Position numbers and translations under genes: made by a program
The notes under the pieces: model-generated
What the model was told of the DNA's origin: nothing
What the model saw: the letters and a program-made list of their open reading frames with translations, nothing else
Databases searched by the model: none
Shown here: positions 1-64,000 of the stretch, piece after piece
Layout: each line of letters opens with the position of its first letter
Numbering within the stretch: position 1 is the stretch's first letter
DNA from: Alphaproteobacteria bacterium
GTDB taxonomy: Bacteria > Pseudomonadota > Alphaproteobacteria > Rs-D84
Length of the DNA stretch: 64,000 nt
Direction of reading: 5' to 3'
Assembly (NCBI GenBank): GCA_017463185.1
Contig: JAFTPS010000010.1
Location: forward strand, 1-64,000

Positions 1-389
<389 letters not shown>

Positions 390-478
390 TATCGTTTGAC
401 TTTTATAAAGTTAAACGGTATGCTTGAAGAGAACGTTAAACATTGATTCTTGAAATCAAATTATGATGTTCGCTGGAT

Positions 479-600
479 TTATTCTGGTGATTATTGAGCG
501 GGAGCCACCCTCTGTTCCATCCCGAACCAGACAGGGAAACCCCGTATCGCCGATGGTACTTTGGCTTAAGCCACGGAAGAGTAGGTCGTCGCCAGAATAA
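479..600 (+). rRNA. 5S ribosomal RNA
   Basis: Conserved 5S elements are visible, including CCCGAACCAG and GCCGATGGTACT in loop regions B, C and E. The 5' and 3' ends are complementary: CTGGATTTATTCTGG at 473-487 pairs with CCAGAATAAATCCAG at 592-606. The complementarity extends beyond the mature molecule and is probably the processing stem, so the mature ends are estimated. It is the last gene of the rRNA operon. Confidence 0.93.
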
Positions 601-630
601 ATCCAGTTCCGATATAAAAACCGAATTCCA

Positions 631-654
631 CCGCCCATCCGGGCGGTTTTTTAT
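631..654 (+). terminator. rRNA operon terminator
   Basis: CCGCCC-atcc-GGGCGG hairpin followed by TTTTTTATT, 30 bases after the 5S gene. The same hairpin and tail, base for base, occurs at 4831-4855. Confidence 0.9.
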
Positions 655-708
655 TGCGTTTCATCCATCTTTTGTTATTATCATGTACAGGATAAATAGG
701 GGGTTAAA

Positions 709-1086
709 ATGCCGTTCACACAATTGGGCAGATATTACAAGATATCAGACGTAATCAAACAGTATGATCACGAAAACGGCGTCGTATATATCACAAGTGG
801 CGATGAATTTTATGCGGTACACGTTATCAAATTAACAACCCCATGGATGGAAAAGTATAAATCGCGTGGTCGTCTGGATGCATTGGCGGCGGGCGAATTT
901 TTTGATACTGCGTGTCGTTATCTGAATGACGAAATCCAATGGACCGAACCTGTACGCAAATTCAGTTGCAAATATAATCCGAAAAAATCCTGTGGCTGTA
1001 CAGACAAGAATTGTCCGCGTGCCTTGGGTGGCATCGCATACAGGGAAATTTTTGGCAGCGCCTGTCCATTTCGCAAAACACGATAG
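709..1086 (+). CDS. Small hypothetical protein with Cys-rich C-terminus
   Basis: A 125-residue protein that I do not recognise. The N-terminal half looks like a small mixed alpha/beta fold. The C-terminal third is rich in Cys and basic residues (FSCKYNPKKSCGCTDKNCPR), which could bind a metal. There is no signal peptide or membrane segment. A GGGGGT tract upstream serves as the ribosome binding site for the ATG. It is the first gene after the rRNA operon terminator and starts a run of accessory genes. Function unknown. Confidence 0.7.
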   Translation: MPFTQLGRYYKISDVIKQYDHENGVVYITSGDEFYAVHVIKLTTPWMEKYKSRGRLDALAAGEFFDTACRYLNDEIQWTEPVRKFSCKYNPKKSCGCTDKNCPRALGGIAYREIFGSACPFRKTR

Positions 1087-1122
1087 TTATTATTTAGAAA
1101 CATTACCCTGTTGAACAACGCC

Positions 1123-1150
1123 TTGACAATTGTGTAATTTGTCTTATATT
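1123..1150 (+). promoter_or_regulatory. Sigma-70-type promoter for the 1177 gene
   Basis: TTGACA at 1123-1128 and TATATT at 1145-1150 with a 16-bp spacer, followed by an AAGGAGG ribosome binding site 7 bases before the ATG at 1177. Both hexamers are near consensus. Confidence 0.75.
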
Positions 1151-1176
1151 GTGTATAACCAAGCAAGGAGGTCCAT

Positions 1177-1635
1177 ATGTCAAGAAAAGTAAGTTCAATA
1201 ATCTTGTCAAAACCAGACAAAGGTACATATGAAGTTTCATATATTGATTATCGGTGGGTTCGGCCAGGCTATACAGGGACACGTAAACACAAAAGATTCA
1301 ACAGTATTGATGCTGCTAATGCGTTTCTGCGAGACTTGTATATGCGCATAGATGGTATGGCAAATGTTACCAACTATACATATAAACCACAGAATGAAAA
1401 CAGTATAGAAAGATATTCAGATTCTGGTTTAATACACATAAACACAGTTAACGAGTACGCAAACTTTATGTTCTTTTCCAAAGATTCTGATTTTAATCAA
1501 CCGAGTCCTTCCACGGCTTTTATTCCAGAACATGTTGTTGGGGCGGTTTTTAACTACATCGCTGGTGCAAAATATATGCAAACAAAGCGGGTGTTAAACA
1601 GTGCCACTTTGGTGGGTATGCAAAAGACCGCGTAA
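1177..1635 (+). CDS. Hypothetical protein, 152 aa
   Basis: A soluble protein that I do not recognise, with no signal peptide or membrane helix. The N-terminal 60 residues carry many Tyr, Arg and Lys (YRWVRPGYTGTRKHKRF) and resemble small nucleic-acid-binding or integrase arm-type folds only loosely. The start is firm: AAGGAGG lies just upstream, behind a good promoter. A decayed terminator-like hairpin follows at 1678-1700. It sits in the accessory stretch between the rRNA operon and the methyladenine glycosylase gene. Confidence 0.75.
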   Translation: MSRKVSSIILSKPDKGTYEVSYIDYRWVRPGYTGTRKHKRFNSIDAANAFLRDLYMRIDGMANVTNYTYKPQNENSIERYSDSGLIHINTVNEYANFMFFSKDSDFNQPSPSTAFIPEHVVGAVFNYIAGAKYMQTKRVLNSATLVGMQKTA

Positions 1636-1677
1636 CCCCCACCGCCTCGTATCCATCACAGAATTTTCATTTTTCTG

Positions 1678-1720
1678 GGCCACCCATTGGGCGTTTTTTT
1701 ATTCCCCTCCTGCGGAGGGG
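1678..1720 (+). repeat. Degenerate terminator plus GC palindrome
   Basis: GCCACCCATTGGGCG followed by T7ATT is a decayed version of the terminators at 631 and 4831. It is followed at 1704-1720 by the palindrome CCCCTCCTGCGGAGGGG. The same two-part arrangement occurs at 4831-4872, and the palindrome alone at 10761-10777. Confidence 0.65.
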
Positions 1721-1776
1721 AGAGCCAACGAATGTTGGCGGAGAAGGTTTTGAGTCTTTCAAGTATTTATATAAAC

Positions 1777-1996
1777 TTGTAACCGCCGTCGTTTTATGAT
1801 AAAATTCAAGCACTGGCGAAGTGCCGGTCGGTCGTAGAAAACCGCTGATAACGCTGTCCGTGGGGACAATAAAAACCTCCAACCTAAAAACTGGTTGGAG
1901 GGTGGCGATATACATAAATAAGCCCGCTATTTGCGTTATCAATAGTTTCTAACCTCCAACCACTTTCGCCGAAGGTGGTTTTTATATAGATAGGAG
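1777..1996 (+). promoter_or_regulatory. Candidate attenuator leader G, divergent copy
   Basis: Promoter TTGTAA (1777-1782), N17, TAAAAT (1800-1805). The predicted transcript opens with the hairpin GCACT-ggcga-AGTGC. Strand 1 AACCTCCAACC (1874-1884) and strand 3 AACCTCCAACC (1951-1961) are identical, and both can pair with strand 2 GGTTGGAGG (1893-1901). The last three bases of strand 3 are also the first bases of a 9-bp terminator stem, ACCACTTTC / GAAGGTGGT (1959-1979), followed by TTTTATAT. The TAGGAG ribosome binding site begins at 1991. A TATAC motif sits between strands 2 and 3, as in the other copies. The layout is that of a transcription attenuator; the signal sensed is unknown. Confidence 0.7.
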
Positions 1997-2001
1997 TTAA
2001 A

Positions 2002-2868
2002 ATGTTTAGACGTAACCTTGGGGAAGCAAGCACATCATACGCAGAGGGAAAAATCGCATCGTCTGTAATTGATGCTGTATTAGAGTTTTGCAAAACAAAT
2101 GGTCATCGTCCTGACCCAGAAAGCTTACTGGGAAAGTTGTATTCAGCTGTTTATGCCTATGACCACAACAGGCGATATTGGGAGCATAATGATAATGATG
2201 CAATGTATGCTAATAAAATACACAGGGTAAGAGCTTATCCATCATACGGCAGAGAGAAATTTCGTAATGCCAACCGAAAGATTAGCATACGCAAAGCAGC
2301 CGAAGACGCGGTTGGCGTTGAACGAGTATTTCCACGTGCTAAATTGATACGTGTAATATTTGGTGAACCAGAATATCAACGCATAATGGCACAAAAAAAC
2401 GATATAGCAGCCAAAATATTTGCAGAATATTTTGATAAAATACTTAATAAAAAACTTGATGAACGTGATATTCGTTTATTGGAAATGGGCGTTGGTATCG
2501 GCGTTACATCGGAAATGAAGTCTGCTGAAGAAAAGCCAGCAGTTACACATAAAACAGCATCCAATAAAATGGGATATTTTGCACAAGGTTTGCACCCGCG
2601 CGATATTGCACAATATCATAACATAACAGAAGCACGTGTACGCCAGTTGCAAAATAAGGCAATTGAAAAATTACAAAACAATAAAGAGTTGAGCCTATTC
2701 TTTAATCTTTACCAAAATGGCGATGTTGATGGTATGCTGGCACTGTTGCCAGAGCAAGAACAACGGGTGTATAAATTTCAGCAAAAGAATAAAATGGCAG
2801 AAATACCCACAGACGAGGCCAACAAAGTTGGCGAATGGCTAGCCGATAATATGCGCTTTCACCGTTAG
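2002..2868 (+). CDS. Sigma-70 region 4-like DNA-binding protein
   Basis: A 288-residue soluble protein. Residues about 150-230 resemble sigma-70 region 4: a leader helix (LDERDIRLLEMGVGIG) and, after an insertion, a helix-turn-helix (DIAQYHNITEARVRQLQNKA) close to the family pattern IA..L.VT..RVRQI...A. The N-terminal 140 residues match nothing I know and show no clear region 2. It may be a divergent sigma factor or a transcriptional regulator that borrowed the region 4 fold. The ATG follows TAGGAG. Candidate attenuator G lies directly upstream, so expression is probably controlled by premature termination. The metallopeptidase-like gene follows after 13 bases. Confidence 0.7.
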   Translation: MFRRNLGEASTSYAEGKIASSVIDAVLEFCKTNGHRPDPESLLGKLYSAVYAYDHNRRYWEHNDNDAMYANKIHRVRAYPSYGREKFRNANRKISIRKAAEDAVGVERVFPRAKLIRVIFGEPEYQRIMAQKNDIAAKIFAEYFDKILNKKLDERDIRLLEMGVGIGVTSEMKSAEEKPAVTHKTASNKMGYFAQGLHPRDIAQYHNITEARVRQLQNKAIEKLQNNKELSLFFNLYQNGDVDGMLALLPEQEQRVYKFQQKNKMAEIPTDEANKVGEWLADNMRFHR

Positions 2869-2881
2869 CAAAGGAAATGTT

Positions 2882-3595
2882 ATGCATATAAAACTACATC
2901 ATCTGAGTGCAGAAGAAGCGTGGAATGATATTCTGCGATTCCGCGAACGGTATCACAGCAGATTAAAGCATTTTAATTATAAATATCATACCTTTGTTCC
3001 AAAAGACAAAAGGATACACGATTTTATAGAAAAAGAAAAACCAACACTAGAACAAATTCAATATTATCATGATGTATTTGTAAACGATATTTACAACATG
3101 TCTGATTTATCGCGATTTGACTCGATAATAACGAATGATGTTTTGCCAAATTTTCAACGCGCCGTTGAAAAACAAATCGTTCCTTTACTGTCTACATGGA
3201 ACGCCACAATACCCAAAAGCTTAACCATAGAATGCATGTACGGCAACGGTGGCAGTTATGGATATGGAACGAATCCAAGAATTGTCTGGCGTATGTCCGA
3301 ATTTAATGGCAATAAGTATGAAATATTAAATTCGTTTTTGCATGAGTTTGTACATATTCTGATAGAAATACCAATAATTATACAATACAATGTCCCACAA
3401 GACTTGAAAGAATGCATTGTCGACATAATTTGTCTGGAATTGTTTGGGCGCAAGCCGCAGAATAAATTCGATAAATCATTTGCCAATTTGTACATAACTC
3501 CAACTGCTATCAAAACTGATTTAGCAGGTGCGGTCAAGAAAATGATGACGGATTATACAGCGATAAAACAAAGGCAGAACCAAGAAAGGAATTGA
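2882..3595 (+). CDS. Putative HExxH metallopeptidase-like protein
   Basis: A 237-residue protein with the zinc-binding motif HEFVH (His154, Glu155, His158) in a hydrophobic helix. An acidic helix (DLKECIVDIICLELFG) follows about 20 residues later and could supply the third ligand, as in gluzincin-type peptidases. No signal peptide is visible, so the action is probably cytoplasmic. The start follows AAGGAAATGTT after the sigma-like gene, and the next gene begins 1 base after the stop, so the three form an operon. Family assignment rests on the motif only; the substrate is unknown. Confidence 0.6.
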   Translation: MHIKLHHLSAEEAWNDILRFRERYHSRLKHFNYKYHTFVPKDKRIHDFIEKEKPTLEQIQYYHDVFVNDIYNMSDLSRFDSIITNDVLPNFQRAVEKQIVPLLSTWNATIPKSLTIECMYGNGGSYGYGTNPRIVWRMSEFNGNKYEILNSFLHEFVHILIEIPIIIQYNVPQDLKECIVDIICLELFGRKPQNKFDKSFANLYITPTAIKTDLAGAVKKMMTDYTAIKQRQNQERN

Positions 3596-3596
3596 T

Positions 3597-4124
3597 ATGA
3601 AATATGAACTTCAGCCACTGACTGTTGCGGATGCGGACAAATTGTATGATTTTTATCAAACAATACCCGCGGCGGAAAATGGCGCGGGCAACAAAGCGCA
3701 TGGTCTGACCAAGGAACAGTTCATAGACTGGATAAAGCAAGAAGAATATTGGTCGCGTGGGCTGAATCTGCGCGCGGATTGGGTTGCAGCTACAACATAT
3801 GTTCTGTATGTTGACGATGTGCCGGTCGGGCGCAGCAACCTGCGCCACTATTTGAATGCTGCATTGGAACAGGATGGCGGGCATATTGGCTTGTCAGTCG
3901 CACCACAACACCGCGGACACGGATACAGTAAAATTCTGTTGCGGGAAACATTGAAATGTGCCAAGGAAAAAGGAATCAATCCTGTGCTGGTATTTCATTT
4001 TGCAGATAACATCCCCGCATGCAAAATGTCCGAAAGTGTCGGTGGCAAATTAGTTGAAGAAACCTTTCACGAAAAGCATGGACGCCTCATTAGAAAGTAT
4101 GCTTTTGATACAGATAATTTGTAA
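3597..4124 (+). CDS. GNAT family N-acetyltransferase
   Basis: A 175-residue protein with the GNAT acetyl-CoA binding signature around residues 98-115 (GLSVAPQHRGHGYSKILL), matching V.P..RG.G. The N-terminal half provides the variable acceptor-binding part. The substrate cannot be predicted. The ribosome binding site AAAGG overlaps the end of the previous gene. A degraded copy of this gene's 3' end lies at 4878-4985, so a related gene was once present twice in this region. Confidence 0.88.
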   Translation: MKYELQPLTVADADKLYDFYQTIPAAENGAGNKAHGLTKEQFIDWIKQEEYWSRGLNLRADWVAATTYVLYVDDVPVGRSNLRHYLNAALEQDGGHIGLSVAPQHRGHGYSKILLRETLKCAKEKGINPVLVFHFADNIPACKMSESVGGKLVEETFHEKHGRLIRKYAFDTDNL

Positions 4125-4133
4125 GGAGTTAAG

Positions 4134-4820
4134 ATGCTAGATTCAGAAATTATCAAAAAAATCAATGAATGCCTGACTTTGGTTCATCGTCATTTTGATA
4201 CAGCGGACAGGGACGCGCGGCATAATGCCCCCGATGCCGCCATATCAGAAAAGTTTGGCATACGCGAATGGTGGCTGCACGAATACAGAAAAACATCGGG
4301 CAACCAATATGCAAATATGTTTTCTTTTAACGCTGATGATATTTTGCGCAATAATATACCGTCGTATGTTGTTGGTTGTTCTGGACGTGCAGACCTGTTT
4401 GCAAAATATGCGCGTGAATGCGGATTGGATGTGAGGGTTGTTGCAATGGTTGATACAGCCAGTAAAAAACAGTATCCAGACGGTCATCAAATTATCGCCG
4501 TTAAATTTCCAAATGGCTTGCACATGATTGACCCAGGGGGCGGTCGCACAACATACGAACGTGCGCAAATCACAGGACAATGTAAAGTCGGGGCCAAGGT
4601 CTATTACAATCGTCGCGATGGACAAACCGAATATAAAATTACCGCAATTTTAACACCAGACGAACATGCCCAGATTGACCGCATAGAAAAATTAGCAGAT
4701 GTGTACAAGCAAGGAACAATTCGTCCGTCGGTCAAACAGTGGCAATCAGGCGTAAAATCTGTTCTGAAAAAAATCATGAATTTAGATTTCGTGCGTTCAC
4801 AAAAACAATCTGAATATTAA
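4134..4820 (+). CDS. Transglutaminase-like protein
   Basis: A 228-residue protein with the transglutaminase / papain-like triad in order: Cys82 in VVGCSGRADL, His118 in DGHQIIAV and Asp133 in MIDPGG. Members act as peptidases or amidases, or cross-link protein; the substrate here is unknown. No signal peptide is present. AAGGAG sits 6 bases before the ATG and the gene follows the GNAT gene by 9 bases. A strong terminator follows at 4831. A paralogue at 5695-6237 has lost all three catalytic residues. Confidence 0.8.
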   Translation: MLDSEIIKKINECLTLVHRHFDTADRDARHNAPDAAISEKFGIREWWLHEYRKTSGNQYANMFSFNADDILRNNIPSYVVGCSGRADLFAKYARECGLDVRVVAMVDTASKKQYPDGHQIIAVKFPNGLHMIDPGGGRTTYERAQITGQCKVGAKVYYNRRDGQTEYKITAILTPDEHAQIDRIEKLADVYKQGTIRPSVKQWQSGVKSVLKKIMNLDFVRSQKQSEY

Positions 4821-4830
4821 GCCCACACCA

Positions 4831-4872
4831 CCGCCCATCCGGGCGGTTTTTTATTCCCCGCCTGTGGCGGGG
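4831..4872 (+). terminator. Terminator plus GC palindrome
   Basis: CCGCCC-atcc-GGGCGG plus TTTTTTATT at 4831-4855, identical to the rRNA operon terminator at 631. It ends the operon from 2002 to 4820. The palindrome CCCCGCCTGTGGCGGGG follows at 4856-4872, related to those at 1704-1720 and 10761-10777. Confidence 0.9.
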
Positions 4873-4877
4873 GCACA

Positions 4878-4985
4878 AGTGTCGGCGGTCGGTTAGTTCA
4901 AGAAATATTTCACGAAAAGCATGGGTGTTTCATTAGAAAATATACTTTTGATACATCGGATATTTTATCTGGTTCCTGTCAATAA
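4878..4985 (+). pseudogene. C-terminal remnant of a GNAT acetyltransferase
   Basis: Translated in frame from 4878, this gives SVGGRLVQEIFHEKHG, continues as IRKYTFDTSDIL and stops at 4983-4985. It parallels the last 30 residues of the intact GNAT at 3597-4124 (SVGGKLVEETFHEKHG) with about 80 percent identity at the DNA level. No upstream part remains. The copy is either a relic of tandem duplication or the trace of a deleted neighbour. Confidence 0.85.
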
Positions 4986-4994
4986 ATAAAGGTT

Positions 4995-5540
4995 TTATAC
5001 CCCCTTTGACACAAATGGGCTGGTGCGGATTAGAAAACGCCAGGGTAATTTTGCGTCGCCGCCGGCATAGTCTATGCCAATGCGTGTGGCCTGGACTATA
5101 TTGGGCGTGTCGTTTGTGTTGCGGGCCTCTATCCATATGTCCGCATTTTCCGCACACAGGTCGCATTTATTATCGCGTCGTGTGATGCCCAGCGTGCGTG
5201 TCAATCTGCCCGGGCCGTTGCCGCCATTTATTTCCACCGCGCGTATCAGTACCGCCGCCGCAAACCCATCCGCCCCCAGTACTATGTTCAGCATATCGTA
5301 CATTCCATAGCACAGGTAAACATACGCGTGCCCACCACATAAAAACATGGCATCGTTGCGTGCGGTCCGTCGTCCGGCATAGGCGTGGCAACCGCGTTCA
5401 TCCATGGTGTATAATTCCAGTTCGCAAATCCTCGCCCGCACGACGCGTCCATCACCCAATCGCCGGCACAGCCATGCCCCCACCAGCTCCCGCGCCACGG
5501 TTATGGGCGTGCGCATAAAAAATTCCCGCTTTAATTTCAT
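4995..5540 (-). CDS. DNA-3-methyladenine glycosylase (AAG/MPG family)
   Basis: A 181-residue protein of the alkyladenine glycosylase family, which removes alkylated purines in base excision repair. Recognisable blocks are ARELVGAWL, the acidic substrate-site segment CELELYTMDERGCHAY, RNDAMFLCGGHAYVYLCYG (DNA intercalation and lining residues), AVLIRAVE and GPGRLTRTLGI. Length is close to the bacterial norm of 180-200. A second in-frame ATG at 5516 is an alternative start. It is transcribed alone, convergent with the transglutaminase-like gene. Confidence 0.9.
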   Translation of the reverse strand: MKLKREFFMRTPITVARELVGAWLCRRLGDGRVVRARICELELYTMDERGCHAYAGRRTARNDAMFLCGGHAYVYLCYGMYDMLNIVLGADGFAAAVLIRAVEINGGNGPGRLTRTLGITRRDNKCDLCAENADIWIEARNTNDTPNIVQATRIGIDYAGGDAKLPWRFLIRTSPFVSKGV

Positions 5541-5632
5541 AATCCAATATTACCCACACACTACAAATTTTTCAACTGTGTTAGCTTTTTATAGAAATCT
5601 GTGATACAATATTTCTCACAGAGGAGAGTAAA

Positions 5633-5660
5633 ACACGCCCCCGCCGGGCGTGTTTTTTAT
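5633..5660 (+). terminator. Terminator with no gene in front of it
   Basis: ACACGCCC-ccgcc-GGGCGTGT hairpin followed by T6 on the plus strand. It lies between two divergent genes, so neither uses it. Just upstream are a TACAAT box (5604-5609) and a GAGGAG ribosome-binding-like sequence followed by a stop codon. It may end a very short transcript or be left over from a deleted gene. Confidence 0.65.
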
Positions 5661-5694
5661 TGCCTTTTGACAGGGGCGTGATACACTGACCACC

Positions 5695-6237
5695 ATGAAT
5701 GAAAATATAGTCCAGATAAAGTCAATATTGAATCAAATGCGCGATATTTTTCGTGATGCGCGTGGCCCGCGCCGTCGTCGCGATTACATGCGTGCGGTGG
5801 GTGTACGTGATGCCGATTGGATTTATCGCCTGGGGGCGTTGGATGTTATAGAGCAGCATATCCCCGCACGTGTTGCTGGGCCGTTTGCGCGGGCTAAGTT
5901 GTTTTGTAAGCTGGCGTCGCAAATTGGACTCAGTTGCGCGGTTGTGATTACCGCAAATGCCGATGATTTAGCCATGGTACATGATGGGGCGGATATTTTT
6001 ATAAATGGTTTTCCACTGATTGCGGTAAATATAGACGGTGTTTTGCGTGCTTTTAATCCTGCGCACAGTCCGTTGGTGTTTGTCCCAGGCACGGTTGCGG
6101 TGGGGCAAACAATCCGCAGTGTTCGTCATTGGATGCCGTGTCCAATCTGTGCAATTGTGCCATGTGATGAATTTGTAAAAATAGATTCCTGGGCAAAAAT
6201 GCGCGAATTGTACCTGGGGGATGGGATTATATCATAA
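5695..6237 (+). CDS. Transglutaminase-like protein lacking the catalytic triad
   Basis: A 180-residue protein that aligns with the transglutaminase-like protein at 4134-4820 through its middle: GPFARAKLFCKLASQIGLS against GCSGRADLFAKYARECGLD, then GFPLIAV against GHQIIAV, then FNPAH against IDPGG. The Cys, His and Asp are replaced by Pro63, Phe106 and Asn121. The fold is probably retained without activity, as in a binding protein. It ends 11 bases inside the convergent transporter gene. No clear ribosome binding site precedes the ATG. Confidence 0.65.
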   Translation: MNENIVQIKSILNQMRDIFRDARGPRRRRDYMRAVGVRDADWIYRLGALDVIEQHIPARVAGPFARAKLFCKLASQIGLSCAVVITANADDLAMVHDGADIFINGFPLIAVNIDGVLRAFNPAHSPLVFVPGTVAVGQTIRSVRHWMPCPICAIVPCDEFVKIDSWAKMRELYLGDGIIS

Positions 6238-6712
6238 GCCCCAGGAAATGGTTTGCAATCTCGCCTATGGCAAAGGCCACAACGGATACCCCCACACAAA
6301 TAATTAGCATTTCAAAAAAACGTCGCCCCAGTGTGCGCCCATCCCCGCGCCCTATACAGCAGTTAAACAGAAAAATTATAATCACGGCAATGATAAAGGA
6401 TACACCCATCGCGTCCCGTGTGTTTTGCATAAAACAAAATGGCATCAGCATCAATGCGCTGGTCCCCAGATATGCTGCCCCCGTACACAGCCCTGCCATC
6501 AAAGCGTTGTCGCGCCCGTTTGTGCGTTCGGCCAGATAGTTTGATGCGGCCATAGACAAGCCAGCGGACACGGCTGAAATAATCCCCGTCATTAAAATTA
6601 TCCGTCGGTCCGCCAACGCCACTGCCAGTCCAGCAATAATCCCGGTCTGGGATACCAACGCATCGTGCATCCCCAGCACCACCGCACCCGCAAAATTATT
6701 TTTATTTGCCAT
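6227..6712 (-). CDS. VIT1/CCC1-family transporter
   Basis: About 161 residues from the ATG at 6712, with four or five membrane helices. The first helix carries the family signature GMHDALVSQTGIIAGLAVAL and is followed by SAGLSMAASNYLAERT, both typical of VIT1/CCC1 iron and manganese transporters. The cytoplasmic metal-binding domain of eukaryotic members is absent, as in many bacterial homologues. The reading frame stays open to 6829, overlapping the divergent gene, but the family signature begins right after the ATG at 6712, so I prefer that start. Metal export from the cytosol is the family role; the metal is not known here. Confidence 0.8.
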   Translation of the reverse strand: MANKNNFAGAVVLGMHDALVSQTGIIAGLAVALADRRIILMTGIISAVSAGLSMAASNYLAERTNGRDNALMAGLCTGAAYLGTSALMLMPFCFMQNTRDAMGVSFIIAVIIIFLFNCCIGRGDGRTLGRRFFEMLIICVGVSVVAFAIGEIANHFLGLMI

Positions 6713-6822
6713 AAAAGAAAATCTATCATACACACAATGCTTCAACAATCGGGATAAAAACCTTGCCTGGGGTGGTAAAAATATTCTATTCTGTGCGTTG
6801 GTATAACTGGAAAGGAATTTTG

Positions 6823-7716
6823 ATGACACCCGAATTAGAAGCGTTTATTTTATCCTCCCGTCCTGCACATCCTCGTTGCATAGCCGTCGCCGCCGCTGGT
6901 GAAGTGTCCATCCTGAAATCATTATCGCGTGCGTATGAATTGGGATTTGCCACGGCGATTTTATGTGGCGTGGCCCACAAAATAAAGTCGGTTGCCACAC
7001 AACACAATATTGATATTTCAAATTTTGAAATTATTGATTGTGCCGACGAATTGGCGGCGGCAACCATGGCGGTGTCTTTGGTGCGTGATGGTCGCGCAGA
7101 TATTTTGATGAAGGGGTTGATTCACACGGCGGATATTTTGCGTGCCGTTCTGAACCGCGAAACGGGCATCCGTGGCGACGGTATTTTATCGCATGTTGCG
7201 GTTATGTATTCACCATCATATAAACGCAAATTGTTTTTAACAGATATTGCAATGGTTATGTACCCAGATTTGGATAAAAAGGTCGGTTTAATTCGCAACG
7301 CCGTATCGTTTGCGCGTCGTATGGGCGTGCCTGTGCCACGGGTTGCGCCACTGTGTGCGGTTGAAACATTAAATCCGGCGATGGCTGCAACTGTTGACGC
7401 GGTGGCTTTGCGTGATATGAATGCGCATGGTGAAATCGGGGATTGTATTGTTGGTGGTCCAATGGCATTTGATGTTGCGGTATCCCAATCCGCCGCTATG
7501 ACTAAGGGTATATCCGACCCCGTCGCGGGCCATGCGGACATTTTGCTGTTTCATAATATAGAAGCAGGCAACAACACCATCAAAGCCATGGTCCAGTTTG
7601 GTGATTGGATATTTGGTGGCGTTGTATTGGGGGCGCGTGCGCCAATTATTCTGAATTCTCGTTCGGATAATTCGGCGTCCCGCCTGTATTCAATTGCGTG
7701 TGCCTGTGCGATATAG
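6823..7716 (+). CDS. Phosphate acetyl/butyryltransferase family protein
   Basis: About 297 residues from the ATG at 6823, which follows GGAAAGGAA. The sequence fits the PTA_PTB family, which interconverts acyl-CoA and acyl phosphate: DILMKGLIHTADILRAVL, the loop VLNRETGIRG and the C-terminal block VAGHADILLFHNIEAGN. Length matches phosphotransbutyrylase-type enzymes rather than full Pta. No acetate or butyrate kinase lies nearby, so the partner must be elsewhere or the acyl group differs. An upstream in-frame ATG at 6763 lacks a ribosome binding site. A bidirectional terminator follows. Confidence 0.85.
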   Translation: MTPELEAFILSSRPAHPRCIAVAAAGEVSILKSLSRAYELGFATAILCGVAHKIKSVATQHNIDISNFEIIDCADELAAATMAVSLVRDGRADILMKGLIHTADILRAVLNRETGIRGDGILSHVAVMYSPSYKRKLFLTDIAMVMYPDLDKKVGLIRNAVSFARRMGVPVPRVAPLCAVETLNPAMAATVDAVALRDMNAHGEIGDCIVGGPMAFDVAVSQSAAMTKGISDPVAGHADILLFHNIEAGNNTIKAMVQFGDWIFGGVVLGARAPIILNSRSDNSASRLYSIACACAI

Positions 7717-7723
7717 ACAAAAC

Positions 7724-7755
7724 AAAACGCCGATTTTTTTGGCGTTTTATTTTTA
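7724..7755. terminator. Bidirectional terminator
   Basis: AAAACGCC at 7724-7731 and GGCGTTTT at 7741-7748 flank a T-rich loop, with A and T runs on the outside. It separates the convergent genes 6823-7716 and 7753-8349. Confidence 0.8.
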
Positions 7756-8349
7756 CAATGTTTTATCTATTGTATTTAAGACTTTTTGTTGGGCGGCCTT
7801 TAAATCATCCAGCGTTTTAATCTGGGGTATTGTGTGAACGGGGGTGGTTTGTTCACGGCGTTTGGATTCCGTATCCAGTAATTTATAGATTTGTTGTGCC
7901 GGGACAAACAGATATGGGTTTACATCATATAACATCTTGTTTGGGCGCATATCGTATTTGTCTGTAAAAAAATATCCAGAATCTGACGCCATTGTTGCTG
8001 TCATCATAATAACGTTACAATTTTTTGGTGCTGGAATTGGGGGCAGTGCGTCAATTCGTTTGTTTTGTCCGTTTTCCAATACATATATTTCATAGCGTTC
8101 AAAAACATCTGGTTGGAATTTCCAATCCCCAAAACCAAGCAGTTTTTGCAAAAATCCCTTGTGATAATAAACAGGTGTCTGGGTTATGTTCAGTTCAATA
8201 TTGTCAAACAGTGCGCTGTGTCGTTTAAAACTTTTCCCTTCGGTTTCAAGGTCCAATTTACTCAGGTCTTTGGTGCTTAAAATCTTGTGAATATTGCGCA
8301 GGAAATCCCGTTCTGCTCGTGCACTGTCCAAAGTATCAAAAATTGTCAT
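7753..8349 (-). CDS. Hypothetical protein, 198 aa
   Basis: A soluble protein that I do not recognise, with no signal peptide. The N-terminal 60 residues are helical and charged; the centre is mixed with a Pro-rich turn (DALPPIPAPKNCN); the C-terminus is again helical. Transcribed alone, convergent with the phosphotransacylase gene and sharing its terminator. Codon use resembles the neighbours. Function unknown. Confidence 0.75.
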   Translation of the reverse strand: MTIFDTLDSARAERDFLRNIHKILSTKDLSKLDLETEGKSFKRHSALFDNIELNITQTPVYYHKGFLQKLLGFGDWKFQPDVFERYEIYVLENGQNKRIDALPPIPAPKNCNVIMMTATMASDSGYFFTDKYDMRPNKMLYDVNPYLFVPAQQIYKLLDTESKRREQTTPVHTIPQIKTLDDLKAAQQKVLNTIDKTL

Positions 8350-8482
8350 AGTTTTTTATCCTTGTTTGTGTTTTGTTAAAATATTTATAGCATACCCGAT
8401 ATCAAACGCAATAAAAAACCGTGTTTTTAGCACAAAAGCACTATACCCACCGCAAAAATTATGATATAATTGACCCAAGAGA

Positions 8483-10735
8483 ATGAAAAAACTGCTGACC
8501 TGTTTTTTCGCTATTGCTTTGGTTGCGCCCGTCGCACTTGCGGCCGATGGCGCTATTTCGCGTGCAATTCCAACGGCATCAAATACGGACGGTGCGGCGG
8601 GAAAATCCGTATCATCCCGCACCACCCCCGCCACAACGGTGTCGCGCATGGCAACGCGTACGGTTTCCACGTCCAACGCGACCAATAAAACGGATGCCTC
8701 AACCGTGTCGCCCGCCCCAAACACCGCCCGCACGGCGGCGCGTGTGATAACGGTAAATCCGGCCACATCAAACGACACATCGCACTCAAATACCTTGTCG
8801 CGTTCGGTTGCGGTAAAAAATACCGATGACTCAACGCGTGGCAAATTGGATGCGGCGGTAAATACCGTTGGGCGCAATGCACGTGTATCCGCGGCCAGTA
8901 TAAATAACAACCCGGCCCTGCGTCGCGCTGGAATCACCCTGCGCCCCAGTACGGCAGAGGTTGGCGGTCGCGCCACCATATCCGAAACCGGGGCCCAGAC
9001 TGGCTCTAATGTGGACGAGGCTGTACGCGGCGTATCCACGCGTGCGGCATCCAACACCACCACCCGCGAAAGTTTGGCCGAGGCCAAAGAACGCCTGGAA
9101 CAAACGGCGGAATTAAACAAATCGTGCCAGGAACAGTATAACGAATGTATGGACCAATTCTGTGCGGTTATTGATTCAAATCAAAAGCGTTGTTCATGCT
9201 CGGCCAATTTGTCCCGTTATACCAAGGTGGAAGAGGCCGTCACCGCCGCCAATACCCAATTGAACGAGGTTGCCCAGCGTATCCGCTATGTGGGGCTGTC
9301 CGCGGATGAAATCCGTGCCATTATGACGGAAACTGAGGCCGAAGAAACCCTGAACAAAACAACCGATACATCTGAATCCCGCAGTTTATTGGAAGAGATA
9401 GAGGAAATGATAAAAGACCCAACCTCGTCCGCTTCCTATGCGGATACATCCACCAGTTTTGACATGGATTTGGATTTTTCATCCGACAGTGCGGATTTGT
9501 TCAGCCTGGACTTTTTAAGTCTGGATTCATCCAGCAGTTTTTCCAACCTGCGTGGTCGTGAATTGTATAATGCCGCGAAAAAGCGTTGCAAAACGGTCCT
9601 GAACCAGTGTAAATCCGCCGGGGCTACCGCTGACCAAATAACGGGCAATTATGACCTGGCCATTGACAAAGATTGCGTTGCCTATGAACAGGGTTTGGAA
9701 AAAATGAATGAAACCCTGACATCCAATGTGCGCAGCGCGAATTTAATGTTGCAAAAGGCTCGCTTGGCGGTGTTGCAAAATAAAAATCAATACGATGCTA
9801 AGGGCTGTATCGCAGCATTGGATACTTGTATGCGCGACGATATGGTGTGTGGCGATAATTATTATAAATGTGTTGACCCGACCAAGAAATATATTGATGA
9901 AAATGGTGCGGTCGTTCTGGGTCAGGATATTACCCAAATTCCAGACTTTATGGCAAGTTATAATAATGCAAATATCAATGATGCTTTCCTTCGTACGGCG
10001 TACAAGCAACCAATTACCGACACGGGGTGTTCAGCGGTCCACGGGGCTGGGGAAACGTCGGGCGGTAATGATGGTTCTTGCGTGGTAAGGTACCTGTTGC
10101 AAAAAATTGGGGTCGGACAAAAAAGTACCGACGGTGGGCTGTGTCGTGCCGTTTTGGATAAATGCCAGGCCTATACCTATAACGGTGATAAATACGACGA
10201 GTACAATGATATTGTTGTAAATTATATACAGCGCGCCATGGTCAATATCAAGGCCGCACAACAGTCTATTATTGCGGATTATGCGTCAACATGTATGTCT
10301 GAAATTTCCACCTGTTATAATCAACAGGTCACACAAATCAACGCATGGACCAGTACGGCCAATTTGGCAAATATTTTAAGTGTAATGCGTGGTGCGTGCC
10401 GTAATGTTGCACTGACCTGTGCCTATGCGGTATTTGCCAATGATGATGACAGTTGCCCAGAAAGCACCGTCACAGCCGACAATTCGGACGCCTGTATTGA
10501 TAATATATCCCAGGTATTTTACCAGTCCCTGTTATGCCCGGATAATTCAACGTATTTGGTTGGCGATGATAGTGACGATTGCAGCAGTTTTGGCAACGGT
10601 ACACAATGCGTCAATGAAATTTGTAAATGTAATGCTGGCTATGAAGCCTGGGGTAATGCGTGTTATGTTGAGTGTCACGGTGAACGTAATGCCTATGGTA
10701 CCTGCGTCGCCACCACTCCATCCAATGACTCATAA
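8483..10735 (+). CDS. Large secreted Cys-containing protein
   Basis: A 750-residue exported protein. Residues 1-20 form a clean signal peptide (ending ALA-AD). Residues 20-200 are a Ser/Thr/Ala/Asn-rich low-complexity region likely to be disordered. After about residue 210 the protein has many Cys in CxxxC-type pairs (CQEQYNECMDQFC, CIAALDTC, CMSEISTC), which suggests helical segments joined by disulfides. The last 60 residues form an EGF-like Cys cluster (CVNEICKCNAGYEAWGNAC). A TATAAT box lies at 8465-8470, only about 12 bases before the ATG, so the 5' UTR may be very short. A long antisense reading frame here is an artefact of composition. Probably a periplasmic or surface protein; function unknown. 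Confidence 0.85.
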   Translation: MKKLLTCFFAIALVAPVALAADGAISRAIPTASNTDGAAGKSVSSRTTPATTVSRMATRTVSTSNATNKTDASTVSPAPNTARTAARVITVNPATSNDTSHSNTLSRSVAVKNTDDSTRGKLDAAVNTVGRNARVSAASINNNPALRRAGITLRPSTAEVGGRATISETGAQTGSNVDEAVRGVSTRAASNTTTRESLAEAKERLEQTAELNKSCQEQYNECMDQFCAVIDSNQKRCSCSANLSRYTKVEEAVTAANTQLNEVAQRIRYVGLSADEIRAIMTETEAEETLNKTTDTSESRSLLEEIEEMIKDPTSSASYADTSTSFDMDLDFSSDSADLFSLDFLSLDSSSSFSNLRGRELYNAAKKRCKTVLNQCKSAGATADQITGNYDLAIDKDCVAYEQGLEKMNETLTSNVRSANLMLQKARLAVLQNKNQYDAKGCIAALDTCMRDDMVCGDNYYKCVDPTKKYIDENGAVVLGQDITQIPDFMASYNNANINDAFLRTAYKQPITDTGCSAVHGAGETSGGNDGSCVVRYLLQKIGVGQKSTDGGLCRAVLDKCQAYTYNGDKYDEYNDIVVNYIQRAMVNIKAAQQSIIADYASTCMSEISTCYNQQVTQINAWTSTANLANILSVMRGACRNVALTCAYAVFANDDDSCPESTVTADNSDACIDNISQVFYQSLLCPDNSTYLVGDDSDDCSSFGNGTQCVNEICKCNAGYEAWGNACYVECHGERNAYGTCVATTPSNDS

Positions 10736-11356
10736 TAAAAAATCCCGCAAATAAAAAGTTCCCCTCCTGTGGAGGGGTGTCGCATAGCGACGGGGTGGTC
10801 TTTGATAATAATCACGGAATTTATATATAAATAAAGACCACCTCCCGGCTACTTCACCCAAAAAATTCTGATGAATTTTTCGGGGCCCGAACGCCGTACT
10901 CCTCCACCGGGGGAGAACTTGCGACATTGATGAACTGGTGCCCAAAAACAACCGTCACCCCGGCGTAGGCCGGGGACCACTGTGTTCCTGATAATTTATA
11001 TTTTTGGTGGAACTCAATTAATTCTCACCGCCCTTGGCGGGGAGTGGCGAGCATATTGCGAGCCGAGGGGTGGCTATAACAAAGTTCGTATTTTAGCCAC
11101 CCCCAAGTTTTACTAGGCTATCGCCAAGTAAAACTATCCCCCGCCACTTCGGGCCCCGCGCAAACATTCGTTTGCGTGGGTGAACCTGGGCGGTGGACAT
11201 TATTAGATTTTATTTACTGGATTGCCACGCTGCGCTCGCAATGACAAAGGTACTAATAACTAATGACTAATAACTAATGCCCACCACCACTATCCACTAT
11301 CCACTAACCACTTACACTACCCACTATCTATGCCTTATGCTCTATTCTCTATGCCC
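10736..11356. repeat. Non-coding stretch of palindromes and short repeats
   Basis: No gene is visible. It contains the GC palindrome at 10761-10777, an inverted repeat GGTGGTCTTT / AAAGACCACC (10794-10803 and 10833-10842), a CCCCGGC-gta-GGCCGGGG hairpin near 10956-10974, a GGGGTGGCT / AGCCACCCCC pair near 11075-11110, and the short motif GCCACGCTGCGCTCGCAATG near 11223. It ends in AT-rich near-tandem repeats of CTAATAA and CTATCCA type (11250-11330). A 24-base segment at 11296-11319 recurs exactly at 21199-21222, and 11330-11355 recurs inverted at 21168-21193 with 24 of 26 bases matching. Confidence 0.7.
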
Positions 11357-11389
11357 TAAAAAAATCCCCCGAACGGGGGATTTTTTTAG
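11357..11389. terminator. Bidirectional terminator
   Basis: TAAAAAAATCCCCC-gaac-GGGGGATTTTTTTA, symmetric with A and T runs. It closes the repeat region before the PBP1A gene. Confidence 0.85.
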
Positions 11390-11427
11390 ATTTGCAAAAT
11401 GTGCATTTTTATCTTAAAATTCATTCT

Positions 11428-13467
11428 ATGAAATTCAAAAAAATTTTGCGCGTTTTACTAAATATAATCTTTTGGTGTTTTACGGCGGGGATTGCTGCGC
11501 TGGCGGCGTTGGTATTGATATATGGAAATGATTTGCCGGATTATAAAAAATTGGCCACATATGCGCCACCGGTTGCAACGCGCTTGTATGCGTCCGACGG
11601 TTCTTTGTTGATAGAGTATGCAGAGGAACGTCGTGTCTTTATTGACTATGCCGATATGCCCACCCAGTTGGTAAATGCATTTATCGCGGCCGAAGACCAG
11701 AATTTCTGGACTCATCCCGGGATTGATATCCAGGGTATAATTCGTGCCGCCACCAACAATGTTATGCGTATGCTGGGGTATAATACCAATTTTTCGGGGG
11801 CGTCCACAATTACGCAACAGGTGGCCAAGAATTTCTTTTTAACATCCGAGCGCACCATTTCCCGCAAAATAAAAGAAGCTATCCTGGCCCTGCGTCTGGA
11901 ACGCAGTTTTTCAAAACAACATATTTTGACCCTTTATCTGAACCAGATTTTCCTGGGGGCACGTGCATATGGTGTTGGTTCGGCTGCGTTGATGTATTTT
12001 AATAAGCCTGTATCGGAACTAAGTTTGGCCCAATGTGCGTTTTTGGCATCCCTGCCCAAGGTACCCAATAATCGTGATCGTGCGGTGGAAAGACGTAACT
12101 ATGTCCTGCGCCGTATGGTAGAAGAAGGTTTTATTACCCAGGCCCAGGCAGACACTGCCGCAGCCGAGGAATTAAATATCAACAGTGGTTTTACCGCCCA
12201 AATGCAGGATGATTTTCAATATTTTGCAGAGGATGTCCGCCGTCAATTACTGGGGACATTGGGGCGTGAAACTTTGTATAACCAGGGGCTATACATAAAA
12301 ACCACGATTGTGCCCGAATTACAGCGTGCCGCATCCGCTGCATTGAACCGGGAATTGGATGCATACAACGCTGGACGCACCGATAAATTACAGGGGGCAA
12401 TCATCGCGATGAACCCGCACACCGGTCGCATTGTCGCAATGGCGGGCGGGCGTTCCTTTGCGGAAAGTTCCTTTAACCGTGCAACCCAGGCATATCGTCA
12501 AATTGGCTCAACCATTAAACCGTTTGTGTACCTGGCGGCATTGGAACGCGGGCTTTCCCCCCAGACAATGATTCTGGATGCGCCAATTGTTGGGTGGCGT
12601 GAAAATGATACCCTGTGGAAACCTGAAAATTATGATAAAAAATTCTTGGGCGATGTGCCTTTGCGCCTGGCATTGGAAACATCGCGCAATGTGCCGGCGG
12701 TGCGCCTTGTGGAACAAATTGGTACGGCCAACGCGATTGAGGCCGCTCAACGTTTTGGTGTTTATCCGTCTGATATGCCAAATATGAACCTGTCAATGGC
12801 ATTGGGGTCTGGTGAAACAACATTGGAAAAACTGGTTTTGGGATATTCGGCGTTTATAAACGGTGGACGTGTCATAGAGCCTAAATTGGTTGACTATATA
12901 GAAGACCGCTATGGTCGTGTTATCGGTGGTGCGACCCAAAATATTATTGAATGGTCCGACGATTTATTGCCACCTGAAACCGTTGTTGAATCAGAACCGT
13001 TATCTGACCCGCACAGCCTGTATCAAATGGTATCTATTTTACAGGGCGCGGTTGAACGTGGCACCGGCAAACAGGCGCGTGTCCCTGGTCATACAATTGC
13101 GGGCAAAACCGGCACCACCAACGATGTCAAAGATGTCTGGTTTGTCGGATTTTCTAAAAATTTAATAGTTGGTGTTTATTTGGGCTATGACACACCAAAG
13201 CCGCTGGGCAAGGGTGCGGGTTCCCATATGGCGGCGCGTGTATTTGCTGACTTTATGAAAACGGCCCTGGCAAATGAAAAGAACCAGCCTTTTGCCGTAC
13301 CAAATGGTATGACATTTATGCGTGTCAACCGGCGCAGTGGTGCGGCCGCATCCGCCGACCCCGATGGTATTATTATATTAGAGGCCTTTAAGCCCGGGCA
13401 ATTCCCGAACCCAGCACCGAAAAAATCATCATCCGAATATAATCCGATTGTGGGTGGCGTATTCTAG
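11428..13467 (+). CDS. mrcA: Penicillin-binding protein 1A, bifunctional
   Basis: About 679 residues. One N-terminal membrane helix is followed by a GT51 glycosyltransferase domain (EDQNFWTHPGID with the catalytic Glu; GASTITQQVAKNFFL) and a transpeptidase domain with the active-site SxxK in STIKPFVYLAALERG and the KTG box in AGKTGTTNDVKDVW. It polymerises lipid II and cross-links peptidoglycan in the inner membrane. Shorter than enterobacterial PBP1A (about 850), with the OB-like insert reduced. The ATG at 11428 begins the membrane anchor; an upstream ATG at 11392 is possible, and neither has a strong ribosome binding site. The lysozyme-inhibitor lipoprotein follows. Confidence 0.93.
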   Translation: MKFKKILRVLLNIIFWCFTAGIAALAALVLIYGNDLPDYKKLATYAPPVATRLYASDGSLLIEYAEERRVFIDYADMPTQLVNAFIAAEDQNFWTHPGIDIQGIIRAATNNVMRMLGYNTNFSGASTITQQVAKNFFLTSERTISRKIKEAILALRLERSFSKQHILTLYLNQIFLGARAYGVGSAALMYFNKPVSELSLAQCAFLASLPKVPNNRDRAVERRNYVLRRMVEEGFITQAQADTAAAEELNINSGFTAQMQDDFQYFAEDVRRQLLGTLGRETLYNQGLYIKTTIVPELQRAASAALNRELDAYNAGRTDKLQGAIIAMNPHTGRIVAMAGGRSFAESSFNRATQAYRQIGSTIKPFVYLAALERGLSPQTMILDAPIVGWRENDTLWKPENYDKKFLGDVPLRLALETSRNVPAVRLVEQIGTANAIEAAQRFGVYPSDMPNMNLSMALGSGETTLEKLVLGYSAFINGGRVIEPKLVDYIEDRYGRVIGGATQNIIEWSDDLLPPETVVESEPLSDPHSLYQMVSILQGAVERGTGKQARVPGHTIAGKTGTTNDVKDVWFVGFSKNLIVGVYLGYDTPKPLGKGAGSHMAARVFADFMKTALANEKNQPFAVPNGMTFMRVNRRSGAAASADPDGIIILEAFKPGQFPNPAPKKSSSEYNPIVGGVF

Positions 13468-13494
13468 GGGCTATGATATAAAAGGACGAAAATC

Positions 13495-13785
13495 ATGAAA
13501 CGCTTATTTATAATTTTTGCTTTGATGACACTTGTTGCATGCGATAAAACGCCGGACAATGTGATTCATTGTGGTGACTATAATGTTGAAATGGCGTTTT
13601 CGGATGATGGCGAACATTTGAACGCCGTAATCAATGGCGACCCAGTGGCTTTGGATTTAGCCGTATCCGCATCGGGCGCAAAATACACTGGCATTTTGAA
13701 TGATATTGAAATCAGCCTGTGGGGCAAGGGCGATAATTGGACGCTGATTCTAGAACCTGATGAAACATTTTCCTGTACGGACTAA
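13495..13785 (+). CDS. MliC-like lysozyme inhibitor lipoprotein
   Basis: A 96-residue lipoprotein with lipobox LVAC at Cys16. The mature part matches the MliC / PliC pattern: a first Cys (HCGDYNVEMAF), the signature VSASGAKYTG, then SLWGKGDNWTLIL and a last Cys near the end. This family blocks c-type lysozyme by inserting the SASGxxY loop in the active site, protecting peptidoglycan from host lysozyme. GGACG lies before the ATG. It sits 27 bases after PBP1A, so the two may be co-transcribed. Confidence 0.85.
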   Translation: MKRLFIIFALMTLVACDKTPDNVIHCGDYNVEMAFSDDGEHLNAVINGDPVALDLAVSASGAKYTGILNDIEISLWGKGDNWTLILEPDETFSCTD

Positions 13786-13856
13786 ATAAGATTTATTTTC
13801 ATATTTTATTGTGATAAAATGTCAGCATAGCAAGGTTAAAGGTAAGGAGATTTTTT

Positions 13857-14945
13857 ATGCTGACTGATTATTTTTTGGCGCATTCTGCAACATTTTTTGC
13901 CAGTGGTTGGACCCAGTTTGCAGGCGGTTTCGCGGTTGCGTTTTTGATTATGCTGTTGTTTGGGCGTCCGTTTATCCGTGCAATGCATGCGTTCCAGAAA
14001 AAGGGCCAGCCAATCAGTGAAAATGTACCTGAATCCCACCTTAAAAAGGCAGGCACCCCAACAATGGGCGGTATTTTGGTAATAGTTGCAATTTTGGTGG
14101 GCAGTTTGTTGTTTATGCCACTGTCCAATCCGACGGGTTGGATTGCGATTGCGGCATTGACTATGTTTGGAGTGTTAGGTTTTGTTGATGATTATAAAAA
14201 GGTGACCAGTCAATCTAAAAAGGCATCAAACGGTCTGACGCCGTTGACCCGCCTGGTTATAGAGGGGATATTTGTCGTTATCCTGGCATATTTAATAAAT
14301 CGCACAATGCCGCCATATATTGCGGAAAATTCGTTGGCGATTGGATCTGGTATTATTTTGCCGCTGGGGATTTTCTATTATGTGTTTGCGTATTTTGTAA
14401 TCTGTGGTGGGGCAAACGCCACCAATATCACAGACGGTCTGGATGGAATGTTGGCAAAATTATATATGCCTGTGCTGGTTGTATTAGTTGTAGCGTTGTA
14501 TGGTGCGACGCGTATCGGATTTATGGATACGGTAATGTTTCTGCCGACGGCCAGTGGTCTGTACGCGGTACTGGGGGCGGCGTTTGGGGCGGTTCTGGGA
14601 TTTTTGTGGTATAATACAAAGCCTGCGTCAATATTTATGGGCGATGTGGGGTCGCTTGCGCTGGGTGGTTTTATGGGAACGGTTGCAATGCTGTTAAAGT
14701 CCGAAATTATTATGGGGATTGCGGCCGGAATGATGGTTCTGATTTTGCTGTCGTCGTTTATCCAGACAATGTATTTCAAGGCAACACGCAAAATCACGGG
14801 GACGGGCCGTCGCGTATTTCTGCGTGCACCCCTGCATCATCATTTTGAGGAACACGGCTGGCCTGAAACAAAAATCGTGGACCGTTTCTTTATCGTATCT
14901 ATCCTGTTTTCGGGTCTGGCCCTGGTTCTGTTAAAATTCGCATAA
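13857..14945 (+). CDS. mraY: Phospho-MurNAc-pentapeptide transferase MraY
   Basis: 362 residues, ten predicted membrane helices. Family motifs are present: KAGTPTMGG, FVDDYKKVT with the catalytic Asp pair, NATNITDGLDGM, FMGDVGSLALGG and the His-rich loop RAPLHHHFEEHGWPE. It attaches phospho-MurNAc-pentapeptide to undecaprenyl phosphate, making lipid I. AAGGAG precedes the ATG. It begins a cluster with ftsW and murG; murD, which commonly lies between mraY and ftsW, is absent. Confidence 0.97.
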   Translation: MLTDYFLAHSATFFASGWTQFAGGFAVAFLIMLLFGRPFIRAMHAFQKKGQPISENVPESHLKKAGTPTMGGILVIVAILVGSLLFMPLSNPTGWIAIAALTMFGVLGFVDDYKKVTSQSKKASNGLTPLTRLVIEGIFVVILAYLINRTMPPYIAENSLAIGSGIILPLGIFYYVFAYFVICGGANATNITDGLDGMLAKLYMPVLVVLVVALYGATRIGFMDTVMFLPTASGLYAVLGAAFGAVLGFLWYNTKPASIFMGDVGSLALGGFMGTVAMLLKSEIIMGIAAGMMVLILLSSFIQTMYFKATRKITGTGRRVFLRAPLHHHFEEHGWPETKIVDRFFIVSILFSGLALVLLKFA

Positions 14946-14958
14946 GGTGTATGCAGTT

Positions 14959-16101
14959 ATGTTTAAACGAACCGAAGAAAGCAAATTGACCAGTTGGTAT
15001 TTTGAAACAGACCGTCGTCTGTTGGGGGCGGTACTGGTTCTGATATTTATCGGCATGTTGTTTGCTGTATCGGCTGGTTCCGTCGCGGCCGAACGTATTG
15101 GTCAACCCTGGTACTTTTTTGTTGTAAAGGCGATTCCCTTTTACATTATGGGCCTGACATTATTGTTTGGTTTCAGTTTTTTGAATAAAAAATGGGTACT
15201 GATTTTTGCGGCGTTAAACCTGGCAGCGGGGTTGGCACTGTTGCCGGTCACGGTGATTGCGCCACATATTATTAAAAATTCCGCACGATTTGTGTCGTTT
15301 GGCGCATTTAATATTATGCCGTCGGACATTATGAAACCCGGATTTGTCATAATGACCGCCTGGTTTTTGTCTAAGATGAAGGAACGATATGGCACAAATA
15401 TATTTTTTAACAAAGATGCCTGGCAAGTAAAGACCTGGCTTAGTTGGATTTGGTATTTGATAGCGTTTTTAATTGTTGTTGCGATAATATTTAATCACCC
15501 AGATTTTGGTACTTCGGTACTGTATTTGTCTGTGTTCTGTGCGATGATTTTTATTGCGGGGTTGCCACTGGTGACGATTCCAGTGTTTATAGGTGGCGGT
15601 ATTTTAATGGGGGTGATTGCGTTCTTTACATTGGGGCATGTTCATCGTCGTGTTATATCGTGGTTGACGGGTACTGGTGACACATATCAGATACAACAGT
15701 CTATTGATTCAATTCGGCACGGTGGCCTGTTGGGCAGTGGCGATGACGCTTTTATTAAACAGTCTTTGCCAGATGCGCATACGGACTTTATCTTTGCGGC
15801 TATTGCCGAAGATCTGGGGGCAATAATGGCGTGTGGTGTTTTGTTGCTGTTATTTTATGTGTTAAAGCGTCTAATAACCAATGCGATGAATGCGCGTGAT
15901 TTATTTGTGTTTTATGCGGCGGGTGGCGCGGCGGCTCTTTATGGGGCCCAGGTTTGCATAAACCTGATGTCAACATTGCATATAATTCCGCCAAAAGGTA
16001 TGACACTGCCGTTTGTATCCTATGGTGGCAGTTCGCTTTTGGCGTATTGCATATTATTTGGAATGATTTTGGCAATCATCCGCGAAGATAAATGGAAATA
16101 A
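14959..16101 (+). CDS. ftsW: Peptidoglycan glycosyltransferase FtsW
   Basis: About 380 residues of the SEDS family with ten membrane helices. Diagnostic parts are FGTSVLYLSV, the segment around YQIQQSIDSIRHGGLLG, AEDLGAIMACGVLL, and the C-terminal PPKGMTLPFVSYGGSSLLA. It polymerises glycan strands at the division septum with a class B PBP. The ATG at 14959 has AAGGTG 9 bases upstream; a GTG at 14947, right after the mraY stop, is an alternative. Confidence 0.95.
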   Translation: MFKRTEESKLTSWYFETDRRLLGAVLVLIFIGMLFAVSAGSVAAERIGQPWYFFVVKAIPFYIMGLTLLFGFSFLNKKWVLIFAALNLAAGLALLPVTVIAPHIIKNSARFVSFGAFNIMPSDIMKPGFVIMTAWFLSKMKERYGTNIFFNKDAWQVKTWLSWIWYLIAFLIVVAIIFNHPDFGTSVLYLSVFCAMIFIAGLPLVTIPVFIGGGILMGVIAFFTLGHVHRRVISWLTGTGDTYQIQQSIDSIRHGGLLGSGDDAFIKQSLPDAHTDFIFAAIAEDLGAIMACGVLLLLFYVLKRLITNAMNARDLFVFYAAGGAAALYGAQVCINLMSTLHIIPPKGMTLPFVSYGGSSLLAYCILFGMILAIIREDKWK

Positions 16102-16117
16102 ATAAAAGGATGTATAA

Positions 16118-17161
16118 ATGAAAATTTGGATTGCAACAGGGGGGACGGGCGGACATGTGTTCCCAGCACTCAGTGTTGCCGATGAATTGGTGCGTCGGGG
16201 GCATCATATAACAATATCGTGCGATGGTCGTGTGCGTGAAATGGTGGCGAATGGCCGTCCCAGTGGCGCAAAAATGTCGCATGTATGGGCATCAGGTGTT
16301 GGTGCAAAAAGTCGCCTGAATCAAATATGGGCTTTGTTCAAAATAGGTGTGTCTGCGGTGGCGTTATCATTGCGGTTTATGGTGGCGCGCCCCGACCGAG
16401 TGGTGGCATTTGGTGGATATGCATCGGTTCCAGCGGTGTTTGCCGCGCACCTGTGGCATGTGCCGACATTCCTGCACGAACAGAACGCCGCAATCGGTCG
16501 CGCAAATAAATTTGCAATGCGTTGGGTTAAAACCCTGATGACCAGTTTTCCATCTGTGTCCGGGATTCCAAATTCCACAACACGTGTGGTTTATACGGGG
16601 CTGCCAGTGCGACGTGATTTTTTGAATGCGGCGGGGGCAGCTCTGCCGTCTGGAAATAAATTGTTGATAACTGGTGGGTCGCTGGGGGCACAAATCTTGG
16701 ACGATGTTGTACCAACTGCTGTTGCGGCAATGAAAAATAAAAAGATTTTCATAACCCATCAAACACGCCCAGAAAATGTGGCGCGTCTGCAAAAATTTTA
16801 TGCCGAAAATAAAATTCGTGCAAATGTATTGTCGTTTATTCACGATATGGCGGGTGCGATTGTGGGGTCAGACCTGGTAATTGGACGCAGTGGGGCCAGC
16901 ACAGTCGTGGAATTGCAAACAATCGGTCGTCCCGCGATATTTGTCCCACTGGGCATAAATCCGGACCAGGCGGCAAATGCGGCCAGTTTTGCCAAAAATG
17001 GCGGGGGCTTTGCGGTGGAACAATCTAAATTCACCACAAAATGGCTGACCGCAACATTAAGCGAGTTATTTGATAATCCGTTGCGTTTGGAAAAAATGGC
17101 GCAAAAGGCATTGGTGCCAAACAATGCCGTTCCACTAATCTGTGACGAGATAACAAAATAA
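16118..17161 (+). CDS. murG: MurG N-acetylglucosaminyl transferase
   Basis: 347 residues, GT-B fold. The N-terminal glycine loop GGTGGHVFPALSVADEL and the acceptor segment FLHEQNAAIGRANK are standard. The C-terminal UDP-GlcNAc site shows TGGSLGAQ, GRSGASTVVELQTIGRPAIF and DQAANAASF. It converts lipid I to lipid II on the inner face of the membrane. AAGGATG precedes the ATG. A terminator follows at 17209; murC and murB, the usual next genes, are not here. Confidence 0.96.
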   Translation: MKIWIATGGTGGHVFPALSVADELVRRGHHITISCDGRVREMVANGRPSGAKMSHVWASGVGAKSRLNQIWALFKIGVSAVALSLRFMVARPDRVVAFGGYASVPAVFAAHLWHVPTFLHEQNAAIGRANKFAMRWVKTLMTSFPSVSGIPNSTTRVVYTGLPVRRDFLNAAGAALPSGNKLLITGGSLGAQILDDVVPTAVAAMKNKKIFITHQTRPENVARLQKFYAENKIRANVLSFIHDMAGAIVGSDLVIGRSGASTVVELQTIGRPAIFVPLGINPDQAANAASFAKNGGGFAVEQSKFTTKWLTATLSELFDNPLRLEKMAQKALVPNNAVPLICDEITK

Positions 17162-17208
17162 ATATCTTTCACAATTTAACTTTGCTTTTTTAACATTGAA
17201 CTTTGATA

Positions 17209-17234
17209 AAAAATCCCGCGATGCGGGATTTTTC
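17209..17234 (+). terminator. Terminator after murG
   Basis: AAATCCCGC-gat-GCGGGATTTTT hairpin with a T tail, closing the mraY-ftsW-murG transcript. Confidence 0.85.
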
Positions 17235-17287
17235 ACTTGCGTGCGATTCGTCATTTGTTCTATGATTAAGATGTAAGGAAAGGGAAA

Positions 17288-18583
17288 ATGCGTCGGATAA
17301 CCATCTCTGCATTGTCGTTGTTTGTTGTTTTGCCGGCCGCGGGAAATGCGCGTCTGCCGGTTGTAAATATAGCTTCTGGGGCTGTTTCTGCCCGTGCCGC
17401 GTTTGGCGAAGATATAGTCGCCCCCACGCAAAAGACGACCAAAACAGCAAATACAAAATCAACCCGTAAAAAGACAGTTGTTGCACGTGGTGTGACGCCG
17501 GCTAAATCGGCTTCGGTTGATGCGGGTCAAACAATTGTTGCAACAAAAGATGTGCTGTCGCCGCGTCGCCCCAGTAATGATTTGTGGGCAAAAAATGATA
17601 CTACACTGCGTATGCCATTACCCAGTGAATTTTCCGTTGTTCGTAATGATAATATATTGCCAGAGGAAAGCATAGACGCCACTCCTGTGCGCGTTGCCAC
17701 CACAACAAAATCTGCCGCCACGCGCACGGTGGAAACAAAAAGTGCCACCCCGGCTTTAAGTGAAATTGATGCGCAAATCGCGCGTTTGACCGAATTACAA
17801 CGCAAGGCAGACGAAAGTGTTCGCGCCGTTGCGCCACGTGTAATCGCGGCCCCTATCGCAGAAACTAAAACTGTGGAAACTGTACCGGTCAAGTTGGCGG
17901 ATACTGCGCCTGTTGCAAAAAACGAATCTGTGGCTTTGCGTCGCTTGGTCGTGCCAATGGACGAACCGGATGTTATTGTTCGCAGTGTCCAGAAAAATGA
18001 ATCTCCGCGTATTGTCGCCGTCCGCGAAGATATGACAAAAATGTCCCCATCCGAATTGCGCAAGGCTTTTCGTAAAACGTTCTTGTCCGAAAATAAACAC
18101 CTTTCCACATTCCAGATTGACGACCGTTTTGATGTGGCCAGTGATATGTCTTCTTCTGTTGAGGGCTTTACCGCAAAACGCGATTTATCTGAGGGTTCTG
18201 GTATTCGCCCATTGGAAATCAAAATCAAATTCCGCAATGATGATTCGGCCCTGTCGCGTGAAAACTATAATCTGTTGACAGAATTTGCGGGTATAGTTGT
18301 AAATAAACCAACACGTGCGATTCAGGTTGCTATACCACAGCGTGCAACTACTAACAAAGATAATCGCAAAATGGCGGCGCGTCGCCTGGCCATTGTGGAA
18401 CAGGTTTTACGTGATAATGGTGTGTCCGAACAGCGTATTGTTCCCGTTTTGTCCCAGCGCGAGGAAGAAGGTTTTGTTCTGCGTATTATTTCCAGCGATC
18501 AATATGATACCTTGACGCAGAAAAAGCGTGATATATTTGGTGATACGGTTGGTAATAAAACATATAAAAGTATGTCGTGGTAG
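17288..18583 (+). CDS. Exported protein with OmpA-like C-terminal domain
   Basis: 431 residues with a signal peptide of about 21 residues (ending GNA-RL). A long Thr/Ala/Lys-rich linker spans roughly 60-290. Residues 300-420 resemble an OmpA-type peptidoglycan-binding fold: a beta strand IKIKFRNDDSALSRENYNLL, the helix LLTEFAGIVV, then RRLAIVEQVLRDNGVSEQRI with the characteristic R..V...L...G....I. The Asp/Arg pair that binds diaminopimelate is not clear, so binding is uncertain. AAGGAAAGG precedes the ATG. It overlaps or abuts the ComF-like gene. Confidence 0.7.
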   Translation: MRRITISALSLFVVLPAAGNARLPVVNIASGAVSARAAFGEDIVAPTQKTTKTANTKSTRKKTVVARGVTPAKSASVDAGQTIVATKDVLSPRRPSNDLWAKNDTTLRMPLPSEFSVVRNDNILPEESIDATPVRVATTTKSAATRTVETKSATPALSEIDAQIARLTELQRKADESVRAVAPRVIAAPIAETKTVETVPVKLADTAPVAKNESVALRRLVVPMDEPDVIVRSVQKNESPRIVAVREDMTKMSPSELRKAFRKTFLSENKHLSTFQIDDRFDVASDMSSSVEGFTAKRDLSEGSGIRPLEIKIKFRNDDSALSRENYNLLTEFAGIVVNKPTRAIQVAIPQRATTNKDNRKMAARRLAIVEQVLRDNGVSEQRIVPVLSQREEEGFVLRIISSDQYDTLTQKKRDIFGDTVGNKTYKSMSW

Positions 18584-18594
18584 CATTGCGTAAG

Positions 18595-19299
18595 ATGTTA
18601 GAGTTTCTGTTCCCACCGGCGTGTCCAGTTTGTGACACGCCGGTGTCCACTCAGGGTGAATTATGTGCCGATTGTTGGACATCAATAAATTGGATTGATG
18701 GTGCGCATTGTGTGCGTTGTGGGTATCCCTTTGCATTGGAAATTGATTTTGACGCACCTCTTTGTCCGGTATGTGCGGCGGACAGGTGTGAATTAGATTG
18801 GATACGTTGTGCTTGTGTTTATGACGAGGCTTCAAAACGTATAATGTTGCCATTTAAGCATTGCGGTAAAATAAATTATGCAAACTTTATGTCGCGTGCG
18901 ATGATTTGGGCGTTGCGTGATGTTGATGTGTCGGAATTAGACGTTGTTATGCCAGTCCCGCTGGCGGTGCGTCGCCTGCGTACGCGTGCCTATAACCAGG
19001 CCACGCTTCTGGCGCGGCCAATTGCACGGGCAATAGGGGTAAAGATGGATTTGGATTCCGTTCGTCGTAAATATCGCCGTGATATGGGACATTTAAATGC
19101 GCGTCAGCGTGCTGAAAATATTCACGGCGTGTTTGTTGTTAAAAATCCGGATGCCATTCGTGGAAAACGTATTTTATTGGTTGATGATGTAATGACAACT
19201 GGTGCTACATTTGCGGAATTGCGTCGTGTTCTAATCCGTGCGGGCGCACGGTCTGTGGCGGGGGTATCGTTTTGTCGTGTTGCGCGCATTGGGGTCTAG
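18595..19299 (+). CDS. ComF family phosphoribosyltransferase-like protein
   Basis: About 234 residues. The N-terminus has a double zinc ribbon (FPPACPVCDTPVS, CADCW, CVRCGYPF, CPVCAADRC). The C-terminal half is a PRTase fold with the PRPP loop ILLVDDVMTTGATF and the typical RAYNQATLLARPIA. ComF proteins help single-stranded DNA through the membrane in competence; ComEC is also in this window (49383). A GTG at 18577 overlapping the previous stop is an alternative start; neither start has a clear ribosome binding site, so translation may be coupled. Confidence 0.88.
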   Translation: MLEFLFPPACPVCDTPVSTQGELCADCWTSINWIDGAHCVRCGYPFALEIDFDAPLCPVCAADRCELDWIRCACVYDEASKRIMLPFKHCGKINYANFMSRAMIWALRDVDVSELDVVMPVPLAVRRLRTRAYNQATLLARPIARAIGVKMDLDSVRRKYRRDMGHLNARQRAENIHGVFVVKNPDAIRGKRILLVDDVMTTGATFAELRRVLIRAGARSVAGVSFCRVARIGV

Positions 19300-19649
19300 G
19301 CATTATAAGTCTTGGGATTTATCGTTGCCATTTCCTGGAATATAACTTTTTCTGACATTTGTTTGTAAATGCTCAGAATGTCTTGTTCTTGGGGACTGTA
19401 AAATTTTTTGTTTGTAGGGATTGTTGCCTCAGCTACAATGGTGTCGTCTATTGCAATTGTATAATCATAATATTGCGTAATTCCATCATCTTTCGCCAGG
19501 TATTTTTCTGCATTCAGCAACAAGTTCCCTGGTATTAGTGTTGTGTATTCTTTTATTTGGCCGCTGGGGTCATAATATACAGAAACCCACCCAGCATTGA
19601 TTGCATTCTGGATGAGTTTCAGTGTATCCTGGTCTAAATAAGTATTCAT
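19296..19649 (-). CDS. Small hypothetical protein, 117 aa
   Basis: A soluble protein of unknown function with no signal peptide. It shares size, layout (helix, beta-rich centre, C-terminal helix) and a few motifs (YYDYTIAIDDTIVAEATI against SLTINHKTIANIEW) with the upstream gene 19651-20022, so the two may be distant paralogues. The genes are 1 base apart and form an operon. Convergent with comF, overlapping its stop by 4 bases. Confidence 0.7.
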   Translation of the reverse strand: MNTYLDQDTLKLIQNAINAGWVSVYYDPSGQIKEYTTLIPGNLLLNAEKYLAKDDGITQYYDYTIAIDDTIVAEATIPTNKKFYSPQEQDILSIYKQMSEKVIFQEMATINPKTYNA

Positions 19650-19650
19650 A

Positions 19651-20022
19651 TTAAATAACTTTCTGGTCCTTGCCCGTCAAAAAGTTCACCAGGTTCTGTT
19701 CCTGGGCGGTCATAGCCTGTTGTGCGTGACGTAATTTTGCCAATTCTGTATAGCGATTGCACAGTGCGTTCAAAATCTCAAACATATCCGATTGTTCCTT
19801 GGTCATCGGTTTTTTAGCATTTTCATACCATTCTATGTTTGCAATGGTTTTGTGGTTTATGGTCAACGAATACATACCGCTATCATACCCATTTACGTAT
19901 TGCATCAACGGTTTGCCCGCCGCGTCCAGTACGAAATATGTATCCATACCCCAATCGCGTTTCAGTTCAATATTGCCCTTTTTAATAGTTTCAATAATTG
20001 TTTTTTTCAAAAAATCGTTCAT
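19651..20022 (-). CDS. Small hypothetical protein, 123 aa
   Basis: A soluble protein that I do not recognise. Helical ends flank a beta-rich centre (YFVLDAAGKPLMQYVNG). It is the first gene of a two-gene operon with the possible paralogue 19296-19649. AGGGAAAAAT lies upstream of the ATG. Divergent from the DUF2147 gene with about 140 bases between. Confidence 0.7.
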   Translation of the reverse strand: MNDFLKKTIIETIKKGNIELKRDWGMDTYFVLDAAGKPLMQYVNGYDSGMYSLTINHKTIANIEWYENAKKPMTKEQSDMFEILNALCNRYTELAKLRHAQQAMTAQEQNLVNFLTGKDQKVI

Positions 20023-20160
20023 ATTTTTCCCTCTTAGGTTATTGTTAGCCTAGCATACAATACAAAAGCGGCGTTTGTCAAGTCTTTTCTTGTTGTGATA
20101 TTTTTCATTTGTTTTTATACTAAAAACATTGTCCAGTATATTTAATAAAAGGAAATATAT

Positions 20161-20685
20161 ATGAATATCAAATTTTTATCGGTTTTAAGCGCGTTGGTAT
20201 TACCTTTATCTGCGAATGCGGCGTTGCCGTATGTCGGGCTGTATCAGACTATTGATGATGAAACAAATACCCCTAAATCAATTGTCGCATTATATGAATA
20301 TTCCGATGGCGATGACACAAATATTGCTGGGCGTATAGTTGCACTGTATGGCGCAGATGGTAAAATTTCAGAAACTTTGACAAATCCTGTTCGTGTTGCA
20401 GAAAATGTAAAAGGTGCGCCAAAAATGGTTGGCCTGGATATTATCTGGAATATGGAATGGGACGCGGATGATAAAGAATACAGTGATGGAAAAATTATGG
20501 ACCCTAAATCAGGAAAGATTTATTCCAGTATAATGTGGCAGGACGCACCAGATAAATTGAATGTGCGCGGTAAAATTGGACCATTTGGTCGTACCCAGCA
20601 TTGGAATGTGTTGGATGCGTCAACTTTGCCCACCGAATTACAAAGTGTTGATACATCTGCCTGGAAACCTGTTATCATAAAGTAA
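20161..20685 (+). CDS. Exported DUF2147 family protein
   Basis: 174 residues with a signal peptide (ending ANA-AL). The mature part fits DUF2147: an N-terminal GLYQTIDDETNTPKSIVAL, a central AGRIVALYG, then MVGLDIIWNM, IMDPKSGKIYSS, LNVRGKIGPFGRTQHW. The conserved Cys pair of many members is missing. The fold is a small lipocalin-like barrel in the periplasm; its role is not established. AAAGGAAAT precedes the ATG. Followed by another secreted protein gene 20 bases on. Confidence 0.85.
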   Translation: MNIKFLSVLSALVLPLSANAALPYVGLYQTIDDETNTPKSIVALYEYSDGDDTNIAGRIVALYGADGKISETLTNPVRVAENVKGAPKMVGLDIIWNMEWDADDKEYSDGKIMDPKSGKIYSSIMWQDAPDKLNVRGKIGPFGRTQHWNVLDASTLPTELQSVDTSAWKPVIIK

Positions 20686-20705
20686 TATAACGAAAAGGAA
20701 AAACT

Positions 20706-21140
20706 ATGAAAAAAGTATTATTGTTTGGCCTGGTTGGTGTTATATGTGCGACATCTGCCAATGCCGGCTGGTTTAGCGATTTGTTCAGCAAAAAAGAACA
20801 AGCACCCACTACCTTGGCCGAAGCTTGTAACCTAGACGAAGTGACCGCGGTGTGTCCTGAAATCATTCTGGGACAAAAGACATTGGTGGAATGTTTGACC
20901 GAAAATGTAAAAACTGTATCCCAGAAATGTGTGGACTATGTTAAAAAGGCCGTATCCGAAAACAGTTCGGAAATCACAGCTTTGACCGAACAGATAAAAT
21001 CCGCCGCCGCTGACAAAGCGGCTGCCGCCACGGACAGTGCCGCCACCACAACCGACACGGTAAAATCCGATTTAACCGAAAAAGTAAATGCGGCTAAACT
21101 AGAATTAGCCCAAAAATTGATAGACAGCACAAACAAATAA
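20706..21140 (+). CDS. Small secreted protein with Cys pattern and Ala-rich tail
   Basis: 144 residues with a signal peptide cut after ANA-GW. A short amphipathic segment (WFSDLFSKK) is followed by four Cys spaced as in Cys-rich repeat proteins (EACNLDEVTAVC, LVECLTEN, SQKCVDYV), then a Lys/Ala/Thr-rich helical tail. Periplasmic location is likely; function unknown. AAAGGAAAAACT precedes the ATG. Terminator at 21139. Confidence 0.75.
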   Translation: MKKVLLFGLVGVICATSANAGWFSDLFSKKEQAPTTLAEACNLDEVTAVCPEIILGQKTLVECLTENVKTVSQKCVDYVKKAVSENSSEITALTEQIKSAAADKAAAATDSAATTTDTVKSDLTEKVNAAKLELAQKLIDSTNK

Positions 21141-21167
21141 AAATCCCCCATTTGGGGGATTTTTTAA
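21139..21167 (+). terminator. Terminator
   Basis: AAAAATCCCCC-attt-GGGGGATTTTTT hairpin, overlapping the stop codon of the preceding gene. Confidence 0.85.
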
Positions 21168-21222
21168 GGCATAGATAATAGGGCATAAGGCATATATAAC
21201 TATCCACTAACCACTTACACTA
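21168..21222. repeat. Intergenic repeat shared with 11296-11355
   Basis: 21168-21193 is the inverse of 11330-11355 (24 of 26 bases). 21199-21222 is an exact direct copy of 11296-11319. Both copies lie next to a strong terminator. Confidence 0.75.
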
Positions 21223-21309
21223 ACGACTACTCACTAACTAAATATTGAATTTTGATTTTATTGTGCTAGGATTTTACCTGAATAATTTTTTTATTACAGG
21301 GTATTTAAA

Positions 21310-23718
21310 ATGAACATAGAACTTGGCAAAAATATCAATCCGCGTGAAATTGAAACACGAATTCAGGAATTTTGGGACAATAATACATTCTGGAATAATG
21401 ATGTTGCGTCCGATAAAGCATCGTTTTGCGTTATGATGCCTCCGCCAAATGTGACGGGTAATTTGCATATGGGACACGCGCTGGACAATGTTTTAACCGA
21501 TATTATGTGCCGGTATAAACGTATGTGCGGTTTTGATGTTTTGTGGCAGCCTGGCACCGACCACGCATCCATCGCAACCCAGTTATTGGTTGAACGTGAT
21601 TTATCAAAGCGTGGTATAAACCCGCACGCGTTATCGTTGGATGAAAAATTAAACGCAGCCTGGACGTGGAAAGCGGACAAGGGTGGTCAAATTATGCGTC
21701 AATTGCATATTTTGGGTGTAACACCTGTTTGGTCGCGCGAACGTTTTACAATGGATGACGGGCTGTCTGCTGCGGTGACAAAGCTGTTCGTAAAAATGTA
21801 TAACGAGGGCCTGATTTATCGTGAAAAACGTCTGGTCAACTGGTGCCCTAAACAGATGACATCCGTTTCAGATTTAGAGGTGGAAACCCGCGAAGAACAC
21901 GGTAAATTTTATTATTTTAATTACCCATTGGTTGATGGCGGCGAAATAGAGATTGCAACAACGCGTCCTGAAACATTGTTCGGCGACCAGGCGATTGCTG
22001 TCCATCCAGAAAACGAGCGATTAAAACACCTGATTGGTAAACGTGCAATTATTCCACTGACCGATATAGAAATCCCAATTATTGGCGATGTTCACGCTGA
22101 TCCAGAAAAGGGTACGGGTGCGGTAAAAATTACCCCCGCTCATGATTTTGACGACTGGGAGGTTGGCGTGCGTCATAACCTGACGCCGGTGTGTATTTTA
22201 ACGCCAGATGCAAAAATGAATGACAATCCTGTTGTTCCCGAACGGTATCGTGGTCTGGACCGATACAAGGCGCGTGATGCGATTGTTGCTGATATTGAAG
22301 CCGCCGGTTTGTTGGTTAAGATAGAAGATAAAATAATCCCAACGCCATATTCCGAACGTGGCCAGGTCCCAGTTGAACCATACCTGACCGACCAATGGTT
22401 TGTGGATGCTGAAAAATTGGCGATTCCCGCAATCAAAGCGGTGGAAGAAGGTCGGATAAAGTTCTTGCCGGATCACAGATATAATTTATTTATGTCCTGG
22501 ATGAAGAATATTCGTCCTTGGACCATTTCACGCCAGTTGTGGTGGGGGCATCATATACCTGCCTGGTATGATGCAGACGGCAAAGTCTATGTCGCCGAGA
22601 CCGAGGAAAAAGCCATTGAAATGTCTGGTGGCAAAACATTGACCCGTGATTCAGATGTGTTGGATACCTGGTTCTCGTCCGGGTTGTGGCCGTTTTCCAC
22701 ATTGGGTTGGCCGGATGATACATTGGAATTGAAAAAATATTATCCAACCGATTTGTTGTACACCGGCGCAGATATTATCTTTTTCTGGGTCGCGCGTATG
22801 ATTATGATGGGGATGTATGTTATGGGTGATGTTCCGTTCAAGACTGTGAATTTCCACGGTCTGGTTCGTGATTCTAAGGGACAGAAAATGTCCAAGACCA
22901 AGGGCAACGGTACGGACCCCCTGACCACGGTTGAAAAATTTGGTGCAGACGCATTGCGTTATTGGATTGCGACCGCCCCAATTGGTACGGATATTCGTTA
23001 CAGTGATGACGAGGTAAAACGTGGTTCAAAACTGCTGACCAAATTGTGGAATGCGTCAAAATATACATTGATGAACCTGTCGGATTTTGACCCAAAAACG
23101 GCACAGAAAATCCCCGTTGCAGACCGATTTATAGAAGATCGCTGGGCGCTATCCGAATTGAACAAAACAATTTCAGATGTACGTCGCAATTTGGATAAAT
23201 ATGACAATTACAATGCACGTGCTGCGATTGATTCTTTCTTTTGGGATATTTTCTGTGACCAGTATTTAGAGTTTATCAAAGATCGTTTCTGGGCTCCTGA
23301 AAAATACAGCGTGGAATCAAAATTGTCTGCCCAGTGGACATTGTACACGGTTTTGCGTGCGATTATTGGACTGTATGCACCAATTATACCATTTACAACC
23401 GAAGAACTGTGGCAGAAAATTTATAAAGATGCCGAAGGCGGTGAAACTTTACATTTGACAGCATATCCAATGGAATGTGCTGAATATGAAACGGATGTTT
23501 CGCAAATGGATATTGCGCTGGAAATATTAAAAAATATTCGCGGTCTGCGTACCGAGCGCAAGGTTGGTAATGGTGCCAAGTTGGAAATGTTGACTATACC
23601 GTCTGATACGCCAATGGTGTTGCACGGGGTGATAAAATCCGCCGCACGTGCGAATAATATCCAATTGGGCGACGCATTGGATTTTGTGGTTGCTGAACAA
23701 AATATTGCGGGGAAATAA
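21310..23718 (+). CDS. valS: Valyl-tRNA synthetase
   Basis: 802 residues, class Ia synthetase. The HIGH-type motif is PPNVTGNLHMGHAL near residue 45, the editing domain follows (TTRPETLFGDQAIAVHP), and the KMSKS-type motif is KMSKTKGNGTDPL near 530. It charges tRNA-Val and edits threonine. The C-terminal coiled-coil arm of the E. coli enzyme (951 residues) is largely missing. A weak promoter may be TTGAAT-N16-TAGGAT around 21246-21273. The thioesterase gene starts 1 base after the stop. Confidence 0.97.
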   Translation: MNIELGKNINPREIETRIQEFWDNNTFWNNDVASDKASFCVMMPPPNVTGNLHMGHALDNVLTDIMCRYKRMCGFDVLWQPGTDHASIATQLLVERDLSKRGINPHALSLDEKLNAAWTWKADKGGQIMRQLHILGVTPVWSRERFTMDDGLSAAVTKLFVKMYNEGLIYREKRLVNWCPKQMTSVSDLEVETREEHGKFYYFNYPLVDGGEIEIATTRPETLFGDQAIAVHPENERLKHLIGKRAIIPLTDIEIPIIGDVHADPEKGTGAVKITPAHDFDDWEVGVRHNLTPVCILTPDAKMNDNPVVPERYRGLDRYKARDAIVADIEAAGLLVKIEDKIIPTPYSERGQVPVEPYLTDQWFVDAEKLAIPAIKAVEEGRIKFLPDHRYNLFMSWMKNIRPWTISRQLWWGHHIPAWYDADGKVYVAETEEKAIEMSGGKTLTRDSDVLDTWFSSGLWPFSTLGWPDDTLELKKYYPTDLLYTGADIIFFWVARMIMMGMYVMGDVPFKTVNFHGLVRDSKGQKMSKTKGNGTDPLTTVEKFGADALRYWIATAPIGTDIRYSDDEVKRGSKLLTKLWNASKYTLMNLSDFDPKTAQKIPVADRFIEDRWALSELNKTISDVRRNLDKYDNYNARAAIDSFFWDIFCDQYLEFIKDRFWAPEKYSVESKLSAQWTLYTVLRAIIGLYAPIIPFTTEELWQKIYKDAEGGETLHLTAYPMECAEYETDVSQMDIALEILKNIRGLRTERKVGNGAKLEMLTIPSDTPMVLHGVIKSAARANNIQLGDALDFVVAEQNIAGK

Positions 23719-23719
23719 T

Positions 23720-24448
23720 ATGTCAAAAAAGCTGGTTGAAAAACGTACCTTACAGGCATATCAGTGCGACCGTTATGGCAATGTACGCCCACTGATTTTG
23801 ATGAATGAATTACAGTCTATTGCTGACCGTCACGCAGAACACCTGGGATGTGGTCGTACATATTGCCTGGAAAATAATGTTGGCTGGGTTGTAATGTATT
23901 ACTTGGTTGATATTATTGAATTGCCACGCGAAGGCGAAGAATTGACATTCGCCACATGGCCATCGTGCCAGGATGCTTTGCGTGCAACGCGTGATTTTGA
24001 AATTCATGGGGCTGATGGGCGTTTAATGGTACGTGCGTCATCCCAGTGGATTTTGATTGATATGGTGCGTCGTCGTCCATTGCCATTGGCAAACCATCTG
24101 TCCCCAGATGTTGTTGTGCCACAGCGTGCCTATGGGTGTGCGTTTGAAAAATTCCCAGACTTTGAAACGAATAAAACACATATTATGAAGTGTCGCTTTG
24201 ATGATATTGATGTAAATCAGCATATAAATAATGCTGTGTATGCTGTCTGGGCGACCGAGAGTGTTGGTTATGTTTATCGCAGTGCGCATAAACTGCGCAA
24301 AATTGATATTTGTTTCAAAAAGGAAATCAGTCCCGATACCCCCGAAATTTGCGTTGATGTTGCTATTGATGGTTTGGTGTCGCGTCACAAAATACGTGTT
24401 GGTGATACCGAACATGCCTGTGTAATCTGCCACTGGGAAAATATGTAA
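23720..24448 (+). CDS. Acyl-ACP thioesterase family protein
   Basis: About 242 residues with two hotdog folds, as in the FatA/FatB-like family (PF01643). The N-terminal part has RYGNVRPLILMNELQSIADRH and the C-terminal part has VNQHINNAVYAVWATE, matching the (D)VN.H.NN..Y..W signature; the Asn and His are the usual catalytic positions. It would release fatty acids from acyl carrier protein in the cytosol. GGGGAAAT precedes the ATG. Translated with valS. Confidence 0.85.
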   Translation: MSKKLVEKRTLQAYQCDRYGNVRPLILMNELQSIADRHAEHLGCGRTYCLENNVGWVVMYYLVDIIELPREGEELTFATWPSCQDALRATRDFEIHGADGRLMVRASSQWILIDMVRRRPLPLANHLSPDVVVPQRAYGCAFEKFPDFETNKTHIMKCRFDDIDVNQHINNAVYAVWATESVGYVYRSAHKLRKIDICFKKEISPDTPEICVDVAIDGLVSRHKIRVGDTEHACVICHWENM

Positions 24449-24472
24449 AATCCCCCGAATGGGGGATTTTTT
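24447..24472. terminator. Bidirectional terminator
   Basis: AAAATCCCCC-gaat-GGGGGATTTTTT. It serves the thioesterase gene and the convergent gene 24471-24983. Confidence 0.85.
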
Positions 24473-24983
24473 ACTTTGTCATCTGTCGCCAATTATTGTG
24501 TAAACGTGTTGTGATTGGCTGTTTCCGAATAGAATCCGCAGTTGCACGTGCGCGTACTATATTATTGTAATTTTCATGTGCTTGTTCCATAACTGTGCGC
24601 GCGTCAATAAATATTTTATTATTATTTATGTGTTTGGTGCGTAAATCCTGGGCGATTGAATCAGCCGTTGATTCCAGCATCATATATTTTATGATATCCG
24701 CATCATCGGTGCCATTTTCAATCTTGGTTTCCAAGTTTTCTAATTCTTGTGATAGTGTCACATATTTTGGATTCGTTTTTAATGTGTCATAACTTTGCTG
24801 GATTGCCCAATTATAAACGACTTCGTATTCATTTTCCGCATAAATAATTTTTTCTTTTGCGCTTTCCAGACATTCGTACGACAGTGGCGGAATATTATAA
24901 TTTAATACGGCGTTATAGGTCAGTGCCGCAACTGTGCCAGCAATACCCAGGGCATATAATGCGACTTTTGATTTTGTTTTCAT
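24471..24983 (-). CDS. Membrane-anchored helical protein, 170 aa
   Basis: One N-terminal hydrophobic helix (residues 7-25) followed by a mostly helical, charged domain with coiled-coil character. The phrase DTLKTNPKYVTLSQELENLE is echoed in the upstream gene 25048-25644 (ADSLARNPKYRYVMENQGRI), so the two are probably paralogues. No Cys pattern. Probably inner membrane with the coiled coil in the periplasm. Function unknown. Confidence 0.7.
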   Translation of the reverse strand: MKTKSKVALYALGIAGTVAALTYNAVLNYNIPPLSYECLESAKEKIIYAENEYEVVYNWAIQQSYDTLKTNPKYVTLSQELENLETKIENGTDDADIIKYMMLESTADSIAQDLRTKHINNNKIFIDARTVMEQAHENYNNIVRARATADSIRKQPITTRLHNNWRQMTK

Positions 24984-25047
24984 TATAAAAATCCTTTGTG
25001 TTATCAGATATTATAATATGACAAAAACCACGATTGTCAAATAAAAA

Positions 25048-25644
25048 CTATCGCACTTTTTGAACTATCAAACTGTCTTTGATATTCAGCAATGAATCTA
25101 TTTCGCCCTGCAATATTGCGACGGATGCCTGGGTCTGGTCTGTAATTGCACGATGCACATCACCGGCCAGATTCGCGGTTGTTGCTTTGCGCTGGTTAAA
25201 TTCATTTATCTGTTTGCGATTTTTATAGTATTTCCATGACGCGTTTTTTACCGCAGGTAAATGTGCAAAGTCCTGAAATACCGTCGCATTGCGTTGGACT
25301 GGTTGTATTATTGAACACCTGTATGCCGTCAAATATGCCGTATTTAGCAGACTGTCATTTACACGACTCAGACTGTCTATCCGCCCCTGGTTTTCCATGA
25401 CATAGCGATATTTCGGATTGCGTGCCAACGAATCCGCCACCCGCATATCAATGTTTTTTCGCAGGGCCCCTACGGTATTTTTTCGTTGTGCAATCTGGGT
25501 GTTGACGGTTTTGATAGCGGATTGTTTGTCTGAATCTGAACTTTCGCCCAGGCGATATAGCGAAATTATTGCCAACAACCCCAGCATACCGCCCAACAGC
25601 CACATCATAGCCAAATAATCATCGCGTCTTGAATGCTTTTTCAT
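25048..25644 (-). CDS. Membrane-anchored helical protein, 198 aa
   Basis: Start chosen at 25644, where AAGGG lies 6 bases upstream; the open frame continues to 25692. A basic N-terminus (KKHSRRDDY) and one membrane helix (MMWLLGGMLGLLAIISLY) precede a charged helical domain. It shares the Asn-Pro-Lys-Tyr segment with its downstream neighbour 24471-24983. Function unknown. The tRNA-Glu gene lies upstream on the other strand. Confidence 0.7.
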   Translation of the reverse strand: MKKHSRRDDYLAMMWLLGGMLGLLAIISLYRLGESSDSDKQSAIKTVNTQIAQRKNTVGALRKNIDMRVADSLARNPKYRYVMENQGRIDSLSRVNDSLLNTAYLTAYRCSIIQPVQRNATVFQDFAHLPAVKNASWKYYKNRKQINEFNQRKATTANLAGDVHRAITDQTQASVAILQGEIDSLLNIKDSLIVQKVR

Positions 25645-25748
25645 AATAACCCTTGTCTGTTTTTGAACGCATAATTGCATATAAATAAGCATTTATCAAA
25701 TTTTTGTTGCGTGAAATAAAAATATTTATATACTTTCAAAAAGAAGTT

Positions 25749-25823
25749 GCTCCCATCGTCTAGCGGTTAGGACATCAGATTCTCATTCTGGCAACACGGG
25801 TTCGATTCCCGTTGGGAGTGCCA
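25749..25823 (+). tRNA. tRNA-Glu (CTC)
   Basis: 75 bases folding as a full cloverleaf with encoded CCA. Acceptor GCTCCCA pairs with TGGGAGT (G-T at the first pair), the D-arm is TCTAGCGGTTAGGA, the anticodon loop is TTCTCAT with anticodon CTC, and the T-arm is ACGGG-TTCGATT-CCCGT. Confidence 0.95.
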
Positions 25824-25843
25824 ACATTTTTACAAGGCACATT

Positions 25844-26596
25844 ATGAGTCTAAAACGTTTTTGCATTGATTTAATATGTGGTTTTATCCCCAGTCGTAAA
25901 TTGCGTCGCAGGGTTCGTGTTATCCTGCGTTATCCGTCATCGCGTGCGTATATAAACTGGGTGCGTGATTGGGCACATCATAATGACGGTGGCGTTCGTA
26001 AAATGTCAATTGCATTTGGGGTTGGATGTAAAAATCTGGTTGTGATTGTGAATGATAAAAATGTGTTTAAGTTTTCTTTGACCGACGATGGTGCGGCCGC
26101 TGCCCGTCGTGAAATGCGTATAACGGATGCATTTACAAAAATTACACCAATTCGTATGCCACAAATGGAATTGATTGCTTGGCGTGGCGTCACCATCCGC
26201 CGCCAGGAATTTTTCAGTGGAAAATTGTTGGGTGATTTTGAACCGTCGTATGTTTTGGCGCATCGCGAAAAAATAGCAAAACAAATGGCGAATTTTTTAC
26301 ATGTTGTCGGCAAATCGGACCCGCGTGAATTGCGCGATTTAAAGCCCACGCCAGACGCCAACCCCGGATATTTATACGGTTGGTTTCATAATGACATAGG
26401 TCAGAATTTTATGATGGACGATGATTTAAATATTACCGGATTTATAGACTGGGAAAATGCAGCGTTTTGCGATTGGAAACCGACTTTATATGCTGCCGAA
26501 CGTCACTGGGATAAAAATGGATACAAAGGACTAATGGTTGATGTAATGGCGCATTATTCAAAATTGTTCTATGCCGATAAACAGAATCAGAAATAA
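25844..26596 (+). CDS. APH-like phosphotransferase / kinase
   Basis: 250 residues with a protein-kinase-like fold of the aminoglycoside phosphotransferase type. The Brenner loop is WFHNDIGQNFMMDDD (H-D....N) and the metal-binding Asp lies in ITGFIDWENA. A Lys in NVFKFSL probably contacts ATP. The basic N-terminus (KLRRRVRVILRY) may sit at the membrane, as in lipid A or sugar kinases, but the substrate is not clear. It begins 20 bases after the tRNA-Glu gene. Confidence 0.75.
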   Translation: MSLKRFCIDLICGFIPSRKLRRRVRVILRYPSSRAYINWVRDWAHHNDGGVRKMSIAFGVGCKNLVVIVNDKNVFKFSLTDDGAAAARREMRITDAFTKITPIRMPQMELIAWRGVTIRRQEFFSGKLLGDFEPSYVLAHREKIAKQMANFLHVVGKSDPRELRDLKPTPDANPGYLYGWFHNDIGQNFMMDDDLNITGFIDWENAAFCDWKPTLYAAERHWDKNGYKGLMVDVMAHYSKLFYADKQNQK

Positions 26597-26601
26597 AATT
26601 C

Positions 26602-26634
26602 ACCGCCAGAATATGGCGGGTTGATTTTTTTTTA
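26602..26634 (+). terminator. Terminator
   Basis: ACCGCCA-gaata-TGGCGGGT followed by a run of nine T, after the kinase gene. Confidence 0.8.
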
Positions 26635-26672
26635 AAGAGTATTATAGTATTCCCCATAAAGGAGAGAAAATT

Positions 26673-26900
26673 ATGAAATCTATTGAAAAATTATCTTGGT
26701 TCGTTGCACTGTTTGGTTTGATTGGGATAATCGGAATGTCATTGGCATTGTGGATTTTACCAATGTGGCTTATGGTTGATACGGGCATCAGCATTGGTAT
26801 TGGTGGCGGCGTTTTGATGATGTCTACATTCTTTGGAATGCTGTTGTTGGGAATGACAGGTTTAATTTCCCTGGAACGGAAACACTCAATTAAACACTAA
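26673..26900 (+). CDS. Small membrane protein, 75 aa
   Basis: Two predicted membrane helices (about 9-35 and 43-66) with a short loop and a basic C-terminus (ERKHSIKH). AAGGAG lies before the ATG. Flanked on both sides by terminators, so it forms its own transcript. Function unknown. Confidence 0.7.
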   Translation: MKSIEKLSWFVALFGLIGIIGMSLALWILPMWLMVDTGISIGIGGGVLMMSTFFGMLLLGMTGLISLERKHSIKH

Positions 26901-26902
26901 AA

Positions 26903-26926
26903 ATTCCGCCCCAAACGGGGCGGTAA
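26903..26926. terminator. Bidirectional terminator
   Basis: CCGCCCC-aaa-CGGGGCGG with flanking A and T tracts, between the convergent genes 26673-26900 and 26927-27502. Confidence 0.75.
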
Positions 26927-27502
26927 TTATTTTTCGTATGATTTTGCATTGGCAATCAGTGCCTGGCTTATGTCCTGCTTGGCCAGGAATTGGCACGCAT
27001 ACAGTGCCTGGGCCGTTCCACCGCCGTGCGGATTGCCACTGTTATAGAAATTGCGTTTTTCGGCCTCGCGATTTTTCTCGGGCATATTTTCTATGGTCAT
27101 CAGGTATGCTGTCTGTGCGATACCAACTGCTGCAAAATATAACCCGTGCTGACTTTCAAAATATCCTGCCCCGTCAAAGTACTCTAAATATTCCTGATTA
27201 TTATGTGACCAGCGTTTCTGTACCAATACGCCCGCCGCAACCAGGTGGTCGCGTACCAGTCTTTCTATTTGGTCGGGTGATTTTTCAAAAATTTGTACAC
27301 CTTGACTTTTTACCAGGTCCGCCACCGATGAATATATTTTTGTATTCAATGCCGTCATCCGGTTCACGATTTTCAGACTTTCTGGGAATTTTGTTGCAAT
27401 ATCTTGGGCGGAAGCACCCTTGTGCGCTTTGGCAATTTGCTCTATTTCAAAATCGGCTTTTTGCCTAACCAGTTTTTCTGACGCCTGCTTAAATTTGTTC
27501 AT
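26927..27502 (-). CDS. Hypothetical protein, 191 aa
   Basis: Start taken at 27502, with AAAGGA upstream; the open frame extends to 27574. A soluble, helical N-terminal half is followed by a segment rich in Tyr and Gly (QEYLEYFDGAGYFESQHGLY) and a short Gly-rich loop (NPHGGGTAQALYACQF). No signal peptide. I do not recognise the family. Confidence 0.65.
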   Translation of the reverse strand: MNKFKQASEKLVRQKADFEIEQIAKAHKGASAQDIATKFPESLKIVNRMTALNTKIYSSVADLVKSQGVQIFEKSPDQIERLVRDHLVAAGVLVQKRWSHNNQEYLEYFDGAGYFESQHGLYFAAVGIAQTAYLMTIENMPEKNREAEKRNFYNSGNPHGGGTAQALYACQFLAKQDISQALIANAKSYEK

Positions 27503-27562
27503 AATCAATCCTTTTAGATATAAACAAATCATATCATATTTTTGGTATGTTGTAAAATTATA

Positions 27563-27584
27563 AAACGCCCACAACGAGGCGTTT
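27563..27584 (-). terminator. Probable terminator of the 27620 gene
   Basis: AAACGCC-tcgttgt-GGGCGTTT (minus strand) followed by TATAATTTTAC. The T tail is weak. Confidence 0.55.
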
Positions 27585-27619
27585 GAATATCGGTTGTTCT
27601 ATTGGTGCAATTTGCGGTT

Positions 27620-28057
27620 TTAATCTGAAACCATAGTTCCACACAGTTCAACGGCATAAAAACCATCGCCTTTTATTTCTGTGCCACAAAATAAACGCCA
27701 TGAACAGTTGCTATTCTCGTTATCACCCACAATTTCTTTCATCGTTTTGTAATCAATGGTGTTTACCAAACATTTTCCGGGTTTGATATACTGCTGGGGA
27801 TTTTCAATGGACAAAAACTTTGCTGTTTTTTCTTTGTTGTTATATATCTGCAAAATTTCGGGTGTTTCATCAACATAAGTTAAAAAGTCCCCGCGTTTCC
27901 CTTCGCTAATGATAATCGCGTTTTCATCCCAGTTCTGACGCTGTTGATTTATAAAAGTGACAAAGTCAGCATCGCCTTCTGGATGTGATGTAAACTCTTG
28001 ATCTTGACCACAAGCAGCCAATGTAATAATTGGCAAAATTAAAAATATTTTTTTCAT
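27620..28057 (-). CDS. Small lipoprotein, 145 aa
   Basis: Signal peptide with lipobox LAAC at Cys16, so outer- or inner-membrane lipoprotein; the residue after Cys is Gly, with no Asp retention signal at +2. The mature part is about 130 residues with four further Cys, three in the C-terminal third (CSWRLFCGTE, VELCGT). I do not recognise the family. AAGGAG precedes the ATG. Candidate attenuator A lies directly upstream, ending in a terminator just before the ribosome binding site. Confidence 0.75.
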   Translation of the reverse strand: MKKIFLILPIITLAACGQDQEFTSHPEGDADFVTFINQQRQNWDENAIIISEGKRGDFLTYVDETPEILQIYNNKEKTAKFLSIENPQQYIKPGKCLVNTIDYKTMKEIVGDNENSNCSWRLFCGTEIKGDGFYAVELCGTMVSD

Positions 28058-28075
28058 TTTATCTCCTTTTTTAAT

Positions 28076-28285
28076 AAAAAAACAAGACCACCAAAAACAG
28101 TGGTCGGGGAGTTCTCAAATCACTTTATCATTGATTCTGTGACCTTCATATATACGTCAACAGCTCACCAACCATAAGTCAGGGCTAACGCAAAAAACAC
28201 CGATAACATCAATTTAACGATGCTTTCGCACCGGATAAAGTGGGCTTGAGAAATGCCCCGAACCCAATCTCTCAGGTTCCCAGAA
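28076..28285 (-). promoter_or_regulatory. Candidate attenuator leader A
   Basis: Minus-strand leader of the lipoprotein gene. Close to its predicted 5' end is an 8-bp hairpin, GAACCTGA-gaga-TTGGGTTC (28259-28280). It is followed by GGGGC-...-AAGCCC. Strand 2 GGTTGGTGAGC (28163-28173) can pair with strand 3 CTCCCCGACC (28102-28111) with one mismatch. Strand 3 runs into the terminator GACCAC...GTGGTC (28086-28105), which has a T7 tail (28076-28085). The ribosome binding site follows. In place of the ACAACAGGG...CCCGAAAGC module of copies B, C and D it has the shorter GAC-gtatatatgaag-GTC. The promoter is not clear. Confidence 0.72.
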
Positions 28286-28332
28286 GTTATGCTATAAAAA
28301 GTTTGAAAGTTTAAATGTCTTGCGACGTTGTT

Positions 28333-29010
28333 TTATGTGTGTTTTGCCAGTAAATCTTTCCATTTTTGTGGTGCGTTTACTTCATCAAAATAATCTTTCA
28401 AGAAATTGGCTATCGTTTTATGTTTCTTTTCGGCGTATTTACGACCGGGTTCAGTTAAACACATATCACGTAAATGAAATATTTTAACAAAAAAATGATT
28501 TACACAGGGGTCAACTTTTGATTTTCTGTATGTGTCAGCATCCATTTCTTCTGGAAAACAATCCGAATCAAAAAATGGCTCGTCACTGCCTGAACGATAT
28601 TCCATACAGCGCAACATACCAATCGCCCCAGATGCATCGCACATATCTGCATCGGATACAATTGCACCTTCAACTCCGTGTGCTTTGATTCCTTTTAGTC
28701 GTTTGCTGTATCCAATAGTTTTTACAATGTTGATGCATTTATCACAGAAATCGTCATCAAATCCAGAATTCGCCAATATGCGTCTGGTGTTGGTCATCAA
28801 GCGTTCTGATTCTTCGCCGAATAATTTATAGTCGTCGCAATCGTGCAACAGTGCCGCAGCGGCAACCAAATCACGATTGATGGACGGAATCTCGTCGCAA
28901 AATTTCATAGCTGTATTATAAACGCGAAAGACGTGTTTATCATCATGTCCATTAGAATTATCTTTAAGCAATTCAGAAACGGCTTTTTTTATATATTCAA
29001 TACCCGTCAT
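28333..29010 (-). CDS. HD-domain phosphohydrolase
   Basis: Start at 29010, where AAAAAGG lies 7 bases upstream; the open frame runs to 29094. About 225 residues with the HD metal-binding pattern: His in DDKHVFRVYNTA, His-Asp in ALLHDCDDYKLFG and Asp in VSDADMCDASG. Members hydrolyse nucleotides or phosphoesters in the cytosol. The substrate is unknown. A perfect 10-bp inverted repeat lies just upstream (29031-29052) and probably binds a regulator. A second HD protein is at 35208-35819. Confidence 0.82.
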   Translation of the reverse strand: MTGIEYIKKAVSELLKDNSNGHDDKHVFRVYNTAMKFCDEIPSINRDLVAAAALLHDCDDYKLFGEESERLMTNTRRILANSGFDDDFCDKCINIVKTIGYSKRLKGIKAHGVEGAIVSDADMCDASGAIGMLRCMEYRSGSDEPFFDSDCFPEEMDADTYRKSKVDPCVNHFFVKIFHLRDMCLTEPGRKYAEKKHKTIANFLKDYFDEVNAPQKWKDLLAKHT

Positions 29011-29030
29011 ACGCAAAACCTTTTTGTTGT

Positions 29031-29052
29031 TTGATACCAATTTTGGTATCAA
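29031..29052. promoter_or_regulatory. Inverted repeat, candidate operator
   Basis: TTGATACCAA-tt-TTGGTATCAA, two perfect 10-base arms, 21 bp upstream of the HD-domain gene start on the minus strand. No T run follows, so it is not a terminator. Confidence 0.6.
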
Positions 29053-29129
29053 TTTCTGTATGCAAAATTTATACCATAAATAATTCCAACACACAACATT
29101 TTTTCATGGGGCGCAGTTCTAATTATTGA

Positions 29130-29408
29130 AGCCACAGGAAACGCACAGGCGTATCTGAAAGTTTTGACAATATAGCAAATGCGTGCGCACAAGCAAACCA
29201 TGCATTCCGAACAGATTATAGCAGCAAAAAAGACGTAGAAATACACGTAAGTATGCTGGAAAATATTGACCAAACTGAAAAGGTCATAAATTATTGTCAA
29301 AAAGAACTGTGGCATGAGTATTGGGACAAAAGCAGTGTTATAAGAATGAAATTTTCAGACGACATCTTTTCGCTAAAAAAGCACAATGCTCAAGCCCCAG
29401 CCCTTTAG
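29130..29408 (+). pseudogene. Remnant of a coding region without start
   Basis: 93 in-frame codons ending in TAG at 29406, preceded by an in-frame TGA at 29127. The translation has protein-like composition: SESFDNIANACAQANHAF, then KDVEIHVSMLENIDQTEKV, then CQKELWHEYWDKSSVIRMKF. No ATG with a ribosome binding site exists before 29253. It looks like the C-terminal part of a helical protein whose 5' part has been lost. I do not recognise the family. Confidence 0.55.
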
Positions 29409-29465
29409 AGATTTTTACTGCCCCCCCAACATCTGTCTTTTCAATGCTAATACGGGGGACTGCCA

Positions 29466-29534
29466 AATCGTCTCAAAAAACATTGCAAATCGTCTCAAAA
29501 AATGATACGATTCTGACATAAAAGTGAGACGATT
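29466..29534. promoter_or_regulatory. Promoter and four-site operator of the Fic gene
   Basis: AATCGTCTCA occurs at 29466-29475 and 29488-29497. Its inverse occurs as TGATACGATT at 29503-29512 (one mismatch) and TGAGACGATT at 29525-29534. Starts within each pair are 22 bp apart, so the array is symmetric about 29500. A promoter TTGCAA (29483-29488), N17, TACGAT (29506-29511) lies inside it. The last site abuts the ATG. A bound repressor would cover both the promoter and the start. Confidence 0.8.
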
Positions 29535-30554
29535 ATGACAAAAAGACAAGATTTTATATTACAATTTATAAAACAGCACCCAAATACCAACAGCGCTGCA
29601 ATCGTTGAATATATGGCAAATGCGTGGGCAGAAAAAAGCTCTCGCGCCACTGTTTTACGTGATATTGATGCACTGATATCTGGTGGAATGGTCGTAAAAT
29701 CTGGCTCGGCACGTGCAACGACGTATGCGCCCGCAATTGATATAGAATCTTACTTTGCAATTGACCCAGACAATCGCACATTGAAACACGAATACTTCAA
29801 TTTTGACATTTGGGACATGATGCACGATTTGTTTAGTGCCAAGGAATTATCCGAACTGGACATGCAAAATAAGACATACAGACAAAACAAAGCAGAATTA
29901 TCCCCAACGGAATTGAAGAAAGAAATTGAACGTCTGACAATTGAATTTGCGTGGAAATCGTCCAAAATAGAAGGTAATACATACACCCTGTTGGATACAG
30001 AACGCCTGATAAAGGATAAAACCGAAGCAGCAGGCAAAAAGAAAGACGAAGCCATAATGATTTTGAATCACAAGGCGGCGCTGGATTTTATTTTTCAGCA
30101 GCCGGATTTCTTTGAACAAATCACAATCGCCAAAATAGAACATATTCACAGATTACTGACAGGGGAACTTGAGATAGAAAACGGTATCCGCCAAAGACGT
30201 GTCAGAATCATTGGTACAAACTATCGCCCACTGGATAACAGACAGCAGATAATGGAAGCGTTGGAAAAAATGGTTGAACTGATAAATGCCTTTACTCATC
30301 CATTGGAAAAGGCACTGGCCGCAGTATTGCTGATTTCGTATATTCAACCGTTTGAAGATGGAAACAAGCGCACAGCACGTACAGTAGGCAATGCGTTATT
30401 GTTGGCCGCCGACTATTGTCCATTGTCCTATCGCAGTGCAGACGAGATAGAGTATAAGAAAGGCATGATATTATTTTACGAGCAGAACGATTGGTCGTAC
30501 TTCAAAACAATATTCACCGACCAGTTCCGTCAAGGAATAGAAAAATATTTCTGA
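29535..30554 (+). CDS. Fic-family protein with N-terminal winged helix
   Basis: 339 residues. Residues 1-70 form a helix-turn-helix of winged type (NSAAIVEYMANAW, then SRATVLRDIDALISGGMV). Residues 135-150 carry the class II inhibitory motif SSKIEG (Ser142 to Gly147). The Fic core motif at 271-282 reads QPFEDGNKRTAR, against the usual HPF.DGN.R..R, so the catalytic His is Gln271. The protein may therefore not transfer AMP, or may act by another chemistry. It most likely represses its own promoter through the symmetric sites at 29466-29534. Terminator at 30559. Confidence 0.85.
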   Translation: MTKRQDFILQFIKQHPNTNSAAIVEYMANAWAEKSSRATVLRDIDALISGGMVVKSGSARATTYAPAIDIESYFAIDPDNRTLKHEYFNFDIWDMMHDLFSAKELSELDMQNKTYRQNKAELSPTELKKEIERLTIEFAWKSSKIEGNTYTLLDTERLIKDKTEAAGKKKDEAIMILNHKAALDFIFQQPDFFEQITIAKIEHIHRLLTGELEIENGIRQRRVRIIGTNYRPLDNRQQIMEALEKMVELINAFTHPLEKALAAVLLISYIQPFEDGNKRTARTVGNALLLAADYCPLSYRSADEIEYKKGMILFYEQNDWSYFKTIFTDQFRQGIEKYF

Positions 30555-30558
30555 CATA

Positions 30559-30583
30559 AAAATCCCCCATCCAAGGGGGATTT
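30559..30583. terminator. Bidirectional terminator
   Basis: AAATCCCCC-atccaag-GGGGATTT hairpin between the convergent fic-like gene and the lipoprotein gene 30605-32137. Confidence 0.75.
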
Positions 30584-30604
30584 GTGTATTGGTGCGAAAA
30601 TAAA

Positions 30605-32137
30605 CTACTTCGCGGCCCCAAAAGCTACGTTCATACGTATTTCGCCTTCTGGAACAGTTTCAACATACTGTGTCACACCGTTGACCTCGTTTGGATTAGC
30701 GTTCACACCATAGTATGAAATTTCCAATTTACCATTTACTGTACTGTTTTCGTCATAACCGCCACCATTATAATTGCCGGTAATATAGTTATCTACAGTT
30801 TTTTCAGATGCGGCAACACCATCTACAAACACACGATAGTTGTTATCAACATTTTCCCCATTAGAAAAAGATATGCTGGCTGTGCTATCGCTTGTTTTTA
30901 CAATTTCTACATCATACCAATTATTTTCAGAAAAATTCATATTGATAGTTTCTGTACCATCTGCAAACACCAAGGTAGCATCTGCCCCCAAGGAAAGTTC
31001 ATCGCCAGAGTCGTCGCTTCCTGCCACCGCTCCAACGGCATATCCAGCAAATTCGTGACGACCACTAAGCTCTGACCTTGCTATCTTCTTGTCTGCATAA
31101 CCACCTGCAAATGGGGTGATAGAATTTTCCGTTCCCTGAACGGCGCCAGACGATAATTCAGATTCTATCAGGGCGATTTTCATTCCACCAAAATCAGAAT
31201 ATCTCAAACCGTATTCAGCCCCATAAGTTTGAACGGTGACAGTTCCTTCAAGTTTTCTATCCTTTAACACAGCCTCTTGAACCAATTCAAAAACCTTGTC
31301 TTCTTTGCGCGTAAAAGTTGTTGTGCTGTCTGGGTTGACACTAACACCTTCGCCATTATCAGACACATACGACACCATATCTGCCGCTATGATACTGCCA
31401 TCTTCCCCAAGTCCGAACGTCAAAACATCTAACGTACCTTCACCGTCATTTGCACTTGAAGCCAAGGTCATTTCTACACCACTCAGGTCAAATTCCTTGT
31501 ATTGCATATCTTCTTTGGTCTGCTCAAAATCGTCTTTCAAGTCACCACCAATAATACCTGTGATAAACCCTGCCAGACCTGCACAATCGTCAGAGTCTAA
31601 AAAGCTATCAAAATCCCCCGCGCTGCCGCCAATAAGTGTAAAGGCATCTTTCAGGTCATTGATAAATTTGTTGTATGCTTCTTCACCTTGTTTCTTGTAT
31701 TCATTCATTTTAGCCAACAAATCTTCGTCCGATTTATCAAACCATCCCATGTGATTTATCTTGCCCTTGGCCCATTCCCAACGTTTATCATTATCCATAC
31801 CATGACCTGTACGCAAAGAATATGTGGCGGCTGATGTTTCTTCGTCTTGGTATGTTTTGCCCAATGTCTGTTCAACCATATCAATCAATTCTGCACGATT
31901 ATCCAATGCAATGCCTGTCACAGATGCATTTGATGCCCGAACAGTATCGCTAATCGTTTCCGTAATCAATACTGGTGCTTCTATGGTTGGTACATCTGGG
32001 ACGATTGGCGTATCTGGGGTGTTTGGTGTTTCTGGGATACTTGGCACATCACCAATGCCGGCACCACCACCTGAACCGCCACTGCCACCACATGCGGCCA
32101 GTGCTAAAACAGATGTCAATAATACAAGTTTTTTCAT
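30605..32137 (-). CDS. Putative Slam-dependent surface lipoprotein 2
   Basis: 510 residues with lipobox LAAC at Cys16, followed by a Gly/Ser linker (GGSGGSGGGAGIG) and a Pro-rich spacer. The C-terminal 130 residues are beta-rich and end in ISYYGVNANPNEVNG...NVAFGAAK, which resembles the last strands of the TbpB-type eight-stranded barrel (FYG..A.E..G...FG) that Slam recognises. The central part (about 100-330) is partly helical and acidic, and I do not recognise it. AAAGGAGC precedes the ATG, 26 bases after the Slam gene. Likely displayed on the outer face of the outer membrane; ligand unknown. Confidence 0.75.
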   Translation of the reverse strand: MKKLVLLTSVLALAACGGSGGSGGGAGIGDVPSIPETPNTPDTPIVPDVPTIEAPVLITETISDTVRASNASVTGIALDNRAELIDMVEQTLGKTYQDEETSAATYSLRTGHGMDNDKRWEWAKGKINHMGWFDKSDEDLLAKMNEYKKQGEEAYNKFINDLKDAFTLIGGSAGDFDSFLDSDDCAGLAGFITGIIGGDLKDDFEQTKEDMQYKEFDLSGVEMTLASSANDGEGTLDVLTFGLGEDGSIIAADMVSYVSDNGEGVSVNPDSTTTFTRKEDKVFELVQEAVLKDRKLEGTVTVQTYGAEYGLRYSDFGGMKIALIESELSSGAVQGTENSITPFAGGYADKKIARSELSGRHEFAGYAVGAVAGSDDSGDELSLGADATLVFADGTETINMNFSENNWYDVEIVKTSDSTASISFSNGENVDNNYRVFVDGVAASEKTVDNYITGNYNGGGYDENSTVNGKLEISYYGVNANPNEVNGVTQYVETVPEGEIRMNVAFGAAK

Positions 32138-32163
32138 GTTTTGCTCCTTTTGTTATGTTGTTA

Positions 32164-33522
32164 TCAGAATCTTTGTTGCATGGTAAATTCAATCGCCGTC
32201 TTGTTATATTCACGTTGCCATATATTTGAATCCCGTTGTGTATAGCTGAATGTAATTGTCGGCACAAAGCCCCATATATCCAATTTGTTGTTTGATAGTG
32301 ACAGAGCATAACGATGTGTAAAGTCCCGCTCGGTTATTTCCTTGAATTGATTGTTATCCACCGTCCAACGCGCATCATCATACAGCGACCAATATACTGA
32401 CGGCTCAAAATATGCGTGAAATCCCCATGGCAATTCTGCACCCAACCCCACAGATAAACTTGGTTGCCAGTATGCGTATATTGGACTGGCGGTATCTTCG
32501 CGGGTAATACCGGCACGCAGATTCATATAAACACTTGCGCTAAATGAATATGTCAGGCGCATGTTTGCTGAGTATGTCTGACCGCTCAAAAAATCCCCAT
32601 ACAGGTCATATTCGTTATTCATGGCGCGCAGATATAATCCACCCGACAATCTGCGTGTAAAGTCATAATTTGTATCCAATCGTGCGCCCACAGACCAGTT
32701 GTATCTTTCCCATCCATACCAACGCCGCGCCGCGATACCTGCCAACCAAATATCCCCACGATTCCAAACAAAGCGTGGCCCCGTAGATGCACCGATATAC
32801 AGGTCATCAAATTCGTGTTTGTCGTATATATTGCTGTAAAGATTGATGTCTGATTTCCATCGCCACTGGTCAGACAATTTGAATTCATAAGACCCGCCCA
32901 ATGTCAGATTTGTCCCGATTGCAGATTCCGGTTCATTCAAATCACGACACATCAGCCCGAACATAGTCGCCACACATTCTTGACCGCCGGCGGCATTATT
33001 TACATTGTTATCTGGCGCGGCCCCAATATTGAACCATACATTCCAATTTTTGTTCTTGCGTACGATGTACCGATAATAATTCATAAGTCCGCGTGCATTT
33101 TCCGGCAAATCTTTCCCCGCCATGGCCAAACGCAGGTGATAGTCGGCACGTGACCATTGTTCGGTGTGTATATAACACGTTGCCAGTTCAAAGCGTATAC
33201 GCGCCAGGTTCGGTTGGTCATCCAGTATCTTGCGATATATCTTGATTGCGGATTCATAATCACCACGTTTTTGGGCAATCTGTGCCAGTAAAAACCAGCG
33301 TTCTATTTCCAGTGCCACATTATTCATTTTCGGTGTCTGGGTCAGGATTTGCAACGCATGGTCATAATCCCCATGGTCAACCATTGTTCCGGCCAGTTGC
33401 ATCGCCTGTGTCGTGGTCATGGTGATTTCTTTTGGGGTGTTTTTTGTTTTGGTATCAGGTTTTGCCCAGGCGACCCCAGGCAAAACCATAACCAACGCAA
33501 AGATTAAACAATACAGACGCAT
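32164..33522 (-). CDS. Surface lipoprotein assembly modifier (Slam, DUF560 / SlipAM)
   Basis: 452 residues. Signal peptide of 20 residues ending in AWA. Residues about 35-150 are TPR-like repeats (GDYDHALQILTQ, GDYESAIKIYRKIL, ARIRFELATCYIH). A linker NYYRYIVRKNKNWNVWF and the segment GAAPDNNVNNA match the start of the Slam barrel, and the remainder is a beta barrel with many alternating aromatic strands ending in a C-terminal Phe (TMQQRF). Slam moves lipoproteins such as TbpB and HpuA across the outer membrane (type XI secretion). It lies between two lipoprotein genes, with no gap after the first and 26 bases before the second. Confidence 0.85.
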   Translation of the reverse strand: MRLYCLIFALVMVLPGVAWAKPDTKTKNTPKEITMTTTQAMQLAGTMVDHGDYDHALQILTQTPKMNNVALEIERWFLLAQIAQKRGDYESAIKIYRKILDDQPNLARIRFELATCYIHTEQWSRADYHLRLAMAGKDLPENARGLMNYYRYIVRKNKNWNVWFNIGAAPDNNVNNAAGGQECVATMFGLMCRDLNEPESAIGTNLTLGGSYEFKLSDQWRWKSDINLYSNIYDKHEFDDLYIGASTGPRFVWNRGDIWLAGIAARRWYGWERYNWSVGARLDTNYDFTRRLSGGLYLRAMNNEYDLYGDFLSGQTYSANMRLTYSFSASVYMNLRAGITREDTASPIYAYWQPSLSVGLGAELPWGFHAYFEPSVYWSLYDDARWTVDNNQFKEITERDFTHRYALSLSNNKLDIWGFVPTITFSYTQRDSNIWQREYNKTAIEFTMQQRF

Positions 33523-34461
33523 TTACTGGGCCACTTTCCCACCAAACGTAGAATGGAAATGAACAGTATTGCCAATCGCACCTTCCAGGTCATACACCCC
33601 AAGTTCAGCAGTCGCTTCACTGGCTGTGGCATCTTCACCATAAAAATTCACCGAAACAGACGCGTAACCCATATCGTCCATAGAAATAGGTTCTGACACG
33701 TTCGCCAGTGCAAATGTATTATCTATGTCTACATTATCTGGATTGGAAAATGCAATATTCTGTCCTGTAGTATCTGTGGCACTATTATATCTAACTTTGT
33801 ACCATTTGTCTGCATCCGATTTTGTAAAATCCATTACCAATGTATACGCACCTGTTGTGCCATTGAAAACCAGATTTGCATCATCTGTATTTGTTATCAT
33901 AACATCCGAACCATCCGTAATGTCGGACCCAATCACAGCCACCGCGCTTCCTGTAAAAGAATTTGTACCGTTGACGGTTTGAATCTCTTTATCTGAATTT
34001 CCTGCCAAAAGAGGCGCCCATGTTGCTTCTGTTTCATATCCTGACACCATCGTTTTTACATACATCATACCAAAGTCGGCAAATTTCAGACCGGCACGTC
34101 TGCCATACAGTTGAACCGCACCGTCTTCTAATACTCCTTTATTTTCGCCATCAGGATATTCTATACTTGAAATCTTGCCCGTTTCTGGAACAACATGATA
34201 TGTGACACCGTTTGTTTCGCCTTCTGGCGTTTCCCAAGTTTCTGCTAATGCAATAATTTGTCCTTTGTCATTTGTGCTTACAACATAGTCCCCGTCAAAG
34301 GCAACGTTTTCTACTGCGGTAGCTCCACCGATTTCGGGTATGATTGGTGTAGTGTTTCCTGTAGGTGCCCCGCCAATACCGGCACCACCACCCGAACCGC
34401 CACTGCCACCACCACATGCAGTCAATGCTAAAATAGATGTCAAAATCGCAAGTTTTTTCAT
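33523..34461 (-). CDS. Putative Slam-dependent surface lipoprotein 1
   Basis: 312 residues with lipobox LTAC at Cys16 and a long Gly/Ser linker (GGGSGGSGGGAGIGG). The mature part is all beta. The last 60 residues, with SVSVNFYGEDATASEATAEL and HFHSTFGGKVAQ, match the FYG..A.E..G...FGG end of TbpB-type barrels. First gene of the Slam operon, preceded by candidate attenuator B and a good promoter. GGGAG lies before the ATG. It is probably a surface binding protein; ligand unknown. No TonB-dependent receptor lies beside it, unlike tbp or hpu loci. Confidence 0.75.
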   Translation of the reverse strand: MKKLAILTSILALTACGGGSGGSGGGAGIGGAPTGNTTPIIPEIGGATAVENVAFDGDYVVSTNDKGQIIALAETWETPEGETNGVTYHVVPETGKISSIEYPDGENKGVLEDGAVQLYGRRAGLKFADFGMMYVKTMVSGYETEATWAPLLAGNSDKEIQTVNGTNSFTGSAVAVIGSDITDGSDVMITNTDDANLVFNGTTGAYTLVMDFTKSDADKWYKVRYNSATDTTGQNIAFSNPDNVDIDNTFALANVSEPISMDDMGYASVSVNFYGEDATASEATAELGVYDLEGAIGNTVHFHSTFGGKVAQ

Positions 34462-34478
34462 ATATAACTCCCATGTAT

Positions 34479-34749
34479 AAAATTAGACCGCCATGGGATA
34501 TCAGGCGGTCGGGGAGTTCACAAATCATTCTGTTATTGATTCTGCTGCTTTCGGGCTGCCCCTGTTGTATAGCAAACAGCTCCCCGACTTATGCAAGTCA
34601 GGGATAAATAACGACACAAAACCACAGGAATGACATCGGATAACGATGCCATTAGCATTTTGCACCGAACAGAATAGGCTTGTGACAGCCCCGAACCCAT
34701 ATCCCTATGGATTCATTCATAGTGTATCAATTAGATTAATCAATTTCAA
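34479..34749 (-). promoter_or_regulatory. Candidate attenuator leader B with promoter
   Basis: Promoter on the minus strand: TTGAAA (34744-34749), N17, TACACT (34721-34726). Predicted start about 34714, exactly at the hairpin GAATCCAT-agggat-ATGGGTTC. Next is GGGGCTGTCACAAGCC. Strand 1 CCCTGACTT (34595-34603), strand 2 AAGTCGGGGAGC (34579-34590), strand 3 CTCCCCGACC (34507-34516). Strand 2 can pair with either. Terminator GACCGCC...GGCGGTC plus TAATTTT (34479-34510) overlaps strand 3 and ends just before the GGGAG ribosome binding site. The hairpin loop AGGGATA (34700-34706) is also complementary to TATCCCT (34600-34606), a possible pseudoknot overlapping strand 1. Confidence 0.78.
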
Positions 34750-34787
34750 GCCCAAACCAATTTCTCAATTATTCGTAATTTTCAAAG

Positions 34788-35039
34788 CTAATAAATAAAA
34801 ATTTTTTTATTTTTTTGTGCTGTGCCAATATTGTGCTCTGCATTCAGTATCTGCCTAACTAAATATCGTGCCAAGTCGGGGTCGCTGGTGTGTAGTGAGC
34901 GCAGGTATCTTTTTCCCTTTACCATGCGGCGCAGATAAAAAATTCCATTGCGCACACACAGGTTTTTTGCATAAGTGGATGCCAATTCATTTGATGTAAA
35001 ATTGGTATCAAAATCAGATAAAAAAAGAGCTGTCTTCAT
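34788..35039 (-). CDS. N-terminal fragment of a tyrosine recombinase (probable)
   Basis: 83 residues. The segment LCVRNGIFYLRRMVKGKRYL, then SLHTSDPDLARYLVRQIL, resembles the N-terminal arm of phage-type integrases, with a strand pair and the L.T.d...A..... helix. The core-binding and catalytic domains are absent. It lies 47 bp from tRNA-Gln, a common integration target, which supports a relic of an integrated element. It might instead be an intact small DNA-binding protein. Confidence 0.55.
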   Translation of the reverse strand: MKTALFLSDFDTNFTSNELASTYAKNLCVRNGIFYLRRMVKGKRYLRSLHTSDPDLARYLVRQILNAEHNIGTAQKNKKIFIY

Positions 35040-35085
35040 TGGTTTTCTGCTAAAAACCTAGAATTCAGCCCCGAACATAAATATG

Positions 35086-35159
35086 TGGTTGGGGCGCACG
35101 GATTCGAACCATGATAAAGAGAACCAAAATCTCTTGTCCTACCATTAGACGACACCCCA
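35086..35159 (-). tRNA. tRNA-Gln (TTG)
   Basis: 74 bases on the minus strand with encoded CCA. Acceptor TGGGGTG pairs with CGCCCCA, the D-arm contains TCTAATGGTAGGA, the anticodon loop is TTTTGGT (anticodon TTG), and the T-arm is ATGG-TTCGAAT-CCGT. An integrase-like fragment lies next to its 3' end. Confidence 0.95.
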
Positions 35160-35207
35160 ATTGCGACATTGATTATAATTATCTTTCAAAGTTTTGCAAT
35201 AATAAAA

Positions 35208-35819
35208 TTATCGCACTTTATTACTGTATACGGTTGTATTTTGTATCCGGTCCTGTTCACGGTCAAATTCAATTTGTGCGCGTGTCAGGATATTGTTCTT
35301 TATCAAAAAATCATCTTGGGCTGCGATATATTGCGCCTGTCGTGGTGGCGTCATTCCCGCGATATAGCGACCAATATTTGTTGAAAACAGGTGTGGCAAA
35401 TATTCCATTTCCCACGACAAACGTATTCTGTCTGCATCCCACAGACAGGCCGAAACGGTATCTGGTGCGTGGCGACCAGTTGTATGATGTTCTATGGCGT
35501 ACAGAATCTTTTGTACTGTTGTGGTCGATAAATTGGCGTAATTCTTTGCCAAAAATTCGCGTCCGATTGGTACGGCGCGTGGACCGTGTTCCGTACACCA
35601 TGCGTCATTTGTACGCGCACAATCGTGCAGGCCCGCCGCCAACAGTACCGGTAATGGGTCTGTGTTTATTCCATCGCTCAAATCCAGACCAAACATTGCC
35701 ACCTGATTCGTATGCGACAGGCCGTGATACCCATATCTGGATTGATTTGTTATTTCTGCGATTTGAGGCAAGATTTGATTAAAATACAATTTTGCATAAT
35801 AAACTTTATCTTTATTCAT
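35208..35819 (-). CDS. HD-domain protein
   Basis: Start at 35819 behind AAGGAAAG; the open frame runs to 35861. About 203 residues with HD-type ligands: His in YGYHGLSHTNQV, His-Asp in AAGLHDCARTND, a His pair in AIEHHTTGRH and Asp in ACLWDADRIRL. It is likely a cytosolic metal-dependent phosphohydrolase acting on nucleotides or similar compounds. Distinct from the HD protein at 28333-29010. Located between tRNA-Gln and candidate attenuator C. Confidence 0.82.
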   Translation of the reverse strand: MNKDKVYYAKLYFNQILPQIAEITNQSRYGYHGLSHTNQVAMFGLDLSDGINTDPLPVLLAAGLHDCARTNDAWCTEHGPRAVPIGREFLAKNYANLSTTTVQKILYAIEHHTTGRHAPDTVSACLWDADRIRLSWEMEYLPHLFSTNIGRYIAGMTPPRQAQYIAAQDDFLIKNNILTRAQIEFDREQDRIQNTTVYSNKVR

Positions 35820-35892
35820 AACATACTTTCCTTGTAAAACACACCGCGGTAACTGTGTCACACAAAACGCACCCCGTCAAATAAAAAGAAAA

Positions 35893-36180
35893 TTGATTTC
35901 CGGGGATTTTAATAGTAAAATGCATTTGAATTCACAGGGATAGTGAGTTCGGGCTGTCGTAAGCCTTACAGTAAAGCGGTACGAAAAAACGTACTGAATC
36001 CGCACGAATATAAGATGCGGTGCATTTTTGCACCTTTTCTTATGTCGCACCCCGCACTGCCTGTTTGGTCGGGGGGCCGCCTGCATATACAACAGGGTTC
36101 TTCCCGAAAGCAGTGCGGAATCATTCTTTACTGTGATTTACGAACCTCCCGACCGCCAAACCTGTGGCGGTTTAATTTTG
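35893..36180 (+). promoter_or_regulatory. Candidate attenuator leader C with promoter
   Basis: Promoter TTGATT (35893-35898), N17, TAAAAT (35916-35921). Predicted start about 35928, exactly at the hairpin GAATTCAC-agggata-GTGAGTTC (35928-35950), followed by GGGCTGTCGTAAGCC. Strand 2 GGTCGGGGGG (36067-36076) pairs without mismatch to strand 3 CCTCCCGACC (36145-36154); upstream CCCCG (36050-36054) can compete. Between them lie ATATACAACAGGG and CCCGAAAGCAG. Terminator GACCGCC...GGCGGT plus TTAATTTTG ends at 36180, right before GGGGGCG and the ATG. The only plus-strand member of the four close copies. Confidence 0.78.
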
Positions 36181-36196
36181 TTTTATGGGGGCGAAA

Positions 36197-38626
36197 ATGT
36201 CGGTAAAGTTCAAAGATTTTATATTAGCCTGGTATCGGGCGTATCACCTTTATAACATGGATGACCCGCGCAAACAGCGTTGGATGGACCTGCGGGGCAA
36301 GGCGTTTGAAATAAACGCGCGTGGTGAATATGTTTTTTTGGATGATAAACGCACCGCCACGCAAAAGGGCTGGACCAACCCGAAAACGGGATTGTTGGCC
36401 ACGGATTTGCCAGCCCCCGATTTATCGGACGAGGATTGGCGATATTTTTACGCCTTGTGTCGTACTGCAATCCGCAGTATCAATGACCGCCGGGAAGATT
36501 TGATGCGTAATGACCCAGATAAAAATCCATTACCGATTGATAAATGGTTTGGGGATAAAAATCTGAAAGCCTTTTCCGCGCAAGAGGTATCGCCCGCCAT
36601 CAAAGATAAGTTTCGTTCATTTGCCCTGTTGGTTCGGAACGAGGCGCGTCTGAAAAACAAATTGTTGGACAGTTTTTCTGCGGATTATTCATTGGAAACA
36701 TTTCTGGCGGATTTAATAGACCAGGATTATTCCCGTAATTCCCAGTTCACAATACAAAAAATTCAATCCCTTATTCGTATATTGCCCGGTATGCTGTCGC
36801 CGACATACGATTTCAAAACCGGTGAAAACAAATATCCATTAGAGGATTCAACCCGCACCCAGATTTATAAAATTTTTGCCCCTGCGGCCACGGTTGATGA
36901 CGCCGACGCATTGTATGGCGAATTTGATTCTTTGTCAGCAGCGTTGGACCCCGCGAACGAGCAAATCAACCCTGCCCAATTGCGCCAGTTCCAGGACCCC
37001 AGTGTTTATCGTGAAATATTAAAAGCACTGTATGCGGCCGATAAACCGGAAAAAAAATCGTCTTTTTATTCCCAGTTTGCGTCCGCCGGCGGTGACGAAA
37101 TTACAAACTATATGAGCCAGGTTATAACCGGCAATAATTATGAATCCGGCGCAAATGAACTGATACCAAAACTTAGCAAACAGCAAAATACCCTGGAAAA
37201 AATCAAAGAAAAAATTGATGATTTCACGGACGAGCATTTTAAACGATTGACCGACCGTGCGGCACGCCATATTTACATAGACGTCAACGCGCAACCAATT
37301 GTAAACGCTATTGTCAAAGAAAAGATTTTGCCCACGGACGGCATTTCAAAAATTCTTGAAAAAAAAGAGGATATCAAAAAACGCGTTCAGTCCAAACAGC
37401 CGTCTGCTAAAAAAGGCTGCGACTTTTTGTTTGAAGCCCTGGAATACATCAAATCATCTGGCGATATGGACGCGGCATTGGACGGTGCTTTTCGTAATGG
37501 TCGCAAGGCAGAATCTATCGCGTTTGAGGTAATAAAATACGCTATTTCAAAACACAAAGTAGCCGAGGCAAAAACTGCATTAGAGGTCTTGTCCGTAATG
37601 CGATATGATACATTTTCATCTGCGCACTGGACCGAATTTCACAAATCCCAGACTCCAATTTTTGGGGATGATAAATTATCTTTTAACAAAGATAGTGAAT
37701 CTGTATCCTTTATAACGCGTGCGCTGGATAAAGCGTTTTATTTGGGTGTAAATGGAATGTTTTGGCTGGGGGTAATGGGGCGTAATATCATCCAGCATCG
37801 TCGCGGTAAAATGGATATGAACGATATGTCGCGAATGGAAAGTGCGTTGGACAAAATAAACACAGACAGTGCGTCTTTTACCGATTTGTCGCGTGCGCAA
37901 CGGGAATATACGGAAATTCACGGGCGACTGAATACGGCCCGTGATGGCTTTGGTTATGCCATGTTGCGCCGTGCCGAGCGCGATGATTTGAACAATCGTC
38001 TGACTGAATTGAACGCGCGTCGTGCGGTGGCACGCCTGGATGCGGGGGCGGATTTGGGGGCGATTGACGATGAAATAGCCCGAATTCAGGATGAGTTGGC
38101 CCAAATTGCCGCATTGGAAACACGACATTCTGCGGATTTTGCACGCCTTGACAACCTAGACCGCGATATTACGGATTTAGAAAATCAAATAGAAGCTGAA
38201 AAATCTGTTTTGGCCACTATGGCGACTGCGCCCGACATGACCGTCAATGCCCAACGCGCAAAAATAAAAAATCTGAATTTGCGATTGGGGGCGTTGCGTG
38301 TGTCCAAGAAATCATACCAGGCTGATTGTGATAATTATTTGGAATTGGAACGCGAAGACCGTGTCGCCCAGGAATTATACCAACGCCTGCAATCGGCTGC
38401 CGACCGTGGCGCGGCACGAGCAACGGAATCCAAACCATATAATGCCCCAAAATCAGATATTCAAAATATGCAAATGCTGATGGCATTTTGGAACGCGGTC
38501 AATGGATACACCCGCGGTCTGGATGTAAATTCGTATAATATATTCAAAAATATCAAAGATGTCCGAAAATCGTCCAATTTACAGAAAACTTTTAACGATA
38601 TGTTTGACTCGGGGCGCATCGTATAA
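36197..38626 (+). CDS. Large coiled-coil protein, 809 aa
   Basis: I do not recognise this protein. No signal peptide or membrane helix is convincing, though one hydrophobic patch (AFYLGVNGMFWLGVMG) lies near residue 520. The N-terminal 500 residues are mostly helical and charged. Residues about 555-745 are strongly coiled-coil, rich in Glu, Arg, Leu and Asp (RDDLNNRLTELNARRAVARL and following). The start at 36197 has GGGGGCG 4 bases upstream; ATG 36185 is the alternative. It may be structural or secreted by an unknown route. Preceded by candidate attenuator C; no operon partner. Confidence 0.75.
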   Translation: MSVKFKDFILAWYRAYHLYNMDDPRKQRWMDLRGKAFEINARGEYVFLDDKRTATQKGWTNPKTGLLATDLPAPDLSDEDWRYFYALCRTAIRSINDRREDLMRNDPDKNPLPIDKWFGDKNLKAFSAQEVSPAIKDKFRSFALLVRNEARLKNKLLDSFSADYSLETFLADLIDQDYSRNSQFTIQKIQSLIRILPGMLSPTYDFKTGENKYPLEDSTRTQIYKIFAPAATVDDADALYGEFDSLSAALDPANEQINPAQLRQFQDPSVYREILKALYAADKPEKKSSFYSQFASAGGDEITNYMSQVITGNNYESGANELIPKLSKQQNTLEKIKEKIDDFTDEHFKRLTDRAARHIYIDVNAQPIVNAIVKEKILPTDGISKILEKKEDIKKRVQSKQPSAKKGCDFLFEALEYIKSSGDMDAALDGAFRNGRKAESIAFEVIKYAISKHKVAEAKTALEVLSVMRYDTFSSAHWTEFHKSQTPIFGDDKLSFNKDSESVSFITRALDKAFYLGVNGMFWLGVMGRNIIQHRRGKMDMNDMSRMESALDKINTDSASFTDLSRAQREYTEIHGRLNTARDGFGYAMLRRAERDDLNNRLTELNARRAVARLDAGADLGAIDDEIARIQDELAQIAALETRHSADFARLDNLDRDITDLENQIEAEKSVLATMATAPDMTVNAQRAKIKNLNLRLGALRVSKKSYQADCDNYLELEREDRVAQELYQRLQSAADRGAARATESKPYNAPKSDIQNMQMLMAFWNAVNGYTRGLDVNSYNIFKNIKDVRKSSNLQKTFNDMFDSGRIV

Positions 38627-38673
38627 AAAAACGCCTGTGTGGTGAATTTTTTTATAAAAATGCAAATAAACAC

Positions 38674-38701
38674 TTGAAATAAAATTATTAAAATATATAA
38701 T
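38674..38701 (+). promoter_or_regulatory. Promoter for the marR-tolC-RND operon
   Basis: TTGAAA (38674-38679), 16-bp spacer, TATAAT (38696-38701), about 50 bases before the TTG start of the MarR gene. The A/T-rich surroundings make the spacing less certain. Confidence 0.6.
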
Positions 38702-38754
38702 TATTCAGATTTTTAACGAATTTTCTAGCCAAACCTATTATACAGGAGATTGAA

Positions 38755-39204
38755 TTGTCACGCAAGGAATTTGTAGAACTGATTGAACAAAACGCCTGGA
38801 CGTTGGACCGTTTGGCGGACAAATTACGTCTGGCTCGTGCTGAATCAATCGGATATCCTCGCCAGTTGATGTCAATATTGGTGCGTCTGCACCAAGGGGG
38901 GCGTGCGCGTCTAAAAGACATTGCACGTCGTGAACATCTATCGGCGTCGAATCTGTGTGCGGCATTTCGCAGACTGGAACGCGACGGCTTGGTGGTTCGT
39001 TTTATTGACGAAGAAGACCGCCGCAACACATGGTATTCCGTGTCAGAAGCCGGTGCAACCAAGGCGGTTTTTGCGATGGATTTGTTTCGTGCGGGTGTTG
39101 AAAGGGTTTTTGCCCACGTCTCTCGCGAAGACGAAGTACGCCTGACAGACGCAATGCGTGTTATGAAGGAAATTTTACAAAAGGTGGAGTTGAATAATGC
39201 CTAA
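38755..39204 (+). CDS. MarR-family regulator
   Basis: 149 residues with a TTG start behind CAGGAG (spacing 6). The winged helix-turn-helix is clear: ARLKDIARREHLSASNLCAA, then FRRLERDGLVVRFIDEEDRR, which is the MarR wing with its D..D.R motif. It heads an operon with an outer-membrane channel, an adaptor and an RND permease, overlapping the TolC gene by 8 bases, so it very likely controls that pump in response to a small ligand. The TTG start may keep its level low. Confidence 0.9.
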   Translation: MSRKEFVELIEQNAWTLDRLADKLRLARAESIGYPRQLMSILVRLHQGGRARLKDIARREHLSASNLCAAFRRLERDGLVVRFIDEEDRRNTWYSVSEAGATKAVFAMDLFRAGVERVFAHVSREDEVRLTDAMRVMKEILQKVELNNA

Positions 39205-40528
39205 CAGCAAGATAATGTATGCGCTCGCAGTTTTGTGTGCGGGATGTTTTTTGTCGCCTGCAATGGCGATTGATTTATCGTTGTCTGATGCGGTTGAAAA
39301 AATTACCGCTGAATCGCACGATTTGAAAAAAGCCCAGGCAAATCTGGCCCGTGCCGAAGCGTCCTTGGACGCGGCCAATGCCAATCGTTGGTTTTCCTTA
39401 AACGGTTCGGTTTCTTATATGAATATGGTAAATGTTGAAAACCCGTCTAAGTCCCAGACTTTTGACCTGCCGCCGGAATTGGGCGGATTGATTTCAGAAA
39501 GCCTAAAAGGCCAATCCATATCATTTGAAATTCCGGATAATATCTTTATGGCTGGCCTGGAACTGACCCAGCCGATTTACACATTTGGTAAAATTGGCAA
39601 TGCGGTAAAGGCGGTTAAATCGGCAATAAAAATGTCCGAAGCGTCCCTGGAACTAACCCAGCGAGAGGTCCGCTATGCTGCCGCTGACCTGTACTGGACG
39701 GCCAAGATGACGGATGAAATTGTAAAACTGTCCGAAAATGATTTAAATAATGCTCGTGCTGCGAAAAAGAAATTGACATCGGCTGGTCGTGCTAATCGCA
39801 GTAATCTGTTAAAAATTGAATCCGATATTGCGACCAAGGAAATCAACCTGTCCGATGCTGAATTCAATCGTGATACAGCACACAGAATGTTGAAAATTAT
39901 GGCGGGAATTGATGTAAACGAACCTTTGGTCTTGACCGACAATTTCCCAACTTCTTTTGCCACATTGGATGCGGGTGAATTAAAGTCCACCCCCGAATGG
40001 GAAATCCTGGATGAACAGGTAAAAATGTATGAATCCCAGGCTAAATCCAAACGTGCGGGTGCATACCCAACATTGGCGGCAACCGCGTCATACAGTTATA
40101 CCAGTATGGCTGGCGATATCGGGCATATGTTTGATCAAAAGGGTGGCCAGTCTGCATATTGGGGATTGGCTTTACAGGTCCCGATTTTCAGTGGCGGTAT
40201 CAATCGTGCCAACGCAACAGTTGAAGCAATGAATGCCGAAGCGGCTCGTCAAGACCTGGACAAGTCCCGGAAACTGACAACCGAAAAGTATGACAATGCA
40301 ATAAAACAATACAATCACTTGCGCGGCAATCTGAAAACATTAGAGAATGCGCGTGACCTGGCGGCAAAAACTTATACTTTGTCCCAGGACCGTTTTGGTG
40401 CGGGTCAAACATCAGCCGTTGAATTGGCGGATGTTGCGGCGGGGCTGTATCAATTGGATGTGGCTTTGCTGAATACAAAATACAAGATTTTAATGTCGGC
40501 AGAATCTGTGAAAAAGTTAGGTGAATAA
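39197..40528 (+). CDS. TolC-family outer membrane channel
   Basis: 443 residues with a signal peptide (ending AMA-ID). Two tandem OEP repeats, each with long helices and barrel strands: LSLSDAVEKITAESHDLKKA at the start of the first, SKRAGAYPTLAATASYSYT opening the second. It forms the trimeric exit duct of tripartite pumps. Overlaps marR and is followed 2 bases later by the adaptor. Length is normal for the family, in contrast to the truncated adaptor. Confidence 0.9.
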   Translation: MPNSKIMYALAVLCAGCFLSPAMAIDLSLSDAVEKITAESHDLKKAQANLARAEASLDAANANRWFSLNGSVSYMNMVNVENPSKSQTFDLPPELGGLISESLKGQSISFEIPDNIFMAGLELTQPIYTFGKIGNAVKAVKSAIKMSEASLELTQREVRYAAADLYWTAKMTDEIVKLSENDLNNARAAKKKLTSAGRANRSNLLKIESDIATKEINLSDAEFNRDTAHRMLKIMAGIDVNEPLVLTDNFPTSFATLDAGELKSTPEWEILDEQVKMYESQAKSKRAGAYPTLAATASYSYTSMAGDIGHMFDQKGGQSAYWGLALQVPIFSGGINRANATVEAMNAEAARQDLDKSRKLTTEKYDNAIKQYNHLRGNLKTLENARDLAAKTYTLSQDRFGAGQTSAVELADVAAGLYQLDVALLNTKYKILMSAESVKKLGE

Positions 40529-40530
40529 AA

Positions 40531-41130
40531 ATGGAAAAAATACAAAAAACTTTAAGTACAAAAAAATTCAAACGAATCCTGTACACGGCAATAGTTTTGC
40601 TGTTGGTGGGGTGGGTTGTTTTTCGCTTTGCGGCGATTGGTTCTGAAAATGCGCGCTATGTATTTAATGCATCACGCATAGCTGCCGATATTGGCGCGCC
40701 GATTGAATATATTGAAATGAAAAATACAGATGGCGTTTTATACGAACCTGTGGCGGTCAATAACAATCGTGCGTATGTCACCGAAAGCCTGGCACACAAA
40801 TTGCACGTCGGCCAAAAAATTGGCGATGGTGTAATTACCTATGTGTCAAGCAACCTAGATTTAGATTCTGGGATGTTTGTTGTTCGTACTCGTGGTGTTG
40901 CCGATGGTTTGCAATATGCCGAATATAACGCCAATGGTTTTTTTGTGCCATTGTATGCGATTGAAAACGGAACAGTCTTGGTGGCTGAAAACGGTGTCGC
41001 CACCGCGCGTACTGTTAAAATCGGTCGCCAGGATTCAGAAAATGCCCACATCATATCGGGGCTGAAAAATGGCGATATTGTTATCCTGTCCCAGGTTGAA
41101 TCCGGCGACAAAGTACAAATCAAAAAATAA
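40531..41130 (+). CDS. Short membrane fusion-like adaptor of an RND pump
   Basis: 199 residues, about half the usual 350-400. One N-terminal membrane helix (ILYTAIVLLLVGWVVFRFAA) is followed by a segment matching only the beta-barrel and membrane-proximal parts of HlyD/AcrA-type adaptors: LHVGQKIGDGVITYVSSNLD, then GFFVPLYAIENGTVLVAENG, TVKIGRQDSENAHIISGLKN and a final GDKVQI. The lipoyl and alpha-hairpin domains that reach TolC are missing. It overlaps neither neighbour but is tightly spaced between tolC and the RND gene. Confidence 0.75.
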   Translation: MEKIQKTLSTKKFKRILYTAIVLLLVGWVVFRFAAIGSENARYVFNASRIAADIGAPIEYIEMKNTDGVLYEPVAVNNNRAYVTESLAHKLHVGQKIGDGVITYVSSNLDLDSGMFVVRTRGVADGLQYAEYNANGFFVPLYAIENGTVLVAENGVATARTVKIGRQDSENAHIISGLKNGDIVILSQVESGDKVQIKK

Positions 41131-41151
41131 TTAGCACAGGGGGATATAAAA

Positions 41152-44100
41152 ATGCTGAAATTTTTTGTTCGCAGACCAATAACCACATTGATGTTCGTTT
41201 TATTCTGGTGTGTGTTGGGGTTGGTTTCTTTTCCAAAAATGAATATAGAACGCACGCCAGCCGTTGATTTTCCAATGGTGACCGCGACATTTGTGTATCC
41301 TGGGGCATCGCCAAATGAAATAGAATCCCAAATTATAAAACGTGCCGAGGATGCAGTATCAGAGGTTTCAGAACTGAAAAAGATTACTTCATACGTGTAT
41401 GAAAATATGGGTATGGTAATGGCGGAATTTAACCTGGGGGTAAATGTAAACGATAAATCAACAGAGGTAAAAACAAAATTAGATTCATTGATTTCTGAAT
41501 TTCCAGCCGATATGGATCAACCTGTTGTTGAAAAATTAAATCCTTTACAAGAAGCCGTTCTGGATATCGCTTTGCGCGGTGCAGACTCCCGTGAATTACA
41601 GGAATACGTTGATGATATTCTGTCTAATAAAATTACGGCGGTAAATGGTGTTGCGTCGGTTGATATTTTTGGTGGTCGCGAACGTGCGATTCGTATTGAA
41701 ATGAATCCAGACCAGATGGCGGCACGTGGTGTTACCGTTATGGATGTTGTATCTGCATTAGCGGCACACAACTTAAATGTTCCTGGGGGTAAAATTGAAA
41801 CATCACAAAATTCGTCAAACGTTCGTTTTATTGGTGAATTTGCATCTGTTGATGAAATTGCGAATCTGCAATTGACAACGGTAGAAGGGCAAAAATTCAA
41901 AGTCTCGGATATTGCAACTGTTATTGATGACGCCCGTGATGTTGAAAATGGTGCGCGCTATAATGGCGAAGATGTTGTAATTGCCTCTGTTGTTAAATCA
42001 TCCGACGGTAATGCTATTAAAATATCAAAAAATATTCGTGAAAATCTGCATTTATTACAGGCTGATTTGCAGTCACGTTTTCCAAACGCAGAAATGCAAA
42101 TTGTATATGATTCATCAATAAATGTATCTGATGAAACTAACAGTACAATTGATGGTATTATTTTGGGGGTTGTATTTACGGTTTTAGTATTATTAGCCTT
42201 TACACGCAACTGGCGTTCAACCGTTATTGCAGGTGTTGTTATTCCTGCCTCTTTGATTGCCGGATTTTTCTTTATGGACGGTTCCGGGTTTACAATCAAC
42301 GCAATGACATTATTGGCTTATTCATCTGCGCTGGGTACATTGGTGTCAAACGCAATTATTTTAATAGAGGCCGCACTGCAAGAACTGCGCAGCGGTAAAA
42401 ATCCTGAGGATGCCGCTATTGATGGCACTAAAAAGGTTGCAGTGTCCGTTTTGGCTGGGGTTGGAACAAATGTTGTGGTGTTCCTGCCGCTGGCGTTTAT
42501 GAGTGGTATCGTTGGCCAGTTTATGTATCAGTTTGGTATGACGGTTGTATATCTGACATTGTTATCATTGTTGTTTTCATTTACATTGACACCAATGATG
42601 ATTGCAAAATTCTTGCGATTGACGGATAACAAACAAAAGGATACGCCGAAATTAGTTAAAAAATCGCAAAACGAATCCAAACAAACTTGGTTGCATAAAT
42701 GGTTTGATATACAATTTGCACATCCGTGGCGTGTTATTGGTTTGGTGGCGGTAATATTCTTTGTTTGTGTGAAATTGATGGGGTTTGTTGGTAATGAATT
42801 CCAACCATCAACCGATGCAAATGAAATCACAATTACCGCGCGTGCACCGGTTGGCGCAACATATGAAAAATCTGAATCCATCGCCAAACAGATAGAACAG
42901 CGTCTGGCACAATTTGACGAAGTTGTTGCCACGACCGTTAAAATTGGCGACCAGGGATTGCAGAATATTGACATCAAGGTTGAAATAGTTGATGTCGCAG
43001 ACCGTAATATATCGGACAAAATGCTAGCCCAGAAAATGTTGCCAGTATTGTCGGATATTTCTGATGCAGAAATTCAAATTCGTGCAGGTGCATCTTCATC
43101 TGCTGGTATTTCTGCTGACTTGGTGCTGAATGTATTTGGCGAAGATGACGCAAAACGCGAAGCATATGCAGAACAAATCATTGACCTGGTCAACACTATA
43201 CCAGAGGTTCAATCCGCCGTACGCGCACAACAGAAACCGGGTCTGGAAACCCAGTTTGTTCCGAACCAGGATAAAATGAATTTCTGGGGCGTGAATAATT
43301 CATATGCTGGTGCGACATTGCGTACGGCATTGTACGGAAACGATGATTATAAGTACAAGGAAAACAACGAAGAATATCCAATTATTTTGGAATTTGCGCG
43401 TCCATTCAAAAACGCATCTTTGTTTGACAATGTCTATGTCAATTCGCAAAAGGGTATGGTGCCTTTGTCCGAATTGGGTGAAATCAAACGTGTCACCGCA
43501 ACACCTGACATTCGTCGTGAAAATAAAAATCGTCTGACTGAGGTTGACATCAACATCGGTAAATCCACGATGGGCGTCGTGCAAATGAAAATCCAGGCAG
43601 AAATTGATAAAATGGATTTGGAGCCCGGATATTATGTTGAATTCGGCGGTATGTCTGAATACAGTGCCGAAGCTTCATCTGAAATCGGCCAAGCCTTCCT
43701 GTTGGCGACAATTCTGACATATATGTTGCTGGCGGCGATTATGAATTCTCTGGCACATCCGTTCACGATTGCAACATCAATTTTGACCAGTTTTGCCGGT
43801 GTATTTGTTCTGATGTTCTTATCTGGCGCGACAATGAATATCGGTGCTATGTTGGCATTCGTTATGTTGGTGGGATTGGTGGTAAATAACAATATTTTGG
43901 TGTTGGAACCGACAATTGGTCGTATCCGCAATGGCGAAAAAGTCTATGATGCATTGTGGACCGAATTGAATGATAAAAAGAATATGGTTCTGATGACATC
44001 TATTGCGGTTGTTATGGGTATGCTGCCCCAGTTATGGTCCACCGACGGTATGAAACTGGGTATGGGTGCGGTTATGATTGGTGGTATGTTGGCCAGTTTA

Positions 44101-44181
44101 ATATTTACATTCACACTGACGCCTGCATTGTTCTTCCTGATTGAACGTGCCCGCAATTGGAAACCTAAATTCCGTAAATAA
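41152..44181 (+). CDS. RND-family permease lacking proton-relay residues
   Basis: 1009 residues with twelve membrane helices and two large periplasmic loops, in the HAE1-like branch. Transmembrane helix 4 reads LGTLVSNAIILIEA where AcrB has GLLVDDAIVVVEN, so the two relay Asp are Ser399 and Asn400. Helix 10 reads GLVVNNNILVLE where AcrB has GLAAKNAILIVE, so the relay Lys is Asn912. Standard proton-driven export is therefore doubtful. The porter domain segments (DIFGGRERAIRIEMNPDQMA) are otherwise normal. GGGGGAT lies upstream of the ATG. Last gene of the marR operon. Confidence 0.88.
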   Translation: MLKFFVRRPITTLMFVLFWCVLGLVSFPKMNIERTPAVDFPMVTATFVYPGASPNEIESQIIKRAEDAVSEVSELKKITSYVYENMGMVMAEFNLGVNVNDKSTEVKTKLDSLISEFPADMDQPVVEKLNPLQEAVLDIALRGADSRELQEYVDDILSNKITAVNGVASVDIFGGRERAIRIEMNPDQMAARGVTVMDVVSALAAHNLNVPGGKIETSQNSSNVRFIGEFASVDEIANLQLTTVEGQKFKVSDIATVIDDARDVENGARYNGEDVVIASVVKSSDGNAIKISKNIRENLHLLQADLQSRFPNAEMQIVYDSSINVSDETNSTIDGIILGVVFTVLVLLAFTRNWRSTVIAGVVIPASLIAGFFFMDGSGFTINAMTLLAYSSALGTLVSNAIILIEAALQELRSGKNPEDAAIDGTKKVAVSVLAGVGTNVVVFLPLAFMSGIVGQFMYQFGMTVVYLTLLSLLFSFTLTPMMIAKFLRLTDNKQKDTPKLVKKSQNESKQTWLHKWFDIQFAHPWRVIGLVAVIFFVCVKLMGFVGNEFQPSTDANEITITARAPVGATYEKSESIAKQIEQRLAQFDEVVATTVKIGDQGLQNIDIKVEIVDVADRNISDKMLAQKMLPVLSDISDAEIQIRAGASSSAGISADLVLNVFGEDDAKREAYAEQIIDLVNTIPEVQSAVRAQQKPGLETQFVPNQDKMNFWGVNNSYAGATLRTALYGNDDYKYKENNEEYPIILEFARPFKNASLFDNVYVNSQKGMVPLSELGEIKRVTATPDIRRENKNRLTEVDINIGKSTMGVVQMKIQAEIDKMDLEPGYYVEFGGMSEYSAEASSEIGQAFLLATILTYMLLAAIMNSLAHPFTIATSILTSFAGVFVLMFLSGATMNIGAMLAFVMLVGLVVNNNILVLEPTIGRIRNGEKVYDALWTELNDKKNMVLMTSIAVVMGMLPQLWSTDGMKLGMGAVMIGGMLASLIFTFTLTPALFFLIERARNWKPKFRK

Positions 44182-44206
44182 AAAATGCCCCATTGGGGCA
44201 TTTTTA
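44180..44206 (+). terminator. Terminator of the pump operon
   Basis: AAAAATGCCCC-att-GGGGCATTTTT hairpin starting at the stop codon of the RND gene. Confidence 0.85.
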
Positions 44207-44214
44207 ATTGAACA

Positions 44215-44243
44215 TTGAACTTTGAATAAATCCTTGTTATAAT
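44215..44243 (+). promoter_or_regulatory. Promoter of the HAD gene
   Basis: TTGAAC (44215-44220), N17, TATAAT (44238-44243). The gene starts at 44274 after AAAAAGG. Confidence 0.75.
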
Positions 44244-44273
44244 CCGCGCGAATAACAAAAAGGTAAAAATAAT

Positions 44274-44870
44274 ATGTTGCAAAAAACAGATGTTGTTTTA
44301 TTTGATTTTGACGGAACTTTATCTGGTCGTGATTCTAATGTTGAATTTGCGAAATACTGTTTCCGTCGCAGTATTCGTCCCTGGTTCTATTTGCCATTGA
44401 TGGGTATTTGTGGTATTGCGCGTTGGGTGCACCCAGATGGCGTTTGGTGGCGTGAAAACATTCGTCGCTTTATGACACCAGACTTGGTAAAAAAACATGC
44501 GCCTGGTTTTATTAAACAACATAAACGTGAACGTTTTGGTTGGGCCAAGGAACGTGTGCAATCCGAACGTGATGCGGGGCGTAAAGTAATAATGGTTTCC
44601 GCCAGTCCAGATTACCTGCTGCCACATTTGGTGCGAGATATGAAATTTGATGCGGTATTCTGTTCCAAAATGGATAAAAAATTACCTTGGAAATATGAAT
44701 TCTTGTGCTGGGGCGTGAACAAAGTTTATGTGATGGATGAATGGGCGAAAAAGAATAAATTTATCCCGAATGTTGTTCGCGCCTATTCGGACAGTAAATC
44801 CGATATGCCTATGATGGAAATCGCCGCTGAACAGGTCTGGATTGATAAAAAAACAGGGCTAAGAAAATAA
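44274..44870 (+). CDS. HAD-superfamily phosphatase (HAD-IB)
   Basis: 198 residues with all HAD motifs: motif I DFDGTLSGRDS, motif II MVSASPDYLLPHL, motif III Lys in SKMDKKLPWKYE and motif IV AYSDSKSDMPMM. The cap is short and helical with a Trp-rich segment. The family includes phosphoserine phosphatase and lipid phosphate phosphatases; the substrate is not clear. Expressed from its own promoter. Confidence 0.88.
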   Translation: MLQKTDVVLFDFDGTLSGRDSNVEFAKYCFRRSIRPWFYLPLMGICGIARWVHPDGVWWRENIRRFMTPDLVKKHAPGFIKQHKRERFGWAKERVQSERDAGRKVIMVSASPDYLLPHLVRDMKFDAVFCSKMDKKLPWKYEFLCWGVNKVYVMDEWAKKNKFIPNVVRAYSDSKSDMPMMEIAAEQVWIDKKTGLRK

Positions 44871-44910
44871 ACCCAGTGTTTTGTTTTGCATAAATTGTTA
44901 AAGTGTTTCT

Positions 44911-45198
44911 ATGGTTCTTGTAGAAACACTTTTTGATTTTATCAGTGCCTCGGTTGGTGCGATTGCTGGCGCGGTTGTGACGCACCTGATGACACGCAGC
45001 AAAAGTCGTAATATGTCCAATCAATTGGTGGTCAGTCGCCAGGCCCTGGAAAAAATAAAATTAGAAAACGAAAATTTATTAAAATCCATTCATGAAAAAG
45101 AAAACTTGATATTAAAGATGCAGGTTGAAATCCTGGGTGATAAAGCAAATGACGATAAACCCGTCCGACCCAGAAAAAAGACCAAAAAGAAAAAATAA
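44911..45198 (+). CDS. Small membrane protein with coiled coil
   Basis: 95 residues. One N-terminal hydrophobic helix (FDFISASVGAIAGAVVTHLM), then a helical segment with heptad character (SRQALEKIKLENENLLKSIH) and a Lys-rich C-terminus. No ribosome binding site is visible, which lowers confidence in the start. A terminator follows at 45240. Function unknown. Confidence 0.6.
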   Translation: MVLVETLFDFISASVGAIAGAVVTHLMTRSKSRNMSNQLVVSRQALEKIKLENENLLKSIHEKENLILKMQVEILGDKANDDKPVRPRKKTKKKK

Positions 45199-45239
45199 AT
45201 ATCTTTTTTTGCCCTGGTCCCTGGCTGTGGATTGTGATG

Positions 45240-45266
45240 AAAATCCCGCTGTTGCGGGATTTTTTA
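45240..45266. terminator. Bidirectional terminator
   Basis: AAATCCCGC-tgtt-GCGGGATTTTTT, between the convergent small membrane protein and rmuC genes. Confidence 0.85.
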
Positions 45267-46142
45267 TTCTTCTCCGAAATCCATTGCACGAATTTTTTCG
45301 GCACGTGGCGCAATTTTTCCAACAGATGTTTGCAGTTGTTCTATATCTGTTTGTGCTAATGCAAAATGTTGATTTACTTTGCCTGCGCGTTCGCTTAATC
45401 GCGTCAGGTCCACCAGCAACATATCCAATTCTTTTTTTATTTTTGCCGCGGCCCGTTTTATTTTTATGTCCGATAATACCGCACGAATTGTGTTCAATGT
45501 TGCCCATAATGTAGTTGGTGATACAATAAACACTTTCTTTCGTGCTGCGTATTCTATTGTTGCCGGAAATTCACGGTGCAGTGTTTCAAATATAGATTCC
45601 GATGCGATAAACATCATTGCGGATTCCGCGGTTTTTCCCGAAATAATGTATTTTTCACCAATTGCATCAATGTGTTTGCGTACATCCAATTCAAATTGTT
45701 TTTGTGCCAATCCGTCCTTTTTGTCGGCAATCATACGATTATAGCTTTCCAGTGGGAATTTGCTGTCTATAATCATATCCCCCGGCGGATAGGGCAGACG
45801 GATAATACAGTCCGGTCGCACCCCGGTTTCCAGTACACTTTGAAACGCATAACTTTCCGGTGGCATAATATCTGCAACTAAATCTTCCAGTTGGCGTTCG
45901 CCAAATGTCCCGCGTGCTTGTTTGTTTCCCATCAGAATGTTTTTAAAATTCGCAATGTCTCCGCTGATGTTTTTCAATTCAATTGCATTTTGGCTCAATG
46001 CGCCCAAACGTTCTGCCAAGCGTTCGCGCAGGCGGGCATTGTCCTCGCGCAGGGCGGAAATATCCACAGTCGGCCGTCGCATTAAAATTGCTAGCAATAA
46101 TATAATAATTATGAACAATAACACAAAAATATAAGTTGTCAT
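45264..46142 (-). CDS. rmuC: DNA recombination protein RmuC
   Basis: 292 residues. An N-terminal membrane helix (FVLLFIIIILLLAILM) and short coiled coil are followed by the RmuC nuclease-like domain: ARGTFGERQLEDLVADIM, GVRPDCIIRLPYPPGDMIID, SKFPLESYNRM and AMMFIASESIFETLH. The GERQLE and DSKFPL blocks fit the PD-(D/E)xK-related fold. Shorter than the E. coli protein (475) because the coiled-coil region is reduced. Linked to suppression of inverted-repeat rearrangements. Confidence 0.9.
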   Translation of the reverse strand: MTTYIFVLLFIIIILLLAILMRRPTVDISALREDNARLRERLAERLGALSQNAIELKNISGDIANFKNILMGNKQARGTFGERQLEDLVADIMPPESYAFQSVLETGVRPDCIIRLPYPPGDMIIDSKFPLESYNRMIADKKDGLAQKQFELDVRKHIDAIGEKYIISGKTAESAMMFIASESIFETLHREFPATIEYAARKKVFIVSPTTLWATLNTIRAVLSDIKIKRAAAKIKKELDMLLVDLTRLSERAGKVNQHFALAQTDIEQLQTSVGKIAPRAEKIRAMDFGEE

Positions 46143-46183
46143 TTTCCAATCCTTTGATATGATTATTATAAGAGGATTTAATT

Positions 46184-46687
46184 ATGTTGCAAATGAAACT
46201 TTGTGGTGATTTGGTTCTACGCACCGAATGTGCGCCGGTGGACAAAATCACACCCGAAATTTTGGATGTCTTGGACCAAATGGTTGATATGATGGTGGCC
46301 CAGAATGGTGTTGGCTTAGCCGCACCCCAGGTTGGCATTTTGTCGCGTTTTTTGGTAATGATGGACCCAGATACAGAAATTATTTATAAAATGATAAATC
46401 CAAAAATCTTGTCGCGCAGTACCGATACCACGAATATGGAAGAGGGCTGTTTGTCCGTCTTGGGTTCTGATAATCTGCCGGTGTATGCACACGTATCGCG
46501 TCCATCTTCTGTTGTTGTGGAATGGACTGATGAAAATGGCACGGTTCAGACCGCTCAAATGTCTGGTGTGCCGGCACGTATTGTCCAACACGAAACAGAT
46601 CATTTGGACGGGAAATTATTTATAGATTACTTATCACCGGTGCGTCGCGAAATGCTGATGCGCAAGGTGCGGAGACGCAAGTTATGA
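46184..46687 (+). CDS. def: Peptide deformylase
   Basis: 167 residues with the three motifs: GVGLAAPQVG, EEGCLSV (metal-binding Cys) and QHETDHLDG (HExxH). It removes the formyl group from nascent proteins. Its last 4 bases overlap the formyltransferase gene, a common def-fmt operon. AGAGGA lies before the ATG. Confidence 0.96.
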   Translation: MLQMKLCGDLVLRTECAPVDKITPEILDVLDQMVDMMVAQNGVGLAAPQVGILSRFLVMMDPDTEIIYKMINPKILSRSTDTTNMEEGCLSVLGSDNLPVYAHVSRPSSVVVEWTDENGTVQTAQMSGVPARIVQHETDHLDGKLFIDYLSPVRREMLMRKVRRRKL

Positions 46688-47490
46688 AACTGGTTTTAAT
46701 GGGAACAAACGCATTTGTTGTTCCGATATTTCAGGCAATAAAAAACAGTGGCCACGAAATTTTAGCCGTGTTTACGCGTGCACCAAAACCCGTTGGACGC
46801 AAGAAAATTTTGACCCCATCTCCGGTACATATTTGGGCAAACGAAAATAACTTGCCCGTTCATACAAATATCAATGAATATAATTATACACCTGATATGA
46901 ATATAGTAATTTCATATGGTGTGATATTGCGTGATAATGTACTGGGGGCTGCGCCGACAATAAATATTCACCCCAGTTTTCTGCCAAAATACCGCGGTCC
47001 ATCACCAATTCGTACGGCTATTTATAATGGTGATACAAAATCGGCGGTATGTTTGATGGATGTGACGGCTGAACTGGATGCGGGCGGCATTCATATGTGT
47101 CGCGAATTTGATATTGATGAAAATGATACAAATGAAATTATTGAAAACCGTGTATCCGACATTGCAATACAAATACTGACTGACTATTTAAAAAATCCAT
47201 CTGCATATCCTGCGATACCACAAAATGGCACACCAACATTTACACATAAATGGACAGGTACGGACGAGATAATAGATTGGTCGCGTAATGCCCGCGAAAT
47301 CCATAACCAGATTCGTGCGCTGGGTTGCGGTCGTACAAAAATCAATGGTATTGATGTAAAAGTATTACAAACGCGTCTGAACGGCGACAATCTGGATTTT
47401 TTGCGGATTCAACCCGCAGGAAAAAAACCGATGGATTGGCAGAGTTTTGTAAATGGTCAACACGGTTTGGAAATAAAAATTGGACAATAA
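46684..47490 (+). CDS. fmt: Methionyl-tRNA formyltransferase
   Basis: 268 residues. The hydrolase-like N-terminal domain shows VISYGVILRDNVL, INIHPSFLPKYRGPSPIRTA and VTAELDAGGI with the catalytic Asn-His-Asp set. The C-terminal tRNA-binding domain is present but short (THKWTGTDEIIDWSRNAREI and LRIQPAGKKPM), so the protein is about 45 residues shorter than the E. coli enzyme. It formylates initiator Met-tRNA. Overlaps def by 4 bases and truA by 1. Confidence 0.93.
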   Translation: MKLVLMGTNAFVVPIFQAIKNSGHEILAVFTRAPKPVGRKKILTPSPVHIWANENNLPVHTNINEYNYTPDMNIVISYGVILRDNVLGAAPTINIHPSFLPKYRGPSPIRTAIYNGDTKSAVCLMDVTAELDAGGIHMCREFDIDENDTNEIIENRVSDIAIQILTDYLKNPSAYPAIPQNGTPTFTHKWTGTDEIIDWSRNAREIHNQIRALGCGRTKINGIDVKVLQTRLNGDNLDFLRIQPAGKKPMDWQSFVNGQHGLEIKIGQ

Positions 47491-48221
47491 TGACACGATA
47501 CAAAGTAATCTTGGAATATGATGGTACGGATTTAATCGGCTGGCAGGAAAATCGCCAAGGCCCATCTGTGCAGTCTATAATGAAAGACGCGATTGAACAA
47601 TTTTGTGCCACGCGTCCCGATGTGATTGCAGCCGGTCGTACCGATGCGGGGGTTCACGCGGTGGCAATGACGGCGCACTTTGATATTGCTGGTGACCACA
47701 GTGCCGAAACGGTAATGCGTGCATTAAATTTTTATTTAACCCAAAAACCTGTGTCTGTATTGGGGTGTGAAATAGTATCGGATGATTTTTCCGCACGTTT
47801 TGATTGTGTGGCGCGCCATTATAAATATGTCGTGCTAAATCGTGCTGCTGCCCCCGTATTACAACAGAATCGGGTGTATTGGGTGCCACGTAAATTAGAT
47901 GTTGACGCAATGCGTCGTGCGGCAAAAAAATTATTGGGCAATCACGATTTTACCAGTTTTCGCGCCACCCAATGCCAGGCAAAATCCCCAATTAAAACAT
48001 TGGATAAAATTGAGATTACACAAAACGGTGATGAAATAGTTTTTGAATTTTCCGCACGCTCGTTTTTACACCATATGGTACGCAATATAGTTGGCACATT
48101 GATTGAAATCGGTCTGGGCAAACCATATGACATAGATGAAATTTTTGCCGCACATAATCGTGCCGCCGCTGGTCCTACTGCCCCCGCCGCCGGCCTTTAC
48201 TTTATCCACGCAGAATATTAG
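47490..48221 (+). CDS. truA: tRNA pseudouridine synthase TruA
   Basis: 243 residues. Catalytic Asp lies in AAGRTDAGVHA. Other blocks are EYDGTDLIGWQ, ALNFYLTQKPVSV, the segment FDCVARHYKYVVLNR, GNHDFTSFRA and SFLHHMVRNIVGTLIEIG. It makes pseudouridine at positions 38-40 of tRNA. ATG at 47490 overlaps the fmt stop in TAATG. Last gene of def-fmt-truA. Confidence 0.95.
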   Translation: MTRYKVILEYDGTDLIGWQENRQGPSVQSIMKDAIEQFCATRPDVIAAGRTDAGVHAVAMTAHFDIAGDHSAETVMRALNFYLTQKPVSVLGCEIVSDDFSARFDCVARHYKYVVLNRAAAPVLQQNRVYWVPRKLDVDAMRRAAKKLLGNHDFTSFRATQCQAKSPIKTLDKIEITQNGDEIVFEFSARSFLHHMVRNIVGTLIEIGLGKPYDIDEIFAAHNRAAAGPTAPAAGLYFIHAEY

Positions 48222-48252
48222 AATCCGTTTCGTTGGCGACGGGGCTGTAAAT

Positions 48253-49080
48253 TTAATCTTCTATCCATTGTGGACTGGAACATAATTTGTTCATTTTCAG
48301 ATGTTTTTTCAGGTCTTTTATTTTTCCATCCGTACCTTTTGAGCCGTCGTACATTGCAACCTCGCCATTGTTAAACAGTTTACAACAAAACCACCATGTC
48401 GTGGGGGATTCTGAATCAGCCTCTTGTGCGATTAAACATTTCCTGGATTCTACATCACAATCAAAATACAGGTCTTTTTCGCCGCCTAGTGCTTGGATTA
48501 ATTGATGGTTTACGCATCTTAAATATAAATTTTCTTGCAGTTCTTGCAGATTGATTTTACGTATTGTATGGGAATCTTTTTCCATTTTTTGCCATGTTCC
48601 GTTTTTGCAAATTATTTTTTCTGTTGATACTTCAATTTCATATTTTTCCCCAGTATACGCATTTTTATGTTCAACAATGTGAAAAGCACCGTCTGGCGTA
48701 CAACTTTCACCAATAACTGGTGCACAGACAGTGTATTCTGGATTTGTTTTACATAAATCTAAATATTTTTCTTGTTCCTTGATAAGGCGAACGGATAACT
48801 CTGCGCATCTGTTATATATACTTTCTTCATCCATTGACAGATTGCATTGCAATAAAGCGTACATGCAATTATATCCGAATTCGTACGCAGAATATCCAGC
48901 GGCGGGTTTCCATACATTTTCTCTGTATTTATAAAAACAGTCTTTTGCCTCTGATGGTAAAATGTCGCTTCTTAAAACATCACCCACGACCCCCGGATAC
49001 CAATAGGTAAAATCATCCATTTCAATTGCATAGCCATTGATTGTAAATAAACACAGACAAACAGATAAAAATATTTTCAT
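48253..49080 (-). CDS. Secreted Cys-rich protein, 275 aa
   Basis: Signal peptide of about 18 residues (ending GYA-IE); start at 49080, behind GGAG. The mature protein has about 14 Cys scattered as pairs, indicating disulfides, including NCMYALLQCNLS, SCTPDGAF and WWFCCKLF. No known domain. Periplasmic or surface location is likely. Its mRNA begins with candidate attenuator D, whose terminator ends just before the ribosome binding site. Convergent with truA. Confidence 0.75.
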   Translation of the reverse strand: MKIFLSVCLCLFTINGYAIEMDDFTYWYPGVVGDVLRSDILPSEAKDCFYKYRENVWKPAAGYSAYEFGYNCMYALLQCNLSMDEESIYNRCAELSVRLIKEQEKYLDLCKTNPEYTVCAPVIGESCTPDGAFHIVEHKNAYTGEKYEIEVSTEKIICKNGTWQKMEKDSHTIRKINLQELQENLYLRCVNHQLIQALGGEKDLYFDCDVESRKCLIAQEADSESPTTWWFCCKLFNNGEVAMYDGSKGTDGKIKDLKKHLKMNKLCSSPQWIED

Positions 49081-49096
49081 TTCCACTCCAATTATA

Positions 49097-49344
49097 AAAT
49101 TAAACCGCCGTGGAATTTGGCGGTCGGGGAGTTGGTAAATCATTATCGTACTGATTCTGTTGCTTTCGGGTCAGCCCTGTTGTATAGCGAACAGCCCCCC
49201 GACTGCTTTTACAGTCAGGGATAAATAACGATGCAAAACCACAGGAACATTATCGGATTTACGACGCGCCTTTATTTTGCACCGACGATAACAGGCTTAC
49301 CACAGCCCCGAATCCAATTCCCATCAGATTCAATTTGAATTCTA
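49097..49344 (-). promoter_or_regulatory. Candidate attenuator leader D
   Basis: Weak promoter on the minus strand with -10 TAGAAT (49339-49344). The predicted start is near the hairpin GAATCTGA-tgggaa-TTGGATTC (49310-49331), followed by GGGGCTGTGGTAAGCC. Strand 1 CCCTGACTG (49212-49220), strand 2 CAGTCGGGGGGC (49194-49205), strand 3 CTCCCCGACC (49122-49131). The module GCTATACAACAGGGC...CCCGAAAGC lies between strands 2 and 3. Terminator ACCGCC...GGCGGT plus TTAATTTT (49097-49124) overlaps strand 3. The stretch CCTGTGGTTTTG...TCGTTATTTATCCC is nearly identical to copy B. Confidence 0.78.
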
Positions 49345-49382
49345 TCACAAATATATGAAAAAACAAATAATATTATCAGTTG

Positions 49383-51263
49383 CTAATTCCACCGTCGCGT
49401 GTGCGATATATACTTTACGCGGTCATCGGGATAAATCACAAATCCACCGCGGATAATTTTATGTGCGCAACTGGGTGAATTGATTTCAAAGTATGACACA
49501 ATATACCGCACACTGTCGTCATCGCACAGTGATTTTATGTTTTTCATTGTCGGTACAAATTTTTGCATATATACAATATTGCCAAAACGGTAAATGCCAT
49601 TTTCGTGTTTAAGGCGTGGGTTTGATGTCTCCGTCCCTTCGCCATTTATTTGTTTCCATGTATCAAATGCAAAATAATGGTTTGATGCCCTTGATTTGTT
49701 GAAATATAATTTACCGTCCGCACCACGCGCTGCAATCAGTTCATTGTCGTATGTCGCATAGAATATCGGTCGCGGCGTATTGTACACATGTATTACGCCC
49801 AGCAAAATAAACAATACACACAACATATAATTTATGAACCGTCCCCGCACCAGAATCAGAAACATCAACCCCAACACAAAGCATATCATAGCCGTGTTTG
49901 GAATATATGGTACGGTTGCATTTGCAGCGGGCAGGGCGGCAATCCATTCTGCAATTTCAAATGTAAAATTATATACGGCGTGTGCTGCATCCACCGCTAT
50001 ATTTATTCCAACAGCACCCACAATAACCAGTGGCATAATCACAACCGAAAATATGGGCAGTAAAATTAAATTGCCAATCAGACTATAAATCGGAATCGCG
50101 CCAAAGTGTGCTGCAACAAACGGGGCGGTAAATACAGTTGCAACCACAGATGTCAAAACCATACCGTATATTATTTTCAGGATTTTATTTTTGGGCATTT
50201 TTGGTTGCACCTCGCTATATAACCATACCAGCCCAAATACCGCGGCAAAAGACAACTGAAATCCCGCCTGCATAACATAGTGTGGATTTATCAGTAATAT
50301 AATGCAAAATGCCAATGCAACATTACGCACAGATATTGCGTTGCGACCAAATATGAACGCTGTGAAAACTAATGTCGTCATCAAAAAAGCGCGCACTGTT
50401 GCGACATCTGCGCCTGACAGAAACAGATATCCAACCAGTCCCACCCACGCCACAATCATTGCTGGAATTTTGGCCGGTATGCGTCGCACAATATATGGAA
50501 TGCGTCGGAATATAAAATAAAACATTGCAAAAAGCCATCCGCCAACTAATGCCATATGAAAGCCGCTGATTGACCAAATATGTCCCACCCCAGTTGCGGT
50601 CCAGATTTTATTATCGCTTTTCGGTACTGCATTTTTATAGCCCAGAATCAAACTGTCCACCAGGAAAGATTCTGTTTGTCGGTGCAGAAAGTCGCGCATT
50701 GCATTTATGCCACCCGTGCCACTTTCCACAACCGATAATTCTGTTGCGTATCCTGTTGCGGATAAATTGTTAAAATACGCCCAACGCGCATAGTCAAATG
50801 TCCCGGGTGCATATGCACTGGCTGGTTGAAACAGGCCGACCGTTGTACGCACCGTATCGCCCACGCGTACCATTGCGGTATCATTTGCTGATACACGAAT
50901 GCGCATTTCCACTCCCTTTATTGGTGCGGTCAAATAAATTCGTACTTTGTCGGGCGTATAGTCAATTGCGTCCACCCGACCGACTATTTCCATATTGTGG
51001 ATATTGTGTTTTAAATCAGGTGTATTTTTAAAATCTGTGAATACGGCCGCATAGTAAAAACCAAACAGGAATAACAGTAATCCGCGTAATAAAATCGGCA
51101 CTTGTTTTATAAATACGGATGCTAACAATACGGCGGTAATTATTGGTGCAAAAATCAGATGTGGTTCACGTGATAGCGAAAAATACAACGCCGCACCACC
51201 CGCCATTAAAAAAGGCGTATAAATAAACAGATTGCATTGCTGATTTTTTATAAATTCCTGCAT
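49383..51263 (-). CDS. comEC: ComEC/Rec2-type DNA uptake channel
   Basis: About 626 residues with ten or more membrane helices. The N-terminus has an OB-like soluble part after two helices (residues about 70-160). The competence core is marked by WSISGFHMALVGGW and SGADVATVRAFLMTTLVF. The C-terminal metallo-beta-lactamase domain of Bacillus ComEC is missing; only about 130 soluble residues follow the last helix. The channel passes single-stranded DNA into the cell; ComF is at 18595. The ATG at 51263 is preferred over a TTG at 51269. It follows the glycan cluster by 18 bases. Confidence 0.88.
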   Translation of the reverse strand: MQEFIKNQQCNLFIYTPFLMAGGAALYFSLSREPHLIFAPIITAVLLASVFIKQVPILLRGLLLFLFGFYYAAVFTDFKNTPDLKHNIHNMEIVGRVDAIDYTPDKVRIYLTAPIKGVEMRIRVSANDTAMVRVGDTVRTTVGLFQPASAYAPGTFDYARWAYFNNLSATGYATELSVVESGTGGINAMRDFLHRQTESFLVDSLILGYKNAVPKSDNKIWTATGVGHIWSISGFHMALVGGWLFAMFYFIFRRIPYIVRRIPAKIPAMIVAWVGLVGYLFLSGADVATVRAFLMTTLVFTAFIFGRNAISVRNVALAFCIILLINPHYVMQAGFQLSFAAVFGLVWLYSEVQPKMPKNKILKIIYGMVLTSVVATVFTAPFVAAHFGAIPIYSLIGNLILLPIFSVVIMPLVIVGAVGINIAVDAAHAVYNFTFEIAEWIAALPAANATVPYIPNTAMICFVLGLMFLILVRGRFINYMLCVLFILLGVIHVYNTPRPIFYATYDNELIAARGADGKLYFNKSRASNHYFAFDTWKQINGEGTETSNPRLKHENGIYRFGNIVYMQKFVPTMKNIKSLCDDDSVRYIVSYFEINSPSCAHKIIRGGFVIYPDDRVKYISHTRRWN

Positions 51264-51281
51264 GCCCAAAAGTATAGGAAT

Positions 51282-52322
51282 TTATTCGTTATAAACACAA
51301 GCCAAAGATTTTAAAGCGAATGAATGTTGTAAACCTGTTTTTAAATCAAAAACTGGACGCCAACCCAGTGCAAGCAGTTTGTCTGCGTTTAATATTGAAT
51401 CTGATTTTTTTGCACGATTGTGTGTTGCGCCTGGTGCAAAATTCACCTCCACCCCTGCTATATTCGCCAGTATAGACGCATATTCATATATAGATGCCAC
51501 AGATTCTGGATTCGCAATATTATATGTTTCGCCTGATATACCGTTGCATAAAACATAAAGTATTGCCGACACAGTATCTGCCACATAGCACCAGGAACGA
51601 ACCTGATTGCCTGCCGATTTTAAAAGAATATTCTGGCCCGATATAACTTGCCGTTGAAATTGTGCGTTTACGCGTGAACTGGTATCGGATATTGTATGAC
51701 CGTATATAAAGCACGGTCGTACAATATTTATATCCAGATTATGCATCTGTGCCGCGGATATACAGGCCGCTTCGCACGCTATTTTGGCTGCTGGATAACA
51801 AAGCCGTGATGTTTGTGTGCTTATAATTGCAGGATCGGATTCTGTAAATGATTTACCAGTGTTATGACCATATACTTCGCCACTGGAAATAAATAGAAAA
51901 CGTGCGTTTGATTTTATTGCGTTCCCCAGTATTTGCATTGTGCCGATAATATTAGTATTGATTACCCCTATTGGATTTGTGGCAAATATTGCAGGGTCTG
52001 TGGGGGACGCACCGTGTATAATAAAATCAAATTGTTCTTGTGTTGTAAATGTTTCTGGCAAGCTTAAATCACATTCCAAAAAAATAAGATTTTGTTTTTG
52101 GTTTCCAAATCGTTTATTTAATTTTTCCAGTGATTGTGCTGCTGCGTATATTTTCAAATCCATATCGTATTGTTGGTTTAGCCATATCAGAAAATCTATC
52201 ATATATAATCCAATCAAACCGGTTGCGCCGGTAATTAAAATCCGTCGCCCACGCAAAGATTCTGTTCCTTCCCCCAGAATGTAGCGAATATCGTCCATTT
52301 CAGATGTCAAAATTGTATTCAT
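51282..52322 (-). CDS. NAD-dependent epimerase/dehydratase
   Basis: 346 residues, extended short-chain dehydrogenase. Glycine motif GATGLIG near residue 32, ISSGEVYGHN with the catalytic Ser, and CYPAAKIACE as the YxxxK motif. The C-terminal part has RSWCYVADTVSAILYVL. It acts on a nucleotide sugar or polyol, probably in the same pathway as the cytidylyltransferase with which it overlaps by 23 bases. The exact substrate is unknown. Confidence 0.88.
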   Translation of the reverse strand: MNTILTSEMDDIRYILGEGTESLRGRRILITGATGLIGLYMIDFLIWLNQQYDMDLKIYAAAQSLEKLNKRFGNQKQNLIFLECDLSLPETFTTQEQFDFIIHGASPTDPAIFATNPIGVINTNIIGTMQILGNAIKSNARFLFISSGEVYGHNTGKSFTESDPAIISTQTSRLCYPAAKIACEAACISAAQMHNLDINIVRPCFIYGHTISDTSSRVNAQFQRQVISGQNILLKSAGNQVRSWCYVADTVSAILYVLCNGISGETYNIANPESVASIYEYASILANIAGVEVNFAPGATHNRAKKSDSILNADKLLALGWRPVFDLKTGLQHSFALKSLACVYNE

Positions 52323-53004
52323 TTTTTGATGTCTCTAATATTGCCTGAAATATTGTAAAGTCTGCGGACGTGGTCAGTTTAATATTCTGGTTTGTGCCAC
52401 GCGAAAAAAATACAGGTTGTCCCATTTCAATCATCAATGTTGCACTGGTTGTTGAATTTGTAATTCCGCGTGATTTTGCCAATGTGTGTATTTGGGTTAT
52501 GTGCCCCAAACGGAAACATTGTGGTGCTTGTGCACGATATAACATACCGTGCGGCGTGAATGTTTTTCCAGATTTATGTACCAGGGCCTCAAATACAGGC
52601 AATCCAGATACTGCATTGCCATATTTTTGTGCTGTGACGATTGCATCATCAATAATATCATCTGGAATAATTGGGCGTACTGCATCGTGAATCAGTACAA
52701 AATCATTGGTATTATAATGTTTGTTCAGTTCAATCAGTCCATTATAAATAGAATCTTGCCCCGTTTTACCACCGGTTGTTATATGTTTTAATTTTGTGAT
52801 TTTATATAGTTGTGCTTGGTTATAAACATATTGTTCCCATCCATTTAATGATACTACACAAATAGCATCTATCAATGGGTGGTTTTGATATTTTTTAAGT
52901 GTGTATACAATAACGGGAATATTATCCACTTGGATAAATTGTTTGGGAATACAAAATCCGGTTCGATTTCCCGTTCCCCCTGCAATAATCAGTGCCAAAT
53001 TCAT
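52300..53004 (-). CDS. IspD/TarI-like cytidylyltransferase
   Basis: 234 residues. N-terminal nucleotide-binding loop AGGTGNRTGFCIPKQF, central LIHDAVRPIIPDD and C-terminal NIKLTTSADFTIFQ all match the IspD family. That family includes 2-C-methylerythritol 4-phosphate cytidylyltransferase and the ribitol 5-phosphate enzymes TarI/Bcs1. Because it sits between licD and an epimerase gene, with overlaps on both sides, a CDP-polyol for surface glycan is more likely than isoprenoid synthesis. Sequence alone does not separate the two. Confidence 0.85.
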   Translation of the reverse strand: MNLALIIAGGTGNRTGFCIPKQFIQVDNIPVIVYTLKKYQNHPLIDAICVVSLNGWEQYVYNQAQLYKITKLKHITTGGKTGQDSIYNGLIELNKHYNTNDFVLIHDAVRPIIPDDIIDDAIVTAQKYGNAVSGLPVFEALVHKSGKTFTPHGMLYRAQAPQCFRLGHITQIHTLAKSRGITNSTTSATLMIEMGQPVFFSRGTNQNIKLTTSADFTIFQAILETSKNEYNFDI

Positions 53005-53912
53005 TTTATTTTACCGTCCAGGAAATCATTGATTATTTGCAATTCTTCATATGAAAATTTAGGCGTTTTGTGTGTTGTGAAGTCGGGATTAAACGCACGC
53101 CAGTCCCCATATCGTTGTGTCAACCATGCATCTGGGTTATTTGGTGCCATAAATTTATGTCCTTCAAATTCAATTTCACCCAATGGAAATATATATTCGT
53201 GTCGCCATATGTATGTGTGATAGTTTCTTGTAATACGGTCTGGAAATGTTTGATAGTCTATCCCGTCAATGATATCACCACGCGGGTCCTGTGGACGATT
53301 TTTAAATACCATATCGCGCATAATATCCGCATAGTCTGTGTATTGGGATTGCCCGTCCTCCATGCGACGCGCTTCTTCCATGGCGGCGATATAGTTTGTT
53401 TGAAATTCCGTCATATCGTCGCGCGTTGTTATGCGTTTCGTATAAAAATCACACGGGAACAAATCCACACACATTTTATCCAGAAAAAATATTTTGAATA
53501 TATGCCCCGATTTTGCCCAGTCCGTACGAAATGGTCCATAATTATATTTTTTGGTCAATAAATCTGTGGCACGTTCAAAGTCGGGTCGCATTAAATCCAT
53601 ATCTATATCGTCATCCCACGGAATAAAATCACCTGTTCGCATTGCCCCCAGCAAATTTCCTGCACACAAAAAATAATTAATACCTGCATCACGAAAATCT
53701 GTATCAATCATAGTGGCCAGTTTCACCAACGCCCGCTGTTGTAATCGCAAATGTCCCGTCGCCGGTGGAATATGTTTTACATCGTGTGTTATTTCGCATA
53801 AGCGACTGCAATGCAGGACAATTTTATCCAACTTTTGGACAATCAGATTTTGCCGCCAGGTAATCTTGTTGATTTCATCTATGACAAAATTTTGAAAATC
53901 TTGTGCTGTCAA
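53001..53912 (-). CDS. LicD-family phosphotransferase
   Basis: 303 residues. The LicD domain is marked by NYFLCAGNLLGAMRTGDF and IPWDDDIDMDLMRPDF, with the metal-binding Asp cluster, then DLFPCDFY and a C-terminal YIFPLGEIEFEGHKF. LicD and fukutin-like proteins transfer phosphocholine or phosphoribitol to glycans. A helical N-terminal extension of about 65 residues precedes the domain. First gene of a tight operon that continues into the cytidylyltransferase (4-base overlap), the epimerase and comEC. Confidence 0.9.
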   Translation of the reverse strand: MTAQDFQNFVIDEINKITWRQNLIVQKLDKIVLHCSRLCEITHDVKHIPPATGHLRLQQRALVKLATMIDTDFRDAGINYFLCAGNLLGAMRTGDFIPWDDDIDMDLMRPDFERATDLLTKKYNYGPFRTDWAKSGHIFKIFFLDKMCVDLFPCDFYTKRITTRDDMTEFQTNYIAAMEEARRMEDGQSQYTDYADIMRDMVFKNRPQDPRGDIIDGIDYQTFPDRITRNYHTYIWRHEYIFPLGEIEFEGHKFMAPNNPDAWLTQRYGDWRAFNPDFTTHKTPKFSYEELQIINDFLDGKIK

Positions 53913-53928
53913 TGGTAATGGCCTTGTT

Positions 53929-54627
53929 TTAATAAGTGCCTGCTACCGCCAGCACACCATCATAAAAACAATCCTGGGTTCCATCTCCAAAAAATATTCC
54001 TCCTTTCCCTGATGTGTCTGAAAAACTCCATGCTGCTCCTGAAGCAATATAGCAATCGTTTATTGTTTCAGCACCATTTATACTGCTTGGATATTTTGTT
54101 GTCCCGTCCGAGGCTGAATATGTTGGACAACTTGCACAATATTCTCCGTACATCTGTCCGTCTTCTCCATAAAAATATCCAAGTGACTGATATGTACCAT
54201 CTGCACATAGTTCACAATATTTTTCACTGTCGTTCCATCCGCGACCATCTATACAAGATACTGCGCCGCATCCCCAACCCATTGCATAGCTACATTGTAA
54301 CAAATCGTAATTATTTTCTATACACTCTGATATTTCCAGGCCATCATTTTCCCAAACTTCAGATATCCATGCCCTATTGCCAAAGTCGTCAACTATCTCA
54401 TCTTGATTGCCCATCCAAGTTACCAAACCCATCTCTGACCAAGATGTATTTATCACAGCTGTACCACCATACCCTTGATCATAAATATAATCCATCAGTG
54501 TTTCGGTCGCTATACATTCTGCATCCGTTTTGGTGTAATTAGTCGTCGCATATGCATCTGTAATCATATAAGATTTTGAATAAATCAATGCAGCAATCAA
54601 TAAATAAAAACGTTTAATTTTTGCCAT
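53929..54627 (-). CDS. Secreted Cys-rich protein, 232 aa
   Basis: Signal peptide of about 27 residues (ending AYA-TT). The mature protein holds many Cys; the C-terminal pattern YCELCADGTYQSLGYF, then YCASCPTYS, CYIASGAAWSFSDTSGKG and DCFYDG is shared with the protein at 56520-57179 (CSLCPDDGIS, CFIMSG, FNFGGNRCFYSE). This suggests a common EGF-like or adhesin-type domain. AATGGAGG precedes the ATG. Preceded by leader E. The licD gene follows 16 bases after the stop. Function unknown. Confidence 0.75.
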   Translation of the reverse strand: MAKIKRFYLLIAALIYSKSYMITDAYATTNYTKTDAECIATETLMDYIYDQGYGGTAVINTSWSEMGLVTWMGNQDEIVDDFGNRAWISEVWENDGLEISECIENNYDLLQCSYAMGWGCGAVSCIDGRGWNDSEKYCELCADGTYQSLGYFYGEDGQMYGEYCASCPTYSASDGTTKYPSSINGAETINDCYIASGAAWSFSDTSGKGGIFFGDGTQDCFYDGVLAVAGTY

Positions 54628-54658
54628 TTGGTCTGTTTTCCTCCATTGGAATTTTGGG

Positions 54659-54834
54659 GGACCGTTAGGAATAAAAACGGTGGTTTAGATTCGGCATAAA
54701 ATCCGATTGACAAATGGCTAAAAATCGCGATAAAATATAAAACATAAATGCCTAACCCAAAGGACCGTTTGGATTAGGCATATTTTTTTATCGTGTGTGC
54801 CCCATATTATAAGGCATCCCGAGATTTTATGCAA
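54659..54834 (-). promoter_or_regulatory. Promoter and long leader E of the 53929 gene
   Basis: Promoter TTGCAT (54829-54834), N17, TATAAT (54806-54811). The leader is about 170 bases. It starts with a strong hairpin, ATGCCTAATCCAAA / TTTGGGTTAGGCAT (54748-54781), whose loop contains AACGGTCC. ACCGTT (54676-54681) follows, and a second AACGGTCC lies at 54659-54666, so again a middle strand can pair upstream or downstream. There is no terminator before the gene. It is not clearly related to leaders A-D. Confidence 0.6.
54707..54791 (+). ncRNA. Candidate small RNA upstream of pyrG
   Basis: TTGACA (54707-54712), N18, TAAAAT (54731-54736), then the hairpin ATGCCTAACCCAAA / TTTGGATTAGGCAT (54748-54781) with a T7 tail. 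The transcript would be about 50 bases and end before the separate pyrG promoter at 54867. The hairpin may also serve the opposite strand. No coding capacity. Confidence 0.5.
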
Positions 54835-54866
54835 TTTAAAAAAATGTCTTTTTTTCATATATTAGA

Positions 54867-54895
54867 TTGCCAGATTTTTAATAGTTTCATATGAT
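54867..54895 (+). promoter_or_regulatory. pyrG promoter
   Basis: TTGCCA (54867-54872), N17, TATGAT (54890-54895), with an AAGGAGG ribosome binding site and ATG at 54920. The 5' UTR would be about 18 bases, too short for an attenuator. Confidence 0.75.
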
Positions 54896-54919
54896 AAAGT
54901 TACATAAGGAGGCATTCTT

Positions 54920-56494
54920 ATGGCAAAATACATATTTATTACTGGTGGTGTTGTATCAAGTCTTGGCAAGGGCGTCGCAGCGGCAGGGTGTGGCGCCCTT
55001 CTTCAATCGCGTGGGTATACGGTTCACGCACGGAAATTTGACCCGTATTTAAATATTGACCCCGGCACTATGTCACCATTTCAACATGGCGAAGTCTATG
55101 TGACGAACGACGGTTATGAAACAGACCTTGATTTGGGATATTATGAACGTTTCTTGGGCGCGCACCTGACCCGCAACGATTCTGTGTCTGGTGGACGTAT
55201 TTATTGGGATGTGTTGAATGCTGAACGGCACGGTGATTATCTGGGGGCGACGGTCCAGATGATTCCGCACGTATCTAATAAAATCAAAGAATATATTTCC
55301 GCACCCACGGATACAGATTTTGTCGTCTGTGAAATCGGTGGCACTGTCGGTGATATAGAAGGTAAAATATTCCTGGAATCTATTCGTCAGTTTGCAAATG
55401 ATGTCGGGCGTCGCAATGTAATGTTTATTCATTTGACCTTGGCGCCATATCTGGAAAAATCTGGGGAATTAAAAACCAAACCAACCCAGATGTCCGTACG
55501 TCAATTGTTGGAAAATGGGATTCAGGCGGATATGCTGATTGTGCGCACGCCACGAATGTTGACGGTGGATGAAAAAAATAAAATTGGAATGTTCTGCAAC
55601 TTGCCTGCTAAAAGTGTAATCAGTGGCATTGATGTTGACAATATTTATAAAATACCACTAGCGTACGAGGGTCAGCACGTATTTGACAATATTGCTGAAC
55701 ATTTTGGTCTGTCCAATGCACGCGGTGACATGACACGATTTGAACGTATTGAAAATTATCTGGCGGCACATTTGCCCACAACCACAATTGGGATTGTGGG
55801 CAAATACTTTAACGTGCCCGATGCATACAAATCACTGAACGAAGCTTTGTTCCACGCAGGTATTCAAAACAATGTTCATGTGCGTCTAAAAAAGATAGAT
55901 GCGGAAAATTTTACCCCCGATGATTGTGTGGATGTTGATGGAATTTTGGTGCCGGGTGGTTTTGGTGCGCGTGGTGTATCCGGCAAGATTGCTGCCGCAA
56001 AGTATGCCCGTGAAAATAATATTCCATATATGGGAATTTGTCTGGGGATGCAGGTTGCTGTTATAGAATTTGCCCGAAATGTCCTGGGGATAAAAGATGC
56101 AGACTCTGGCGAGTTTTCCAAAGCTTGTACCCCAGTAATAGATATTATCGCAGACTGTGATGCAGAAGATTATGGTGGCACATTGCGTCTGGGGGCATAT
56201 CCGTGTGAAATCACGCCTAATACATTGGCGCATAAAGTCTATGGCGCAACAACTATCAGTGAACGTCATCGCCATCGTTATGAAATGAACATAGAAATGG
56301 AACAAAAATTTGCGGATGCTGGTATGATAATATCTGGTCGCAGTCCAGATGGTCGTCTGCCAGAAATGGTTGAATTAAAAAATCATCCGTTTTTTATTGC
56401 GGGTCAATTTCATCCCGAATTTCAATCCAGTCCCTATACCGGTCACCCGATGTTTAATGCATTCATCGCCGCCACAATCAAGGACCATAAATAA
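54920..56494 (+). CDS. pyrG: CTP synthase
   Basis: 524 residues. The N-terminal synthetase domain starts FITGGVVSSLGKGVAAAG and includes EIGGTVGDIEG and HLTLAPYLEKSGELKTKPTQ. The C-terminal class I glutaminase domain has Cys in YMGICLGMQ and His-Glu in QFHPEF. It aminates UTP to CTP using glutamine. Strong AAGGAGG before the ATG. A bidirectional terminator follows. Confidence 0.98.
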   Translation: MAKYIFITGGVVSSLGKGVAAAGCGALLQSRGYTVHARKFDPYLNIDPGTMSPFQHGEVYVTNDGYETDLDLGYYERFLGAHLTRNDSVSGGRIYWDVLNAERHGDYLGATVQMIPHVSNKIKEYISAPTDTDFVVCEIGGTVGDIEGKIFLESIRQFANDVGRRNVMFIHLTLAPYLEKSGELKTKPTQMSVRQLLENGIQADMLIVRTPRMLTVDEKNKIGMFCNLPAKSVISGIDVDNIYKIPLAYEGQHVFDNIAEHFGLSNARGDMTRFERIENYLAAHLPTTTIGIVGKYFNVPDAYKSLNEALFHAGIQNNVHVRLKKIDAENFTPDDCVDVDGILVPGGFGARGVSGKIAAAKYARENNIPYMGICLGMQVAVIEFARNVLGIKDADSGEFSKACTPVIDIIADCDAEDYGGTLRLGAYPCEITPNTLAHKVYGATTISERHRHRYEMNIEMEQKFADAGMIISGRSPDGRLPEMVELKNHPFFIAGQFHPEFQSSPYTGHPMFNAFIAATIKDHK

Positions 56495-56521
56495 AAAAAT
56501 CCCCAAACGGGGATTTTTTTT
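56494..56521. terminator. Bidirectional terminator
   Basis: AAAAAAATCCCC-aaac-GGGGATTTTTTTT between the convergent pyrG gene and the secreted protein gene 56520-57179. Confidence 0.85.
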
Positions 56522-57179
56522 ATTCACTATAGAAACAGCGATTACCGCCAAAATTAAAAGTCCCTTTTTCATCACTGCCAGACATAATGAAACAAGTTGT
56601 AATTTTGTCGTTGCTGCCTGGGATTGATATACCATCATCGGGACACAAGGAACAGCCCGACATGCTGGAACTACCGGTGCTACTGATGCCATAATAACCA
56701 TTGGCACAACGATAAATACGTGCAACATCCTTGCAGGTGGTTGAATTACCACATGCCCGCACGATTCGCATTTGATACCCTATGGCATAGTCCGTCCATG
56801 CAGAATTGGTGCATGTGCTGGTGGTACAGGTTGTTGCATCAGATTCTGGATTTGATGCGGTTGTTTTGACACAGGTATAGTATGGAACAGATGTGCAATT
56901 GCCACCTGTATAATTTTTTTGAACAAGACTGTATCCTGTCGCACATGTATCACATGAAATCACCATCTGTTGTTTTTCGTTTTCGTCAGTGTGGCATCTG
57001 AATTTCTTGGTGGCACAATTTTCCCCAACGTTATCAGCAACACCATTTGGTTTTGGACAGTCGCCCGCGCCATTATATGTGGCTTCATAGACCCATCCGC
57101 TGGTGCACGTATATGCCAATGCATTTGTGTCAACAAATCCAACAGCAAGCAGTGTTGAAATTAATAGTTTTTGTTTCAT
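56520..57179 (-). CDS. Secreted Cys-rich protein, 219 aa
   Basis: Start at 57179 behind AAGGAGG; the frame stays open to 57224. Signal peptide of about 22 residues (ending ALA-YT). About 19 Cys in the mature protein. N-terminal ratios such as CPKPNG...NCATKKFRC and a middle SCDTCATGYS suggest small disulfide modules. The C-terminus has CSLCPDDGISIPGSNDKIT, then CFIMSG and FNFGGNRCFYSE, as in 53929-54627. Preceded by candidate attenuator F. Surface or periplasmic protein of unknown function. Confidence 0.75.
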   Translation of the reverse strand: MKQKLLISTLLAVGFVDTNALAYTCTSGWVYEATYNGAGDCPKPNGVADNVGENCATKKFRCHTDENEKQQMVISCDTCATGYSLVQKNYTGGNCTSVPYYTCVKTTASNPESDATTCTTSTCTNSAWTDYAIGYQMRIVRACGNSTTCKDVARIYRCANGYYGISSTGSSSMSGCSLCPDDGISIPGSNDKITTCFIMSGSDEKGTFNFGGNRCFYSE

Positions 57180-57210
57180 TCTTTGACCTCCTTGATTTTT
57201 TTCGCGAATG

Positions 57211-57461
57211 AAAAAACCACCCAAAACATTCGAGTGGTCAGGAGGTTGATAGCAATCGTTAGAATTGTGTGCTTATTCAGTATATTCGCAACCCTCCTGA
57301 CCCAATGGGGACAGGAGTTTGTTTTTCGTCGTAATAATAAAAAAGACGCATCTGCTGCGTCATTGAGTATATATTCCGACGCTAACGAGCGGGCTATCAC
57401 ACCCCATCGTCAGAATTTCTGACGACATGCAGATTATACCCGATAAAATGGCGTGTTGCAA
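57211..57461 (-). promoter_or_regulatory. Candidate attenuator leader F, divergent copy, with promoter
   Basis: Promoter TTGCAA (57456-57461), N17, TATAAT (57433-57438), start about 57426, followed by the hairpin CGTCAGAA-a-TTCTGACG, then GGGGTGTGATAGCCC. A first terminator, GACGCA-gcaga-TGCGTC plus T6, lies at 57330-57361. Strand 1 is CTCCTG (57312-57317), strand 2 GGGTCAGGAGGGTT (57290-57303), strand 3 AACCTCCTGACCAC (57233-57246). Strand 3 enters the second terminator ACCACTC...GGGTGGT plus T6 (57211-57238), just before the ribosome binding site. Confidence 0.75.
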
Positions 57462-57472
57462 TATTTAGATAT

Positions 57473-57501
57473 AAAAAATCCCCATTTGGGGATTTTTTTT
57501 A
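57473..57501. terminator. Terminator of the pyk gene
   Basis: AAAAAATCCCC-attt-GGGGATTTTTTTT; in the minus direction it ends the pyruvate kinase transcript. Confidence 0.85.
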
Positions 57502-57513
57502 AACGCATTTTTA

Positions 57514-58884
57514 TTAGTCCAGTGTTCTTAAACTGATTTTATCTTCGTCCACTATAACTAATTTGCCTATGTTTATATGAAAGCGACGTGCGGCATTAAA
57601 CGCATCACGTTGGCCAAACAATTGGTTGTCAAAGATTGGAAATACACCGCGTGCCAAACATAATTGGTTCGCAATAGCCGATTCATTACATACCGCGATA
57701 ACCGGAATGTCTGGTTTGCGACAGGATATCTGGGTTGTGGCAATGGTGTCTCGCGCAAATACAACAATGGCTGATGCTTTGTTCAAATATGCCATAGATG
57801 CCACACTGCGTGACCAATCATTTTCTGGAATGTTTTCAACACGCGACCAATCATATGGATTAGCAATCGCATCAGCATCTGCATACGCCAGAATTTTATA
57901 CATTGTTTCAATCGCGTTTACAGGGTTGATGCCGATTGTTGTCTCTTCGGATGTCATTGTGGAATCTGCGCGCAGGTATGCCGCATTTGCCACATCGGTA
58001 ATTTCGGCACGTGTTGGGAATTCACTGCTGACCATAGACCCCAACATTTGGGTTGCAACAATAACTGGTTTATTCATTTTGCGGCATTCACGAATGATAT
58101 GACGGGAAATAGCGGGAACTTCTTCAAATGGTACTTCTACGGCCAAGTCTCCGCGTGCAATCATAATCGCATCGGCTGCGGCGGCAATATCGGTAATGCG
58201 TTCAACAGCGTTTGGTCGTTCAATTTTTGCAACAATCTTTATTGGGTGTGAAGTGCGCGCGGTTATAAAATCACGAACTTCGGCAACATCTTCTGGTTTT
58301 TGTACAAAAGAAATCGCAACTAAATCTGGATTCTTTGTTATTGCGTATTCCAGGTCTGTACGGTCCTTGGGGGTCAGAACTGATGTCGCTATTTCTGTGT
58401 CTGGTAAATTAAATCCGCGACGTGACCATATTTCTGTTCCGCGAACAACAGTTGTTTCTACTTTGTTCGGGCTTACACAATCAACGCGCATTTCAATTTT
58501 TCCATCGTTTAATAAAACACGGTCGCCTGCCTTTAAAGAACCCAAAACATCGCTGTCTGGCAATTGAACACGCGTGCTGTCACCCGGGGTTGCATCAGAA
58601 TCAAATGTGAATTTTTGTCCAATGGTCAATGGATATTTATCCTCGGTTGCAAAGTTCCCTATACGATGCTTGGGGCCTTGCAGGTCAATCATAACCGCCA
58701 CTGGTGTATTCAACTCGGCCGAGATTTCACGAATCATATCAATTTTGCGTCCCTGAACATCCCCTGTGTCGTGGCTAAAATTCAAACGACATACATTTAC
58801 GCCCGCGCTTATCATTCGGGTCAGGGTGGCTCTGTCCTCGCACTTTGGACCAATAGAAGCAGTGATTTTTGTATATTTATTCAT
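57514..58884 (-). CDS. pyk: Pyruvate kinase
   Basis: 456 residues. Barrel motifs are ITASIGPKCEDRATL, CRLNFSHDTGDVQ, VMIDLQGPKHRIGNF, the signature IKIVAKIERPNAVERI, then MIARGDLAVEVPFEEVP and the nucleotide site KPVIVATQMLGSM, with the final ATPase-like C-terminal domain containing AIVVFARDT. It forms pyruvate and ATP from phosphoenolpyruvate. Length is at the lower end for the family. Own transcript. Confidence 0.97.
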   Translation of the reverse strand: MNKYTKITASIGPKCEDRATLTRMISAGVNVCRLNFSHDTGDVQGRKIDMIREISAELNTPVAVMIDLQGPKHRIGNFATEDKYPLTIGQKFTFDSDATPGDSTRVQLPDSDVLGSLKAGDRVLLNDGKIEMRVDCVSPNKVETTVVRGTEIWSRRGFNLPDTEIATSVLTPKDRTDLEYAITKNPDLVAISFVQKPEDVAEVRDFITARTSHPIKIVAKIERPNAVERITDIAAAADAIMIARGDLAVEVPFEEVPAISRHIIRECRKMNKPVIVATQMLGSMVSSEFPTRAEITDVANAAYLRADSTMTSEETTIGINPVNAIETMYKILAYADADAIANPYDWSRVENIPENDWSRSVASMAYLNKASAIVVFARDTIATTQISCRKPDIPVIAVCNESAIANQLCLARGVFPIFDNQLFGQRDAFNAARRFHINIGKLVIVDEDKISLRTLD

Positions 58885-58976
58885 ATCTTATTTTCCTGAT
58901 TTAGTTTTTTTGTTTTCTTGATTTTTGCGTTTTATGGTATATCATAAAGTTATCAATTTAACAAGGGGAAAACAGA

Positions 58977-59225
58977 ATGAAACAAGCAAATCACGGTGCT
59001 ATTGACAATGCTCAGTTGGTCAGCATCATTGAACGTATTGAAAAATTAAACGAAGATACCGCCGCCATTGCCGCCGATATCAAAGAGATTTATAGCGAAG
59101 CGAAATCTGCGGGTTTTGACCCAAAATATATTCGTCAGATGATTCGTCTGCGTAAAATGGACCCAGATGAAATTGACGAAGCAGATGAGTTGACCCAAAT
59201 GTACCGCAACGCATTGGGACTGTAA
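58977..59225 (+). CDS. gapR: GapR family nucleoid protein (DUF2312)
   Basis: 82 residues. Matches the alphaproteobacterial GapR signature: SIIERIEKLNEDTAAIAADI, KEIYSEAKSAGFD and IRQMIRLRKMDPDEIDE. GapR binds overtwisted DNA ahead of replication and transcription forks. The start follows AAGGGGAAAAC. It ends in ATGA-type overlap with the RNHCP gene, an arrangement that suggests one transcript. It is also the main evidence for the class of this organism. Confidence 0.93.
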   Translation: MKQANHGAIDNAQLVSIIERIEKLNEDTAAIAADIKEIYSEAKSAGFDPKYIRQMIRLRKMDPDEIDEADELTQMYRNALGL

Positions 59226-59539
59226 TGAAATCTTTCACTAAAAAGATAGAAGATTTTAACTGCGCCCATTGTGGCGCAGTTGTTCGTGGCAATGGGTATA
59301 CAAATCATTGTCCGGAATGTTTATGGTCGCGTCACGTTGATAATAATCCGGGTGATCGTGCGGCGACTTGTGGTGGGATGATGCGTCCAATATCGGTTGT
59401 GCCAGATGGTACGCGATTTATAATTACACATAAATGTGAAATATGTGGCAAGGAAAAGCGTCAGCGTACATCAGACAATGATAATATGGATTCAATTATT
59501 GATTTGTCACGTAATGTTTCATTTATATTTGGTAAATGA
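59225..59539 (+). CDS. RNHCP domain protein
   Basis: 104 residues with two zinc-ribbon-type pairs: FNCAHCGAVVRGNGYTNHCP, then a CLWSRHVDNNPGDRAATCGG segment, and a second CEICGK knuckle. It matches the RNHCP domain, with Thr in place of Arg in the name-giving motif. Likely a small nucleic-acid-binding protein of unknown role. It starts on the last base of gapR, so translation is coupled. Confidence 0.85.
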   Translation: MKSFTKKIEDFNCAHCGAVVRGNGYTNHCPECLWSRHVDNNPGDRAATCGGMMRPISVVPDGTRFIITHKCEICGKEKRQRTSDNDNMDSIIDLSRNVSFIFGK

Positions 59540-59665
59540 TGCCAAAGATTATTGCGCAAATATGTGCCTTGGCCTGCAATAATAATTGTGATTTGATAAC
59601 AACTGGGTCGTCTGGTTTTTTTATCTGTTGACCACACATAATATTTTTTACTAATATTTAATTCA

Positions 59666-60850
59666 ATGAGAAGAATGTTGTTCCCTTTCATTGCGTTGTT
59701 ATTTTGTGCAACCGCGCACGCGGCCCAGTATCGTGCGGCTTTGGTTGCGGATATGGATACGGGGCGTGTCTTGTACCAGGAAAACGCAAATGAATTAAAT
59801 TACCCGGCCAGTCTTACAAAAATTATGACTTTGTATTTGACTTTTGATGCATTGGAACACGGTCGCTTGCATTTGGATGATTATTTAATAGTGTCCCAAT
59901 CCGCCGCCAATGCCGAGCCTGTAAAACTTGGACTGTCCGCCGGTTCTAAAATTCGGGTTGATGATGCAATAAAAGCGGTTGCGGTCCACAGTGCAAATGA
60001 TGTAGCGCGCGTGCTGGCCGAAAATTTAAAAGGTGGTCAAGAAGAATCTTTCGCGGACCTGATGACGCGCGTTGCACGTGAAATTGGATTGACGCGTACC
60101 CAGTTTGAAAATGCTTCTGGCTTACCTAATGATGATCATATGTCAACTGCGCGCGATATTGCATTATTGTCTATGGCGGTGTATAAACATTTTCCACAGT
60201 ATTGGCATTATTTTGGAATTAAATCTTGGACTTATAATGGAAAAACATATACTAATGGAAACCGTTTATTGACATCATTTAATGGATGCGATGGTATGAA
60301 AACGGGATATACTAAAAAATCAAAGTATTCACTTGTGGCAACCGCGCATCGCGGTGATAAGCACTTGATGTCGGTGGTTTTGGGTGCGGAAAACAAGGAT
60401 GTCCGTGCCAATGTTGCGGCCCAAATGTTGAACAAGGGGTTTTCTATGCTGACCACTGGTGCAGCCCCTGTTGCTGTTTCAACGCCGACCAAACCAATTG
60501 AATATTCTGCACCTCAACCTGTTTATCAGCCCCAGGCAATTACACCCCAGCCAACAACATTTGCAAATGCGTATAATGCTGCCACTGCCCAGGCAATGCC
60601 AAAATATACCGGTGCCGCTGTTACAGTTGGTGCGTCTGGTACGGGGGTTCAGTTTGGTGCTTTTTCGTCAGAGTCTGCCGCCACCACCCAGGTGGCAAAT
60701 GTTAAAAACAAATTGGGGGTCAGCGCGGTTGTTGAACCAACGGGCACGGGGTTGTATCGTGTGCGCACATATGGTTTAACGGAAAGCGCAGCCCAGCAAA
60801 TAAAATCATCCGCTGTCGCTAATGGCATTGACAGTTATGTTTTTCATTAG
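59666..60850 (+). CDS. D-alanyl-D-alanine carboxypeptidase with SPOR domain
   Basis: 394 residues with a signal peptide (ending AHA-AQ). Penicillin-binding motifs: SxxK in PASLTKIMT, SxN in HSANDVARVL and KTG in MKTGYTKKS. A Pro/Gln-rich linker leads to a C-terminal SPOR domain (VQFGAFSSESAATTQVANVK, GLYRVRTYG) that would bring it to denuded glycan at the septum. It trims pentapeptides in the periplasm. The usual amphipathic C-terminal anchor of DacA is replaced by SPOR. No strong ribosome binding site precedes the ATG. Confidence 0.92.
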   Translation: MRRMLFPFIALLFCATAHAAQYRAALVADMDTGRVLYQENANELNYPASLTKIMTLYLTFDALEHGRLHLDDYLIVSQSAANAEPVKLGLSAGSKIRVDDAIKAVAVHSANDVARVLAENLKGGQEESFADLMTRVAREIGLTRTQFENASGLPNDDHMSTARDIALLSMAVYKHFPQYWHYFGIKSWTYNGKTYTNGNRLLTSFNGCDGMKTGYTKKSKYSLVATAHRGDKHLMSVVLGAENKDVRANVAAQMLNKGFSMLTTGAAPVAVSTPTKPIEYSAPQPVYQPQAITPQPTTFANAYNAATAQAMPKYTGAAVTVGASGTGVQFGAFSSESAATTQVANVKNKLGVSAVVEPTGTGLYRVRTYGLTESAAQQIKSSAVANGIDSYVFH

Positions 60851-60866
60851 TATTTTATAAGTTATA

Positions 60867-61460
60867 ATGAATTCAAAAATTGAAAAGTTGATAAAATTAT
60901 TTGCAAAATTGCCGCGTGTTGGTTCACGCGGGGGGCAACGTATTGCCTTGGCTTTATTACAGGATAAAACTGGACGGGCGGCGAATCTGGCGACGGCACT
61001 GTTGGATGCGGCCGAAAATATTGCGCCGTGTTCGTGCTGTGGTGTTTTGACCGATCGTGGAACGATATGTGAATTTTGTCGTGATGCAACGCGGGCTAAT
61101 GGGCAACTGTGTGTTGTGCGTGACCTGTCCGATGTTTGGACGCTGGAAAAATCATCTGTGTTTCACGGGCGGTATCATATCATTGGTGGGTTGTTATCGG
61201 GTGCAAATGGGTGTTTGCCCCAGGATTTGAATATCGCAAATTTATCAGAACGCATCACAAATGAAAATATTACAGAAATAATTTTTGCCCTGCCCAATAC
61301 GGTAGAGGGTAAAACCACCCAACATTATATTATTTCTGCAATTGGTGCTGATAATGTTACATATTCTGAACTTGCCTCTGGTGTGCCTTTGGGTGGGGAA
61401 CTGGATTATATAGATGATGGAACTTTAACTCTTGCTTTTGGGGGGCGCAAGTCGTTATGA
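60867..61460 (+). CDS. recR: Recombination protein RecR
   Basis: 197 residues. N-terminal helix-hairpin-helix LIKLFAKLPRVGSRGGQRIA, Cys4 zinc finger CSCCGVLTDRGTICEFC, Toprim domain with VVRDLSDVWTLEKS and YHIIGGLLS, then a C-terminal VPLGGELDYIDDGTL. Works with RecO/RecF in gap repair. 4-base overlap with rsmA. Confidence 0.97.
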   Translation: MNSKIEKLIKLFAKLPRVGSRGGQRIALALLQDKTGRAANLATALLDAAENIAPCSCCGVLTDRGTICEFCRDATRANGQLCVVRDLSDVWTLEKSSVFHGRYHIIGGLLSGANGCLPQDLNIANLSERITNENITEIIFALPNTVEGKTTQHYIISAIGADNVTYSELASGVPLGGELDYIDDGTLTLAFGGRKSL

Positions 61461-62281
61461 CTGATTTAATTTCATCTTTGCCGCCTGTGTCTGAAATGAT
61501 GCGTGAATGTGGGTTAGAGCCCAAGAAACAGTTTGGTCAAAATTTCCTGTTTGATCTGAATTTAACTGGGCGTATCGCACGCAGTGTGCCAAATATTGAA
61601 TCCACCCCTGTCATAGAGGTTGGACCGGGCCCTGCGGGGTTGACACGTGCAATTTTAATGGCGGGTGCTCCGCGTGTTATAGCGATTGAAAAAGATAAAA
61701 CCACCGAACCGATTTTATCACGTATTGTGAATGCATCCGCTGGACGGTTGACCGTAATTTATGATGATGCATTACGGGTTGATTTTTCCACATTTGGGTT
61801 GGATGAATATGCGGTGTGTGCAAATCTGCCGTATAATGTTGGAACAGAATTATTGATTGGTTGGATTCATAAAATCGCATATGGCGAGCATATAAAATCA
61901 CTGACACTAATGTTCCAGCGCGAGGTTGCATATCGTATCACCGCGCGTCCTGGCGATAAGCATTATGGACGTCTGGCGGTATTGACTTCTTTGATTGCGG
62001 ACAGTCGAGTTTTATTTGATGTTCCAAACACTGCGTTTGTGCCGCGACCTAAGGTGCAAAGTGCAGTTGTTCAGATTATTCCAAATATGGCCAAAATTGC
62101 ACGTATTGTTGATTTAGACAAGATAGAACAAATAACCGCAAAATTGTTCGGACAACGGCGAAAAATGATACGCGGTATAATTCCAAATGTTGATTGGTCG
62201 CAATTTGGGTTGACTGGTACAGAACGCGCGGAAAATTTAACGCCGGAAATGTTTGCGTTGCTAGCAAAAAGTTTGTTATAA
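61457..62281 (+). CDS. rsmA: 16S rRNA dimethyladenosine transferase RsmA (KsgA)
   Basis: 274 residues. Start motif KKQFGQNFLFDLNLTGRIA, SAM-binding EVGPGPAGLTRAIL, acidic loop AIEKDK, catalytic ANLPYNVGTELLIG (N-L-P-Y) and FVPRPKVQSAVVQI. It dimethylates two adjacent adenines near the 3' end of 16S rRNA during ribosome assembly. Overlaps recR by 4 bases. Confidence 0.96.
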   Translation: MTDLISSLPPVSEMMRECGLEPKKQFGQNFLFDLNLTGRIARSVPNIESTPVIEVGPGPAGLTRAILMAGAPRVIAIEKDKTTEPILSRIVNASAGRLTVIYDDALRVDFSTFGLDEYAVCANLPYNVGTELLIGWIHKIAYGEHIKSLTLMFQREVAYRITARPGDKHYGRLAVLTSLIADSRVLFDVPNTAFVPRPKVQSAVVQIIPNMAKIARIVDLDKIEQITAKLFGQRRKMIRGIIPNVDWSQFGLTGTERAENLTPEMFALLAKSLL

Positions 62282-62306
62282 TCTTTTTACAGGACAGGGG
62301 GGGGAA

Positions 62307-64000
62307 ATGTCATTATCTTTATTAGCCTTTTTTGCAATAGTGTTCGTGCTGGTTTATTTATTGCGTATGGCCAAGATTGGTGCATTAGTTGCCTTTTTGT
62401 TTGCGGGTGTATTGTCCGGTCCATATATTTTTAATTTGTTTGAATTGACAACGGCTTGGACTTTCCTGGGTGATTTGGGAATCCTGTTTTTATGGTTTAC
62501 AATAGGTTTGGAAATCAATATGCGTCGCCTGTGGCAATTGCGTCGCACGATATTTGGATTTGGTGCGACCCAGGTTTTAATGGTTGCGATTATGTTATTC
62601 CCAATGTTGTTTGGTTTGACCAGTTGGTCTGTTATGGGGTGTGTAATGGTTGCTTTGATGTTGGCGATGTCCAGTACGTCCGAGGATTTGCAAATTCTGA
62701 CCGACCGCAATCAGCTAAACACCAATATGGGACGTCAAACTTTTTCAATTTTACTGTTCCAGGATTTATTATCTATTCCGTTGTTGGCAATGTTGCCAAT
62801 TTTTGCGGGCAAATCGTTTAATCTGGGCGCGTCGGCTATTGATGTTGCCGTTATTTCTGTTGCACTGGTAATATCTGTTATTGTTATTGGACGATTTGTA
62901 ATGACTCCATTATTACGTCAGGTTGCCAAATTAAAATCCAAAGAGGCTTTTTTACTGGCTGTAATGTTGAACATAGTGCTGTGGGCGGTGATAATGGAAT
63001 GGATGGGTATGCCCGCAGGATTGGGGGCATTTCTGGCTGGTATGTTGATGTCAGAAACACTTTACCGTCATCAAATCACGGTCCAGGTTTCGCCCTATGC
63101 AATGTTGTTCCTGGCGTTTTTCTTTATATCATTGGGAATGGGATTGAACCTGCCGCTGTTGGGACATAATTGGTATATAGTATTGGGCGGTCTGGTTGGG
63201 TTGGTTGCTGTAAAATTTATGGCGATGTTCATGGTCGCGCGTGTGCGTGGTGTATCAATGCCAGATGCAACAATGATTGCACTTATTCTGGCCCAGGGTG
63301 GTGAATTTGGCCTGTTGATGTTGCAAACTATGAAAAACAGTAATATTACCGCAATTCCATCCGCGCATGCCGAAATTTTAACAGCAATAATTATTTTATC
63401 CATTATGACAACGCCTGTGTTGTTGTGCCTGTATGATTATTTACAGCGTCGTGGTAAATTATTCCCCCAGCGTCATCCGCGCACATTGGATGATGCGGAT
63501 GCCACAATAAAACCAGATGTTATTGTGTGTGGCTTTGGACGTGTGGGGCAAATTATCTGTCAAATGCTTGATGCTCAATCTGTTCCATATGTGGCATTAG
63601 ACCTGGATATCAGTTCGGTTATGATGGGGCGCGAGCGTGGTTTTAATGTTGTTTATGGCGATGCGACAAACACAGATGTTTTGCGAGAGTTTGGTCTGTC
63701 CCCGCGTCGGATTCGTGCGGTGGTGGTTGCGCTGGATAATGCAACAACGGCGCGTGATACGATTTTGTCGGTTAAATCAATTGCACCGCGTATGAAAATT
63801 TTTGCCCGTGCGCGCAACCTGGCCGATTCTCAGATTTTACTGCGCGAAGGTGTCGCCACCGCAATGCCAGAAACCATAGAATCTTCTTTCTTTTTGGGCG
63901 TCAGTCTTTTGGACCATCTGGGCTGTTCCGAACGCGAATTAGAAAAATTGTTATGTGATATGCGTGCCGATAATTATGCCGCACTGGGCACGCCAATATC
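62307..64000 (+). CDS. KefB-type monovalent cation:proton antiporter (partial)
   Basis: Runs off the right edge; 564 codons visible from the ATG at 62307 behind GGGGGGG. The first 390 residues form a CPA2 membrane domain with about 12 helices (GDLGILFLWFTIGLEINMRR, LAMSSTSEDLQ, LAQGGEFGLLML). A TrkA-N domain follows (IVCGFGRVGQIICQMLD, VVYGDATNTDVLREFGL) that would bind NAD or glutathione adducts and gate transport. Likely potassium or sodium export in the inner membrane; the substrate is not certain. Confidence 0.9.
   Translation, partial: MSLSLLAFFAIVFVLVYLLRMAKIGALVAFLFAGVLSGPYIFNLFELTTAWTFLGDLGILFLWFTIGLEINMRRLWQLRRTIFGFGATQVLMVAIMLFPMLFGLTSWSVMGCVMVALMLAMSSTSEDLQILTDRNQLNTNMGRQTFSILLFQDLLSIPLLAMLPIFAGKSFNLGASAIDVAVISVALVISVIVIGRFVMTPLLRQVAKLKSKEAFLLAVMLNIVLWAVIMEWMGMPAGLGAFLAGMLMSETLYRHQITVQVSPYAMLFLAFFFISLGMGLNLPLLGHNWYIVLGGLVGLVAVKFMAMFMVARVRGVSMPDATMIALILAQGGEFGLLMLQTMKNSNITAIPSAHAEILTAIIILSIMTTPVLLCLYDYLQRRGKLFPQRHPRTLDDADATIKPDVIVCGFGRVGQIICQMLDAQSVPYVALDLDISSVMMGRERGFNVVYGDATNTDVLREFGLSPRRIRAVVVALDNATTARDTILSVKSIAPRMKIFARARNLADSQILLREGVATAMPETIESSFFLGVSLLDHLGCSERELEKLLCDMRADNYAALGTPI

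What the first reader, a model, noticed from the sequence alone, without database searches (positions are those of the whole stretch)
57211..57461. Divergent leader with two terminators and a three-strand switch
Leader F (promoter TTGCAA-N17-TATAAT) keeps the plan but not the sequence of copies A-D: strand 2 GGTCAGGAGG can pair with CTCCTG upstream or AACCTCCTGACC downstream, and the latter merges with a terminator before the ribosome binding site. It also has an extra terminator about 70 bases after the start. The TATAC element remains between strands 2 and 3. The controlled gene is again a secreted Cys-rich protein.
Basis: partly seen in the sequence, partly recalled or inferred. Interest (0 to 1): 0.7.

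Follow-up and report, generated by a model that had tools for sequence, protein, structure and literature searches.

The report
Phage-type antisense RNA turned gene switch
The stretch is a folded RNA leader, one of about 60 in this one-megabase gut bacterium, that looks like a phage-type antisense RNA module rewired into an on/off transcription switch, mostly in front of genes for exported proteins.

Summary
On the minus strand (about 57426-57211) lie the stated promoter, three mutually exclusive strands, an early terminator (T1) and a terminator before the gene (T2). Across 22 paralogues these helices show massive compensatory change; class A-D leaders show the same independently. The genome (Candidatus Enterousia-like gut alphaproteobacterium, 1.04 Mb) holds about 60 copies; 127 of 142 genomes sampled in the order have them. 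The 3' domain is a divergent relative of Rfam sRNA-Xcc1. Loci of that family elsewhere carry the same upstream a/b and, in many, a second copy (a2/b2) around the ribosome binding site of Bro-N, KilA-N, P22_AR_N or SymE genes: the plan of the phage P1/P7 C4 antisense RNA. The Enterousia copies lack a2/b2 and have strand 1 and T2, so I read them as a C4-type translational antisense module rewired into a transcription attenuator. Pairings are shown by covariation; regulation, trigger and direction are inferred. Neither Rfam membership test is met for F. New variant of a known kind.

The parts
57433..57461 (-). promoter, TTGCAA-N17-TATAAT
   Evidence: sequence. 44 of 54 paralogues have a TATAAT-like box with at least 5 of 6 matches upstream of the leader (heuristic)
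57408..57424 (-). P1, hairpin at or next to the transcription start
   Evidence: fold; covariation in class 2
57390..57405 (-). P2 region GGGGTGTGATAGCCCG: local GGG:CCC hairpin with element a in its loop; GGGG can also pair CCUC of strand 3
   Evidence: class 2; the local P2 was read by eye from the alignments
57393..57399 (-). element a (TGATAGC), pairs a' at 57253-57247
   Evidence: covariation 98.5% paired, compensatory change in 5 of 6 pairs; permutation z 12.6
57382..57388 (-). element b (TCGTTAG), pairs b' at 57262-57256
   Evidence: compensatory change in 5 of 6 pairs; permutation z 12.8
57327..57381 (-). P3 stem enclosing T1
   Evidence: fold; P3/P4 covary in class 2
57339..57361 (-). 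T1, early terminator-like hairpin with U6
   Evidence: T1-like in 39 of 54 paralogues (shuffled 12.7) and in 23 of 30 sRNA-Xcc1 loci (shuffled 4.7)
57309..57317 (-). strand 1, pairs strand 2
   Evidence: z 28.5
57293..57302 (-). strand 2, pairs strand 1 or strand 3
57270..57291 (-).
   Evidence: stem covariation 98.9% paired; resembles the sRNA-Xcc1 core AAUACAAuA..GAAuAA without the inner hairpin
57252..57268 (-). P6 hairpin, loop holds b'
   Evidence: 100% paired, one compensatory pair
57247..57253 (-). a' (GCTATCA)
57236..57245 (-). strand 3, pairs strand 2; its 5' half can pair the 5' GGGG; its GACC is shared with T2
57211..57239 (-). T2, intrinsic terminator before the gene
   Evidence: stem covaries; T2-like in 52 of 54 paralogues
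56520..57179 (-). controlled gene, 219-aa Cys-rich exported-type protein, no Pfam match; ribosome binding site AAGGAGGTC at 57193-57185
1875..1987 (+). another leader (3' domain), class 1-like, before ORF 2002-2868
34478..34717 (-). class-2 leader before a lipoprotein-like ORF 33523-34461
35926..36179 (+). class-2 leader before ORF 36185-38626
49096..49334 (-). class-2 leader before ORF 48253-49080

Best explanation
F is a cis-acting transcription attenuator derived from, or a sister of, the sRNA-Xcc1/C4-type antisense-RNA module. SHOWN by covariation or statistics: a (5' end) pairs a'; b pairs b' in the P6 loop; strand 2 pairs strand 1 or strand 3; T2 shares GACC with strand 3; no second a/b copy lies at the ribosome binding site. 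INFERRED: in the resting state the nascent RNA folds P1, P2, P3/T1 and the 1:2 hairpin; b' and a' then grip the 5' end, and the 5' GGGG holds the first half of strand 3. This leaves GACC free to build T2, so RNA polymerase stops and releases a leader of about 215 nt. When strand 3 instead displaces strand 1 and closes the C4-like fold (2:3 around P5 and P6), the CC needed by T2 is taken and the exported protein is made. The trigger is unknown. I favour an event that frees a'/b' or strand 2, such as binding of the leader's a/b by the short RNA of its own locus, or RNase P cleavage at the closing stem as in phage C4.
For: 22 F-like paralogues: OFF structure 96.0% paired, 104 cells changed on both sides against 32 in shuffles; slid partners only 31-52% paired; ON structure 95.5%. 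Class-2 leaders give the same helices independently. Within-leader a:a' and b:b' exceed re-dealt leaders by z 12.6 and 12.8 in 54 leaders (first version) and z 6.7 and 11.8 in 27 loci mostly from other alphaproteobacterial genera. F's MFE is the OFF fold; forcing 2:3 costs 14 kcal/mol, pseudoknots not counted. Relation: RF02221 finds class-2 leaders in this genome at E down to 1.1e-7; R2 (class 2) finds class 1 at 2e-8 to 5e-4; R1 finds class 2; alphaproteobacterial L238 reaches 56.2 bits, over the Rfam cut-off. 30 sRNA-Xcc1 loci carry upstream a/b (z 11.7, 6.5) and RBS a2/b2 (z 4.0, 8.9); Enterousia lacks a2/b2 (z 1.0, -0.2). Strand 1: Enterousia z 28.5, sRNA-Xcc1 loci z 0.3; T2: 52/54 against 2/30. 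In Xanthomonas campestris the homologous RNA is a Northern-detected, RACE-mapped 88-nt transcript (PMC2996969), so this 3' domain can exist as a short RNA. The exact a-b pair of F occurs once in the sense direction in the whole genome, at F itself.
Against: No transcript data for this organism, so termination, read-through and trigger are untested. The energy model favours OFF so strongly that the ON state needs a factor or kinetic effect not identified here. Strands 1-3 vary little among class-1 copies, so the switch pairs have few compensatory changes of their own (2 of 7 pairs for 1:2, 2 of 10 for 2:3). A mobile, highly copied leader could be kept partly by duplication. R2 was built with strand 1 and T2 included, so the distant alphaproteobacterial set is biased towards loci that have them.
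Confidence: 0.62

Rival explanations
1. The module still works as an antisense RNA in trans: terminated or RNase P-processed 3' domains of each copy bind a/b of new transcripts from the same locus, or other mRNAs, and the leader mainly serves to make and target this RNA.
For: C4 of phages P1/P7 works in trans after RNase P processing (PMC5320573); sRNA-Xcc1 is an independent 88-nt RNA in Xanthomonas; all 53 leaders parsed here have a distinct (a,b) pair.
Against: The RBS target copy is absent in Enterousia; the exact a-b pair of F is found nowhere else in the genome; cross-talk between copies is not lower than when b modules are re-dealt (8 against 6.8), so selection for private addresses is not shown.
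Confidence: 0.17
2. A metabolite or second-messenger riboswitch: the conserved P5 loop together with the a/b pseudoknots is an aptamer, strand 3 and T2 the expression platform.
For: Conserved internal loop inside variable helices, plus an expression platform; many copies before exported proteins would fit a global signal.
Against: Related loci carry an RBS target copy and phage antirepressor or SymE genes, which fits an antisense system and no metabolic theme; no Rfam riboswitch match.
Confidence: 0.12
3. Protein-dependent antitermination: the 5' hairpins recruit a factor, or RNA polymerase directly, that overrides T1 and T2 (put/LoaP-like).
For: Two hairpins lie at the very 5' end and two terminators in series.
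Against: The 5' elements covary with a' and b', so they serve RNA-RNA pairing; no dedicated factor was identified.
Confidence: 0.05
4. A structured but non-switching 5' UTR carried by a duplicating promoter-leader-gene cassette.
For: The F unit sits between the convergent genes pyrG and pyk, which in relative L141 are 32 bp apart around one shared terminator; none of 34 relatives with pyrG near pyk encodes the F protein.
Against: Strand 1:2:3 exclusivity and T2 overlap are kept across very divergent copies.
Confidence: 0.04

Closest known systems
Rfam RF02221 sRNA-Xcc1 (Xanthomonas and other Proteobacteria; integron cassettes, phages)
   Same: Closing stem (2:3), P5 with AAUA..GAAUA loop, P6 with b' loop, a' before the 3' strand, upstream a/b, T1-like hairpin
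   Different: F is below the Rfam cut-off; no RBS copy a2/b2; has strand 1 and terminator T2; about 60 copies per genome, mostly before exported-protein genes; Rfam describes the family as an sRNA
C4 antisense RNA of phages P1/P7 (RF01695), with c4-a1b1 (RF03163)
   Same: Plan a/b upstream, b' and a' exposed by a three-stem RNA
   Different: No RF01695 match in this genome; C4 blocks translation through a target at the ribosome binding site (PMC5320573), which F lacks; the link between sRNA-Xcc1 and C4 rests here on plan and gene context, not on a profile match
Three-strand transcription attenuators and riboswitch expression platforms (general)
   Same: Mutually exclusive 1:2 and 2:3 pairing, strand 3 overlapping an intrinsic terminator
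   Different: The sensing part looks like an antisense module rather than a known aptamer or leader peptide
C4-derived Group 1 sRNAs of Acinetobacter baumannii (PMC5320573)
   Same: Expansion of a phage-type antisense RNA to many chromosomal copies with variable a'
   Different: Reported there as processed sRNAs; here each copy is the leader of a gene and keeps its own a/b partner

Membership tests
sRNA-Xcc1 (RF02221) | covariance-model score at or above the gathering score (53 bits) | tested here: not met
   F not found; best leader of this genome 47.3 bits, E 1.1e-7. A related alphaproteobacterial leader, L238, is over it at 56.2
sRNA-Xcc1 (RF02221) | closing stem enclosing two hairpins, conserved AAUA/GAAUA loop in the first | tested here: met
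   covariation of 2:3, P5, P6; loop compared by eye
sRNA-Xcc1-type locus (as defined here) | upstream elements a and b complementary to a' and b' | tested here: met
   sRNA-Xcc1 loci z 11.7/6.5; Enterousia z 12.6/12.8
sRNA-Xcc1-type locus (as defined here) | second copy a2/b2 around the ribosome binding site of the downstream gene | tested here: not met
   Enterousia z 1.0/-0.2 against 4.0/8.9 in sRNA-Xcc1 loci
C4 antisense RNA (RF01695) | covariance-model match | tested here: not met
   no match at E <= 10 in the own genome
C4 antisense RNA (RF01695) | processing by RNase P at the 5' side of the closing stem | not testable with these tools
   strand 2 starts with GGU and strand 3 ends in RCC, which would suit RNase P; no RNA data
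C4 antisense RNA (RF01695) | translational repression through a target over the ribosome binding site | tested here: not met
   target copy absent
transcription attenuator | mutually exclusive pairings, one of which removes part of an intrinsic terminator | tested here: met
transcription attenuator | condition-dependent termination in vivo | not testable with these tools
   no transcript data
known riboswitch or T-box (any Rfam family) | match to a curated family | tested here: not met
riboswitch (general) | binds a small ligand directly | not testable with these tools
   no binding data

The most novel reading that the evidence does not exclude
A phage immunity-type antisense RNA has been domesticated into a lineage-wide switchboard: about 60 cis leaders in a one-megabase genome, each with its own unique a/b pairing, give every exported-protein cassette a private on/off RNA element that could set which surface or secreted proteins a cell shows.
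Probability: 0.25. Interest if true: 0.9.

Novelty: new variant of a known kind. Interest (0 to 1): 0.74.

Why it matters
It links an RNA annotated as an orphan sRNA (sRNA-Xcc1) to the C4 antisense plan, with upstream a/b and RBS a2/b2 copies that explain its gene context, and shows a branch that appears to have moved from translational to transcriptional control. Copy number is extreme: about 60 in 1.04 Mb, mostly before exported proteins of an uncultured gut lineage about whose host interaction little is known. The pairings give precise compensatory-mutation tests.

Tried and rejected
Rfam at gathering and relaxed thresholds gave nothing for F itself; RF01695 C4 gave nothing in the genome. 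Pfam named nothing for F's protein or four other leader-controlled proteins of the window; a sixth protein had only a sub-cut-off Sigma70_r4 match. Blastn of F against phages: no match. Selection against cross-talk between copies: not significant. Residual RBS target in Enterousia: absent. The first downstream-ORF parser mis-anchored several copies and was replaced. The first permutation test used a crude window; refine it. I first took the leader for an orphan riboswitch; the RBS copies in sRNA-Xcc1 loci changed that.

Full report
OBSERVATION. The finding lies on the minus strand. Promoter (57461-57433), strand 1 (57317-57309), strand 2 (57302-57293), strand 3 (57245-57236), an early terminator-like hairpin T1 (57361-57339) and a terminator T2 that shares GACC with strand 3 (57239-57211) are all present. 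The gene is a 219-aa, 17-Cys protein with a signal-peptide-like start and no Pfam match. The leader folds far better than dinucleotide shuffles (z -5.9).

A GENOME-WIDE FAMILY. Six lie in this window (1.9, 28, 34, 36, 49 and 57 kb). Of 142 genomes of the order, 127 have members. The genus is Candidatus Enterousia-like: pyruvate kinase is about 85-91% identical to gut MAGs including Ca. Enterousia.

RNAalifold on 22 whole leaders finds a long-range helix between the 5' end (a) and the bases just before strand 3 (a'), and a second between b and the loop of hairpin P6 (b'). Nearly every pair of a:a' changes on both sides. The complete OFF structure is 96.0% paired, with 104 both-side changes against 32 in shuffles; slid partners pair in only 31-52% of cells. 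The ON structure (2:3 instead of 1:2) is 95.5% paired. The class-2 leaders (21 sequences) give the same helices independently. In 54 leaders the a' and b' of each copy match its own upstream region far better than that of other copies (z 12.6 and 12.8). All 53 (a,b) pairs that could be parsed differ. In F, a TGATAGC pairs GCTATCA and b TCGTTAG pairs CTAACGA; the exact a-b combination occurs once in the sense direction in the whole genome.

STATES. The MFE of F is the OFF fold: a:a', b:b', GGGG:CCUC, 1:2 and T2 together. Forcing 2:3 raises the ensemble energy by 14 kcal/mol, pseudoknots not counted. a:a' crosses 2:3, so in simple models the two exclude each other. 2:3 occupies the CC of T2, 1:2 leaves it free. 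This is the classical logic of a terminator switch; direction and trigger are inference.

IDENTITY. A class-wide R2 search found matches in 20 of 252 genera of the class. One of them, L238, exceeds the Rfam cut-off of sRNA-Xcc1 (56.2 bits). RF02221 finds class-2 leaders of this genome at E down to 1.1e-7, but below its cut-off (47.3 of 53 bits). R2 finds class-1 leaders at 2e-8 to 5e-4. So F is tied to sRNA-Xcc1 through a chain of profile matches, not by a direct one.

THE sRNA-Xcc1 LOCI EXPLAIN THE PLAN. RF02221 is over its cut-off in 39 of 398 sampled genomes of the phylum. In 30 such loci the same a/b elements lie upstream (z 11.7 and 6.5), and a second copy, a2 - GGAG - b2, lies at the start codon of the next gene in many (z 4.0 and 8.9). 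Eight next genes tested are Bro-N (4), KilA-N, P22_AR_N and SymE (2). Related DNA is found in 38 phage records, several with a KilA-N gene or an sRNA-Xcc1 feature under the match. This is the plan of the phage P1/P7 C4 antisense RNA, whose b' loop covers a ribosome binding site while a' gives specificity, after RNase P processing (PMC5320573). In Xanthomonas campestris the RNA is 88 nt, seen on Northern blots and mapped by RACE (PMC2996969), and sits upstream of symE in an integron cassette (PMC12444791). In the held library only one paper contains both names; in the passages I read there they are listed as separate RNAs. A published link outside this open-licence library cannot be excluded. 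That C4 of P1/P7 has an upstream a1/b1 pair as well as a2/b2 I know from memory and from the name of RF03163 (c4-a1b1); I did not read the original papers.

THE ENTEROUSIA BRANCH IS REWIRED. It keeps a/b, T1 and the three-stem fold, lacks a2/b2 (z 1.0 and -0.2), and has strand 1 (z 28.5 against 0.3 in sRNA-Xcc1 loci) and T2 (52 of 54 against 2 of 30). Twenty-seven loci from other alphaproteobacterial genera also have strand 1 (z 17.6) and T2 (24 of 27) without clear a2/b2 (z 2.2 and 1.2), with the caveat that R2 selects for strand 1 and T2. The direction of change (antisense module first, attenuator later) is the simpler reading but was not tested on a tree. The F-type P5 loop AAUAUACUGAAUA reads as the sRNA-Xcc1 core AAUACAAuA...GAAuAA with the inner hairpin removed; one class-1 copy (L024) still has an inner hairpin.

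GENES. By a crude heuristic 38 of 54 downstream ORFs start like exported proteins, against 20 of 59 window ORFs (which include some leader-controlled ones), and 33 of 54 exceed 4% Cys against 8 of 59. Exceptions include a helix-turn-helix-type protein and a glycosyltransferase-type protein (by inspection). The F cassette sits between the convergent genes pyrG and pyk; in relative L141 these share one 32-bp terminator, and none of 34 relatives with pyrG near pyk encodes the F protein. So promoter, leader and gene look like a unit gained at a terminator.

VERDICT. Observation confirmed and enlarged. Best reading: a C4/sRNA-Xcc1-type antisense module rewired into a cis transcription attenuator (0.62). 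F is not filed as a member of RF02221 or RF01695, because score tests and the RBS-target test are not met; it works, by plan, like a rewired relative.

Noticed in passing
L248-L277 (sRNA-Xcc1 loci of other Proteobacteria): Many annotated sRNA-Xcc1 loci carry upstream a/b and RBS a2/b2 copies before Bro-N, KilA-N, P22_AR_N or SymE genes; the Rfam family looks like a C4-type antisense system and may deserve re-annotation.
   Followed up: yes
window 56494-57502: The F cassette (terminator, gene, leader, promoter, terminator) appears inserted between convergent pyrG and pyk; in relative L141 these genes are 32 bp apart around a single terminator.
   Followed up: partly
L047 (own genome C7:25857-25970): A complete leader without an evident full gene after it (best ORF 19 aa): possibly an orphaned or decayed cassette.
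   Followed up: no
window 4034-4112 and 4877-4955: Two 79-nt direct repeats, 82% identical, 843 nt apart, unrelated to the leaders.
   Followed up: no
own genome, C-termini of class-1 downstream proteins: Many of the Cys-rich exported proteins end in a shared motif of the type CYIPSGTSFSDTTGTGTYTxNCYYTE; no Pfam family was found for the one tested (F).
   Followed up: no
window 2002-2868 (+): Leader-controlled ORF with a sub-cut-off Sigma70_r4 match (23.5 of 24.1 bits): a possible regulator under the same leader type.
   Followed up: no
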